Source of the DNA: Ulva prolifera | Lineage: Eukaryota > Chlorophyta > Ulvophyceae > Ulvales > Ulvaceae | Length of the DNA stretch: 64,000 nt | Reading direction: 5' to 3' | NCBI GenBank assembly: GCA_023078555.1 | Contig: CM041204.1 | Location: 3,006,430 to 3,070,429, forward strand | In this document: positions 1 to 64,000 of the stretch, piece after piece | Numbering within the stretch: the first letter of the stretch is position 1 | Layout of the letters: each line of letters begins with the position of its first letter | The notes under the pieces: model-generated | Told to the model about the DNA's origin: nothing | The model's input: only the letters and a program-made list of their open reading frames with translations | The model's database searches: none | Program-made: the position numbers and the translations under genes

Positions 1-900
1 ATGCTCTCAGTACCGGATACTTAAGTTTAATATTGTATACAGTGTTTCGTGTAGACTAGCTGTGGTGAAGTGTCAAGGTGTTTTGCGAGTATTGAAATGC
101 CAATGCTTCACAGGTCACCGATTCCATCGACACTAGAAACTTCACGAAAACTGACCAAAGCACGAAACGTACTATTCGGCTCGTCTGGTACGGGCCGTCG
201 TCTTAATGCGTTTCCGCTGTCGTTTGATCCTGTTGAACGGACCGTATGTCGACATGTTCGCCGATCACACACGGTTTGCCTGACCAGGCGACGTTCTTCC
301 GTGGTGAAATCATTGGTTGATGATTTCTGCCTAATAGCAGTCTATGGGTGCTATACCGTGTACTGATTCCTAGCAGCGCCTGCAACGTACGCTAATTTCA
401 CACGTGCAGACCCGTTCCGAGGCGTTAAATATCTGACAGATGCACACTGACTTTATTGCCTAAATGCAGGCTAACCTTTCAGGCACCACAAGCGGAGCAG
501 GATACTCGTCTGCATCGAAACCGAACCGAGTCCATGAGCAGCCGTCGTCCCATGAGCAGCGCACTAATCAAGATGTTTCTGTATCTTTTGCTTTGTGCCG
601 GACAGAACACGCCAGTTGTCCCTGGACGATGCAGCGTGCCGCGGGGAACGAGGCTGTGCGTTAGGTGCACTGTCTCGCAGCAGTGAACTGTGCGTTGGTG
701 TCCAGTGGACACCAATTGTCACAGTTGAGCATCACCCCGTGTCATCATTATGTGGCTGCACAATATCGCATATTCGACACACCGCCGGTCAATGCCGTTG
801 ACGTACGTATCGTGCAGTCACATGGCATCGGCCGGCGGTGTGATCACAATTTTTTTTCCGGCGGATGCTCCCCGCCCTTGCGGGTAGAGCGGATCCGCCA
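1..900. other. No gene recognised
   Basis: Only short overlapping open frames on both strands, none with a recognisable domain and none continuing into a neighbour. No RNA gene or clear repeat was seen. Confidence 0.6.
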
Positions 901-940
901 TTACAAAGCCATCCGTTAGCACAGAGCTATAAAGGCAAGT

Positions 941-1101
941 CGCCCTTAATACAATGGCAAAGAAGGGCCTCCCTTGGTGCCGCCCTTGTGTAGAGTCATG
1001 CCGCCCTTAATTAGGCTTCAAAAAGTGCCACCCTAAATAAGGGCGAAATCTAAGGGCGACAGTAAGGGCGACATGTCACTTTCCAAGGGCGAAATAAGGG
1101 C
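941..1101. repeat. Cluster of inverted CGCCCTT / AAGGGCG heptamers
   Basis: Three CGCCCTT copies (about 941, 982, 1002) are followed by five AAGGGCG copies (about 1039, 1052, 1064, 1085, 1095), so the block is roughly an inverted repeat of short hyphenated units. It ends within about ten bases of the point where similarity to the LRR family begins. It could be the end of a mobile element or the scar of the rearrangement that truncated copy 1. Confidence 0.6.
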
Positions 1102-1107
1102 GGGGGT

Positions 1108-1480
1108 AGGTACAGACGATGCGCTCAGCGCCCTCACGTCCCTGTACTTCAGAGGTTCAGAGGAGGATGAGGGCCTGGTACGCCGCCTTGCGGCGCAGCC
1201 GCTGCCGGTGCTACAGGAGCTGACTCTGGCACTGTATGACCCCTTCTCCGAAGCTGAGGACCTGGCACGCTACGCCGGCTCGCTGCCAGCGTTGAGGCAC
1301 CTGACGGTGAATTTCTTGCGCTCTCCGCCTAAGGATTACAACAACAGTCGCCACTGCAGCGACAGTGCGGACCATCCGAGAAACGCTGCGTTGAGGAGCC
1401 TGGGTCATGCCGAAAAGAGCCTCAAGCAGGCGGCCGCGAGTGCAGGGTTCGAGTTGTCGATGACCAACAATCTCGTCTGA
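1108..1480 (+). pseudogene. BTB-LRR family copy 1, 3' relic
   Basis: Only the last part of the second exon survives. The frame keeps the final two leucine-rich repeats (LPVLQELTLALYDPF and LPALRHLTVNF), an acidic, polar stretch, and the C-terminal helix ending in AGFELSM before a TGA stop. No BTB-like exon lies upstream. Similarity to the other copies starts at about 1108, immediately after the heptamer cluster. The open frame begins at 1073, but its first dozen residues come from the repeat, so that ATG is not credible as the gene start. I call it a 5'-truncated relic. Confidence 0.75.
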
Positions 1481-4220
1481 CCCATTGCGCGATGAGCCGT
1501 CCTGCTGCCGCATGCGGTGTGCTTCCCCCTTCCAGTCCTCCTGTCCCCCGGCCCACCGGAACCCTGCAGCGTTTCCGTGTGCCATCTTGTCGTGCTGGAC
1601 AGACCTGACTGCATGATCCGCTGGCATAACGCACGAGTGCTCCGCAGCTCGAGGTCCCACTTGCTCTTACCCTCATGCACAGATGTGTGAGTGCGTGATG
1701 TGTTCTGCGTGTTGGTCTGTAAGCACTGCGGCAGCACCCGGTGATCAGTCGTCGCTACAGTGCCACCTGCCAGCAGCTCGCCGCGCATTATGCATGTTGC
1801 CGTGGCTGTTGCAAGTGCGACGCAATCGTCCTCCTCATTGCCATCCCGTACTGTGGCGTGAGTTCGCAGCTTATACCCGGGGACCGTGCGTGGCCTGGCG
1901 CTTTGGTTGTGCACACCCCTCTCCTGATGTGCCGAAGGCGAGCTGTTACGCATGCTGCACTGCAGGACAAGCCAGGCGGCACCGCGGCAACGCGCCGAAG
2001 TCAGGCCTGTGAGTTTCCATTGATGAACAGAGGCAGTGGCAGTCTTGAAGCTCTTGAAGCTCTTTGGCAAGCCTGAGGGATGGGCTGTGAGCCCGCAGCG
2101 CGTGGCCGCTTCAGCCTCGCATCCGCATTACGCTTTCCGATCCACCTCAGCGCCCGGTGTATGTGTTACAAGGACAAAGCAAGCGAGGCAGGTAGCACCG
2201 CAAGCAAGAACCACCTGAGCGCCCGGTGTGTCTCTGGCCATGGACTCGACTGATGCACCTGCACGCTAGTGTCTGCCTCGGTCTGATGCTTTCCATCACG
2301 GCCTCGCGTGTGAAACTCGGGTAAATGACCCCAGCATTGGCACAAAACATGTGCTTCGCCTGAGTCCAAATTCACGCCAGTGTCTCCGAGCTGCTGCCAG
2401 GAGCGCTCCACAGTACACATGCTGTGGCGCAGGGGTGGGCGGCATGCTGCGTGCTGTGCATGCTCGCCACATGCGCCGGTGGTATCGGTGCTTTACTGTG
2501 TACCCGTGTCCTATGTTCTGCAGTATCGGACTCTTGCGTGGCTGCGATGTGCATGGAACATGCAATCTTGTGCTTGTGGAGAGGGTCTCAGACGGGCTGC
2601 TGTGCTGTTGCGATTACTCCTGGGTGCCCACCGTGTCTGCCGCTGCGGCGCCTGCCCTTGCCTCATCTGTCAGTGGCGGTCAATGACGCCGCAGAATCAT
2701 GTGCGCCAATGCCGCCTGTGGCCGCCCGCGCGGCCACACGCTCAACTGCCCATGCCTGCACTGCTTTGGCACACGGCGCTGCGGCAAGGTACACCATCGT
2801 AGACAATTTGGCATCCTGGAAGTTGTTCTGGGTCGATAGACGTTTTGAGTGCTTCGCAGAGGTGGCGACGCTGTCGCTCGTGTTCCCCGTGGGCATGATC
2901 GAGCCCCGAGTGCCTGCTCCCCTGCCATGGTGAAGTCACGCATTGATACAGCTGTAGCGTGCAGGTACAGCCACATCGAGCGAGCCGATCTCCGGTCCGG
3001 TTGCAGTGCTGCAGCCCAACATCAAAAGGGGCCGCTCGGGAGGCACGTGGCTAGGCTTTTAGCTCTCAGATCTGGAGTGTGACAAGCAGCAGCACCGAGA
3101 CTGACAAGCAGCACTGCACTGTGAAGCTTCAGTTTCACCCTCTGGAGGTGGGCAGGTCAGAAGCCACTGCGAACCTCAGAGTGTGCCACTGTGAACCTCA
3201 GAGTGTGCTTGGGAGGTCTCTCCGGTTGCCACTTGCTGCTTTCGGGCCGTGGTGTCGATGCCCAACCGCAGCTGTGGCAGTAATGCACTCCGAGGAGACA
3301 GCTCAATCAGATCCCTTGTACAGCTCGCCTGCGAGCTAAACTGTGTGACGTGGCCATGTAATCTCGACTGGCAGCAGCTGTTTGTCTTATTTATTTATTG
3401 TTCGAGTTCCTCGAGATTGCGGCCGGCTGGGGCTGAGGCGTAGCTGAGTGAGGTGAGCGGCGTGGTCTCTGCAGCTGACTTCTAGGCATGGAGCCCTTGT
3501 ATCTGTTGGCAGCGCTACACCATGTGCACACGCGTTGCTGGCAAGACACTGGGGCAGCTGTGCCAGGTTGCGGCTCGCAACGTGCAGCTGCTTACACGAG
3601 GTACTGTGTCTTGCCGCTCTGTTGCGCTGAGAAGCTTATGTTCGATCCTATGCTAAAGTGCCGTTTCATGAACTGCCTGAGCACTCGCTCTAGCAGGCCG
3701 CAACCTCGACCCCGGACTATGTGCTGGTGTAGCTTCGTCGATGGGCGTATGCAATCTGCATGCGTGCGCTTTTGTCCCTCCCTCCATTCGTGCGCACATG
3801 GCATGCACTGCAAGGACAGAGTAGAAGGGGCAGCGCCGAAACCACATTGGAACACAGCAGCAGCGGATGATAGCAGACACGGCCTGTCAAACAAAGACTG
3901 GCAGTGGGCCTGGTTCATGTCATTGCAACACATCGACTGCCCAGCCGAATTGGAGCACACCTTTCACAGGACCGCAGTCTGGCAAGGCTTGTGCGGCAGG
4001 GAGCAACGGGCTTGGCTGTACAGGCTTTGGCTACAATATATGCTACGCGCAATATGTGTGAGGTGCTCCCGCCGCGTGCATCATGCATCGGGTAATACCG
4101 AGGTAGCTGCTGTACACCACCGCCGTGTGCGGTGGCATGGGTGTGTTGGCGTGTGTGTGTGGTTACAAAGGACAGAGGCCGGGCAGCGAGCCGTTGCCAG
4201 GAATACACACGCAAATCCAC
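1481..4220. other. Intergenic; family 3' flank then no recognised gene
   Basis: The first 180 bases resemble the 3' flank of copy 2 (8925-9115), including a stretch ending in a gagtgctc-type motif, so the downstream flank was duplicated with the gene. Beyond that I see only unsupported frames. The longest is a Cys-rich plus-strand frame at 3488-4276 of 262 codons that matches nothing I recognise and has no codon-level support. Confidence 0.5.
2162..2200 (-). repeat. Dispersed repeat with CTTTGTCCTTGTAA core
   Basis: Read on the minus strand this 39 bp stretch matches 6084-6120 at almost every position, including GGTGCTACCTGCCTCGCT followed by the CTTTGTCCTTGTAA core. A shorter related copy is at 52251-52275. 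Confidence 0.6.
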
Positions 4221-5016
4221 TCACGCAGTCATGGCACCAGGCCGGGCACGAGCACGTACCACAGCTCGGCCGGTGATGCCAGCCAAAGAGTGAAGCCCCG
4301 CACGGAGCACAAGAGCATTCCCCTTGCACAACGCCACACTCAACCGGCGCAGAGCATTCGTCACAAACAAAGCACGGTTCACCTTACCACACCGAGACGC
4401 AACCTCCGCCAGCCGATTCAAGTGATTCATGGCAGGCCGTCCCATTGGCCAAGCGACCATGCGTCTCATGCGATAACGTCACAAAACTATACGCATCAGG
4501 GTCGTACAAACGATAATCATTGCGTTTCTGCACGTCCCGTGTCTCCGCAGCACCCCCATCCTCCCGGGCTGCTCGGCCGCAGTAGGTACCGGCACAGGGG
4601 TTCACAACCGACACATCCCCTATGCACAAAGCGTCACCTGGCGGCATGAACATGATGTCCCCCAGTTTCTCATGGGCCACCGCCCTGAACACCTGCGCCA
4701 GCGCCGTCGCCTGCGCGGCAGCGGCCTGCTCCCCAGGCCCCGCCGGATCCCGGCCACCCGGCGCCGCTGCCGCCGCCGGGGCCGCAGCCTGCACTGCATC
4801 CTGCGCGTGGCGCCCCATCTGGGCGCTGTGTCCAGCATCGGCGTCAGCGGCCGGAGCAGGCGTAGGTGCCGGTGCCGCGTCCGCGCGCGCGGCCGGCGGC
4901 GGCGGGGGGGGCTGCAGGTATCGGCTCCGCGGGCAAGGTCGCCCCGCGCGAAGGGCCCGTGATCTGGGAGGCGGGCTGGGGCGGAGCAGGGGGGGGCGGG
5001 CCCAACGGGCGAGCAT
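4221..5016 (-). mobile_element. Truncated retroelement C-terminal domain, frameshifted
   Basis: An open frame from 5016 has an Ala/Pro-rich linker and then, from about 4662, the pattern GDIMF...IGDVSVVNP...KRNDY...FVTLSHETHGRL. This matches the plus-strand frame at 46570-47046. After a frameshift near 4450 the similarity continues in another frame (NHLNRLAEVA, then RRLSVALCKGNA) to a stop at 4221. Conserved D, K and E/T positions of this kind occur at the C-terminal end of many algal and protist non-LTR reverse transcriptases; that assignment is from memory of the family. No reverse transcriptase domain is present, so it is a 5'-truncated dead copy. Confidence 0.55.
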
Positions 5017-5154
5017 GGATCTGCCTCGGAGCGGCCGCGAGCCGCGCGCGGACGAACGGCGCTGTGCGCGGGTGGCGTGTGTGTTGTGTCTTCATGCATG
5101 AGTGCACTCATGCATGCCCATGGGCATGGTGGGCAGTGCTCTACAGACCGATCG

Positions 5155-5360
5155 GTTTCCCGACAAAAATTGAAAACAAGGCGAAAAAACCGATGGCCAG
5201 CGAAGCGAGCCATCGGTTTACCCGTCAAGCCACAGGGGGGCTGGCGGGCGAAGCCCGCCAGCCGCCACCGAGGCATGGCGGGAACCCCGACAGAATTCCG
5301 ACAGCTCGGCGGGCCTGGTCAAGACTCGGGAGTCCCGACAGCTTGTCGGGCCTGGTCCGG
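5155..5360. repeat. Hairpin-rich block
   Basis: Contains AACCGATGGC...GCCATCGGTT (5188-5219), GGCTGGCGGGC-GAA-GCCCGCCAGCC (5239-5263, 11 bp arms, 3 nt loop) and two CCGACAGCT...GGGCCTGGTC copies (about 5299 and 5335), the second itself a hairpin. A related block with GGCGGGAAACGCCGACA and ATCGGTTTTCCCGCC lies at 5915-6025. Dense GC hairpins of this type resemble dispersed repeats of some green algal organelle genomes. Confidence 0.55.
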
Positions 5361-6083
5361 CCAGAAGAACACTAAACGGAATGAACTATTGCTGACATTG
5401 GTGTTGCCTGTTGCTTGAGCGTTGCGAGAATGACCTTGCATAACTTCGGGTTTACCGGCCGAGTGCCCAAGCGCACAGCTGATCATGATAATCATAATAA
5501 TGCTTCATCATCAGCTGCCAAAGACAGGAACGAAGCCGGTTGTTCGAGAAGAGTAGCTGCGGATGGCTCTGTCGTTCGGTAAAGGTTGTCTGATACCAAA
5601 GTGCACGCACGCCAGCTTGAGTTTCCATGCATGGGTGGAATACGAAGTACGATCACAAATTAGTGAATGGGAGAAGACAAAAACGAAGGCGTGGTCAACA
5701 ATTCTCACCAGTGGCACTGTACGATATGTGACTCTTGTAAGAACAGCGACTTTACGAAGTACAAGCTTGTTAAGTAGTTCAACTAGTTCAAAGATGCGCA
5801 CAAAGATGCGCACAGAGTTGTGCCGCACCCATTCTTTAATTGATTAAACTTCGTGCAATAATCAGTTTGCAAATGCTGTAATGCAAATGACCCCGAAATT
5901 TGGTTTGAACACCCCCGACAGATTGCCACAGCGTTGGCGGGAAACGCCGACATCTACCAACCGTCTTGGAGGGGGCAGCCCGACCAAAACAAGGGTTTGG
6001 CATCGGTTTTCCCGCCAAGAAAAAACCCAACTGTAGAGCACTGATGGTGGCCCTGTGAGTATATACTCAGGATATATCCTGAG
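5361..6083. other. AT-richer stretch, no recognised gene
   Basis: This stretch is visibly less GC-rich than its surroundings. A 94-codon plus frame (5563-5847) and its antisense partner show no known domain. Hairpin fragments related to 5155-5360 recur at 5915-6025. Confidence 0.4.
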
Positions 6084-6120
6084 GTGCTACCTGCCTCGCT
6101 GACTTTGTCCTTGTAATCAC
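6084..6120 (+). repeat. Dispersed repeat with CTTTGTCCTTGTAA core
   Basis: Near-identical inverted partner of 2162-2200. It lies about 460 bases upstream of the copy 2 start codon. Confidence 0.6.
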
Positions 6121-6575
6121 GGGACAAGTGCCTTGGGTGGGTATGTTTCCATACTGTTTGCATGCGATATAGCATTTTTCCTCGCAAGGATTTCACCGGT
6201 GCGGCTGAAAGTGAAGAAGACTGCGGAGGGCTTGCATGCACATCGGCCATGCATATGCCACGCTCGACACCCGCCCGTGGATCCGGGGTGCGTGTGTGTG
6301 AGGCTGCTGCAGTGGCCGTGTCTTTGTGACCGCTGGTCCGGGAGACATTGATCTGCCATATTAGCATGCTCTTGCTCTGTGATATCTATGCTCACGTGGA
6401 AGTACGCGCTGTGGGTGCATGAAATTTGGCGTGCATGTGAATCCATTGTGTGCAGTTCTGATCGTGGAACGCGTGAACACTGCATGAAACGTCATCTTCA
6501 AGTACGTAAGGTCAAAGTGTGTATATATTGAATCTATCTCGAGATTGAATGCACCTGAGGCTTGAACCGATGACA

Positions 6576-8924
6576 ATGCCAGGCTCTGACCACCCAGTTC
6601 ACTTGTCGGGCTCAGCGCCCTTTGGTATCCATCGCGGCCAAATTTTCTTCTACGATGTCATTGAATTTAATGCAATGTCTCGGAGCAGCGTCTTGTCCTG
6701 TGTCGCCGAAGGTGGCGGTGAAGCCAAGCTGCCGAGCTCCGTCACAGTCTCCGACTTCAGGAAGTGGCTGACCGCTGTGACAGACAGCGACGCCGTGTTT
6801 CGATGCAGATCTTTCGCATCGATGTGCACCATTATCAAGGTCAGGCCTGCTTCCTGTTGCCCCCACGACCATCGACGGCACGAGCTCTTCACATGCTGGC
6901 GACAATGCTGTGTAATTGATAAACGCGGCCGTCCTCCGACCGCTACCAACCTCTTCTGCCATATTGGCTACCAGAGTGATGTTTTATCATGAATGTGCAC
7001 GCTGCTGGTCGCGGATGCTGTAGACGACGTGCTCATGGATGAATGGGTCAACATTGCCGCGATGGGACTGGTGAAGCATACGCTGTCATCGTGCTCAGAC
7101 TCGATCAAACAAGACATCTTAGAAGGCTTGTATCTGCTTTCATATCAACTGCAGCACAGACTCTTGGTTGCAGCTGCTTTCGATCCAAGGCAGCTTGACG
7201 ACTTGTTGTGCTTCTTTCCCACTTGCATCCATTCCGTATTGCTTGCTGCAATGATCACACCAGAAAGGCTCTTCGGGATGCCAGTCATGTCCACATCGTG
7301 CCCTGCGCTAAAGGTTCTCGCATCCCTGCAAGCTCCTATCCTGGCGTTCCATGTCTACAATGCCACAACCACTCAGCGCGGTGCTCAACATGAGATCGGG
7401 TCAGAGGGCTGGTTGTGTCTGAAACAAGTCTTGCAACAGCACTCGGGTCTGACAAGCCTTCTTCTGTCGCCAGCAACCAGCACTACCATCTCAAAGGATC
7501 ACCTATTACCAGACATTGCCACTCTCACCTCACTGCGCTCCCTTGACCTCAAAGGCTGCGTGATTCACCCCGAGGACAGCTCAGCAGCTCTGAGATCAAC
7601 TCTCGAAGCGCTGCCTCAGCTGCGTGCCCTCAAGCTCAGACTTTCACAGAAGCTCAAGGACTCATCTAAGAAACGCCGGCGAGATGCCGACACAGAACCA
7701 CCGCTCCCCCACTGCCTGGCTGCCATTCTCTCGGCAGTCACTGCCCTTACCTGCCTCTACGTCCGGATTCATCAAGTGGACTCTCAAGAAGGCTGTGCCC
7801 ACATCACAGCGGATTCCCCGCTGTGCATGCCGCAACTTGTTCAGCTGACAGCCATTTTTGACAATGATGTCCCGAGCACCTTGTGGTGTGGCGTAGGATC
7901 CTCCGGAGGACTCAGGCTTGACGTTAAACTGGCCGCCTCATTTTTCAGCCGTCTCACTGCTCCCCTCACCAGCCTCACCCTCGGCGAGGAGGGCCTGCAA
8001 AGGCCTCAGCCCGTGTTGCCCGCAGCTGCACTCGACGTGGGGCTCCTCCTCCGCAGCCTGGCAGCCTTCACGCAGCTGCGCTGCCTCAGCGCCACACTCC
8101 CTACAGACGAGCGCGGCTGCCACAGCATCTGTGACACACTGACCCCAGCCCTGCCCGGCGTGATCGCAGCTCTGCACCAGCCCCTCAGCCTCTCCATCTC
8201 TGCGGACTCTTCTGTTGTGCAGAGCATCGTGCCGCTGCTGGCCGTGACCACGCTGACGCAGCTTCACCTGAGCTCGCTGCGATTGAACGGCGAGTTTGCA
8301 CCAGCGATGCCAGCGTTCCTGCAAAGTTTGAGCCAGTGCAAGCTGCAAGACCTCCGCCTGCACTTCCAGGAAGGACCGGACGCAGGCCCAGGCATGGCGG
8401 GCCTGAGCTCGCTGACGGCGCTGACGACGCTGCACCTCTATGGCTGGAGCTGCATGGCCACCCGGGCCGACTGCCAGGCACTTGCAGCCATGGCACGCCT
8501 GAAGGAGCTGTGTCTGTCCAACGAGGACGGTTACTTCAAGGAGCTGCCGGAATCCATCACCTCTCTGCATGCCCTCAGCGCCCTCACGGCCCTCACCGCG
8601 TTGTCCTCACAGACCGACGAACTGCTAGCAAGCCGCCTGTCTGTGCAGCCGCTGCCGGCGCTGCAGGAGCTGACTCTGGCGCTGTGGGACCCCTTCCCGG
8701 GCGTCCGCGAGCTCGCAGCCTACGCCGGCTCGCTGCCAGCACTGAGGCGCTTGACCGTGCATCTCTGGCGTTCCTCACGTGACTTTGACTATGCATGCTA
8801 CAGTCACGGCATTGCAAAGCACCCGCTGGACTCTGCCGCAGGGCGCTCGCGAGATGCCAAGAAGCGCCTCGAGAATGCAGCCGCGGGTGCCGTGGAATTA
8901 TCGGTGGTAGAGAATTACTACTGA
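6576..8924 (+). CDS. BTB/SKP1-like leucine-rich repeat protein, copy 2
   Basis: Exon 1 is 6576-6839 (88 codons) and the second exon frame runs 7008-8924 (638 codons plus stop). I chose the ATG at 6576 because every sister copy begins M-P-G here; in-frame ATGs at 6570 and 6549 are alternatives. Exon 1 gives a BTB-like core (IFFYDV, MSRSSVLSCVAEGGG, LP, DFRKWL). Exon 2 opens with VADAVDDVLMDEW, completing the fold. Then come a helical linker, a basic KKRRRD patch, about twelve LRR units (for example LTSLRSLDLKGC, FTQLRCLSATLP, LPALQELTLAL) and the terminal helix. Anomaly: the usual CAG acceptor before GTCGCGGATG reads CTG, and nearby AGs give a stop or wrong frame, so normal splicing is doubtful although the frame is intact. 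Confidence 0.7.
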
Positions 8925-9560
8925 TGCTCTCGATTGGGCATGCCTTACCCTTGCACACGGTGCGCCTCTCCCTTCCGTTCCTCCTTTCGTCCGCCGCAGC
9001 GATGTACTTCTTTCCTGCAGCTCTCCTGTGTGCCATCCTGTCAGCTGTACCGACCTGACCGCATGCTCTGCTGGAAATGCATGAGTGCTCTGCGGCTGTC
9101 GCCGTGGGCGCTTGCACCGCCCCAAAAGAGAGCGCGGTGCGTCCTGTATGGTGGTGTGCTGTCGGCGCAGCAGCATATCGACCTGTGATCATTCCTGACT
9201 GAAATGTCACCGGCAGGCTTCTCTTTGTACAACATGCATGATAACCGAGCTGCTGCAGGCCTAGCGCTGCGCTTGTGCACGATTCGCCCGCGCCGCATCC
9301 TCCTGATGGGCTGTATTGCTGCCGGCATGTGTGCTGTGCTGCGCTAAGCCTGGCTGCCAGCCGCTGCCACACGTCCAGCAGAATGCATGCTCACATTGCC
9401 TGTCGTACACACCAACATAACGTGCAGCGCCATGCTCGGGATGGCCATGTGACCACAGCAGAACCCATGGGCTAGGCGCCACAGCGGCCTGTTGGGTGTG
9501 GGGCAGGCCTTCCTTGAGACAAACCATTGGATTGGCATGCAGAGAATTCAAGTCCACAGC
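8925..9560. repeat. Copy 2 3' flank, duplicated elsewhere
   Basis: No gene. The segment is a diverged relative of 17690-18210 and, in its first part, of 1481-1660. Shared stretches include a GCGACCTGTGATCA-type block, CAGCCGCTGCCAC and CAGCAGxATGCATGC. It is best read as the 3' untranslated and flanking part of a duplicated unit. Confidence 0.5.
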
Positions 9561-11358
9561 AGAGCGCACATGAGTTGACTGCGGAAGAGGGAGGGTAGCG
9601 ATGTGGGAGCAGCAACTGTCTAACAGAGATTCGCAGCCGTCAGTAGGGTAGGCAAGTCCAGTAGAGTAGGCATGTCCGAGGCTGGCAGCAGCACTGCACG
9701 CGGCAGGTGTTCAGCACACACACGGGCATCATGCTGGCACAATCCCGGACGCAGCTTTGTTTGACCTCTCATGACCCCAGTTGTTGCGTGTTGTAGTCCC
9801 AGCGCAAGGATATCGTGAGTGACATGTTCGCCATGGAGAGTGCTCTTGTGCATGCATTGATGAAAGTTTTCTCCGTGTTGTGTTGATGTCGTCGGCAGCA
9901 TGTCTTTCAACGGCCAGTTGAATCTGAAGTGCAGCCCTGCTTGTTGCGCAGCAAGCAGGGCACCAGGATTGCTGCAGACCTGGTGCTCTGCCCGTGCGCA
10001 GCGAAATGTCACCGCTCGCTGTGTCCTCCTCGCCGGCCACACTCTGGCATGGGCGCTGCCGTTCCTGCTGTTCTGCGTCCGATTGCTGTAATTACCGCAC
10101 GCCGCATTCATCTTCCAGTCGCATGCACGACAGATCTGCCTTGCCCGCGGGCAACACTTGTGGCAACACCCCACAGCACGTGCAGCACCTTGCTGTGGAC
10201 GGCCGCCGTATCAATGCATTTGCACTGCATACGCCCCGGTCACACTCCCCGTCGACGATCTCGGATGCAGCTGAAACGCCGCCGCGTCATTGTATGCAGA
10301 ATTTGCATTTTGCTGTCGTAAGCGCCAGCGTCCAGATGCCTACAACATATGAGTGCTGACTGACCAAAAGTCGCCCCTGTGCACAGGATGGCATACCGAC
10401 GTTGGCTGAGTCACACAAGCCGTGTCCTGAGAGAGTAAAGTGGCTCGCCGCTGACATCACACATGCCTTGAGGTTGCACCTCCGCGCTTCAGTCAACAGC
10501 GTCATGTGATCACCATGGCAATGGCCGTGAGACAAGTACCACCTTTGAAACAGGGAGCACCTCAACAACACATCTGCCGACCCAGTGCAATGCGCCCATG
10601 CTACAAGCTGCATGCATGTGTTCCAGGGAACAAGCACCCGGCCGACCCCATGCGTGTACGTACGTCTAGATGCCATGTGAAGCACAGCACAACCCCGAGG
10701 CTATCAGTGAAGATTCTTGGATTGATAAATACTTTTCAACCTGGCAGAGTTTCTCAGGCTGCATATGCTGAGCTTGAGCAAACACCCAATTGGTCTTGCA
10801 AGACCAAGTAAATCTGATCTGGAATGTTAGTGCAAACATCATGCACCAGGCGCAGGCAGCTGCCTGAGAATAAACTGGCTAGCCACGTTATTGGACAACA
10901 TGAGGTGCCAGCATCTACGTTCTGCTCACAGCCGATGACGCGCCATGGATGTCGGATTGTGAAAGAAGCAGGTGCAACATACACAGTTGCAGAGGACGTT
11001 CGTCGCAGCAACGCATGGGAGCGTTCTGAAGTGCATCTAAGTTGCTGCTGCACTCACAAGCCAGCTACTGGTCACCCGCACATACCAGGACTGCTGATTG
11101 ATGTCGGCTTTGAGCTCACGCAGGTTGTGTCGTGCGGCGCACACAGACTCATGCAGTCATGCACCCCACGCCGCAGGCCTTCATCCTGGCGTGCGTGCAC
11201 TCCCACTCAGTCTGCTGGAGAGCTTCTGAGCGCAGCAGCCCCCGCCTCCCCCTCCCATGTAAATGTCTGGCAGTCCAATGATATGACCGCTGTACCACTG
11301 GACTGCCACAGGGTGTCACATACGTTATGTGACACAACATATAATATTGGGTGGTACA
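9561..11358. other. Intergenic, no recognised gene
   Basis: Short frames only. Near the right end are two successive hairpins: TGGCAGTCCA / TGGACTGCCA (11268-11277 and 11299-11308) and GTGTCACATA-CGT-TATGTGACAC (11313-11335). They sit just outside the inverted-repeat element that starts at about 11359. Confidence 0.5.
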
Positions 11359-12964
11359 GGGGGGTAGGCACTCGGGCCTAGGATGTGTTCACCGGGAACG
11401 CGGGGCACACAGGCATCCCCAGGACTCTATGGGTACACCTATGATTCGCAATAACCTACCGGGCATGCCGGCAACACAGAAACGTCGTTGAACACAAAAG
11501 GGCAGAATCGACCTTTTCAATCGAAATCGCATGCATGGCTGGGCACGTTGGCCTGTTGCACCCATTTTGGCCTTTTAGGCGCCCAATGCATGCCCACTGG
11601 CCTCCAGACACCCCCAGTATGCCTCTATTGGTCTTGACGAGGCTCGTTTCCATGCTCTGTGTCTCTCTGGGCTATAGCAGTCAATGCCACCTGTGGCTTG
11701 GATGGATCGCAAACTGCAACCTGATGGTGCTTGTACAGCCAGGAGAGCATGATGGAGGTGTAGGTCGGAGGCGTGATGCTGTGGCGATTTTGATGCTGTG
11801 TTCCGCGCCTAGACAAAGGATGCCTTCGTAGTGTGCAAATCATAGCTGCTATATGTGGCTTGCATGTACTATGTCAGACTTGCTTGTGATCGTCAATATA
11901 AATTCAAAGAGTTGCTCACTGACTCACATCGGATGTGACATTGTATTGCAATTGCATGCCTTAACTTGTGCAACTGAACCTGAAAACAGCTACTTGAACA
12001 GCTGTCCCACTGGCGAGGCCCACAGAGATTTGGTATTCATTTCGAACTTCAGAAGTGAATATCTGCAACTCAACATAAACAAATATTCTGGGACACCGCG
12101 GGCAACAGTGCAGCCGTTCCAGGTCTGTAGACAGACGCAGGCAAGCTGCATCTCATGCACAGGTCGCATGGTGATCGGAATTCGCAATTTTTACCATATG
12201 CGAGAGAAAGGGGTCTGGTGTTTTCTATCAGTCATAGCTGGTCTAACAGATGTAATACTGTCAGCCACGAAGGTAGCAACAGGCGCCAACAGAACCACGC
12301 CACAACCTTCCTAGCCACTGCGCTGAGCATGGGGCTTGACGGGCCAGCGACATGTTTGAGTCTATAGATTTCATACGTGTGTGGAGGAAAGCCCTGATGT
12401 CTGTGGTCAATTCGAATCTACCGATCGCGAAGGCGAATGCGAGGCCAACCAGCCGGTGACATTTCAGGGATTTAAGCCTGATAGGCGTCACGCACTAGAC
12501 ACACATTGTCTTATCAATCTTCCAGATCTTCAAAGCATACTTGAATAAAGGAGCGAAGGCCTCCATCCACGGTCATAGATCTAGATATAGGCTCGGCACT
12601 AACGAGTCGTCAGTCGGAAGCCACTAGAGCAGATCGGTATGTGACTGAACACATGTGGACATATTACAGTGTTTTTAGGGCGTTCTCGGCCCACTGAGGC
12701 CATTCGGCATGCGCTGGGCGCCATTTGGGACCGGATGAGCAATAACGCGATTTTCGGCGGGAATCCCCTTTTGGCTGGGCGCTTTCCGTTCACTCTTTTG
12801 CAATATGCCTTTTGGCTGGGCGCTTTCACAGCTTCTGCCGAGCGACCGCTCTACGATGCCCGGGGGGACATTGCGAATACATAGGTGTACCCATGGAGTC
12901 TTGGTGATGCCTGAGTGCTCCGCGTTCCCGGTGAACACGTCCCAGGCCAGAGTGCCTACCCCCC
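11359..12964. mobile_element. 1.6 kb inverted-repeat element, non-autonomous
   Basis: The left end (GGGGGGTAGGCACTCGG, 11359 onward) and the right end (reverse complement at 12964 backward) are an imperfect inverted repeat of about 90-110 bp. Both arms share CACCTAT...TTCGCAAT inside and GTTCACCGGGAACGCGG or close variants further out. The interior has no recognisable transposase; the 153-codon plus frame at 11853-12314 matches nothing I know. A direct repeat CCTTTTGGCTGGGCGCTTTC occurs at 12767 and 12808. I could not find a convincing target-site duplication, so the outer limits are approximate. Confidence 0.55.
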
Positions 12965-13150
12965 GGCCGGGGCTCTGCAGGGCCCTCAGGCTGGTGGTAT
13001 CTTTCAGGCAAACTTTCACTTCGACAGCCAACACAATCTCCTGCATGCCGGCCCGCCCACGGGCAGCACAGGATCAGTACCAGTGTTTCGAATTATGACG
13101 CGTGCCTGATTTGGAGGCTTCTCAGGGCCCAGGCGGCTGGTTCGGCTAAA

Positions 13151-13185
13151 TGTGACATGACCTGCATGCATGTGGCTGTGCGCAG
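13151..13185 (+). promoter_or_regulatory. Conserved upstream block of copy 3
   Basis: CTGCATGCATGTGGCTGTGC lies about 320 bases before the copy 3 start. Similar blocks sit 240-300 bases before copies 4, 6, 7, 10 and 12. It could be promoter or 5' untranslated sequence, or simply inherited flank. Confidence 0.35.
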
Positions 13186-13478
13186 GCAGGCGTTAACAAC
13201 AGGTGCAACTACAAACACTCCATGCTGCATTTGCTACGCGTCACATCACGCGTGGCCACGGTAGGACGCGGCGTGTAATATGAAGACAGACGTCGGAGCT
13301 ATTGCGTACATTTTTATGAGCGCGTGACCCGCTCTGGCCAGCCGGCGCAGCTTATATGGCCTTATCGACGGCACCTTTGCCAAAGCTTTCACTATCTCTA
13401 GACATTACGTAATTTTTTGCTTGTTTGGTGTTGATCGCCAGTTCAGACCTTAACTGCGGCTGTTTGCTGAAGGCCGCA

Positions 13479-15831
13479 ATGCCAGGCTTGAACTACCCGG
13501 TGCACTTGTCACGCTCGGCGCCTTTTGCCATCAACTGCGGCCAATTATATTTTTATGATGTCATTGACTCAGATATCATGTCTCGCAGCAGCGTGTTGTC
13601 CTGCGTTGCGGAAGGTGGCGGTGACGCCAAGCTTCCTGACTCGATTACAGTCTCTGACTTTCGGAAGTGGCTTACCGCTGTGACAGATGGCGACGCCACA
13701 TTCCGAAGCAGATCATTCATCCATATGTGCTCTATTCTCAAGGTCGCGCCTACATCTCCTCGTCTCCGTGATAGCTGAAACCTTTCCACCTTGCTGCTGC
13801 GGCTGATATCATGAGCATGACAATCTATGATCGCCGTTTCGCTGTCGTCTTTAACCCTCGTGTATGCCACTGATAAATTCAGAACTTTTCTTGATTCACA
13901 GCATCTTCTTGAAGGTCGCGGATGCTGTAGACGACAAGCTCATGGATGGCTGGGTTCACATTGCAGCGGATGCACTGAAGAAGCACACGCTTTCCGTGTG
14001 TCCAAAGGAGCTTAAGAATGAGATTCTGCAGGGCCTCTCTTTGCTTTCAGAGCAATTGCGGCATAGAGTCTTGGTAGCAGCTGCCTTTGACCCGGCGGAC
14101 CTTGACCGCCTGCTAGACTTCTTCCCGGCGGGCCTGCATCTGGAGGTGCTTGCGTTGATGACCACACCGGAAAAGATGCTGCAGATTCCTCTCACATCCA
14201 GATCGTGCCCTGCTCTAGCGGTCCTGGCGTCAATGCCATCATCTCCCCCATCTGTGCTAGCACTCCATGTCAACAAAGAGTCAGCTGATCAGCAGGGGAA
14301 GAAAGTCGGACAAGCGGTTTGGAGGGGTCTGAAACAAGTTCTGCGCCATCACTCAGGTCTCACCCGCCTGCTTCTGTCTCTATCGCCCAACACTGCTACC
14401 TTCTCGGAGTCCAATCTTCTTCCACACATAGCCAAGCTGACGTCCCTCCGCTGCCTTGACCTCAAAGGGTGCATGCTCCATCAGGACAGTGTGCCGAGTT
14501 TGCCCGCAACATTGCGAGCGCTGTTGCAGCTGCATTCCTTGACTCTTAGACTGTCAGAGAAGGTCGACACGTCCTCTCAGAAGCGCCGACGAGACGGGGA
14601 AGCACAGCCACGCCACTGCCTGGCCAACATTCTATCCACAGCCAAAGCCCTCACCTGCCTTGAGGTTCACGTTGAGCAGCGAATCTCCCCCAGACATAAA
14701 GGCTGCTTCATGGCAGCAGCGCCTCTGCTGCTGCCACAGCTCGTCCAGTTGACCGCGATCTTTGACAGCAAGATCGGGCGCGTCTGCCATGGCTACTCAA
14801 AAAGCGAGATAGAAGTTGATGTTCAATTGGCTGCCCATTTCCTCAGAAGTCTCACTGCTCCCCTCACCAGCCTCATCCTCGGTGAGGAGGGCGAGCGAGA
14901 CCCGCAGCCCATACCCGACGCCGATGCAGCCGATGCTGGCCGCCTCGTCCGTAGCCTCGGCACCTTCACGCAGCTGCGACACCTCAGCGTGGTGTTTCCA
15001 ACGGATCATCACGGCCGCAACAGCATTTGTGATGCACTGATCTCCGCTCTGCCCGGATTGACCCCAGCCCTCCGCCGGCTCCACGGCATCTCAGTGTCCG
15101 CAGGCTGCTCTGTGCTGCAGCACGTAGTGCCTCTACTGACCAGCACCATGCTGACGCAGCTACAGTTGTGCCGCGTAGTCGCGCCCAGGACATCGCCAGA
15201 CTTCTTGCAGCGTGTGGGCCAATTGAAGCTTCGAGACCTCAGCCTACACTTCAATGGGGAGCTTACCGATGACGGGGTCCTTGGCCTGGCTTCCCTGACC
15301 GCCCTCACGCAGCTCACAGCGCTGCGCCTCAGCGGCTGGTATGATATTTGGCATGATGCTGACTGGCAAATGCTTGCGGCCATGACAGGTCTGCAGGCGC
15401 TGTGCCTCGGGGGCGAAGATGGCGCCCTCCCTCTGCCGCGGGGATGCTTCCGTTTGCTTCACGCGCTCAGCGCTCTCACATCATTCACCCTCTTAGCAGA
15501 TGACGACAGTGCAGACGAGGTGATGCAAGGCCTCGCAGCGCAGCCGCTGCCGGAGCTGCAGGAGCTGAAGCTCGCTCTGTATGAACCGTTTGACACGATT
15601 GATGAGCTCGCTCGCTGCGTGGCTGCGCTGCCCGCACTGCGGCGGCTCGTGCTGCTCCTCCAATACACGGACTCACACTTCGATGACCCTTGTTCGCCCC
15701 GTAGTGATAACGAGCTAGGCGCATGCCTTCGGGCTGAGGCCCGCCTCCGTTCTGCCAAGGAATGCATCTTCGCCGCCGCTGCCGCTGCAGGCGTTGAGCT
15801 CACAATTGGGGGTGACTTGGGCGACAATTGA
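13479..15831 (+). CDS. BTB/SKP1-like leucine-rich repeat protein, copy 3
   Basis: Exons are 13479-13742 and 13915-15831, giving about 726 residues with a phase-0 junction. Exon 1 carries LYFYDVIDS, MSRSSVLSCVAEGGG and DFRKWLTAV. Exon 2 opens VADAVDDKLMDGWV, the position of the AAxYL helix of SKP1-type folds. Residues about 115-165 form an amphipathic linker (LSEQLRHRVLVAAAFDPADL). The LRR region carries a basic QKRRRD insert and ends LPALRRLVLLL, followed by an acidic or polar segment and AGVELTIGGD. The intron (172 bases) starts AAG|GTCGCG and ends GAAG|GTCGCG, so nine bases are duplicated at its two ends. The acceptor is AAG rather than CAG. There are no frame breaks. Confidence 0.8.
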
Positions 15832-17689
15832 CCAAGCGTGCACACGGGCCGGGTGTACTTCACCCCCCCGCCTACGGTGCGCTGCTGCATACTGGCCCGT
15901 AGCTGCTGCATACTGGCCTCCTGCTGCATACTGTCCTCCTGCTGCGTACTTGCCTCGGCACACTGCCGCGCTGCAGCTCTCTGATTTCCTCAATAGCGCT
16001 TGACTGCCTTGAGTGCCGCTGCCGTGGACATGCGTCACGCTGTGCCTGACGTGTCAGCAGCGCAGACATGCGTACATCTCCCTCCGCATACACCCACACA
16101 CGTGCTGCATGGGCCCGGGGTGGCGCAGGCCATGCTGCGCTCCGGTGACTCCCAGCGGTCGCCGCCTGGCACGGTCCTCCTCTCAGCTGCACGCATGCCG
16201 GTCTGTCTGCACTTAGCCAGCACTGGCACCTCATGCACATGCAGCGCCCTGCCATGGCCGTCCGTGTCTGCAGAGCGCCATGCCTGGAGTGTAAGTTCGA
16301 CGTGCACAGAGTCTCAGATATTTCTCATGCATGAAATGCCTGGTGCGGAGGACGTCGATTGAGAGTCCGCATTGTAGTACGAACCAATCCGCCACTGCGC
16401 GGCTGTCTGCTGTGCTGCAGAGTTTCACCTCTTAACGCAGCCCCTCCTGAGGCAAGGCCTGCGGCCTGGCACCAGTGCATCAGCTAGCTAGTCCCTACCT
16501 TCCGGGCCACTGCTGTCAGCAGATTGTGAAGACGTGCATGCAGGAGGCCGAGGCCACTGGGGGGGGTGATTGCGAGCGTCATGCTGATGGCATGTGAGTC
16601 GAGTTGTTCCTGGGTTGAAGGTCCTGATTTGAAATAATAATACGCCGTTGTGGCTCAAGTGAAATACCCGGGTGCCGACAAGCCGCAACGGATGCGGAGC
16701 GGAGGACTGAGTCAGACTCTGCAGCTACTCGGCAATGCTTCAAGCAGCTGTCTCGACGAACCAGAACTGATGAAAGTGGTGGTGGGTTAGTTCTGTGGGA
16801 TGCGCTGTTGATCAGGTATTTCAGTGGCAGTGCACGTGACGCACGCCAGGGTGGTGCTTTGGCGCAATGTGTGCATCGCAGCGCGTGCATGTTTGGGTGT
16901 GAGGCTACGTTCATACTGCAAGGGCAGTGTAAGAGCCGCCGTGGCCAGGCCTGCAAAGCAAGGCGTCACATAAATGCAACAATGGCAGCAGCGGGCGGTG
17001 TGTGTTTCATCTTGCTTATGCTTCGGTTACGCGACAAGGTGACGAGATGAGATCTCTGCGCCTCTGCCTACTGATGCTACCAACGACTGTACAAGCATTC
17101 CCTGAAAGGTGTCACTTGTGCCTCCTGTGCGTTTGTTGGAGGAGTGGCCGTCTGCAGCTCCTCTGTGCATGCCTTGCCCATCATTTGCCGTAGGCAGTCC
17201 TTGTCACAGGCACATTAGCGTGCTTACCACACGTGCACGTCTCCAGCAGTGCTGCCAGCTCCAGCCACCAGCGGTGCATCCACTGACGCTGTCGACGCAG
17301 GCGCGCTGTTTTGGCTCCCAGCTGCTCACTCATATGGCAGCTTGACCCTGTTCCCTCTGCGATGTACATGTTCAGTCCTGGGCATTGATAGCGAGCGGCT
17401 GTGATCCCATGGGACAATGCATGTGAGCAACTGCACACACATCTACCTCCCCCACACACACGTGGGATACTACCCTTGCGAACTTGCCGACCTGCCAGCG
17501 CCGACGCCGTCCAGGTGGCCGTGGTGATGGAGGGGACGTTCCTAAAGTCCGCCGTCGAAGGCCTTCCCCGCAAGCGCTTTGCGCTGGTGTTGCAAACGGG
17601 GGAATGAGTATACTATAGCGTGCAAGCACGCTGCTGTCTTTCCTGCTTTGCTCTCGCCATGCCACAACACATCCGCTTGGGGGACATGA
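15832..17689. other. Copy 3 downstream flank, no recognised gene
   Basis: Begins with flank sequence related to that after copies 4 and 7. Holds the short tandem repeat at 15881-15955. The rest contains unsupported frames only; a short plus frame ending at 17607 (KSAVEGLPRKRFALVLQTG) is not one I recognise. Confidence 0.45.
15881..15955. repeat. Four-copy tandem repeat, 18-21 bp unit
   Basis: The unit GCTGCTGCATACTGGCC is repeated with drift at about 15881, 15902, 15920 and 15938, fifty bases after the copy 3 stop codon, probably in its 3' untranslated region. Confidence 0.75.
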
Positions 17690-18210
17690 TTGGGCACATG
17701 TCCAGGCAAGCGGGTTTTGAACTGCCTTGCCCTTACAAGCGGGGTGATGCTCGCTTCCGATCCTCCTGTCCACCGGCAGCAGCACACATCTGTCCTGCAG
17801 CACTCCTGCATGCCATATGGGATATCCTGTCAGCTGCACGGTCACCGTCCTTGCCCCAACCTCCGCTGGAAATACACGAGTGCTCCGTGGCTCGTGACCA
17901 CTGGTGCTCTGGCCGCCGCCGCCGCAGAGAGTCCGTCATGTGCTGCGTCGGACACGTCGGCCTGTGCTGATCGCAGCAGCATGCCGACCTGTGATCACGT
18001 CTGTGACTACAGTATCACCTGTAGTGCTCTCCTTCGGCATCATGCATGATGCCGGGGCGGCTCTCCCAGGCGTGGCGCTGCGCTTGAGCACGCTGTGCTG
18101 CGCCCTGCATCTCCCGGTGGGCCGCGTGGCAGCCATACTGTGCCGCGTGCCGTGCTGCGGCAGCTGCCAGCCGCTGCCACGTCCCCAGCAGCATGCATGC
18201 CTAGATTCCA
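17690..18210. repeat. Orphan 3' flank of the LRR family
   Basis: Related to 8925-9400, the segment after copy 2, in the same order and orientation. Shared parts include the CTTCCG/ATCCTCCT opening, TCCTGTCAGCTG, GCCGACCTGTGATCA and CAGCTGCCAGCCGCTGCCACG. No LRR coding sequence precedes it, which suggests a gene copy was deleted and only its flank remains. Confidence 0.5.
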
Positions 18211-19531
18211 TTCCGCCCACGCCGACAGCACGTTCAGCGCCTTACTATGGACGGCCATATTGCTCGATCTGGATCCATCATGGCCTCCTGTGCATGCAGC
18301 ATGAGCTGCGCTGCAGTGGCGCCCTCAGTACCGGTGCTGCAGTGGCCTCTGTGCCACAGCTGCGCCGGTGGGCCAGGTGCTACTCAGGCTGCTTCCCCAT
18401 GGTTGCAGGCGACGGCCTTTCTGAACAGTAGTCGACTTGATCATTGAATTGTTTTAGGGGTGTGCTGATGATACGAGTCTGCAGCGCAATGTAGGTGAGC
18501 TGACCGGGGTCATGAGGGGCCAATGGAGGGTAGGCACAATGAATCAACAGGCCGGCGGAGCCGTGCGGAAGACAGTCTCTTTGACTCGGCAGCAGCACAA
18601 TATGTGCCAGGTCTTCAGCTTAAAGAGCAGCCCAGATGGTTACCCTGGTTCAAGAAGTGGGGTCCTTTGACCCCTCATGACCCCGGCCTTTCTTGCCGTG
18701 CTTATCCCAGCGCTGGAAAACGCGACCCGCTCGCGACAAACCACATGGGGCCATGCTGGGTACACCCGATTAGCATATGTCGGTGCAGAGGCGGCCGCGT
18801 AACGCTGAGGCACAGCAGTCAGATCGGGCGACGACCTGATGGCCGGCAACGGAGGGGCCACGCAGGTAGCGGCAGGTAGCGGGCTTTGTGGTCGGCAAGG
18901 GAGGTGCTATGCAGACAAAACTGTGTTCGTAGACGGGGCCAGGCCGTGGTGTGGCGTATGCAAGCCCCCGCAGGCAGCGCCGCCCCTGGACACCCCCATG
19001 CATGCACACCACACCACGTACAGTCCCCGTCCTCGCCTACACTGTTACCGCTGGCGTTACGCCGTGCAGCTGTCCCTGCCGCCGAGATGTCAATGGTCAC
19101 ATTTCCACACCGCCGGCGGTCGCTTCGCTCTGCAGCTGGCACCCAAGGGGCCACTCATACGTGCGTGCCCTTTGTTTTATGGCGGTCAAAGGTTATACTA
19201 CTAGTTAAGCATGCTAGGTGAGCCAGATGGTTGTCTGTGGGCATCTCTCAGGGTCCAAGGTGGCTGAAGGTCATGTGGTCTGCATGCATGTGGTGGCACG
19301 TTGGCCTGGACCAGAATATGGCAGCCACTCCTTGCATGCTCTAGACGGGCCCTAGGCCTGCGTGGTCAGTGCCACTGGCCGTCTGTCGACGCGTGAAGTC
19401 ATGTCCCACTACGTCCAATCGCATTGCATGCAGGAATCTCCATGTTGTCCTTGCCCAGCAGTATCTGAGATACGCACGCTTCGAACTATTCGGACATTAA
19501 CGCCAATCTAGACTTGTTGCAGAATTTCGCC
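18211..19531. other. 5' flank of copy 4 (start of a ~5 kb unit)
   Basis: From about 18895 the sequence is related to 25960-26300 and 31058-31260. It shares a GGTGCTAxGCAGACAA-type start, GGCGTATGCxAGCC-type blocks, the ACCACAGT/TCCTCGCCTACAC segment and the GCGTGCCGACCCTTT-type segment. No gene was found in it. Confidence 0.5.
19261..19300 (+). promoter_or_regulatory. Conserved upstream block of copy 4
   Basis: TGGCTGAAGGTCATGTGG then TGCATGCATGTGGTGGCACG, 235-270 bases before the ATG. It matches the block before copy 7 closely and copies 3 and 12 more loosely. Confidence 0.4.
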
Positions 19532-21858
19532 ATGCCAGGCTTTGACCACCCAGTAAACTTGTCACGCTCAGCGCCCTTTAACATCCACTGCCACCAGATC
19601 ATTTTTTATGATGTTATCGACTCCGAGGCAATGTCTCGAAGCAGCGTCTTGTCCTGTGTCGCCGAAGGTGGTGGTGAAGCCAAGCTGCCGGACTCGGCCA
19701 CAGTCTCTGATTTTCGGAAGTGGTTGTCTGCTGTATCAGACACTGATTTGGTATTTGGCAGCAGGTCCTTCGTTTCGATGTGCACCATCATCAAGGTCGA
19801 GCTCACTTCTCCTTGTCCACACCGCTGACAGGTTCGCAAGATGTGGAACATGTCCGTCCGTGATCGCGGCTTCATTGTCGCAGAACCTTTGTGATCTCGG
19901 AGACATGCATAATCGGGTTCTATAGTGTGCTGAATATGCAGTGCTCGCAGAGTCGCGTGCTGCAGGTTGCGGATGCTGTCGACGACAAGCTCGTCGATGG
20001 CTGGGTCCACACTGCAGCTGAAAGGCTGAAGCAACATGCGCTCTCTCCCAAGTCAGAGAAGGTCAGCAACGACATACTACAAGGCCTGTCTTTGCTTCCA
20101 GAACAACTGCAGCACCGTACCTTGGTTTCAGCTGCATTCCATCCGGGGCAGCTTGACCACTTGCTAGTGGCCTTTCCGGAGTGCCTCCATTCCGCGGTGC
20201 TTGCGGCGTTGACCACGCCAACGAAGATACTCCGGATTCCCTTGACTGCCAGATCGTGCCCTGCTCTCGAGGCCCTGGCGTCCCTGCCATCATGTCCCCC
20301 ATCTGTGCTGGAGCTCCACATTGACAACCAAGCAGCCGAACACCACGGACAGACAAGCAGGCAAGCGGTCTGGTCGGGTCTGAGTCAAGCCTTGCACCAT
20401 CACTCGGGTCTCACCAGTTTCCTCCTGTCTTCGCGCAGCACGGCTGCCTCGCAGTCAAGTCTTCTCCCACACGTAGCCAAGCTGTCGTCCCTCCGCTCCC
20501 TCGACCTGAAAGGGTGCACGCTCCATCAGGACTGTGCGCCGGTCCTGCCCGGGATCCTCCATGCGCTTACGCAGCTGCAGTCCCTAAGTATGAGGCTTTC
20601 AGAGAAGAGCGGCGGTTTCTCTATGAAGCGCCAGCGAGATGAGACTCAACGCCGGCAACACTGCCTGGCAGGCATGCTTTCCGGAGCCACAGCCCTCACC
20701 TCCCTTTACATTCACGTTGCTCAATTGGCTTCTCCAGACCACCAGGGCACCTTCACTGCAGCCGCCCCTCTGCGCACGCCGCACCTCGTCCACCTGACAG
20801 CTATCTGTGAGACCAGACGCGTCGGTTGCTCCGGCTATTTGCATGCTACACCGACTTCCAGAGTCGATGTCGACCTGGCCGCCTGCTTTTTCAGCAACCT
20901 GACCGCTCCCCTGACCAGCCTCACATTTGGTCAGGAGGGTCCGCACGATCCGCAGTCCATTGCACCCACATCCGCAGGTGACGCGGGCCGCCTCCTCCGC
21001 AGCCTGGCCACCTTCACGCAGCTGCGCTGCCTCAGCGCAGTGCTCCCCAGAGACGAGTTCGGCCGAAGCAGCGTCAGCGATGCTCTGACCTCAGCCCTGC
21101 CAGGCCTGATCGCAGCCCTCAACCAGACCCTCAGCCTCGCCATCTCCGCAGATCCCGCTGTGTTGCGCAACATGATGCCGCTTCTGGCCACCACCCCACT
21201 AACCCGGCTGCAGCTGTGGCGGGTGGATGCGCGCAAACTACCGCACGAGGCGTGGCAGCATGTGGGCCAGCTGAAGCTTCATGATCTCAGCATGCAATTC
21301 CGGGCAGTGCGAACTCGAAACAGCATTTTCCACTTGGCCGCCCTGAGCTCCCTCACGCAGCTGACAGCCCTGTGTCTCCGTGGCAGGGGATGCTACTGTA
21401 CCGACGCGGATTGGCGGGCTCTCGCGGCCATGACGTGCCTGCAGTTGGTTTGCCTGGGAGACGAATACGAAGCCCTCGCGGCGCCGGCGGCATGCGTCAC
21501 CTCGCTCCATGCGCTCAGCTCCCTCACAGCCCTGACCGTCATGACAGTAGCTGCCGGCGTTGACGCCATGGTGAGTGGTCTGGCTGCTCGGCCGCTGCGT
21601 GCGCTGCAGGAGCTGCAGCTGGCGCTATATGACCCTTTCAACACGGTGGACGAGCTGGGCTGCTACATGGCCGCGCTGCCCGCCCTCAGGCAGCTCACGC
21701 TGTTCCTCCGCCTCTCCGAACACTATGATGACGATCACTCAGACGACAGTGATGACATGGACGGCGCAGACCCGGCTCAGGATCGTCTTGCTGCTGCCAT
21801 GGACCGCATCACCAGCGCTGCTGCCGGCGCGGGCGTCGAGCTGTCGATTCAGTGCTGA
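19532..21858 (+). CDS. BTB/SKP1-like leucine-rich repeat protein, copy 4
   Basis: Exons are 19532-19795 and 19966-21858, about 718 residues. The ATG follows TTGCAG-AATTTCGCC, which looks like an acceptor, so a 5' untranslated intron is possible. Exon 1 includes IIFYDVIDS and MSRSSVLSCVAEGGG. Exon 2 starts after a clean GTGCTGCAG acceptor with VADAVDDKLVDGWV. The LRR series includes LSSLRSLDLKGC, LTAPLTSLTFG, FTQLRCLSAVLP, LTQLTALCLRG, LRALQELQLALYDPF and LPALRQLTLFL. A strongly acidic linker (YDDDHSDDSDDMDGAD) precedes the terminal helix and AGVELSIQC. The basic insert is MKRQRD. It is closest to copy 7 in both exons. The frame is fully open. Confidence 0.85.
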
Positions 21859-23834
21859 CGGTGGTGCAGCGTGTGCGTTGTGGCCGGGTATGCTATAGTA
21901 CCACAGGCCCCCCCCGCGGTGCGTTTCTGCGTGCTTCTTGCGGCCGGGCGCTTTGCCGAAGCTTTCTGATATTGTTTTCTATGTTGCGCACGTGTCTTGT
22001 GGTGGCAGAGGTTTTGCACAGGACACGCTTTGCCGCTACTGCTTGCGGCCTCCGTCATGCCTCTCTGACGCCAGAGCTCGCCTAGCGCCGCAATGCGTCT
22101 GTCTTGCACCAGGCTCCGGCTGCCGTGGAAGCAGCGCTCACATGCGTACATTGTGCACCAAGGCGGCCTCTGTGCATTCCGCATCAGGCGTTGCAACACA
22201 AGCTATCCTGTGCCGCGATATCTTCTTGCGGCCGCCGCCTCATGATCATGGCTTTGTGCTTTGCATGAGCTGCATGCATTGATTACTATATGCATGTTGC
22301 TGGCATCATCTGCATGTGCACACGGAGTGCCGTACTGCGTCCAGGTGTGTGTACAGAGGCCAGCCCTTGCAGTCCGTCGCTGTGGGTCACAAGTGCTCAG
22401 CCTTGCTCCATGCATGCACTGACCGGTGCGTCGGTGCGGAGGCTGCCCGTGGACTGCCGCACCGGGCAGTCCACCACTGCGCTGCTGTGCGCTGGCTCCT
22501 CTGAACTCGTCGGCTCCTCCCCACTCTCAACTCAAGCCGTCCTGAGGCATCACAGCCGCAACGATCAGATGGCCGCTCCCTGAAGCGGCTGACGCTGCTC
22601 CTCTGCCACGTAGGGTGCGGTGAACATCTCACCTTTCGGCCGAAACTCGTCACTGCAACAGGCCGACACGTCGGACCTAGGGTCATATGCGTGTTGCTCA
22701 GGACCGCATTTCAGCACCTGTGCCGGAGGGGGCATGAAGGTGGCAATACAGAATGACTTGGGCACAGAGCGCCCATCGGGCCCGGGCTACTCCCGCCTCC
22801 CCCACATCACCTCTGGTGTGTCTCTGTGGCCTGCACCTGTTCTGCTGCCGCATGCTTCTCTCTGACGAGAGTCAGCCTGAGGCCAGACGTTCTGGCGCCA
22901 TGTGCCCTGCATCACGCAGTCTCAGTTATGAAAGCAGTGCTCACGTGGGCTGCCCTTGTCTCGGAGGTGGAGCACCGATGATCCCGCAATCACCTCTGTG
23001 TATCGCAAAATTTCGCAAAACTCCGCAAAATACAGAGGGGGCCGGGGCAAGGCACGCTGCGCTACGCTGTGCTGTGATGGCTGCTTGTGGCCGCAACATG
23101 GCTCCTTGCCTGATCTACATGCATGTCACTCTAGATCTGGTATCGTGTGGCCGGCATGAGCAGCTCGCACACATGCAGCACTGACCTGTGGCCAGGCGCC
23201 GTGGCGGCCCTCAACAACGTAGCGTCTACGAGTGCTCAGCCTCGTTCCATGCATGCAGTGACCTTTGTGGCGGAAGGCAGCGGTGAATCGTCCAGTCCGG
23301 CACTGGGCTGCTGTGTGCTGGCTCCCGACCGTCCTCAGCGGATCTCCCAGTACGGCCGGGCTGGCTTGCGCAAGGCCAGCGGCTGGCGGTGCGCTGCCGG
23401 CTCTCCTTGCCGACACTGTAGACGTGCGGTAGAGTTCGGGCCACTGGGGGTCATGCGTGCGGTCTATGCGGGAGGCTAGCCATGGATAACCGGGCTGCGC
23501 CCCCGTCGGACCTGCCTTAATCAATGATTTACCAGGCTGCGTGGCAATCAGGGTGCACAGCTGTAAAGACAAGGGGCTGATGTAGGGCTCTGTCCCAGAT
23601 GGCACAAGCACTTGCAGCCCGGCGGCAACGCTGTCTCGGCACGATTCGAGGTCTGTGTAACGCAACGAAACTCCCTTCACTTCTCGGGCCTCCGTGCACA
23701 TTGGATGCGACATGTTCCTACATGCATGCAAATCATGCATCACGGCGGCGATGACACCTGCACCGCTACAGTTGAAACAGAGGTGCGTCAACACCTGCCG
23801 CTGGGAAGACCAGGCACCGAATCTCCCGACGGCA
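21859..23834. repeat. 3' flank repeat of the ~5 kb unit
   Basis: The same ordered blocks recur after copy 6 (29052-30750) and copy 7 (41939-43990). They include the GTGTxxGTTGTGGCC opening, CATCAGGCGxTGCAACACA-type blocks, a CACAAGTGCTCAGCC segment, CCCTGAAGCGGCTGACG and, further on, GCCGGAGGGGGxAT. No gene is seen. A weak related opening follows copy 3. Confidence 0.6.
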
Positions 23835-25099
23835 CACTGCCTAGCCATCACACTTTCTGCAGCCACAGCCCTCACCTCCCTCCACCTGCACGTCTTTCAG
23901 CGCATCCAACCAGACCACAAAGAGTTCTACACGACAGTGGTTCCCCTGCACATGCCGCAGCTCGTTGCGCTGTCAGCCATCTTCGACAATGACCTCCAGC
24001 TGGGCGCCACCTTCTTCGGCAACCTCAGTGCCCCCCTCACCAGCCTCCACCTCGGCAAGTGGCGTGGGGCTGTGCGGAGCATGCATCCTCTCTATGCATA
24101 CGCAGACCATGCAGGCCGCCTCCTCCTCAATCTTGCAGCCTTCACGCAGCTGCGCCGCCTCTCCGCCGTGCTCCCGCGGGATGCCGACGACTCAACATAC
24201 GGGTTGCCGGACATGGTGAGTGGCGCGCACGAGTCTGCCCTGCCCACTCTAGCAGGTCTGCTGGCATGCCTCCCCCATGTGGTGAACCGCGTGCACCTCC
24301 AGAGCCTCTACGTCTCTGCAGCCCCGGGGAAAAGGGCCCTTTTCTGGTCAACCTCACCCTGCAGCACCTCGCTGCAACGGCGCTGACGAGGGTACACCTG
24401 TGTGGGCTGGCCCTGCAGGACGAGGTGCCACCTCTGGCCCTCCAACGCCTAAGCCACTTCAAGCTGCAGGACCTCAGCCTGCACCTTGAGACACATCACT
24501 CATATGGCCACGGCTTGGCCGCCGTGAGCTCCCTCACACAGCTGACGGCCCTAGCCCTCCTTGGCTGGTGCTGCCTGGACGAGCCCGCGGACTGCCAGGC
24601 GCTCGCGGCCATGGCGCGCTTGCAGCGGCTGTGCCTCTCACACACCGGAGATGGCTTTGCAGTCCCAGCAGCATGCATGGCCGCCATGCATGCGCTCAGT
24701 GGCCTCACGGCCCTCACCACGGTGTCGTCGGAGGCGGACGCGAGTCTGGTGCCCCACTTTGCGGCGAGGCCGCTGCCGGCGCTGCAGGAGCTGACATTGG
24801 CGCTGTATGATTCCTTCAGGGCGGTGGACGACCTAGCAGGCTATGCGGCATCGGCGCGCGGGCCGCATCGGCTGACGGTTCACCTCCGCCGCTCCGCATA
24901 CACCGACCATGTGGCGAGCACTGACAACGATGAAATTTTCACGGAAGAAGATGCCGACCCTGAAGAGGCATCGATTCGACTGAGCATCGACACGCAACAT
25001 GTGGCCCAGGAGCGCCTCCAAGACGTAGAGCAGAGCCTAACTGAAGCTGCTGCCCTTGCTGGCGTGGCTCTGTCGGTGAAATACCATGGGTTCACGTGA
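23835..25099 (+). pseudogene. BTB-LRR family copy 5, 5'-truncated and frameshifted
   Basis: Similarity begins at about 23835 inside the LRR region (HCLAITLSAATALTSLHLHV), so the BTB-like exon, intron and first third of exon 2 are missing. The frame continues through LSAPLTSLHLG and FTQLRRLSAVLP, then breaks at about 24325-24340 near the CCCCGGGGAAAAGGGCCC run. It resumes in the next frame (HLAATALTRVHLCGL) and runs through LTQLTALALLG, LPALQELTLALYDSF and the helix ending AGVALSVKYHG at a TGA. The last LRR has degenerated (SARGPHRLTVHL). Two frames and no start support a pseudogene. Confidence 0.75.
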
Positions 25100-26619
25100 T
25101 GTTCTGCATCGCCTACGCCCCGGGTGCTGCGGAGTTGACTGGCGTGCGGATCACATGTCTGACAATTTCCGGCGGTAGGCTGATGACCCGTGAGACCCCA
25201 GCGCTCAGGTCTTCTTAGTCATGCGCAGCGGAGCTGGAAGAGTTCGGTGGCAGCGTGGGACTGCTTCCGCCGCGATGTGGCTTCGCTGTCAGTTCTTCTC
25301 GATCATGTGCAGCTGAAGGCTGATCAGCGTTATGGGCTTTGAGCCCAAGCCTTTGGCCGTGCACATATGCATGTTCCCCGCTGTGTAAACAGGTACAACA
25401 CGTCCTCGGCCGTTGTGTGCAGCACAATAGCCAACCATGCCACACCCGGGCCCATGCATTACCCTGGAAGTGCTAGTGGCCTCTCCGCTTTTGTTCTTGC
25501 AGCACAAGCCACACCCGTGTGCACAAGCAGATACGCGCACACAGGCGCACACACGCGCACACACACGCGCACACACACGCGCACACACGCGCACACACAG
25601 GCACCCAGTCGCCTCAAGTGCACGCGCCAACCACCTTAGCCCCACGCTCACAGAATCGCACTGTCTCCAGAGCGGTCGACGTGACCCAGCCGGAATTCCC
25701 GGCTGCCGCCGGCCCCACCAAACGGAGAGGGCCCTCCTGTACCAAAGCCATGAAGCAGGCAGAACAACACCCAACCCACAGCTGGGGCCGCCCATGCGCG
25801 GAACACCAACCTATCATTGCCGCCCACCCCCCAGCACGCCCAGGCAGAAGCACGTGCAAGCCGCAGCGGCACGCCGGGGCTGCGCCTGGGCGTCCCGGCC
25901 TCATGCAAATGCGACAGGAATATTCACACGGGAGTGCAGAACTCAGATCGGCAGCGGCGCCCGGACCCGATGGTCAACAAGAGCAGGTGCGACGCGGACA
26001 CCACTGTGCGCCTGGCCGGGCCTGAGCCACGTTGTGGCGCATGCGAGCCCCCACCCGCAGCAGTGCTCCGACGCACGCACATGCATGCACCCTGCACCAC
26101 AGTGCCTGTCCTCGCCTGCACCCCTACTGCTGATTCCACGTAGTGCAGCAGTCCCCGCCGCTGAGATGCCGATGGCTGCGTTTCCGTATGGCGGGCGCTT
26201 CACTGGGGCACCCCAGGGGGGGCTCACGCGTGCGTGCCGACCCTTTCTGCTGCATGTTACAGCATGCATGACGAGCCACATCTCTCATCGATGGATGTGT
26301 TCGGACATCGTTCAGGTTCTGATGTGGCCGGGTGTCGGAATCTGGATTCATGTGGCGGCACGCAGGCGTGCACCTGGACACAGTGAACTTTCTATCTCAC
26401 GAGATCAGTACACCCCCCGAAGATCGCTGTCACGCTGCCGCCGGAAATGCTCGCGCTAGAACGGGCAGTGCTGTCGGTGCCACAGCGCGTGTTTGGGCGC
26501 GTTATGTGTTGTACCACCACGGCCGGCCACACATACAGAGAACTCGAGGGTTGTCCTTGCTCAGCATCAGGCACACTTCGTACTGTTCTGGCCTCGTACG
26601 CCGATTTAGACCGATAGCC
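25100..26619. other. Intergenic and 5' flank of copy 6
   Basis: No gene recognised. Contains the CA-rich tract at 25530-25605. From about 25960 it is the 5' flank of a unit related to those before copies 4 and 7. A weak version of the conserved upstream block (ATTCATGTGGCGGCACG) is at about 26344-26360. Confidence 0.45.
25530..25605. repeat. (CA)n / GCGCACAC tract
   Basis: About 75 bases of alternating purine-pyrimidine sequence made of GCGCACACA units. Such tracts can adopt Z-DNA and are length-unstable. Open frames across it are artefacts of the repeat. Confidence 0.85.
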
Positions 26620-29051
26620 ATGTCAAGCTTCGCCCACCCAGTACACCTATCACGATCGCCACCTTTTGACATCCACTGCGACCAGCTTTGTTTTTATGAT
26701 GTTATTGACTCCGAGGCCATGTCTCGGAGCAGAGTGCTGTCCTGCGTTGCCGATGGTGGTGGTGAAGCCAAGCTGCCGGACGCGGTCGAAGTCTCTGACT
26801 TCCGGAAGTGGTTGTCTGCGGTATCAGACGATGATGCGGTATTTCGGAGCAGATCATTCGCTTCTATGTGCACTATCATCAAGGTCGGGCCCACTTCTCC
26901 TTGTCCGCACCGCTGTCTGACTGCAAGCTGTGAAGCATGTACATGGACGTCCGTCTATGATGGCCTCTTCTATGTGAAAGTACCTCGTCCGGACATCGTG
27001 CATTGCTGGGATTTGCAGTGCTCCGTAGAATCGCGTGCTGCAGGTTGCGGATGCTGTGGACGACGAGCTCGTCGATGGCTGGGTACACATTGCAGCGGGA
27101 AGGCTGAATCAGCATGCGCTCTCTCCCATTCCAGAGAACCTCAGGGATGGTATACGAGATGGCCTGTCCTTGCTTTCAGAGCGGTTGCGGCACCGAGTCT
27201 TCGTTTCAGCTGCATTTGATCCGGGGCAGCTTGACCACTTGCTGGCGTTCCTCCCAACGGGTGTCCAATCCGGGGTGCATGCCGCGATGACCACGAGGCG
27301 GAACATGCTCAGCATGCCTGTAACTTTCAGATCATGTCCTGCTCCCATGGCTCTGACGCCCCTGCCTGTATCTCCCACATCTGCGCTGGAGCTTCACATT
27401 GACGATCAAGTGGCTGAACAGCGCGGGGGGAATGCCGGCCAAGCGGTCCCGTCGGGTCTGGATCAAGCCTTGCGCCATCACTCAGGTCTCACCAGTATTC
27501 TTCTGTCTTCGCCCAGCACTGCTATCTCGAAGTCATACCTTCTACCACACATTGCCAGGCTCTCATCTCTCCGCTCCCTGGACCTCAAAGCGTGCATGCT
27601 CCATCAGGACAGCGTATCAGTCCTGCCTGCGGTCCTCGAAGCTTTGAAGCAGCTGCAGGCCCTGTGGCTTAGATTCTCGGAGAAGATGGACACCTCCACT
27701 TTGACTCGCGGGCAGCTTGAAGAAATGCCAGCACAGGCGCACCACTGCTTGGCCACTGGCAGTATGCTGTCTGCAGCCACAGCCCTCAGCTTCCTTCAGA
27801 TCCACGTTGATCAAAAGTTCTTCCAGGACACCGAGGCTGCTTCACGGCAGCGGCCCCTCTGCTCATGCCGCAGCTCGTCCACCTGAAAGCCATCTATGAA
27901 CACAATGGCAAGGGCTCCGTCTTTTCCCATGACGTAGAGATGTTCAGCATCGATGTTGACCTGGCCGCCTGCTTTTTCAGCAATCTGACCGCTCCCCTCA
28001 CCAGCCTCACGCTTGGTCAGGAGGGTCTGCAAGACCCAAGGTCCATTCATCAATCATCCGCAGCCGACGCCGGCCGCCTGCTCCGCAGCCTAGCAGCCTT
28101 CACGCAGCTGCGCTGCCTCAGCGCCGTCCTCCCCACAGATGTTTCTGGAAGAGGTAGCATACGCAGCACAGTAACCGAAGAACTTCCCAGCTTGATCGAA
28201 GCTCTCAACCAGCCCCTGAGCCTGTCCATCTCTACAGACGCTGCCCCGCTGCGTCGCATCCTCCCGCTGCTGACTACCAACACGCTTACCCAGCTGCACT
28301 TGTGTCGGGTGGTCGTGAGATACATACCGTACCAGTTCTTCCAGCATGCAGGCTCAGGCCTGCGAAAGCTCAGCCTCGACATCCGGGCAACACCACCTTG
28401 CGCCCTCCACTTCACCGCCCTGAGGTCTCTCACTCACCTGACGTTCCTGTGCATACGTTGCTATGAATGCATCTGTCCTGTCGCTGATTGGCAGGCGCTC
28501 GCAGCCATGACAGGCCTGCGGGCGCTGTGCCTTGGTGGTGATAATGAACCTGGCCTCGAGCTCGCGGCCGCATGCATCAGCTCGATACATATGCTCAGCT
28601 CCCTCACAGCCCTGACTGTCATGACAGCAGACGGTGAAAAGGACGTGATGTTGTGCGGCCTTGCCGACTACCGGCACTTCAGGAGCTGCAGCTGGCTCTG
28701 TATCAACCGTTTGGTACTGCGCACGAGCTGGGCTGCTACGTGGACACACTGCCCGCACTGAGACGGCTCACAGTGTTCCTCTGCTCCTCGATTTGCCGTG
28801 TTGACCATGGGTCAGGCGGTGATAATGGCATGAATGGGGCAGACATGGCCCGGCAGCGCCTCCGTGTTGCCAGGGACTGCATCAGCAGCGCTGCTGCCGA
28901 TGCGGATGTTGACCTCAGGCTGTTCATGCAGTGCCGAAGCTGCTGGGGTATATGCTATGCACTGCCTGAGGTGCGGTTCAGTGTTCGTGCAGCGGCAGAG
29001 CTGCACGATGCTGTCTCATATCTGTCACGCTTTACACTTGTGTATGGCTAG
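26620..29051 (+). pseudogene. BTB-LRR family copy 6, two frameshifts, lost stop
   Basis: Exon 1 (26620-26883) and the start of exon 2 (27044 onward, after GTGCTGCAG) are intact, with LCFYDVIDS, MSRSRVLSCVADGGG and VADAVDDELVDGWV. The frame then slips at about 27815-27830, just before a GGACACCGAGG stretch that sister copies read in another frame, and resumes as MPQLVHLKAIYE. A second break at about 28670 lies where some four bases are missing relative to copies 4 and 7; the last LRRs (LPALQELQLALYQPF) are in the third frame. The usual TGC TGA ending reads TGC CGA, so translation would run on to 29051. The basic KRxRD insert is also gone. Confidence 0.75.
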
Positions 29052-31310
29052 AGGTGCCGATCAAAGAGCGCAGTACTGCTGCCGCCCGCTGTCCTGAGCG
29101 CATGTGTGATTTCAGTCCGCCTGCTATTGGGGCAGCAGCAGCATGCCGCAATCTGTCCTGTGCTGTGGTAATGTCTTGCAGTCGCCTCATGCACTGACTG
29201 AGATTGAAAGCTCGCTGAACGATGCTGTATAATCTCTTCCGGTCGCCTCATGGGCCTGTCCTTTGCGTGAGCTGCATGCACGCCTTCCTGTTTGCAAGTC
29301 GCTGGCACTTATGTGGGCAGGGTCAACCTCCTGTGTTGACAGGGGCGCACCCTTGCAGTCCATCTGTTGTGGTCACAAGTGCTCAGCCGGCTCCATGCGT
29401 GCAGTGACCGGTGTGCCGGTGCGAGCCCGCGGTGGTGTACCGTCCACTCTGCCTCTGCGCCAGTCTTCGCTGCGCCGGAAACTCTGACCTCTCACAGCAG
29501 GCCGGCGTGAGGCATCGCAGCCGTAGCAATCGGCTGGCCACTCCCTGAAGCGGCTGACGTTGCTCCTCTACCAGTGCGGACACTATCATGCAGTCAGTAA
29601 GCATGGCTCCAACAGGCCGGCACATCGGGCCCAGGCTCATCCGCATGTTGCCAAGGACTGCAGTTTCAGCGCCTCTGCCGGAGGGGGAATCGAGATGGCG
29701 GAGATTGAGGATGACTTGGGCCCAACGCGGCCATCGGGGCCCCGAGCCGGGCTACAGTGCCCTCCCCCACATCGCCTCTGGTGTGTTTCTGTGGGCCTGG
29801 GACTGTGGCCTCGTACCTGACCTGCATCTGCCTGCGCATGCCTCTCTCTGGCGATTCTTTCTGATGCCAGAGATGCCAGCGCCATGTGCCTTGCATCACG
29901 TAGGGGACGTTGCAAAGTAGTGCTCAAACGGGACGCCCTCGTTCCCAAAATGCAGCACTAAATATCCCGAAATGTCAATGGCCTCCGCGTGGAAAAGGCA
30001 CAGTACGTGCACATTGTCAATGCAAACGGACACAGGCACTGGGCCCGCACACAGACAGTGCACACGGCCAGAGGGGGGCATTGCAGTGCATGCTGTGCTG
30101 TGCTGCGATGTGCTGCTGTGACTGCTCGCGGTCGCCCCGGGGCCATGGCTCCTTGCCTCATCTTTAAGCATGCGCTTCTGTTTACCTGTGGTCGGCACTC
30201 GCAGCTCGTGTGCATGCAGCGTTCCAGTGGCCAGCCGTCTGAGCAGAGGCGCGCCCTCAGACCACCGGTGGTCACAAGTGCTCAGCCATGCATGCATGCA
30301 GTGTCCATTCCCGACGGCTGGTGGCGCAGAGCCGGAATTCGTATACCACCCAGTCCGCAACTGCGCTACTGTGTGCTGTGCTGGCACCCGCCCGTCCACA
30401 GCACAGCCCCTATCCAGGAGGGGCTGGTCTTAAGAATTCCTACAGCAAACGGCTGCCCACTCACAGCTTCCCACACTATCACTGCAGTCGAGACGCTGTA
30501 GACGTGCAAAGGCGGAGCCACTGGTGGGTGTTTATCACGTCCACGCTGGAAGCTCGCCATGGAGATTGGGGTTGCGGCTGTATTGAATCCCGGCCTAATA
30601 CTTTTTCCCCACGAGTGCACATGGCGCAGTGCAAAGGGCGCATAAGATGTGGCATAGGGGGCTGCTTTGGCCTTTGGCTCCGATGTCTCAAGCCCAACGA
30701 CCTGCAGCCTGAGGGCCATGTATCCGTCCACTCTGCATCAGCCAAAGACATCACTGAGGCGAGGTTCTTGAGGCCAACCTGTCAAGTGATCACTTGGCGT
30801 TGGCGAGAGAGATGAAATGGTATTCAAGGTACAGTTTAGGCATAGAGCTGCGTGCGCTGAAGCAAATGCGGGAATGTGTGTTTCTGGTGTGTCAGGTTGT
30901 GGCGTATGGAAGCGGCAGCATGTCGCACTGCTGTTGACCTGCAGTGCCTGGTGTCGTCTAGGCGGATATCGCACCTGGTAACATCAATGTAATATTGCAA
31001 GGTGTACATGTACCGATCCATTTTTGTCATGATGTTGTAAGCAACGATAAACCCCAACGTCCGGCGAGAGGAGGTGCTACGCAGACAACGTTCTGTGTGT
31101 GTCCAGGTCCAAGCCGCGCGGCCGCGGTGTGGCGCATGCGAGCCTCCATTGGTAGGGGTGCCCCCCTATAGCTACACCACAGTGCTTGTCCACGCATACA
31201 GCATACACCCCTGTTGTTCAGGCCTGCATGCCGACCCTTTCTTCCGAACAAGGCAATGCTGTCGAAGCATGCTAGATGCGCCAGATGCCTGTTTAACCAT
31301 TTTTCAGGCC
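29052..31310. repeat. 3' flank of copy 6, then 5' flank of copy 7
   Basis: 29052-30750 repeats the blocks seen at 21859-23660. 31058-31300 repeats the 5' flank blocks seen at 18895 and 25960. Between them nothing is recognisable. Confidence 0.55.
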
Positions 31311-31355
31311 TGATGTGGCTGAAGGTCACGTCCCCTGCATGCATGTGGTGGCCTG
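31311..31355 (+). promoter_or_regulatory. Conserved upstream block of copy 7
   Basis: TGATGTGGCTGAAGGTCACG followed by CTGCATGCATGTGGTGGC, about 225-270 bases before the ATG; the best match to the block before copy 4. Confidence 0.4.
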
Positions 31356-31579
31356 CATCACAACAACGCTGCCACTGCTTGCAGCTGTGCCTGCGGTAAT
31401 CCTCGCGCTGGAAGGGGCAGTGCATGGTCGGTGCTACTGGGCCTGTTCCGAAGCGCAAGCTCGTATACCACTACCGACAGCCGCGCCCCATGCAGGGAAC
31501 TCACTGCTGTCCTTGCCCAGCAGCATGTACACTCGTACTGTTCTGACCTTAAGGCCTAATCTTATTACAGAATTTCGCC

Positions 31580-34500
31580 ATGCCTGGCTTGCACCACCCA
31601 GTGCACTTGTCGCGCTCGGCGCCTTTTGACATCAACGACGACCAGATACTATTTTATGATGTTATCGACTCTGAGGCCATGTCTCGGAGCAGCGTGTTGT
31701 CCTGCGTTGCCGAAGGTGGTGGTGAAGCCAAGCTGCCGGACTTGGTCACGGTCTCTGACTTTCGGAAGTGGTTGTCCGCTGTATCAGACCCTGATGCGGT
31801 ATTTAGGAGCAGATCATTCGCTTCGATGTGCACCATCATCAAGGTCGAGCCCACTTCTCCTTGTCCACACCGCTAACGGTTCGCAAGCTGTGGAACATGT
31901 CCGTCCATGATCGCGGCTTCAGTGTCGCAGTACCCTCATGTTTTCGAAGATGGTAAACAAGGAACAATATTTTGCTGTGATGCACAGTGATCGCATAGTA
32001 GCGTGCTGCAGGTTGCGGATGCTGTAGACGACAAGCTCATCGACGGCTGGGTCCGTATTGCAGCGGAAAGGCTGAAGGAACATGCGCTCACTCCCAAGAC
32101 AGAGGAGATCAGCAATGATGTGCTAGAAGGCCTGTCTCAGCTTCCAGAACAACTGCAGCACCGTACCTTCGGTGCAGCTGCATTTGATCCGCGGCAGCTT
32201 GACCAATTGCTAGTGGTCGTTCCGGAGGGCCTCCATTCCGCTGTGCTTGCGGCATTGACCACGCGAAAGAAGACACTCAGGATGCCCTTCGCATCAGAAT
32301 CGCGCCCTGCTCTCAAGGCCCTGGCGTCCCTGCCATCATGTCCCCCATCTGTGCTGGAGCTCCACATTGACAACCAAGCAGCCGAACAGCACGATAAGTT
32401 TGTCGGGCAAGCGGTCTGGTCGGGTCTGAGTCAAGCCTTGCACCATCACTCAGGACTCACCAGTTTTCTTCTGTCTTCGCGCAGCACGGGTGCCTCGCAG
32501 TCAAGTCTTCTCCCACACAGGGGGTCATCCACTCCCGCTAAAAGGTGGTCCCCCCCCGGGCGCGCAAAATCCGCTGCGAAACAGCCAAATTGGGGAAGGT
32601 TTCCACTATGGTCTATGTTGAATGAACAATTCTAGTGTTTTAGTTCGGAGTCTTGGGGAGAGTTGGCCATATTCGCCGAAATGGCCGGTCTGGTTGGGGA
32701 GAACTGTCTGTGGCTTCCCAACGCTGCCCAAAGCTGCCCAATCACTCAATTCCTTCCCCAATCTTTCCCAAATTGCATCTTTCAAGTTAATAGGTGTCTT
32801 CGGTTGCCTATGGACGGCCGCGCCGGATTGTTCCGTAGCCCGGTGACGTCCTTTTGTGGCAATTGACTTGCTACTGCTCCGAATCACCTCCTGAGGACGT
32901 GCTACAGCTGGGGGACGGTTGTGTCACGACCTATAATCCATTGCTAACTAGTACTTGATCTCCGCATTCTGTTGTTGTCGCCTTAGTGGCCTGATGCTAC
33001 AGTGTAACGACTGCAGCTTGCCCTTGCTGGTTCAAACCTGCTATATATCTGCCTGCTGCTTCTCTGTGCAACAGAGTCCATGCTTGGTATTCAGTCACCT
33101 GCAAGTTGTGTACTGCTAGGCAGCAAAGTATTTCTGCTATGTTTTGTGCATTGCGCTATGTGAATGTGAAATGCGGGTATTTCGTCAGGTGTCCTAGCCT
33201 TTCGAAAACCTCTATGATGGCGGCCATTGCCTCTTGCTCCGGTCATTTATTTGATGCATTTCGTGCAGACCACGTAATTGACGGTATTGTCGCACAAGCT
33301 TTGTCGCCGGGGATTAGTCCAGACTATATACACTGTACAATTTTATATCTGTGCCCGATCATATCTCAGGACTCAACATACAAACAAGCGACACTGTTCA
33401 GCCACTCAATCATGACATGGTAGATGGCTACATATGTGTACACACATCAAGCATGTGCTTCACATAAATGCCAATCTCCATGAATTGTCCAGCTTACAAA
33501 ACATATGCAGTCTCAATGGCAGTTAGCACCACATCCGGCTCTGTCAATACACATTGCCTCCAATCGACATTGACTGATCTCATGATAATTGACGATCCGC
33601 TAATATTCACCTGCTCCTGTGGCCCACATTCATCTTCATCCCCCCCTACTTCTACCTCACGGCCTGTGAGTGCGGATTCATATTGTGCTGAGGCACACGA
33701 AGCCTCAACTGTCCTAGAGGTCACTACACGGTAGTATTCCACTGGCTCTTCGCATGTCATGAGGTCACCAGTATCACGGTCAACTTGTGCCCATGGGTAG
33801 CAGACCATCAAGGCGGTATGGTCGGTACATGGCACCGACAGGAATACTTGTCGTTTCTTTGCTGTTGTGGATATTGCAGCGACAAGTTGCCGCACCTGCC
33901 CGACATAAAAGAGGGGTTCGGTAAAGTCTCCTGTTTTGAAGACTGCTAGTATGCTGCTCCCAGTTCTCAAATCCTGTTGCTGGTTGTATGACTCCATGTC
34001 TTTAATGGTGCCTTTTCGGTGGTCCCGCTGTTTGGCAAAACGCTCGAGCATGTTTCGGAAATCTGCTTTGTTGTGGATGTTGGCTGCCATACGCAGTAGA
34101 TGCGCTACTGAAATGTATTCTCCCGGCTGTCCTGTGCTAACACATTCACCACGCTTTGAGCGTGAAGTAGCGCATCTGGCAATAAGACTTTTGGCGTTCT
34201 GTGCATCGATGGGGGAGATAGAACCCTTGCCACTGCTGTTCACTACGTCCCGCATCTTGTTTATGGCAAGGTTGAATTCGGCAAGCTCCTTTGTGACACG
34301 AGCCAAATGCTGCCATTGATTCATCTCTTGGGCGGTTGGCAAAGGCGATTTGTTGGACTTTGACGCCGCAACAACAAATCTATGCCTTGCAATTGCATCC
34401 TGCATATACTTGTAAATTGGTTCTGGACACATTGGGCCCGTCGGGGTGAATGCTGTCACCCTGATTTATACTGAGGGTGCCATGCCGAACCTGTCACACA

Positions 34501-37500
34501 AAACCTGGACAAAGAGTTGTGAACACATTGTCGGTAGTGGATAGCCTCCGCACCGCCGGTGACACTGGTGCAATGATCTCCAGGTAAGTCGGCATGACCT
34601 TGCTCAATGTAGGGAATTTAAGCAGCAAAGGGCCATATCCCAAAACATCTAGCAGCTCATATGCCATTTGCACACCAGTGTGAATTGAACATGTAATGTC
34701 CCAATCGCTGGTGGTGCACTTGTAGTGCGAAAGATCATGCAAGGTGTGGCGCCCTGCGTGTTTAGACTTGAGTGTGGTAATGAGTCCGTCTGCCTCTGCT
34801 TTGTTCGTCATCATCACCTTTGGTATGTGCCTCACAGCAGACCCGCAAGACACGGCGCCTGTATTTTGAAGGCTTCCGGATGACCTGATCTCCCCAAAGA
34901 ATGATTCACACTCTTGCGAGCCACAGCATCCCGGCACAAATGGGTACGCATCTTTGTCACCACTCTCACACGCTCTATGTTGGACATGTAGGCAAGCCGC
35001 AAGCCCTGGAAGAGCGTTGCATATGGCATGTCGAGTGGGGGCGGTGTAGCTGTGCCCTTGCAAAGAGTATTTGAAGTCTGTCATGGGAGGGTTGGTCTTG
35101 GGCCCATGTGACATAGCCACTGTCTGAAAGACAAGAAAAGTGTGGGCGAATGCACACAGCGCCAATCGTGTCATTGGAGAAAACGGTGCTTTGTCCGGGT
35201 CGTCACAAAACGCAGCTAGGTGGGCCGCTGAGATAAGCACATGGACAGCTGTCCCCAAGGCGCCCGGAAGATGTTGTAGCAGTGCTAGGCAGACCTGTAT
35301 ATGCCATGTCTCATAAACATCTACAGTCCTTGATCCAGCTGAGTGCACAACAACATCTCGCAAGTGGTATAGAAAAAGTAAATGCCTGCTCACCTTGATT
35401 GATGCAATCTCTTGACATCGCTTGTTATTTTGGGAGCTATTTGACACATCCAACACGGCGCCTGATATACCTGATTCGATGCCCAATATCTCAAATAAAA
35501 GCATCAAGTCTGTAAGTAAAGCGGGTCCTATCCCTGGCACAAAGCCCATGACAAGAAGCTTCACCAATTTGTCTCGTAGGTGTTTTCCCTGCGGTAGCAA
35601 TTTCTCATTCAAATGACACACAACGAGCTGGAACGTCTCGGGCACAGGCCGTTGTCAATGATCGTTCGCACCATCAGACGATTGTCATGGCGCCACTCGG
35701 GTGATATACCCAGAAGCCCTCCCGTAATTGCACACTTCTGGAAGGCGTAAGGAAGTCCTTGATATGGGACCGTCCATTGATCAGCCAAGAGCTGGTCAAT
35801 ACGTTGACGCTTTGTGCCATTGATTTGCGTTAGATTGCGCAACAAGTGTTGAATGACACTGATGGGGCGCTGCAATTTGGGCACGAGGGATATGGCAAGG
35901 CTCTCCCAGTCAGAGTACTCACCGGTCCCCTCACCACTGCTTGTGGACTCCAGTTTTGAAAGCAATGTATCTGCCTCGGGAATGGACATGCGGCGAATTA
36001 TACCCCGGGCAAGAGCAGCGTGCGGGGCAGCATTGTCTGCCCCGAAAAAACTGACCATGCGCCCTTGGTCATGTGCACGCTGAATGATACTGTGCAGCAT
36101 GACAGCATCATCAATGGTCGTTAAATCTCCACACGAAGGAACCGTCGCAGCTATGAAACTACGTTTACCTCTGACGGGATCAAGAATTATCCACACACAT
36201 AGAAGAGTCGCCGGGGGTATGCCCGAGAGGGAGTCAATAAATTCTTTGTCTTCAGTCTTCTCAGAAACTACAACTGAGCCGTTTTCCACTCGGGTCGTCC
36301 TCACCAGGACCCCACCTTCATCCTTCATAATGTATTGCACACCTTCGGGGTTGTTTTCTCGAATGCAACGGTTACTCAGACCAGCAACCTCGTAACCAGG
36401 CGGGTTTGTCGATGGAATGCTGTCCACAACTTGGTTCACAGCAACCTCGTCGCAGCATACATGGGATGGTTGGGATGTCCAGTTAGTCAGGCAGGAGAAA
36501 GCCTCTGGAGGCTGCAAGGAGAAGGTGGGTGTGGATAGGGTCGAATTACGCCTCTTGATTGTCAATTTGCCAGGCATTGTATACATGGCATTGGCAGCAA
36601 GCAAGCCTTGAACCCAGGTGGCTTGTCTCCGCTCTGTAAAGGCACTGGCCGCCAGCAGCCGCTGCCCGGCAAGACCAGGGTAGCGGCGTCCATGAACAGA
36701 TTTACCTTTCCGCCATACATTATTGAGCTGCAGGAGTTGTAATGACAGGTCATCCTCCGTCAGTTTACCTTCAACTACTAACTTCTGCGCCTTCCTCACA
36801 AATTGTTTCACGACAGGGTTGAGGTTTGACACGCTCTTCTTCACTGCTGACTCAACATCACGTTTCAATCTGCGAGTCCTCTGCTTACGAACGACCTTTT
36901 GAGAGAACTTGAAACGTGCCTGCCCACTCTTGTCGTTGGATCTTCTGGAGAGCCAATGCATGAAAGAATTGTACACCCGTCCCTTCTGAGACTTGTGTAA
37001 CCAAAGACTGACGCAGTTGGGGCACATGCCGGATGGATGAGTTGTAGAATCAGTGCAGTGGATGGACCGTAACACACGGGCCCCCTTTCGAAAGGTCACC
37101 TTTACAGACATCGCAGCTGCAGACTTAGATGCTGATGCATCTGAGTACCATTCAAGTAATTCCGGGCGGGCTGTCGGCAAACCGGCACATGGGCACAAAG
37201 GCAGTATAGGATCAAGGACGAGATTGGGGGAATCTGTCACGGGGTCATGCAACTCGTCTCCACCAGCATGCCCCCCTAGACGTTTCCCGCGGCACGCGAG
37301 GTCCCTGCAGCATTAATCGAATCCGCCCTCCTGCCTGAATGAAACTTTTCAATTGCATGCATAAGCCGAGCCCCATGCGACTTCAACTTCAATGCAGCCA
37401 TCGCCTCTTCCATTCCAGGGATCCCATGGTCAATTGCATCGGCAATCTCGTATTCATCAGGGGCAATTGGGATGAGTTTAGCTACGCAGTCATTCCACGC

Positions 37501-40500
37501 CTCCTTGTACGTTGCGAACAAGTTCTGGGCCTGAATCCCCTACAAACAGCATGCTACTAATGACAGGCACCGGATCACGCCAACATCATGAGTTCAACAG
37601 GCTTCCGACCAACATCATCACACCATGACGATGAAGGAACAACTCACGTCAATAATGCTGGCTGCAACCTCTGGTGAACAGTTGATATCTTTGAAAGTGG
37701 AATACTGTTTACTGATAATTAGCGGGTGGTCCTTGTATGCTCGTTGCAATGCATTCCAAAGTAGGCTGTCTGAATTACTGTCATCGACTTCAATTGTTGG
37801 ATGTGAGGCGATACTGACGTGTGGAATGGGGAGGGGACGCAGTGGGGAGGTGGTAATATCGCCCTGCATAGCCGATCTGCCTCGTTTCTCCACCACAGCC
37901 TCTGCGGATTGCTCAGTGACCTGAGCAACGATGTCATCGTCCTCGGTATCAGCTGAAATTTCTGGTTCCTGCTCCGTCTTCTGGGGAGATTCCATGACTA
38001 AAACGCCATCATGTTTTTGACGAAGAACCGTCACGGAAGCCATTTCCTGAATTTCTGATTTCTTGATGGCTGCTGCAAAGGATGATGCATCTTCAATCTT
38101 TTTACCACTCCCACGCAGAAGACCGTGAGTCAGCATCCCTTTTGGTTGAATTGTGCCTTGGTAAACATACTCCAAAGCCTCCCGAGGTCGAAATTGCGGC
38201 TTGGGCAGAGCTCGTAGCCGGCTACGAGAAGTCAGAAAACGTAATCTAGCAGTGACCTTACTGTATAAGGAATTCTTGCTCGCCCTACACATCGATTGAG
38301 TGAAGTCCCACGGGCATTTTGTATAGACACCATCAGATTAGAAATGCACACTGAGTGATGTTCGTAATGCAGTTATCCATTGACAAGCTTAAGGACCAGT
38401 ATTGGCGTACCACCAGCGCTGTCTCAACTGACCACGAACGCTGTTATTGCAATCTTCCGAAAGATAGAATATCACAGGGAGAGCATCGCCAGGGGCCTGC
38501 ACTGTTGCTTCAAGAGCAGACATTGCTTCAACCTACAAATCCAACAAATCACGGTTGCACCCCAATTTACATCACAAGCTACCAGCTCAATGGGTTGATT
38601 ACGCAGCATACTCGGAATGGCTTGATATCGCCTGCTCGAATAGCCGCTAGCAAGGCAGCATGTTCTTCCGAAATATTGCAATCAGTCTCGGACGGTTTCT
38701 TTATCTTGCTTGCAGCGAATTCCAGCTCCGCAGCTCGATATAAGGCTGTATAGCTAGCGGCCGATAGGAGCAGAAAATTTAACAAACACAGCGCATTGTC
38801 TTCAATGAAGGCACGGGCACAAACAAATGGATCGCCCCCCGTCATCAGTGGCAGAAAGGCATTGCAACAATGAAAGTAAACGCCGCCCCTGCTGTGCTTA
38901 AAGTCTCCTGCACGCACATACCATTAAGGCTTAAGGCTGGGCTACAATGCAAACATGCACATGCTGGTACACATTCACTCACACGCACTCATACTTAGCG
39001 TATGCAGACACACACGGACAATAATGCGATAAGATATCACACGACTGCGTGCAAATGTAGACACAGACACAGACAGGCACAGACACACGAGCATTCACCA
39101 GCAACAGTACGCAAGATTGCGAACCTGCCACATCATCAAAAACCGGAGTCTTGTTAGATCGCAGACTTGCGTCCTCGTCGATCCGAGTGTCCATACGGTC
39201 TAAGACCTCACAGTACATGCCAGCGATGTCTTCAGTGCTAGCCCCGTCCGGAAACATGAACCGCAAGTACTTGTCACAATCAAGGGCATGTTGCTTATAC
39301 TTGACTTCACCAGCCTGCCATTCAATCGCCTACATGACACAAATAAGTGCTCAGTCCATTACTGATGAATTTTGCAAGTACATGATGCCTAAACTACATT
39401 AGGATGACTGCGCACCGCTGTGTGAAGCTCTGTCACCCGTGCCAAGAAATCAGCGATCAATGCGTCTGACACCCACTCAGCGGGCATAGGCATGACATTG
39501 GCCAAAAGGTCGTCTAGGGCTTCCCTGCACAATACTCGACTGTCTACTGGTTGTACTGTGGCACCTTCTATTCCGTGATCCGTACTGGCCTTCGTGGAAT
39601 TGCGCGCAGACTTCGACACAGATGCCCGAGAGAGCATCTCTATCACAGTACATTGAGTGTTTACAACCGACGACCGCTCGTCTGAACCAAGCCCTGTTGG
39701 GGCTTCGTCTGGCATGGATGACGGTGTAATCGAGGGGAGGGGATCTTGCAAATGGCACGGTGAGGGGTCTCTCTGGCGGGCCCCAGCTGGTGAATCCTAC
39801 AAGTGCATATGCTGAAGTACAATGCCACGCCATGCCTTCACATGTAAGATCACAAAGTTGGAAAGAAAGCGTACCCGCCAGCTACGTGACTGTGCATAAT
39901 GCGCCAGCCACTCCCTAGCGCCACTGTCGAGCATGAGTTCCACATAGCTGTTACCACCACTGCCTTTCGTAGACTCGAGGTCAGCTAACTTGAAACAAAA
40001 CTGGAATATTTCGGCGTCCCTGATCTCATTTGGCACGAGCCTAGCTCGTGCAATGGCGGGCAACACAGCGTCTTGTAGCTGCCTCGCCGTCACAGGCTTG
40101 CGATTGATGTAATAACAAGCAGAAACGTTTTCGACAGCATCATCTAACTCTTGTTGCGCCGGTCTCGCGCGAGACACCATTGTCTGATGGACACAACACA
40201 GCCGACAAATGTAGTACTCTCGAACTTCTACCGATCAGGCGTCGAGAGTCACAAACATGTCATGTAACAACAGTGCAACAAATTATAGCTCATTTTCGTT
40301 GTGTTCCTCGGTCTGGAAGCAATGGCGGTTGATTGGGGATGATCTCGCATCGTTCCCGCGATATTGGGGAAAACGGCGACATTTCGCCGAAAAGGGCACT
40401 CTGCTTGGGGACTTTCCCCAAGACTGAGATCGTACACTACGAGTTCCCAATTAACATAGACCATAGTGGAAACCTTCCCCAATTTGGCTGTTTCGCAGCG

Positions 40501-41938
40501 GATTTTGCGCGCCCGGGGGGGGACCACCTTTTAGCGGGAGTGGATGACCCCCTTCCCACACGTAGCTAAGCTGTCGTCCCTTCGCTCCCTTGACCTCAAA
40601 GGGTGCATGCTGCATCAGCACAGTGTACTGACCCTGCCCGCAATTCTCGAAGCGCTGACGCAGCTGCAGACTCTGAGGCTGAGGCTTTCTGTGAGGATCG
40701 ACACCTCCTTCCTGAACCGCCAGCGAGACGGAAAACCACAGCCCCAGCACTGCCTCGCCAGTATGCTGACCGGCGCCACAGCCCTCACCTCCCTCTACAT
40801 CCATGTTGCTCAACGCATCATTCCAGGACAACGGAGCAGCTTCACGGCAGCGGCCCCTCTGCGCATGCCGCAGCTCATTAACCTGGCAGCTATCTTTGAG
40901 GACAATGCCAAAAGCTCCGCCTTTGCACTTAAGGCACCGAGCTTCCACGTAGATGTCAGCATGGCCACCTGCTTTTTCAGTAACCTCACTGCCCCCCTCA
41001 CAAGCCTCACGCTCGGCAAGGGGGGTCTGCTCGAACCGCGGCTTCGTGTAGATACGGCCGCAGGTGACTATCTGCAGCTCCTCCGCAGCCTGGCAGCCTT
41101 CACGCAGCTGCGCTGCCTCAGCGCTGTGCTCCCGACAAACCGGCACATAGACGCCAGCCGCTCCAGCGCAGCGGCCTCAGCCCTGGCCGGCCTGATCGCA
41201 GCTCTCCACCAGCCCCTCAGCCTCGCCATCTCTGCAGATCATCCTGTGTTGCACAGTATCTGCTGGGTGCTGACCACCACACTGACCCGGCTGCACTTGT
41301 GTCACGTGCACGCGATAAGACTATCGCAAGGGTTCTTGCAGGATTTGTGCCAGCTGAATCTGCAAGACCTCAGCCTCCACATCGTACAGGATACGACGCC
41401 AACCGCTTTCCCCTTGGCCGCCCTGAGCTCCCTCACGCAGCTGACAGCGCTGTATCTCCGCGGCAGGAATTTCTTCTGTCTCGACGCGGGCTGGCAGGCT
41501 CTTGCGGCCTTGACGTGCCTGCAGGAGCTGTGCCTCGGCGATCAGTTCCAGCCCGTTGAGGTGCCGGAGGCATGCCTTACTTCGCTGCATTCCCTAAGAG
41601 CCCTCACAGCTCTCACCGTCATGACACGAGACTGTGGCACCGACGTAGTGAAAGATGGCCTGGCCGCGCGGCCACTGCGGGCACTGCAGGAGCTGCAGCT
41701 GGCGCTGTATGATCCGTTCGACACCGTGGAAGATCTTGCCTGCTACGTGGCCACACTGCCCGCCCTCAGGCAGCTCACGCTGTTCCTCCGCTTCTCAGAT
41801 CACTACGATGACGACGATATAGGCGATAGTGATGACACGGACGCCGCAGACCCGGCCGAGGAGCGGCGTGCTGTTGCCAAGGACTGCATCACCCGTGCTG
41901 CTGCCGATTCGGGTGTCGAGCTGTTAGTTCAACACTGA
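31580..41938 (+). CDS. BTB-LRR family copy 7, interrupted by a transposon
   Basis: Exon 1 is 31580-31843. Exon 2 begins at 32012 after GTGCTGCAG and is open to 32518 (...SSLLPH), where the transposon starts. Coding resumes at 40562 (VAKLSSLRSLDLKGC) in the same frame and runs to TGA at 41938. Apart from the insert and its duplicated 8 bp, the two parts form one unbroken frame of about 715 residues, close to the 718 of copy 4. Features of the family are all present: LILFYDVIDS-like BTB core, LNRQRD insert, FTQLRCLSAVLP, LRALQELQLALYDPF, an acidic DDDDIGDSDDTD linker and SGVELLVQH. As it stands the gene is disrupted and a truncated product would end soon after residue 257. The absence of other damage suggests the insertion is young. 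Confidence 0.85.
32511..32518. repeat. Target-site duplication, left copy (TCCCACAC)
   Basis: Identical to 40554-40561. Sister copy 4 has a single TCCCACAC at the same codons. Confidence 0.9.
32519..32619 (+). repeat. Left terminal inverted repeat, 101 bp
   Basis: Begins AGGGGGTCATCCACTCCCG and ends CACTATGGTCTATGTT. It is identical to the reverse complement of 40453-40553 by eye, including an eight-C run. Confidence 0.92.
33494..34459 (-). CDS. Transposon ORF, likely C-terminal part of transposase
   Basis: An open frame of about 321 codons with no familiar domain name. Visible features: an N-terminal helical region, GDFTEPLFYVGQVRQLVA followed by VFLSVPCTDH and YPWAQVDRDTGDL, which looks like a small beta-rich module, and an acidic stretch GGDEDECG near the C-terminus. 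It lies 35 bases downstream of the preceding frame and could be joined to it by a very short intron or separated by a frameshift; I could not find a join that keeps frame. The first codon used here is GTG, so it probably does not have its own start. Confidence 0.5.
   Translation of the reverse strand: MTAFTPTGPMCPEPIYKYMQDAIARHRFVVAASKSNKSPLPTAQEMNQWQHLARVTKELAEFNLAINKMRDVVNSSGKGSISPIDAQNAKSLIARCATSRSKRGECVSTGQPGEYISVAHLLRMAANIHNKADFRNMLERFAKQRDHRKGTIKDMESYNQQQDLRTGSSILAVFKTGDFTEPLFYVGQVRQLVAAISTTAKKRQVFLSVPCTDHTALMVCYPWAQVDRDTGDLMTCEEPVEYYRVVTSRTVEASCASAQYESALTGREVEVGGDEDECGPQEQVNISGSSIIMRSVNVDWRQCVLTEPDVVLTAIETAYVL
34494..37539 (-). CDS. Transposase catalytic region (P-element/THAP9-like)
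   Basis: Open blocks run from an exon starting after GTAG at 37539 (GIQAQNLFATYKEAW), through 37252-35609, to 35645-34494. In the middle block are CxxC pairs near the start (CPC, MCPNC), a basic segment, CCDEVAVNQ (about residue 268 of the block) and, after VWIILDP...SFIAATVP, the pattern RMVSFFGADNAAPHAA (D at 406). The third block has GSQECESFFGEIRSSG. D, D and E in these contexts resemble the acidic residues of P-type RNase H-like transposases. The middle and third blocks overlap in different frames at about 35609-35645. The first and middle blocks also do not join in frame with a sensible intron near 37276-37300. Either small introns are missed or the copy is damaged. Confidence 0.55.
37648..40180 (-). 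CDS. Transposase 5' exons
   Basis: Five exons chain in frame on the minus strand. 40180-39875 starts with ATG (MVSRARPAQQELDD) and ends TGGCGG|GTACGC. 39796-39416 (DSPAGARQRDPSP...ELHTA) ends GCG|GTGCGC. 39329-39125 (AIEWQAGEVKYKQHALDCDK...FDDVAG) ends GCAG|GTTCGC. 38907-38612 (DFKHSRGGVYFHCCN...GDIKPFR) ends CGA|GTATGC. About 38274-37648 ends ATTGAC|GTGAGT. Phases agree at each junction I tested; the fifth acceptor (GCAAG|AATTCC) is the least certain. No named domain is visible. Such N-terminal regions usually bind DNA, but that is inference. Confidence 0.55.
40453..40553 (-). repeat. Right terminal inverted repeat, 101 bp
   Basis: Reverse complement of 32519-32619 without a visible mismatch. 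It ends ...GTGGATGACCCCCT immediately before the duplicated TCCCACAC. Confidence 0.92.
40554..40561. repeat. Target-site duplication, right copy (TCCCACAC)
   Basis: Second copy of the 8 bp duplication. The LRR frame resumes at 40562. Confidence 0.9.
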
Positions 41939-44640
41939 CGACGGCACAGCGTGTCTGTTGTGGCCAGGTGTACCTCACGCCCCCTCCTGCGGTGTGCCTC
42001 TGCGTGCCTCCTGCAGCCGGGCGCTGTACTGGTTCTGCCTGATAGTGTGTTCTACATTTCATATGTATTTGGTGCCAGAGGTGCTGCAGAAGAAGCCCTT
42101 TGCTGATGCTGTCTGCGGTCGCTGATGCCAGAGCTAGCCTAGCCGCCGCCATGTGTCTGCCTTGCACTAGGCTCCGGCTGCCGTGGAAGCAGCGCTTGCG
42201 GGCGTACATAGCGCGCGAAGGCAGCCCCTGTGCATCCCGCATCAGGCGGTGCAACACATTCTGCCCTGTGCTGCGGCAATGTCTAGGGGTCGCCCCATGG
42301 CCTTGTCCTTTGCATGAGCTGCATGCACGCCATCCTGTTTGCATGTGGCTGGAACACCTCTGGTGTGTCGTTGTGCTCAGGAACCTGTGCCTCTGCCGCC
42401 TGCACATGCTCCTCTCTGACGATGTGTCTGTCTGTCATAAAGCTCTAGCTGTCGTGGAAGCAGCGCATACGGGCGTACATAGCGCATGAAGGCAGCCCCT
42501 GTGCATCCCGCATCAGGCGGTGCAACACATTCTGCCCTGTGCTGCGGTTATCTCTTACCGCAGCCTCATGGCCCTGTCCTTTGCATGAGCTGCAAGCATG
42601 CCTTTCTCTTTGCATGTGGCAGGCACTGTCAGCACTTAGGCAGTGACAACTTCCAGCCAGCTGTGTGGACAGAGGCGCGCCCGTGCAGTCCGCCTTTAGT
42701 GGTCACCAGTGCTCAGCCTGGCTCCATGCATGCAGTGGCCGGTGCTTCGGTCCGGAAACCGCACTCCCGCACCACGCAGTCCTCTGCTGCACTGCTGCGT
42801 GCTGGCCTCTCTGAAGTCGTCGGCCCCTTCCCACTCTCAACTCATGCCGTCCTGAGGCAATGCGGCCGCAGCGATCAGGTAGCCGTCCCCTGAAGCGGCT
42901 GACGCTGCTCCTCCGCCACTCAGGGTGCAGTAACTATCGTTTGGTCGGTGCGCATCAATAAAACAGGCTGACACATCGGACCCAGACTCATATGCGTGTT
43001 GCCAAGCCCGCAAGTTTGAGCGCCTCTGCCGGAGGGAGCATCAAGATGGCGGTCGAGGATGACTTGGGCATTGAGCGACAATCGGGGCCACGCCCACTCT
43101 GGCGTACCTGCAACACCTCTGGTGTGTCTTTGTGCTCTGGAGCCTGTGCTGCTTCCGCCTGCGCATGCTTCTCTCTGATGAGAGTCCATCTGATGCCAGA
43201 GGCGCAGGCGCCAAGCGTCATGCATCACGCAGTGTCAGTTGTGAAAGCAGTGCTCACGTGGGGTGCGCTTGTTTTGAACATGGAGCACCGACGATCCCGC
43301 AATCGCCTCTGCGTATTTCGCAAATCCGGCCTGTGCAAGGCATGCTGCAGTATGCTGCGTGACTGCTTGCGGTCGCCACGTGGCTCCTTGCCTCATCTAC
43401 ATGCATGCCATGCTATCGTGTGGCCATCAGCCATCCGCCATCGACAGCTCGCGTGCATGCAGCAACGACCCGCGGCCCACCATCACTACAGAGGGCGGCC
43501 CTGACACAATCGGTGTCTACAAGTGCTCAGCCTTGTTCCATGCATGCAGTGACCGTCGAGGCGGGCGTCGGCCCAGGGCCGGCATTGGTGCATCGTTCAG
43601 TCCGCCACTGCGGTGCCGTGCGGTTCACTGGCTCCCACCCGTCCTCAGCACAAATATTAATCCCACCTAGGCCAGGCTGGCCTTCCCATAGCCATTCGCT
43701 GGGAGTACACCACCTGCTTTCCGCGGCACCACTGCAATCGCATCAGGGTGCATGTGAGAGAGAGTCGAGGCCACTAGCGGTGATTCATGAGATCCATGCT
43801 GGAGGCTCGCGCGCTATAGCGGTGGAGCATGGGGTCGCAACCATGTTAACCCTGACTTCATGATTGTGTCTACTGGGTGTGGGGCAAACAGGGTGCGTAG
43901 AGTAGGGGCAAACGGCTGCCTTTGGCCTCTGGCTCAGGTGGCTTGATCCCAAGCACCTGCAGCCCGGCGGCAATATTGCCTTTTAATTTTAATTAATGCA
44001 TCGTATCATTGGCCATCGGCACAAAATAAACCTGGGCCCAGGCGATTCCTTTTTGGGCCACACCGTGACGTTCGTCTGTAAGATGTTGAGAGATCTCAAT
44101 TTTCTTGAAAAAGAAATGTGCATTGTTGTAATAGCCTCGAGGTGCATGCGGCGTCTGGCATGGGCTGAGTGCCGCACTGTTGTCTCGGACCAAAAGTGCG
44201 ATGCCTGGCATGATGAGGCCAAATGCAACAGGCAATCGCTTTGCTCGATGTTCCGATCCTTCTGTCATACTCTTTGGTGAGGCGGTGGTGACTGATGGGA
44301 TGTGGCCTTTGCGACTCTGCAGACTGATGATATCAGCGACAGATACATAGAAGCATCATTTTGATCACCTGTCGGCGTGTCTGACTGGTGTGTTGTTACA
44401 GGGGGAATGGTCCTCTGCAGCGGCGGTAGAACATGAGCTGTAGGGCTGACGTTAGGCATGTGTAATGCAAACCAAATGCCCACTTCCCGGGTATGCACGC
44501 TCCATGCTACCTGCTCCCGAATGCATGCAGAACGTGCATCTCTGCAGTGCTGACACCTGCTCCGAATAATGTCGATGCGATATCGATGCACCCGGCGGTC
44601 ATGCCTAGGCTGTTCTTCCACACTTGATCATGAGGACCAC
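41939..44640. repeat. 3' flank of copy 7 and intergenic DNA
   Basis: 41939-43990 repeats the flank blocks found after copies 4 and 6, including CCCTGAAGCGGCTGACGCTGCTCCTC and the closing CCTGCAGCCCGGCGGCAA (43958 onward), also seen at 23612. Beyond 43990 the sequence is unrelated and shows no gene until the HSP70 piece. Confidence 0.55.
42170..42605. repeat. Local direct duplication, 271 bp offset
   Basis: A stretch of about 160 bases beginning GTGGAAGCAGCGC and including GGCAGCCCCTGTGCATCCCG and TTGCATGAGCTGCA occurs at about 42182-42340 and again at about 42453-42605. Confidence 0.8.
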
Positions 44641-44660
44641 GCTTCGCTGCAACGCCCTTG

Positions 44661-44762
44661 TATCCCCAAGGTCCAGAGCCTTCTACAAGAGTTCTTTGGT
44701 GGCAAGGAGCTCAACAAGAGTATCAACCCTGATGAAGCTGTTGCCTACGGTGCCGCCGTGCA
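44661..44762 (+). pseudogene. HSP70 exon fragment
   Basis: Thirty-four codons beginning [12 protein letters not shown] and ending [18 protein letters not shown] plus VQ match the segment of cytosolic HSP70 that closes the nucleotide-binding domain, nearly residue for residue with plant and animal proteins. The frame is followed by CAG|GTGTGT, a plausible donor. Upstream, the expected VGGSTR residues are absent in this frame and no acceptor AG precedes ATCCCC. No other HSP70 exon is found nearby. It is therefore an isolated exon piece, by capture or duplication, and not a working chaperone gene. Confidence 0.8.
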
Positions 44763-46209
44763 GGTGTGTCTCGCATGCCATATGATATCGCACCGTGTAT
44801 GCATGCAACAAGGTGTCGGTGGAGCTGTGCAGATCTCTAGTAGAGATGGGGGCTGGGGGCTGTATCTCGCAGCCCACGATGCACTTTGCCAAGCGGGGCG
44901 GCTGCATTGCACCGAGGGGGGCGTCACTCGAGTTCGTAGCCATGCCGGATGTGCGAAAACAAATCACAGGATCGGGGGCCCGTGTGAGGCATGGCTAGCG
45001 ACAAATACATGTGGTGGCGGCTGTGGCCTTTCGCGACTGACTCATCACGCAGCTTTACTTGCCCCTCAGAGTCGCTGCAAGTGGCGGTCAATGTACGTCA
45101 TGATGCAGCCTCCATCATATTGTAGACTTCTCACGTCGATGGACCCATAACCTGTGGCAATGTGAGCTCTGTTAGCTGTTATGATCACACACCATACAGT
45201 CCAGGCTCATGCACCACGTGTTACGCTCAGCACACTGATCTCTGCTGTAGTCAGTAGACAGACACACACACACACAAACAGCAAAGCATCCTCACCTGTC
45301 AATTGCCAGTCAAAGATGACCTGGAATTGACAGCTACGTCCTCTATTCTGTGCACTGGACAGCCGACCTACGGTCTACCTGCAGACTCACAGCCAAATGC
45401 ATGTGATCTGCTGCACTCGTGTTATCACATGTCATATGATATGTACAGCTACGACACACTTGCACCAGGGGAGCTCTGCTTCCCACAATCATCGAGGCCA
45501 TCCATGCTCTCCAGCACCGCCATCACGCTGCCTCTCCAGCACCGCCATATGGCGGTGCTGGAGATGCAGCGTGATATCACGCTGCATCTCCAGCACCGCC
45601 GCCATCACACTGCATCTCCAGCACCGCCATCGTCACGCTGCCAGCCGCCTCCGGCATCTCCTTCGCCTGCAGCACCGCCGGGCATCAGCTCCTGCTGCGG
45701 CAGTGTGAAACACAGCACCACCGGGCATCAGCTCCTGCTGCGGCCAGTGGGAAGTGTGTGCGGTGGCACGCGCCGCAGCCCCGCCGGCGGGGCTAGCTGC
45801 GGCCGCGTGCGCTCGGCGCAGCGGCATGGCACACCTTGTTTGAAACACCCGGCAGCAGCAGGTTCGCCAAAACATATGCATGTAGGCCTGCATGCAATGT
45901 GGCGCGGCCTGTCCGCTAGACTTGCGCAGAGCTACGAGTCACCAGTGGGATCCGGAGCTGAGGGGCGCATCTCCACTGTATGTGAGTCACACGTAGCGTA
46001 TGAGCAGGTACCGGTCTGGGGTTCATCATCAGAAGCTGCACTGCCGGGAGCCCCTGTCCTCCACGCATCCTGGCTGCAAGCGCAGGCGGCCCACTACAAG
46101 CCCAGGCGAGGCGAGAAACGGCGCGTACATGCCTTCCCAGCACCTCCATGGATGCTCCCCAGCCGCTTGGGCTCGGGGATGACTGTGTACACGTGTATCA
46201 CCGGCGAGC
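44763..46209. other. Intergenic with repeats, no recognised gene
   Basis: Contains short CA runs at about 45258-45275 and the palindromic minisatellite at 45508-45750. A long plus frame (45303-46781) exists but crosses the minisatellite and has no recognisable domain, so I do not call it. Confidence 0.5.
45508..45750. repeat. Palindromic minisatellite
   Basis: CTCCAGCACCGCCAT-type units repeat in both orientations. Two overlapping perfect palindromes are present: 45533-45564 (32 bp, centre CATATG) and 45551-45600 (50 bp, centre GATATC). Downstream, GGGCATCAGCTCCTGCTGCGG is directly repeated at about 45680 and 45723. Confidence 0.85.
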
Positions 46210-47046
46210 ATGCGCCACGCGCACACACATGCATGCTGGAACCCCCCAAAGGCAGACCAAGGGGAGAGGGGGGCACCCCCACCCGTTTCCGGGTGGCTGT
46301 CTGTAGCAAGTCCTGCAGTCGCACAGCACAGCACAGCCAAATCCACACCCAACCAGGCCTCGGTCTCTCCCGCTCTCTCCCATGGCGCCCTGGCACCCTC
46401 TTCCCTCACATACACGGCCGTCCTCGCATCCTCCTGTGCTGCCACAACGGCGACCGGCGCCGACGCCCCCGCTGGTGCGGCCGCCCCCCACACCGCGCAG
46501 GCGGTGCCGCGAGCGCCACAGCAGTCGGTCCAGGCACCAACTGCCCCGCCGCTGGCTGTGCCCCGGTCCCGCAGACCCGCACAGCGGGGCGACATCCTCG
46601 CGTTCTTCCCGGGCGCGCCGGTCATCGGCGACGTGTGCGCCACCCACCCGCTGGCTTCATCGGACGTCAGCACCGCGGCGCTCCACGACGGTGCCTCGGC
46701 AGAGGCCGCCGACCGGCGCAAACGCGAAAAGTACGGCCGGGCCGGCGCGGGCGCGTTCACGCTGGTCCCGCTGTCGCATGAGACGTACGGCCGTGTTGGC
46801 CCGGCCGCCTTTGCAATCCTCAACAGGCTTACTGATGTGGCTGCAGGGTCTGGCGCGGCCTCTCGGCGGCAATTCCTGGAAAACGCAATGCGCGATCTCT
46901 TGACGACGCTCTGTCGTGCAGTGGCGCGTCAGGTGCGCGCCACAGCTCCGCTGATGGCACGCCACGCGGGCAATTGCAAGGCAGTTTTGGCGGGACTCAC
47001 AGTTCCGTCTGATGACCTCTCGCCGCTTACAGGCCATCCGGCCTGA
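46210..47046 (+). mobile_element. Truncated retroelement C-terminal domain
   Basis: An open frame of 278 codons. Residues 1-120 are a low-complexity Ala/Pro/Ser stretch. From about 46570 it reads RGDILAFF...IGDVCATHP...KREKYGRAG...FTLVPLSHETYGRVG...AAFAILNRLTDVAA, then a helical tail with ENAMRDLLTTLCRAVARQ. It is the best preserved of three related fragments, the others being minus strand at 4221-4662 and 63130-63330. In algae and other protists this block usually sits at the end of non-LTR reverse transcriptases. No such domain lies upstream here, so I read it as a 5'-truncated insertion whose final ORF happens to stay open. Confidence 0.55.
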
Positions 47047-48157
47047 GCGGTGGGGTGCCCCTCGGGAGCCCCGCCCGCTTGACGCCACCAACCGATGGCC
47101 TCTGACCCCGGCTAGGCCGGGTCCGATGGGCGTGCGGGATGCCTTCGTTGGCATGTGCAGGGACTGCGGAGACGGCTTGGGCGATGCATTGTCCTGGGTA
47201 CGGTGAGGCGTGGGCCGGCGGGGCAGCGCGGCGGTGTGCCAGGCTGGCGTGGTGTGCTGTGGCTCGAGGGGTGGGGGTGGGGTTTGGGGCTAGGGCGGCC
47301 CCCGGCAGCCGGACGGCCAGGATGGGCGGCCTCGCGAGCAGCGGGCAGCGGTGTGTTGGGCGTGGCCCTGTCATACGGCGGCGGACGTTGTGGTGTTGGC
47401 GGTTGTGTAGTTGTGTACGTGTGGGCCGTGGGGTCTGTGCGTGCGTGTATTGGTGTGTGGGTGAGTGCTTGGCAGTCTGCGGATCTGTGTCGTTTGCTGC
47501 GCCGGTGATGCATTTTCTGGGCGTGCGTGGGTGTCTCGGTGTTTCCTTCGTGTGTTTGCTTCTTTCGCGGTGCTGCCCGCCTTGCTGCCTTTGTCCTTGA
47601 GGACAATACAATTGTAACACTGCACAGCGCTGGAGAGCTGATGTGCTGCCATCTCGGCCGCCCTTGCCCGCACGGACTCTGGATGTTCTGCGGTACGCTG
47701 TGAGACGTTATAACTCTGTTAATTAACAAAACAATTGTTTCTCTGTGGTAAGCAGCGCAGTGCACGCCGGCCCGCCGATTACAAAGTTCACAGCCCAAAG
47801 CCCTGCTCCACCGCATGACTGATCGCTGTGGTTTCGATGTCACTGAGGATCTAGGCAGCTGACAAGTCTCGGGGCTGCATGCATGCGGAGGCACGCAGGC
47901 CGGCGTTGGCAACGAGACACCAGATGTCTACGTACGTTGCGAGCATTGCATGCTGCACGCGGATTTCGAGGCTAGGGCGCAGCGTGAACGTAGAACACCT
48001 GACGTCGCCGTGAAACTGAGTGCATTTTTTGCTCCAGTTCATTACTCCCAGCCACGCTTCATGAAGGGGCTTCATCGTCGGCAACATTGTTGATGGCCAT
48101 TTTGTTTATACTTGATTGACGGTGACCACCATTCTATACTGCTTGCTGAAGACCGCA
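47047..48157. other. Intergenic, no recognised gene
   Basis: GT-rich and GC-skewed in 47200-47560, where long frames on both strands are compositional. AT-richer near 47590-47740 with TTAATTAAC and a TTGTAAC that could be a polyadenylation signal for the preceding fragment. Upstream flank of copy 8 follows. Confidence 0.45.
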
Positions 48158-50523
48158 ATGCCGGGCTTTAACTACCCGGTGCACTTGTCACGCTCGGCAC
48201 CATTTGACATCGATTGCGGCCAAATATTGTTCTATGATGTCATCGATCCTGATGTCTTGTCTCGAAGCAGCGTGTTGTCTTGCGTTGCCGAAGGTGACGG
48301 TGACGCAAAGCTGCCGGACTCGGTGACAGTCTCTGGCTTTCGGACGTGGTTGACTGCTGTGACAGACGGCAAAGAGGTGTTTAGAAGCAGATCATTTGCG
48401 TCTATGTGCTCCATACTTCAGGTCGCGCCCACCCCCTCCTCGTACCCACAACAGCCGATGTCTGTCAACGCTGCCGAGCACGTCCGTCCATGGTTGCCGT
48501 TTGCCTTTCTTCAAACCCTCGAACGCTCTGTAGAAACTTGCAGAGTAAGGATGCAGCATGAGCACAAGGTAACGTGCTGCAGGTCGCGGATGCTGTGGAC
48601 GACAAGCTCATAACGGGCTGGGTCAACGTTGCAGCTGAACGATTGGGAAGGGCTGCGCTTTCATCATGCTCACAGGAGATCAAAGATACCATACTATACG
48701 GCCTCTCTCTACTCTCTGATCAGCTGCGGCACCGAGTCTTGGTGGCAGCTGCGTTCGATCCGGAGCAGCTCGAACCCTTGCTGGCGTTCTTTCCCACGGG
48801 CCTGCATTCCGAGGTGCTTGCGGCCATGGCAACGCAGGAGAAGGGGTTGCTCCGGTTGCCTACCACTTCCAGAGCGTGTCATGCTCTCAGGGCCCTGGCG
48901 TCCATGCCAGCATCTCCCCCATCTGTGCTGGCGCTTCACATCGAGAACGAACGCGACAGGCGTCCCGCAGAGGAACCCGGGCAGGAGCTTTGGAACTTCC
49001 TGAACCAGGTTCTGCACCACCACACTGGTCTCACCAGCCTTGTTCTGTCTCCCCCGCCCCTCTCCGTCGCCTCACAGCACCATGTAGCCCTGTTCCCAGG
49101 CATCGCCACACTCTCAGCCCTCCAGGCCCTCGACCTCGACGGGTGCATGATCTGCCAGGACAGTCTTCCGATTGTGGCCGCGACTCTCCAGTTGCTGACA
49201 CACCTGCATGCCCTTAGGCTGAGGCTTGCAGAGATTCCGGCCACCTCCTCCCAGAAGCGCCCACGAGATGCAGAAGCTCCTCCGCAACACCACCTGACCC
49301 ACATGCTCTCAACAGCCACAGCCCTGACTTCCCTTCACCTTCATGTCTTTCAATTCGCGTCACCAGAATCACGGGGATGCCTCAACTCAGTGGCTCCTCT
49401 GCACATGCCGAAGCTCGTCCAATTAACAGCCAGTTTCCAAATCATGGAGGGACCCCCCCGTTCTGTTCCCGTCATCAATGCTGACCTGGCCGCGCGCTTC
49501 CTCAGCCGTCTCACCGCTCCCCTCACCAGTCTCACTCTCGGCCGGAAGGGCCTGCAGGACCCACCGCCCATCCCCGCTGCCGCTGCAGCCGCCGCCGGCC
49601 GCCTCGCCCGCAGCCTGGCCACCTTCACGCAGCTGCGCTGCCTCAGCGCCGTGCTCCCGACGGATGAGCGTGGCCACAGCAGCGTCCGCGAGGCACTGGT
49701 GCCGGCCCTGCCAGCCGTGTTTGCAGCTCTCCACCAGCTCCAGAGCATCGCCATCTCCGCAGACGCGGGTGTCGTGGAGCACGTAGTGCCTCTGCTGACC
49801 GTCACCACGCTGACCCACCTCCGCCTGCGCCGGGGGGATGACCGCTTCGATCGTGCATCGGAAGAGCTGCTTCAGTGCGCATGCAGGTTGAAGCTGCAAG
49901 ACTGCAGCCTACAGGACTGGGCGGATCGCATGGAGGGCCGGATCGCGCTCACGCAGCTGACAGCACTGTCCCTCCATGGCTGTCCGTGCCTTCTGACAAC
50001 CGAGGACTGGGAGACAGTCGCCTCGATGACGTGCCTGCAGTCGCTGTGCTTCCAAGAACACGACGATGGCAATGAATTCGCAGGCTATATAGAATTGGAG
50101 GACGTGGCCTTGCTGCATTCACTCAGCGCCATCACGTCCCTCACGTTCATGACATCGTGCGTGAACTCCCGCGTGGTGGTGAGTGGCCTGGAGCTGCAGC
50201 CACTGACAGCTCTACAGGTGCTGAAGCTGGCTCTGTATGACCCGTTTGACACGGTGATTGAGCTGTGCGACCACATGTCGGCGCTGCCGCGAGGTGCGCG
50301 TGTGGACGTTGACCTCCGCAGCGACTTCGATGAAGACTTCGACGAAGAGCCTCACCCGTGGCACACTCGATGGATCGATGATGAGGCGGACTTTGCGGAG
50401 TATCAGGCACTGGCACGCCTCCATAGAGCCAAGGACTGCCTTTACGCAGCTGCTGCCCAGGCCGGCATTAAGGTTTCTATAGCACAGCACGGCTTCATGC
50501 CTGCTGCACGGGACACAACTTGA
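48158..50523 (+). CDS. BTB/SKP1-like leucine-rich repeat protein, copy 8
   Basis: Exons are 48158-48421 and 48583-50523, about 734 residues. Exon 1 has ILFYDVIDP, LSRSSVLSCVAEGDG and a G for D in SGFRTWL, and ends in Q instead of the usual K. Exon 2 follows GTGCTGCAG with VADAVDDKLITGWV. The exon 1 end and the intron end share CAGGTCGCG (nine bases). The LRR set includes LSALQALDLDGC, LTAPLTSLTLG, FTQLRCLSAVLP and LTALQVLKLALYDPF, with a QKRPRD insert. The last LRR is altered (LPRGARVDVDL), and the following acidic stretch is long (SDFDEDFDEEPHPWH). The C-terminus is extended beyond the family end to HGFMPAARDTT. The frame is intact and the divergence from its neighbours is greater than between copies 4 and 7. 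Confidence 0.8.
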
Positions 50524-50806
50524 GCGATTCGCGTCCGGTGCTCTTCTCCCTTTCTCACATCGCTGACCTTCGCGCGCTGCTGGGATGCAGGCGTCTGTTC
50601 CTTTTATATGCATGCATTGGGTTCTGCAGGAAGTGTCCTGGGCGAGCGGACGCTCCCCAGGCAGCCTGGCTGCTGGGCCCCGCTTCCGCGCTTGCCTAGG
50701 CCGGCGCCCTTTGTTGCTGCTGTTGCTGCCGCTGCTTTCTCTAGGCCCGCGCCCTGTGTTCGTCATTGCTGCCGCAGCGGCGGACATTTGCGCGTGCTGC
50801 AGGTGG
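50524..50806. other. Copy 8 downstream sequence
   Basis: No gene. No BTB-like exon was found here that could belong to the copy 9 relic. Confidence 0.5.
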
Positions 50807-51190
50807 CGGCCAGCACAAGCATGGACGGCTCGAGGCGCCCGGGGCTGGCGCGCTGCTGTGGACCACCTCCCACGCTGCCAGTGCTGCTCAATTGGTCGGA
50901 TACCATGTGCTGCTCCCATCTTCAAAGATGATTCAAAGCGACGTATGCGGCGGCCTGTGTCTGCTTCCCGTAAAGGAGCACCTGCCTCGATCCGATGCAG
51001 CTTTACCGCTTGCTATACTTATATCCAAAGGGCGTCCATGCCGCCGAGCTTGCAGCGATGACCACAAGCACGAAGAGGGCTGGATGCCTCATGCCATCAC
51101 ACCGTGTGCAACTCTCATGGCCTGGCGTACCTTTCAACGCCTTCCCCGTCTGTGCCGGCGTTCCTCAGTCTGGTGTGCTTCTCCGCCCGT
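50807..51190 (+). pseudogene. BTB-LRR family copy 9, decayed exon 2 start
   Basis: CGTGCTGCAG|GTGGCGGCC at about 50797-50815 matches the exon 2 acceptor and opening (GTTGCGGATG) of the family. Further on, KMIQSDVCGGLCLLPVKEHLP aligns with QEIKDTILYGLSLLSDQLRHR of copy 8. After a small deletion, DPMQLYRLLYLYPKGVHAAELAAMTT aligns with DPEQLEPLLAFFPTGLHSEVLAAM and its continuation. Frames change between these blocks and similarity fades by about 51190. It is a decayed relic of the linker region only. Confidence 0.6.
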
Positions 51191-51316
51191 CTCCTTCTAG
51201 GCAGCGCCGCTGTGCCGTGCCCCTGCTGTGCCCCTGCATGGCCGCTGCCGATCCGCTTCTGTGTCCCACACACGCCGCTGCCATGTTGCCTCTCCGCCGC
51301 TGCTGCTGCATTGCAG

Positions 51317-51364
51317 CAGCCTGTGCCTCTATGTTGTGTGCACACAGCATAGAGGCACAGGCTG
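51317..51364. repeat. 48 bp near-perfect palindrome
   Basis: CAGCCTGTGCCTCTATG on the left pairs with its complement on the right around the centre TGTGTGCACACA, with a single mismatched pair (51334 with 51347). Confidence 0.9.
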
Positions 51365-52250
51365 TGGCAGGCTCTGTGTCGCAGAAGCTCTGCCCGGACC
51401 TCTATGGCAGTGCTAGTGCGCCCTTTACCAACTTGTTCTCAGATGAGGCGCCCGAGTTTATCTAGACGATTATGGGCGATCCAGGCGTGTCATGAAGGCA
51501 GTCGTGATGCCCACACGCTATGTGGGCCCCGACGACCCTCTGCGTCACCTGGTCTGTCTCACTTCCCTGCGGCTGTGCTCTGTCGCAGTGCTGCTGGCCT
51601 GCATGTGCACAGGCCATGCTGGCCTGCATGTGCACAGCCCATGCATGCGAGTGTATCTGACACCCGCCAGCAATGTCTTACCCAGCCGGGCCGTGTGTTT
51701 CTGCTTGGCTGACCATGCTTGTGGATCCAACATCCATGCAACTGCTGCAGGTTCATGTGCGGCACCTGCATGGCGGAGGCTCGTCCGGCGCTTTCCGGCA
51801 TGGGTTAGCCGCTGACATTTCCTTGGGTGCGCGCACATGATGCCGTGACGCAGCATAGCCGCTCCTCACATTCCTTGACAGGTCTTCGAAGCCGTGGCCA
51901 TAGGTGCGAAGCGACACGTGCACAGGGACAGCGGGCTCTCAGGCCCGATGGGACGGACTGCCGCCTAGGAACTCCCTACCCGGCACACGACACACACGGA
52001 GGGCTGGTGCTGCAAGCTACTTCCGAGACCTGTGCGGCCGCCTGTCCTGGGTGCGTGGAGGCAGAGAGCGCCATGAGCTGCGCACCTCCGAGTCACGCCC
52101 AGCGACCCCCACAGAGATACCTCCCGCCCATCACCACCGACAGCCAAGGCAGTCCATGCAAGAGCCGCACCCAGCACACCACAACGACGCATGCATGTCC
52201 CAACACCTGAAGGCTCACCCACGCATGCGTGTCTTCCTGGCAGTGGTACC

Positions 52251-52275
52251 GGCCGCTCTGACTTTGCCCTTGTAA
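52251..52275 (+). repeat. Dispersed repeat, CTTTGCCCTTGTAA variant
   Basis: Third, weaker copy of the element at 2162-2200 and 6084-6120. Confidence 0.4.
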
Positions 52276-54036
52276 CACAGATACACGCCCACAGAGAGCG
52301 GTGTGCATAGAGCTGCTGTATCTGGGGGGTTCTCCTCGGGCACTGGCGGCAGCTACATGCATGCATATGGGGTTGAGGTGTGACTGTTCCTGCCGCGCAC
52401 ATGTCCCCTGCGGTGCTTCCTGCCCCTCCAGCTTGCAAGAACCCTTGCAAGACCCCCGACACATGGCAGCCGGGCCGGGCCGGGCATTTGACTGCAGGGA
52501 TCTGTAGCCCCTTGACCCCCACCCGTGCTCATGTGCATCTGCATGGCAACAGACGTCGCTAGACGGATTCCCCCACCCGCTTTTGTGAAAAAAAAGAAAA
52601 AAAAAGGTCCAGGTAGACCCATCTACCCCACCCGAAGTGTGCACTGCGCCATGCTAGGGCGCCCATGAAACAACCACAACAGGCCTGGCATCCAGCAGTC
52701 GCACTGCGTGCCTGCAGCCGCTGTAACTCCCATGGCGCCTGCAGGACGGTTCCATGCATGCGCTTAGTAGCATCACTCCCCTCGAGGAGGTAACCACGGG
52801 TCGAACTGAAAGTCACGCCCGTGGTGATCTGGGGCAAGGCACAGCTGCTGCCGGCGCGCGGGAGCTGACACTAGCACTGGTTGTGGACCTCGCAGAACAG
52901 TGGAAGAGCTGACACGCCATGCGGACTTGTTGCCCGTGCTCTGTGCGCACCGACCACGAAGCTTTCGGAGTGCATCATCGTGGGTTTGGCTGGATGTGCT
53001 ATAATCCGGAGAGGCAGGTGCAGATCACAACGATATCACCGCTGCCAACTGTCGCGAAACAGTCCCAACGCAACGAAGCCACTCACACAGCATCCCCATG
53101 CACACCCCCTTGCGCCTCCGAGGCGTGCATGGTCTTCTGTTGACGGCGCCGATGCTTCATTTGTAGCACCTGCCACTCGAAATGGTGCGAGCGGCACATA
53201 TCAGGCACATATAAGGTACCTTATAACACGTGTTACAAGCGCAAATTCGGCGTGGCCGGTAGCACCTCCGAGGGTAACGGTGGGGACGGTCTGCCGCGTC
53301 GAAATTGCCGTGCGCCATGTAGCCGCAGGCCACACGTGGGCCTGCAACATATGGACCTGCTAAGCGATGGCCAGGGAGGGCATCGCGGGACAGGCCCGTG
53401 TCGGGTTGCGAGGAGCAGCCCCACGGAGGCAGCTTTTGAGCTCGCAGCCATGTCAGCCTGGCGAGGACCGCTTGCCGATGGCCTCCCCGGATCTGGACGC
53501 ATCATGCGACGCATGTCAGGATGAAGGCGCTGGCATGGCCGATGTTGTGCTTGTGCCAATCAGTCGAGATCACATGCATCTGTGTCCCTGCTGCAGCTCC
53601 TGCCATCGCACAGCCACCCCGGCCGTCATGCCGGGCCACCATGCATTGGAATTAATGCAAATTCATGTATTCGAAGCACGCCATGGCGTTGTTTGGTTGT
53701 TTCAGAGCCTGCAGACATCATGATGCGGCCGAAGATGATCTGACAATCACGCATGTGGCGACACGTGGATCAGCGTCACGTTTGCGACACCAGGCCTGCT
53801 GGGTGACTGCATGCACTGCACTCTGCAGCACCTACGCGGCTCTCCGCGCTGTGGCACTCCGTGGATGCATGAAGATGACGTCGGTGTGTACACCAGTCTG
53901 AGCTTGGGGCCAGGGCACAGCACGGCCAGCCATGATGCACAAAAGGGGTTCACCGTTGCTGTTCTTGCAGCAGTACAGTCATTGCTTGTTCGGTGTTGGT
54001 TCAACGCCACTCCAGTCTGACTGCTGAAGCTTCGCC

Positions 54037-56411
54037 ATGCCGGGCCTTGAACACGATGTGCACTTGTCGCGCTCAGCACCTTTCCACATTGATGGCGGCC
54101 AACTATTCTTCTATGACGTCATTAATTCCGAAATCATGTCTCGGAGCAGCGTGTTGTCCTGCGTCGCCGAAGGTGGCGGAGAAGCAAAGCTGCCGTCCTC
54201 GGTCACAGTCTCTGACTTCCGGATGTGGTTGACTGCCGTGACAGACGGCGATACGGTATTCCGAAGCCGGTCGTTTGTATCCATTTGTGCCATCATCAAG
54301 GTCGTGCTCACTCATTCTCGTCTGCAACACAGCCTATACCTGCCCATCAACGTCGGCCTGTGATCGCCGTTTGCATGTCGTCTTCACCCTCATACCCTCG
54401 AAAAGTTTCCAGGAAGCACCAGAGTGATCTTTCATAACAGAGCAGCGCCCTATAGGTTGCGGATGCTGTAGACGACAAGCTCATCGATGGCTGGGTTACC
54501 ATTGCAGCGGACGAGCTGCAACACGTAGCGCTTTCCTCATGTCCAGGGCAGGACAAAGATGACATGATAGAAGGGCTATTCCTGCTTTCAGATCAGTTGC
54601 AGCACCGACTGTTGGAATTAGCTGCATTTCGTCCTGGGGATCTTGACCGCTTGCTGACCTTCTTCCCGAATAGCCTCCACACCATGGTGCTTGCGGCGAT
54701 GACCACGCGGCACAATATGTTGTGCTTGCCTTTCACCGACAGATCGTGCCCTGCCCTTGAGGCCCTGGCGTCCCTGCAATCATCCCCACCGTCTGTGATG
54801 GAGCTCCGCCTTCACAATGACACAGACCAAGAGCAAGAACAAAGCCTTGAACAAGCGGTTTGGTATGGACTACAGCAAGCTTTGCGCCATCACTCAGGTC
54901 TCACCAGTCTATGTCTGTGTCCATTGCCCAGTACACCTACCTTCTCACAGTCGGGGCTTCTCCAGCACATTGCCAACCTCACATCCCTCCGCTCCCTTGA
55001 TCTGCAAGGGTGCATGGCCCCGGGCTTCAGCACAAGGACTCTCAGAACAACATTGCAAGCGCTGCCGCAGCTGCATGCCCTCAAGCTGAGTCTGGCAGAG
55101 GAGCTCAACACCTCTACTCCCAGCAAGCGCCCACGAGACGGGGATGCACAAGAACTCAACTGCCTCGCCAACATGCTTTCTGCAGCCACCACTCTCACAT
55201 CTTTGCACATTTACGTGGATCAACAACACTCCCAAGGACACCGAGGATCCTTCACGACAGCGGCTCGCCTGCACTTGCCACAGCTGGTCCAGCTGACAGC
55301 CATCTTTGACAAGCAGGTCACCCGCTGCTACTTTGTCGGTTCAGATCAGAGCTGCAGTATTGATTTTGATATGGCCGCCCGCTTCTTTAGCAACCTCATC
55401 GCCCCCCTCACCAGCCTGACACTCGGGCAGGAGGGTATGCACGCCCCACAGCGCCTATCTGCTGCCGCCGCACCAAAGGCCGGCCGCCTTATTCGTAACC
55501 TTGCTACGTTCACACAGCTGCGCTGCTTCAGTGCCGTGCTCCCATCCGATGACCGCGGCCGCAGTGTCTCTGACGCACTCATCTCTGCCCTGCCCAGCCT
55601 GATCGCAGTTCTGCCCCAGCCCGAGAGCATCTCCATCTCTGCAGACTCTGCTGTGCTGCAGCACATCGTGCCGCTGCTGACCACCACCACGCTCACCCAG
55701 CTGCACTTGTGGGGGCTGAATGTGCACAGATTACCGCCAGATTTCCTCCAACAGGAGAGGTTCTCGAACCTGCAGGATCTCAGCCTGCACTTCTGGCCAC
55801 ATCATCAGCAGGACATCGGCTCTGATGAGTTTTTCGGCCTGGCCGCCCTGACCTCCCTCACCCAGGTGACAGCGCTGTCTTTCCGTGGCTGGAGCTGCCT
55901 CAATCACCCCGCTGACTGGATGGCACTCGCAGCCATGACATGCTTGCAGCGGCTGTCCCTTGGTGAAGGCAATGACGTCCTCCCCCTACCTGCGATGTGT
56001 GTCGCCGACCTGCACCAGCTCAGCGCCCTCACATCCCTCACCGTGATGACAAACAAAGCCCGCGCAGACTTGGTGATGGAACACCTTGTGCAGCAGCCAC
56101 GGCTGGCGCTGGTGGAGCTGAAGCTGGCTCTGTATGAACCGTACGGAAAGGTTGACGAGCTGGCCGACTTTGTGGACACACTGCCCTCATTGAGACGTTT
56201 AACACTGTGTCTTCGTGCCTCGCATATTTGCTTTGACGAAGACGAGATGGCTGACAGTGATCACGAGCACGGCGCAGATCTCATGATCAGAGCCAGGGCT
56301 TGTCTTCGTGTTGCCAAGAAATGCATCACCCGCGTGGCTGCCGATGCGGGCGTTGAGCTGAAGATTGAAAGTGACATTGATAAGGAGGATCCCCCTCTTA
56401 TGTATCAGTGA
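54037..56411 (+). CDS. BTB/SKP1-like leucine-rich repeat protein, copy 10
   Basis: Exons are 54037-54300 and 54456-56411, about 739 residues, the longest copy. The exon 2 acceptor is CTATAG|GTTGCGG, not CAG. Exon 1 includes LFFYDVINS and MSRSSVLSCVAEGGG. Exon 2 opens VADAVDDKLIDGWV and continues into LSDQLQHRLLELAAFRPGDL. The LRR series includes LTSLRSLDLQGC, LPQLHALKLSL, LIAPLTSLTLG, FTQLRCFSAVLP and LALVELKLALYEPY, with an SKRPRD insert. The tail has DEDEMADSDHEHGAD, then the terminal helix, AGVELKI, and an acidic extension KEDPPLMYQ. There are no frame breaks. The open frame extends upstream of the first internal ATG (54564) to the acceptor, confirming exon 2 is entered by splicing. Confidence 0.82.
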
Positions 56412-57325
56412 CGCGCCTCGCCTACAGTAATTACAGGTGCGCTTCTATGTTCTGGCCTCGGCTCAATGCTGTGCTGCATCTGTACGACCTTGTCGGCCAT
56501 GCTTGCCTGCTCGGAATGCCGTTGCCATTCTACCCACAGTGATCGGCTCTCTATAGGTTATTCTGGCACAGCTTCAGCACATGCAGCATCGATGAAGTGA
56601 AGGAGGGCGCGGGACAAACAAGGGTGATCGCAAGATGCATGCTGGAGGTTGGAGAATGGGGTAGCACCTTGGTGTCGCTGTGGCTTGGTGATTCTTGACC
56701 CTCGAGGACCGATATCGATGTGGGGCTACCAGGTCACAGCAGATGCAAAAAAATGGGGGCGGCTTTGGTTTCTGCCTCAGGTACTTCAAACACAGCGCAC
56801 ACACCGGTGGCTCTAGCCTGGCATGCTGCATGCAGCGCGATGGGCTACCGTTGCTCGAAGTAGCTGACACCAAAGGCAATCAGGATCAGCTCAGACGAGA
56901 ACTCAGGCGAGTGTTCCGGGAGTCGGGATCACATCATCAAATTTCGAACTTCAGTTCTCGTTGGCAATACAGCAGTACAGATTGGTGATCTCAATGAGCG
57001 CCGCAGCTGCAGCGAGTGCAGGGTTGCCTGACGCTGGCCAGCGTGAAGCTACTATTGCGTATTGCAGGAGCAGTACTGATGTATCGCATTGTTGCTGCTG
57101 ACCGATCTGCAGTGGTGCCTGGCACGAGGTAGCAGATGTAACAGTCGCCCGCACCAGGGATTCCGATCGATGCACGTCGTGCATGCATGTGCGTCTCGTC
57201 AATGGATGCAGTGACCTGGCGACGGGGCCTCTGCGAATCTGCAGAATTCATGTCACCATCGACAGTTACCACTGTTCCCTTTGCATGTAAAATTCACCTG
57301 AGGCTGTCCAGGGCTGGTGTGCTGT

Positions 57326-57360
57326 GGGGGGGGGGGGGGGGGGGGGGGGGGGGTGGGGGG
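57326..57360. repeat. Long G homopolymer (G28 T G6)
   Basis: Twenty-eight consecutive G, one T, six G. Its true length is uncertain, as such runs are hard to sequence. Confidence 0.8.
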
Positions 57361-57599
57361 TGCTTGCAGCAGCAATGGAGCTCAGATTTGAGTAGCACTT
57401 GGCCTTGGATAGCATGTTGAAGCCCTCAGTGCAAAAGTGCCTGCACACTGCCTACATGCGCACCTCTCCGTTGATGAAGCGCCTCTGCTCCACTGGCAGC
57501 CGTGCCTGAAGGCTTAATTAACTGGCGCCGTGTTGATCAATCATCTTCAAAGACGGACTCCCGGCTGTCTGGCGTAGCTGAGTCTATAGCAGTGCATAT

Positions 57600-57671
57600 A
57601 TGGCAGGCATAGATAATCGCCCGCATGCGCAGTATATACTGCGCATGCGGGCGATTATCTATGCCTGCCAT
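57600..57671. repeat. 72 bp perfect palindrome
   Basis: Thirty-six-base arms with no spacer around the centre GCAGTATATACTGC. The outer arm begins ATGGCAGGCATAGATAAT. All 36 pairs match by eye, and pairing stops at 57599/57672. Confidence 0.93.
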
Positions 57672-58420
57672 GGCCATGATTGGCGGCAAATTTTGGGGGC
57701 AGATGCATCTGTGTCCCGGCGGCTGCAGCCGCTGTCTCACCCTCCCGCATGTGCCTGACAACACCACTATATCATACTCTCGCACATACAATGCGTCTGA
57801 TTTTCGATATGCGGAACGTGTACACGCCTACCAGGAGGAGAAAGGGCGGCTGGGAGGAGCTGGAAGACGAGAACGCGCAGGAAGACGAGCACGCGCAGAG
57901 CAGAAACCCACCGACACAGGCATGCATGCGTACACACCAACAACAGCCCACTCCACGCGGGCGCAGACCGCGTTGCACATCGTATCCAGCAGGCATCCAC
58001 CGTCGCCGGTCGGCTGGTCGCACCGAGGTCGCACCCGATCGCATCCCTGTCTCGCGATCCCCGGCAACGATGTGGCGCGGACGCTCCACTTAGCCATTGC
58101 ACAGGTAAAGGCTGACTGCAACACGACGTCTTCGGTCGCATCACTGCTGGCCATGTTCAGGAGTGCGCCGAATGATGCGGGCATGCCCAATTGTCGACGC
58201 CGGAGAGTCTGCATGTGACTGCGTGAAGAGCATGGGCGCCCGCGAAGAAGGACTTGCTAATTTAATCTCCGACTGCGCATAATCATGTCGCCAAAGTTCT
58301 TTGGAGGCTTGTGCCTGGAGCTCTAGATCTGCAAGCTGAGAGCTGCGATAACCCGCTCGGAGTCGGTACCCGCACGTGTGCGTTGCCTGTTAATTGGCGC
58401 CGGACGCTGCATCAGAGGAT

Positions 58421-61400
58421 ATGAAATCTTTCGCAGCTATCACTGTCGATGCAGACGGTGTTCTGATGCTAACAGGCCGCAGCGAAGCATCCGTGCTGGC
58501 ACCGGCTGTGGTGGCACGCAGCTCGGTCCTCACGGAGGTTGCAGAGGCTGCCTCTGAAGGCGACACAATAACTTTGCCGCTCTCTGAAGCTATGGCTGAT
58601 GCATGGCTTGCGGCTATTGCTGCCGAATCAAAGGGCTCGCCGCTGTTGCGACTGGGCGCATCTTCGCTTCAGCTAACGCAAACGCTGGTGGTACGTCCGC
58701 TCGGCGCATCGCTGAAAAATCCTTGTAGGGGCTATCTACTTGATTTTATGAAGGTTTTGTATGTCTATGCCGTAGCAGTCTTGTCACGCTGCGCACGTCC
58801 CGCTTGAGTTAACGTTCTGGCATGTTGCACATCGATGTGGCGGATATCCGGATGCACATTTCTTGAGATACAAGCGATGTGAACTCTGAACTGGATCCGC
58901 CAGCCGGAATCGCTGAATATCCTTCCCTCCACGAGACGCTTGGTACATGCACACAACAGACAGGCTTTACTTTGCTTGCCTTCACGCCACTCCAGCCACC
59001 TGCTGTGTCTGTGCCTAGGAAGCCTAGGATCAGCTGACACACCACATTCCGACAGACGTCTTCAGCATGCCGTGAAGCTACTGAAACAGACGACCTGCTT
59101 CGCGACTATGCCTGCACATTTGCACTGGTAATAGCCCCCCCCCCCCCCCCCCCCCCCCCCTTCACCCACCGCATGTTCGACCCACGCGCCGCATGTTCAA
59201 CCCACGGGCCCAACAAGTTGTGGAGACTGGGCTCTGCTGTGGCCACATTGGATCACCATACAGCTGGCACACCAGCAATCCTGCCCATTCGAATCGATCA
59301 TTTCCGGCCGAAGCACGAAACCGAACAGTCCCACATCAAGTCTGTGTTGTTGATGCATGTAGTGAACCTGCACCAGTGCCGGCGCATGCAGGCGGCCGAC
59401 ACCATGGCCGACACCGACCTCATGCATCGCCTGTGCGCAGCGCAGCCCACCAGGGTGCGTGCTGCGGTGGCTGCAGCACTCAGCGCAGCACGCCCAGCAC
59501 GCCCAGCGTCCTCCCAGAGCCACAGCACCTCCAGCCCGGCCCCTGAGGATGCTGACCCCGCGCCGCGCTGGGGAGGCGGCTTCCTGCGGGCATCTCTCAG
59601 ACAGGGATCGCGGACACCAGACGAGTCGTGACGACACAAATTGATGACAGCCACAGAGCCCCCAGTGGCCTGCTGTGCCATGTGCCCCTTGGTACGCTCA
59701 CGAACCCGGCCTGCAGAGGCGCGCTATGCTCTGTCCGCAAAGCTGTGTGCCGTGTGTGGCATAGCCCGTTGATCAAGATCGCACTGTACAAAGGCATGTC
59801 GCAGTCTACATGCCCATATGTGAACCGCATTGATCAACACCTACGCGCCGCTGTAAATGGTGGAACACGACGGCAAGACTGCCAACAGCCGGAGCAGCCT
59901 CTGGCAGCCGTGGTGGATGGCCCCCACGCACGCAGCACATCGTCTCGGACTCCTTTGGCCTTGACCTCACAGGCGACACTGCCACACACGCCGCGGCCGC
60001 GCTTGCAGATGGCGCGGCCGCGGCAACGCCCACTCCGGGTACGGGGCTGGCCCCGTCCGCGGAGCCCCCCAGCCACCTCTCGTTAGGCATGACGGCTGGC
60101 GCTGGGGCCGAGCAGGACTGTCTATTTTCAGAGGAGCACCCGCTGCCGTGGCTGCAGCAGGTGTGGCTCTGTGCAGCCCCCGTGCTGTGCTGTACATGAT
60201 GTGTTGGCAGTCACGACAGGGTCGTCGGTACATCGTCACTTCCGCTGAAGTGGCACGATGCCGGTGCATGGGCGTGGGCGGTAGGTGGTCACCTCGGTAG
60301 GCCGCAATGCGCGGAGCAAAACGTGGTCGTGAACGGCACCCCGGATGCAACCCCCGTGACACTCCCGCATGCTTGATTTGAAAGGCAAAATGAAAGTGAA
60401 AATTTTGCCCACACATGTGCGTTGCATCATACAACTTGTATGTTTGTCATATGCGTCCTGCCTCAGCGTGGACTCGCTTCAGTCTGGATGCGTGGGTGGC
60501 ACGTACATCACACTGGAGCCTCTTGCTGAAATCTCCGGCCCTTGTCCCAGCGCTGTCCTCAATTTCCAAGGCCGGCGCAGGCATGGCGGGCCTGCCTTGG
60601 CCTGACAGCGTGCGGCGGTGCAGGTGACAGCGGCCGTCCCTGCCGGTGTGGCGCTGAGTCTCATGCGTGCGGCACTCGTGCCGGGCGACGGCGTGCAGCC
60701 GCTTCTGGCCACCATGCCCGACCACCTCCGGACGCTCGCTGTCCAGGCCTGCGTAGATGGGGCGTTTGAAGCGATCATCCACCGCGCCGGTGATGCTGGC
60801 CGCGTGGCAGACACGCTGCCGCAACTCATCGGCGTGTCGGTGGTCAACATGGACTTTGCCGATCCCACAGTTGCGCACGCAGCGGGGGGGGCAACGTCGA
60901 CCGTGCTGTGAGTGCTGCATTCTCACCAGTGCACCTGCAGTCCCTCACCCTGAGCTTCAGCGGGCGCGACAGCCACGGTCTTGTAGCGCCGCTGCATGCC
61001 ATTGCGGCTGGCCTAGCCGGGAGCACGAAACTGGAGAGCCTGAGGCTGGCTGCGACAGCAGCAGAGCTCCCGGAGGGGGCCGTGTGCGACGTCCCCCCCA
61101 ACACAGCGGCCCTGGCGCGGCAGATCTGTACTCTACCGCGTCTCTCGCGCCTCCACCTCAGCAGCAACAGCCTCGCAGCTCATGTCAGTGGCCCGCTGGA
61201 CGAACGCATCGGAGTGCTCACTGCGCTGCGAACCCTGGACATCGAAGGGGCGACCCTGACAGATGCGGCAGCACTTGCGCGTGGCTCCGCCATGCTGCCC
61301 ATGCTGCCCATGCTGGCCTCGCTGCGCTTTGCCGGCTTGCATGCGGGCCACTCGCATGCTGACAGTCGCGCGGCCGCCGCAGCCGGGGGTCCGCAGGTGC

Positions 61401-62703
61401 TGCAGCAGCTGGTCGCCGCGGTCGCCGCTGCGCCGCAGCTGCTTGAGGCGCTCCTGTTTGAAGGGCATGCCCACAGGCAGACGGCTGGGACAGACTCAGG
61501 GCCGCGCTTGAGGACCATGCAGCTGCATTGGTGCGGCTGACCCGCCTGGCGTTGCTCTGCTGTGGGCCCTGCTGCGCTATGCCGGTGCTTTGGCGTTCTC
61601 TCACATGCATGCCCTACATACGTGCGCTCAGACTCGTCTCGCAGGTCCGCGAGGCGTGCTCCAGACACGGACACCCGTGTTGCTCCGACGCACTGCGAGC
61701 GTTGACGCCGGCGCTCGCCGCGGCGTCTGGACTTACTGCCCTCTCCATCCTCGGCCTGCATGACCATGCACGCTACTCCGGCGACCTCGTCGCCGCGATC
61801 TCTAAACTGCCGGCGCTGCAGCGGCTTGAGCTCGCACGCAGCCCGCCTGTTGTGACCGATGCTGCCATTCCAGAGAGCGATGGCACGTGCGCTCTTGTGG
61901 ACGCCGTTGCATCAGGTTCCCACTTCACGGCGCTCCGCGAGCTCATGCTTTTCGGCTCGAACATCACACCGCGCGTCGGGACAGACCTCCTGCAATCGCT
62001 GCAGCACCTCCCCCGCCTGACTTCGCTGACGCTGGGCTTTGCTACCCCCGTGCGAGGCACTGTATGCATCCTCCTTGCCGGCCTCGTGGGTTCGAGCTTA
62101 TTGAAGGTGCATGGCCTGCGGAGGCTGACGATCCAGTGCCGCCAAGAGCGCAGGCGCGGTGAGACGGCTACGATGGACCACATCTTCGGGCCTGGTATGC
62201 CCACGCGGGGCCTCCGGCAGCTCACCAGCCTGGCACAGCTAGATCTGGACTTCGATACAGTGTTTGCAGAGTCGCTGTCAATGCTCGCGGCGGGGCTCGT
62301 GGTGACAGGGGACCGGGGCGAGCGCCTGGGGTGTTCCGAAGAGTTGCGGGCAGCGGCAAAACAGGCTCACGGTGTTGGCGAGGGCCTCGTGCAGCTCTCA
62401 TCGCTGACGCTGCGGTGCCATACCCTGCAGTACATCGAGCCCCACGGCCCCTTGAACGGCCCCATGAGGCTGGAGCTGCTGGAGGTGGCTGTGTGTACGA
62501 TGCCGCAGCTGCAGGCGGTGCGGCTAGGAGGGGCGCTGGTGGCAGGGGCTGACGTGTTTGCTCTTGCATCGCTCTGGGGCGTGAGTGTGGCCGCATGTCC
62601 GCTGGCTGTTGCGGGGTGGCCGGGGCGTGAGCGCGCGGAGCGCGACTCCGACTGCGGCCCACAGCAGGTGCCATGCAGCTGCAGCTTGTGCATGTCTGCG
62701 TAA
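58421..62703 (+). pseudogene. BTB-LRR relative, copy 11 (divergent, frameshifted)
   Basis: Exon 1, 58421-58690, reads MKSFAAITVDADGVLML, then VVARSSVLTEVAEAASEGD, ITLPLS and TQTLV, and ends at GGTG|GTACGT. Exon 2, 59392-59454, reads AADTMADTDLMHRLC, which aligns without gaps to the AANYL...LTC helix of SKP1. It ends AGG|GTGCGT. Exon 3 starts after GTGCAG at 60624. MRAALVPGDGVQPLLATMPDHL aligns with the family linker, and LRRs follow (LRTLDIEGATL, LPALQRLELARS, LPRLTSLTLGF, LVQLSSLTLRC). The frame breaks at an eight-G run (60884-60891), where one base seems missing, and again at about 61470-61500. A strong donor (GTGAGT) at 62581 suggests a further exon; otherwise the frame ends at 62703. It is either a pseudogene or a gene with assembly errors. 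Confidence 0.65.
59135..59160. repeat. Long C homopolymer (C26)
   Basis: Twenty-six C in the first intron of copy 11, 1.8 kb from the G28 run. The length is uncertain. Confidence 0.8.
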
Positions 62704-63129
62704 GACAGGTTGGTGGAGGGTGCTGTGTGATGTCCGGCAGGGACGTGTGTACGTCTGGGGTCGGGTGAGGGTGCCAACTTGAAGGATGCGGTGCCAGCCC
62801 TGCAGATATCTAAACATTTCCAGAAATTGCGACGAGCATTCTCAAGGTGTTCTCCAGCACCGCAAAGAATTGCTGGCCGTCACATTCAATATCACATGTA
62901 TCGGATAGTCCGCAGGGTGTGTAGGGACACTTTCCCTTTGTTCTGCGGCTGTGTGAGTTACCTGCAGGGACGCCTGCCTCTTTGTCAACAGCTCCGCGAC
63001 ATCTCTGCCCTGTGCATGTGTGTTTGTGTGAGTACCGTCAGCTCCCCGTCGGCTGTGTGTATGTATACATGATTGCATATCTAGCCATGACCATTTGGAC
63101 ATTTTCAACTGAAACAAGGCTCGCTGCAC
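62704..63129. other. Intergenic, no recognised gene
   Basis: Downstream of copy 11. A terminal exon of that gene could lie here, but I could not identify one. Confidence 0.4.
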
Positions 63130-63330
63130 TCTCTCGTGCCATCAGCGGGTCTGCGGTGTGGACGTGGCGAGCGAATGCATGGCAGAGCGTCGCGTGTGGG
63201 TCGAGGAGAGGCGACGCGTGCATGCGGTACTGCAGATGGCAGCCATGTCAACACGCCTGTTGAGGATCGCAAATGCTGTGCGGCCGAAGTGCTTGTACGT
63301 CTCATACGCTAGCACTCTGCAATCTCTGCT
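63130..63330 (-). mobile_element. Third retroelement tail fragment
   Basis: On the minus strand, YETYKHFGRTAFAILNRRVDMAA aligns with SHETYGRVGPAAFAILNRLTDVAA of 46570-47046. The nucleotide match goes on through CGTCGCCTCTC to CCGCTGATGGCACG, although the reading frame does not hold. Only about 200 bases remain, with no start or upstream domain. Confidence 0.6.
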
Positions 63331-63669
63331 CATGCGGTAGCGAAGGAAGGGCATAGACAGCTGCTACAGCACGGCTGCTTTTGTCGTGCCTGCGCCGGTC
63401 AGGTGACAGACGAGTGAAGGGGCACAGACAATGACAGCGGACGAATGGTTCTGAATCAACAGCCACACAGCCACACTACAGCGGCCGGTCTGGTGGTACC
63501 GAATGCACGTGCGTGACAGACTTCCGCCAGGCAGCTGCAATGGCCGCCACGGCACTCCTGTCTTAGCCGTCATGCCGGCACAGCTCTGCAGAACACAGAT
63601 TCTTGCCTTGAAAGAGGCCTAGGTCGTGGCTGGGTCTGGATACCTCTGAAGGCATGCAGCCATCATGAT
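63331..63669. other. Intergenic, no recognised gene
   Basis: Short unsupported frames only; leads into the 5' flank of copy 12. Confidence 0.45.
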
Positions 63670-63705
63670 CATGCGGCCTTCATGCATGTGGTGGCACGTG
63701 GTCAG
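63670..63705 (+). promoter_or_regulatory. Conserved upstream block of copy 12
   Basis: ATGCGGCCTTCATGCATGTGGTGGCACGTGG lies about 280 bases before the copy 12 start site, matching the spacing seen for copies 3, 4 and 7. Confidence 0.35.
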
Positions 63706-63955
63706 TCGCCAGGCATTGGAGATCACTGAGTGATCACTGCGCGCACTGCAGCACCACCGCGTCTGCGCACGCTGGGACGCGCCGTAGTAATGTGTGGCTT
63801 TGGTGTGCCACTGAGCGCAACTGCTCATACATCATCACGGCCATGTTGACTGCGCAGAAAGCAATCCGCCATCGGCGTTCCAGCAGCAGTGAGTGCGTTG
63901 TGTACCTGTTCACCGCAGCCTCATCGCCAATCTAGTGTAGTTGCTGGAGCTCGCC

Positions 63956-64000
63956 GTGCCAGGCTCTGACCACCATGTGCACTTGTGACGTTCGGCTCCT
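63956..64000 (+). pseudogene. BTB-LRR family copy 12, start of exon 1, window edge
   Basis: Matches the first codons of exon 1 in other copies (PGSDH then VHL), but the ATG is GTG, the sequence after GACCAC is altered, and the codon after CAC TTG, TCA or TCG in sister copies, is TGA. The gene continues outside the window; from these 45 bases it looks inactive. Confidence 0.55.

Follow-up and report, generated by a model that had tools for sequence, protein, structure and literature searches.

A recently mobile DNA transposon of Ulva prolifera whose gene probably requires -1 ribosomal frameshifting

The window analysed here, a stretch of 64,000 nucleotides of Ulva prolifera DNA, contains a leucine-rich-repeat-like gene that is split by a complete DNA transposon (Table 1). 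Joining position 32518 to 40562 leaves one copy of the target site duplication and a frame that runs uninterrupted through ...SLLPH-VAKLSS... to the stop at 41938. Six paralogues in the window cross the insertion place without the insert (tblastn, 140 residues), the best of them, at 20263-20682, being identical at 105 of 140 residues and, at the DNA level, 86% identical over 367 bp. The first-pass annotation had taken the host frame to be intact, continuing from LLPH to VAKLSS as in the gene copy that it numbered 4, and both the open joined frame and the uninserted paralogues agree with it. The first-pass annotation also suggested that alleles lacking the insert may exist; when the assembly was queried with the joined junction, no identical uninserted copy was among the matches listed. 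We note that the insertion, falling as it does in a coding exon of the leucine-rich-repeat host gene, could be typed by PCR among related strains.

Table 1. Features of the transposon, its gene and the interrupted host gene, in window coordinates.
Feature	Position	Strand	Remarks
Host leucine-rich-repeat-like gene, part 5' of insertion	31991..32518	+	
Host gene, part 3' of insertion	40562..41938	+	same frame
Complete DNA transposon	32519..40553		8035 bp; gene on - strand
Target site duplication, left copy	32511..32518		TCCCACAC, exact 8 bp
Target site duplication, right copy	40554..40561		TCCCACAC, exact 8 bp
Left terminal inverted repeat	32519..32619	+	101 bp, begins AGGGGGTCATCCACTCCC
Right terminal inverted repeat	40453..40553	-	101 bp, perfect match to left one
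First reading frame	37276..40180	-	742 aa, ends AGN-V-stop
First-frame segments	40180-39875, 39796-39398, 39329-39125, 38907-38612, 38532-38411, 38284-37648, 37539-37276	-	
Second (-1) frame, putative catalytic part	33494..37282	-	1184 aa
Second-frame segments	37282-35672, 35588-35394, 35294-34505, 34452-33494	-	
Slippery heptamer G GGA AAC	37282..37288	-	in register of first frame; identical in L034 and L035
First-frame stop TAG	37276..37278	-	one codon after heptamer; TGA in both diverged relatives
Stem-loop downstream of heptamer	37241..37274	-	arms 37274-37266 and 37250-37241, base 37245 bulged

The ends of the element are inverse-complementary over exactly 101 bp, with position 102 as the first mismatch, and a repeat comparison over a longer span aligns 120 nt at 93%. 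Across the assembly, members of the family occupy 12 places, corresponding to 11 independent insertions: three are full-length, one is 5.0 kb, and eight are 1.55-1.82 kb. Because the same ends recur at 12 places, and exact 8-bp duplications are found at 12/12, the inverted ends and the duplication cannot be attributed to chance. With its terminal inverted repeats, target site duplication of fixed length, and dispersed full and deleted copies, the element has the structure of a cut-and-paste DNA transposon, its product being the putative transposase. Over about 8 kb, one of the other full-length copies differs from the window element by 3 substitutions and a 2-bp deletion, and the other by 4 substitutions and one nested insertion; three derivatives of 1,553 bp are mutually identical and lie at three sites with three different target site duplications. 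Recent activity of the element is well supported. The first-pass annotation had argued for recent transposition from 101 bp perfect inverted repeats, an exact 8 bp duplication and an undamaged host frame, and had suggested that the genome be searched for other copies; its coordinates proved exact on recheck, and the search added two further full-length copies, all three being nearly identical. The family is a low-copy one, matched here to no described family. Two fossil relatives in the same genome, L034 and L035, show 61% and 39% identity in their longest stretches. They are decayed, with further frame breaks and stops, and no inverted repeats resembling the element's ends were found around them.

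The gene on the minus strand was modelled by hand as 11 segments with nine inferred introns and one frame change where no intron fits. The model is open throughout, and all nine junctions other than the frame switch are GT-AG introns, the last of them (34505/34452) being the least certain. The model frame was top-scoring in six of six segments held out of codon training, if only narrowly in the first and fifth, and only the last two of the first-frame segments have relatives in L034 and L035. A second frameshift, at 35672/35588, was rejected in favour of an intron, for which a fossil carries the donor GTAAGC and the acceptor TGTAG. This coding content and the frameshift signal are new relative to the first-pass annotation.

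In tblastn comparisons of the window element, L034 and L035, the change from the first frame to the next falls at one and the same residue. On the 5' side of the switch the first frame varies synonymously (GGG/GGG/GGA, ACC/ACG/ACT and TCG/TCT/TCC across the three sequences), and directly 3' of it all three encode R-L in the -1 frame, using CTA/CTG/TTG. A heptamer of the form X XXY YYZ stands in the register of the upstream frame in all three lineages, the signal being carried by three independent sequences only, two of them decayed. In random sequence a canonical heptamer (three identical bases, then AAA or TTT, then a base other than G) is expected by chance at 0.00146 per codon position; by hand arithmetic this amounts to about 2% for the overlap of roughly 12 codons that are open in both frames in the window. 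A 20-base signal built from the three sequences has six occurrences in the genome, all in the element's gene family, and Rfam returned two sub-threshold matches, neither located at the signal.

Stem-loops or pseudoknots in -1 signals usually lie about 5-9 nt downstream, and in all three sequences a stem-loop folds at the same place, 7, 6 and 6 nt after the heptamer. Of 500 shuffles, 16, 31 and 2 attain its energy in the three sequences, L034 (31/500) being borderline. Only the 40 nt starting at the sixth base past the heptamer stand out in folding; the stability of a 101-nt fold that includes the heptamer is not unusual (z 0.72; 151/200 shuffles as stable). Wobble positions of the stem are invariant in five of six cases versus 18/95 further on (p 0.0012), and their conservation also exceeds that of the codons 5' of the stem (p 0.0026); within the first 14 codons three of eight non-stem wobble positions are invariant, so that the local contrast with the stem is small. 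A pseudoknot between the loop and downstream sequence (GACGAG/CUCGUC, by eye, in the window) was dropped, with 658, 1630 and 877 of 2000 shuffles as good.

We consider it highly probable that this is a recently mobile cut-and-paste transposon whose gene needs a -1 frameshift at GGGAAAC for its full product. The element would have inserted into the leucine-rich-repeat exon, duplicating 8 bp. Ribosomes would slip back one base at the heptamer, aided by the stem-loop just downstream, and the slippage would append the putative catalytic half to the N-terminal protein of 742 aa, giving a fusion of 1,925 aa in total. Most ribosomes would presumably stop one codon past the heptamer and yield the N-terminal protein only, and a minority would make the full transposase, which the frameshift would hold scarce; the short 742-aa product may bind the ends, or be a partner or repressor.

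It seems unlikely that the frame switch at 37282 is instead spliced out with an intron that is short or used alternatively, with no frameshifting. Elsewhere the hand-made model has nine junctions, all of them GT-AG introns, and the switch lies near CTAG/G in the window and TGAG/G in the relatives, but that AG is offset by one base between them, such that the frame would break. The stretch from HAIEK to GTSR varies in both length and sequence, as an intron would allow; however, no conserved upstream donor was seen by eye in the alignment, the region is exonic because the first frame is kept with synonymous changes through its stop, and an intron would leave the identical in-register heptamer and stem unexplained. 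The length of each frame on its own (742 and 1,184 aa) might suggest two separate proteins, the second begun at an internal AUG by reinitiation or internal initiation and never fused to the first, yet we regard this as very unlikely: the first AUG past the stop lies within the stem, belongs to the zero frame and opens a reading that is closed by a stop at its eleventh codon, and the first second-frame AUG is codon 58, downstream of residues held in common with L035. Scarcely credible is a disabling mutation common to the family, leaving no autonomous copy, as the other frame breaks and stops of the fossils might suggest, for the break falls at the same base in lineages so diverged, both frames are conserved around it, and frames of 567 and 386 aa are open in all three full-length copies.

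The predicted product was compared with known transposases. The element protein matches no Pfam family, and a search up to E 10 found no transposase family, including hAT and Mutator, and none of the P element TNP-like RNase H families, and the catalytic domain was recognised by none of the libraries searched. A genome scan with PF21789 gave three sub-threshold matches elsewhere and none in the element copies, its control responding in one genome, below the cut-off; a scan with PF21787 gave no match, its control silent and its power unproven; and the KDZ profile PF18758 (Zisupton, Dileera, Kyakuja) gave no match, its control silent in one of the searches. Membership of P, KDZ, hAT or Mutator by sequence was rejected, as no match was found. 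Conserved candidates for the three acidic residues of a DDE-type RNase H fold are CCDEVAV, GADN and QECESFF, the second catalytic Asp being uncertain (FFGADN in the window versus FDGADN in L034). A single-sequence structure model of the 567-aa ORF was unusable (mean pLDDT 36.7), comparisons with solved structures gave chance-level matches only, or none, and scans of viral contigs and prokaryote genome contigs, seeded from few short peptides, confirmed no relative.

Many bacterial insertion sequences keep transposase low through programmed -1 frameshifting; in IS1 and IS3, frameshifting at a slippery run gives the full transposase and the unshifted product is a regulator. Unlike the window element, these are bacterial and small, and the likeness is one of strategy, with no sequence relation implied. 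The P element superfamily and THAP9 have 8-bp duplications, internally deleted derivatives, and a transposase that also comes in a truncated, regulatory form, which in the P element, with its 31 bp ends, arises by intron retention. The window family resembles them in its duplications, of the same 8 bp, its internally deleted derivatives, its predicted truncated form and its motif GSQECESFFGEIRSSG, which we take to resemble the P-type ELFFgxIRsrGG block and which is the sole P-like sign; unlike them, it has no PF21787 or PF21789 match, the Pfam matches of its protein include no THAP family, its ends are 101 bp, and its truncated form would be the unshifted product at a predicted frameshift site. 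Zisupton also produces 8-bp target site duplications, according to an excerpt of PMC12730594.

Kat1 of Kluyveromyces lactis is described, in an excerpt of PMC4763223, as a domesticated hAT transposase in which a -1 frame break is bypassed by programmed translational frameshifting, limiting expression. The window gene, a putative transposase gene of a eukaryote, likewise has a -1 break in its frame; unlike domesticated Kat1, it belongs to a complete element of which recent copies exist, its protein is without a hAT match, and diverged elements retain its heptamer and stem. The Tec2 element of Euplotes crassus has a programmed frameshift in its recombinase gene, going by a reference title in PMC5405496 and PMC9797194, and so resembles the window element, where the frameshift is predicted, in having one in the gene of a eukaryotic DNA element; by the same title it differs in its tyrosine-family recombinase and its ciliate host. 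A wider proposal, which we offer as tentative and rather doubtful, is that these elements may represent a new algal superfamily of eukaryotic DNA transposons, still mobile, whose very large transposase would be made only via conserved -1 frameshifting and whose unshifted 742-aa product would act separately as a DNA-binding partner or a repressor, in a nuclear parallel to the strategy of bacterial IS1 and IS3.

Ribosomal frameshifting has rarely been reported in the DNA transposons of nucleated cells, and the excerpts and titles turned up by our literature search on programmed frameshifting in these elements concerned only Kat1 and Tec2. In Ulva prolifera, diverged elements within a single genome retain the heptamer, the stop and the stem, and near-identical recent copies are present; with a conserved signal and recent copies side by side, the dosing of a eukaryotic transposase by frameshifting is therefore directly testable.

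The inverted repeats and target site duplication (TSD) claimed in the first-pass annotation are both exact: the element spans 8,035 bp (32519-40553), and its ends are perfect over 101 bp, with mismatch beginning at position 102. The leucine-rich-repeat-like host frame is intact, as had also been claimed, since removal by script of the element and one TSD gives a single open frame, from 31991-32518 through a stop at 41938; the uncut frame from 31991 enters the element and meets a stop at 32635. The proposed continuity with an uninserted copy is seen in six window paralogues, which a tblastn search with 140 residues spanning the junction shows to run uninterrupted across the insertion point; the best of them, at 20263-20682, matches exactly at 105 of the 140 residues. 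Among 22 candidates scored in the assembly (88.9 Mb, 44 contigs), the joined 600-nt junction found no identical uninserted copy, and the best match was a paralogue with 83% identity over 599 bp. The window lies at C9:3006430-3070429 of this assembly. The paralogues form a tandem array at 7002-56369 (C9 about 3.01-3.11 Mb), at least two of them being in pieces (23799-25084 and 27035-28916), with further matches on contig C8 and elsewhere on C9. The G+C content of the element is 50% as compared with 59-60% in its flanks, and this might reflect arrival from another genome. The assembly gives 38 exon-wise matches to PF00504, light-harvesting proteins, and the host genome is thus that of a photosynthetic eukaryote, probably a green alga to judge by the style of its genes and its base composition.

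A genome search for other copies, suggested by the same annotation, yields 12 places with element ends, the window copy included; an 882-bp left-end query matches them at 98-100% identity over its full length, and a 304-bp right-end query finds the same 12. All 12 have an exact 8-bp TSD. Three are full-length copies (8,035, 8,033 and 9,488 bp, the last with a nested element) and nine are shorter (one of 5,027 bp, eight of 1,552-1,824 bp), with both ends kept, the middle absent, and five different breakpoint pairs. L012 and L013, on contig C4, share the same sequence and the same flanks in opposite orientation, and thus represent one insertion duplicated with its surroundings, such that the 12 places correspond to 11 independent events. 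At these two loci (C4:8304500-8307300 and C4:2835400-2838200) the 1,765-bp insertion and its identical near flanks constitute an inverted duplication. Another locus, L020, is a fragment of 86% identity without ends; the search scored the best 40 candidates, so that counts of more diverged family members are lower bounds.

The suggestion of recent transposition is supported by the near-identity of the full copies and by three 1,553-bp derivatives that are identical in sequence at three sites with differing TSDs. Relative to the window copy, the full copy on C3 has three substitutions and a 2-bp deletion, and that at C9:5171207 differs by four substitutions and by a nested insertion of 1,445 bp, which is flanked by an 8-bp TSD of its own. 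These lesions map to segments 4 and 6 of the gene model, respectively, and the window copy is free of such damage. Such sequence comparisons support a recent mobilisation of the family by some transposase source. The nested element (L009 positions 1457-2901, inside the C9:5171207-5180694 copy; ends TAGGGCTGGCC, TSD ATGATGGC) has ends that we take to be hAT-like. A second subfamily (L021-L025, L027, L028), having ends in common with the main family, comprises elements of about 1.4 kb that are mostly 80-86% identical over the ends; exact 8-bp TSDs flank eight of eight fetched complete elements, and an additional fetched locus, L026, has a single end only. Four fetched copies are 0 or 1 base apart with different TSDs, and the second subfamily has thus also moved recently; no autonomous member was found among the copies searched or fetched, a minimum set drawn from the best 40 candidates.

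The four longest stop-to-stop frames in the element (567, 386, 323 and 239 aa) are all on the minus strand, and the longest on the plus strand is 142 aa. The predicted splice model is open throughout, its junctions having been chosen to make it so. When codon preference is trained on segments x6-x9, the model frame ranks top in all six others (x1-x5, x10), narrowly so in the case of x1 and x5. Two decayed relatives, L034 and L035, match the later segments with protein identities by stretch of 32-83% (longest stretch 61%, 297 aa) and 27-50% (longest stretch 39%, 147 aa), respectively; the first four segments have no match at E 0.01 in either, the fifth lying outside the query, and element ends sought around both are absent. 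Adjoining the first relative (L034 3420-3546) are a hairpin, its 53-nt arms 91% complementary, and a 44-nt pair that flanks it. The frame change from 35672 to 35588 is read as an intron because L034 has a donor, GATGGTAAGC, and an acceptor, TGTAGGGG, flanking poorly matching sequence.

Coordinates of the duplicated target, the element gene and its decayed relatives
Feature	Location	Strand	Description
TSD TCCCACAC	32511-32518 and 40554-40561		identical both sides of element
Element gene model	ATG 40180 to stop 33494	-	eleven segments, nine introns, built by hand from GT-AG signals
L034	C4:6894500-6904400		decayed relative, same genome
L035	C1:10502000-10511000		decayed relative, same genome

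A putative frameshift signal and both of the frames that it joins are conserved across the window copy, L034 and L035. Segment xA, which ends the first (742-aa) frame, closes with GCG GGA AAC GTC TAG; shifting back by one base on this stretch opens the long frame that follows (CGT CTA GGG...). At the switch L034 reads GCG GGA AAC GTC TGA and L035 reads GCG GGA AAC GTT TGA, the following frame again being -1, and in all three a single codon separates the heptamer, GGGAAAC, from the stop. Codons upstream of the heptamer vary synonymously among the three (GGG/GGG/GGA, ACC/ACG/ACT, TCG/TCT/TCC), which marks this frame as coding as far as the switch; downstream, in the -1 frame, R-L is retained in all three with codons CTA, CTG and TTG. 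When a 40-nt stretch starting at base 6 past the heptamer is folded, a stem-loop lies at the same place in each, with energies of -16.1, -15.7 and -18.3 kcal/mol and spacings from heptamer to first stem pair of 7, 6 and 6 nt; out of 500 dinucleotide shuffles, 16, 31 and 2 reach the respective stability. Stem wobble positions are invariant in 5/6, as against 18/95 in aligned codons beyond the stem (p 0.0012), a background count lowered by a frame break in the L034 row, and 18/81 in codons before it (p 0.0026). Within the first 14 codons the contrast is modest, as 3/8 non-stem wobble positions there are invariant too. A 20-base signal pattern derived from these three sequences, searched with up to two mismatches, has six hits across the genome, all of them exact and within the element gene family (L034, L035, the 5-kb copy and each of the three full-length copies); its reversed control has two. 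A 101-nt fold beginning upstream of the heptamer has no unusual stability (151 of 200 shuffles as stable), and a pseudoknot at the signal is unsupported.

The element is filed as an unclassified terminal inverted repeat transposon, with a P-like superfamily placement as the leading guess. A Pfam search of its protein gave no transposase family and nothing above the curated cut-off, collections of solved structures, viruses and prokaryotes yielded no relative, and the predicted structure was of unusable quality. The element was found by neither P-element profile (PF21789, PF21787) nor the KDZ profile (PF18758), all weak negatives, as the control rang only below its cut-off with the first and was silent with the others. 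Its GSQECESFFGEIRSSG presumably resembles the P-element/THAP9 block. Among the papers listed on algal transposon families, none was recognised as describing this element. Repbase counts 24 superfamilies, and 8-bp TSDs are given for Zisupton and usually hAT, in the excerpted text of PMC12730594.

Frameshifting has precedents, in that KAT1 carries a -1 frameshift bypassed through programmed frameshifting (PMC4763223, in extract) and a paper on the Tec2 programmed frameshift is cited in extracts of PMC5405496 and PMC9797194. In their excerpted portions, PMC7175516, PMC6875170 and PMC5014426 treat frameshifting for retrotransposons only, and PMC2268245 mentions only that it might rescue a human mutation. 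No algal case of a frameshifting transposase was recognised among the titles and abstract openings listed from the open-licence literature.

We infer both the slippage and its efficiency: the ribosome would slip -1 at the heptamer. The 742-aa product may act in DNA binding or repression, and the second half of the fusion would be responsible for catalysis. Candidate acidic residues, common to the window copy and L034, lie in CCDEVAV, GADN and QECESFF; the second of these residues is not certain, the sequences being FFGADN in the window and FDGADN in L034. By analogy with Kat1 and with the frameshift systems of bacterial IS1 and IS3, the frameshift likely has a dosing role, in which the N-terminal protein would be made in abundance and full-length transposase kept scarce.
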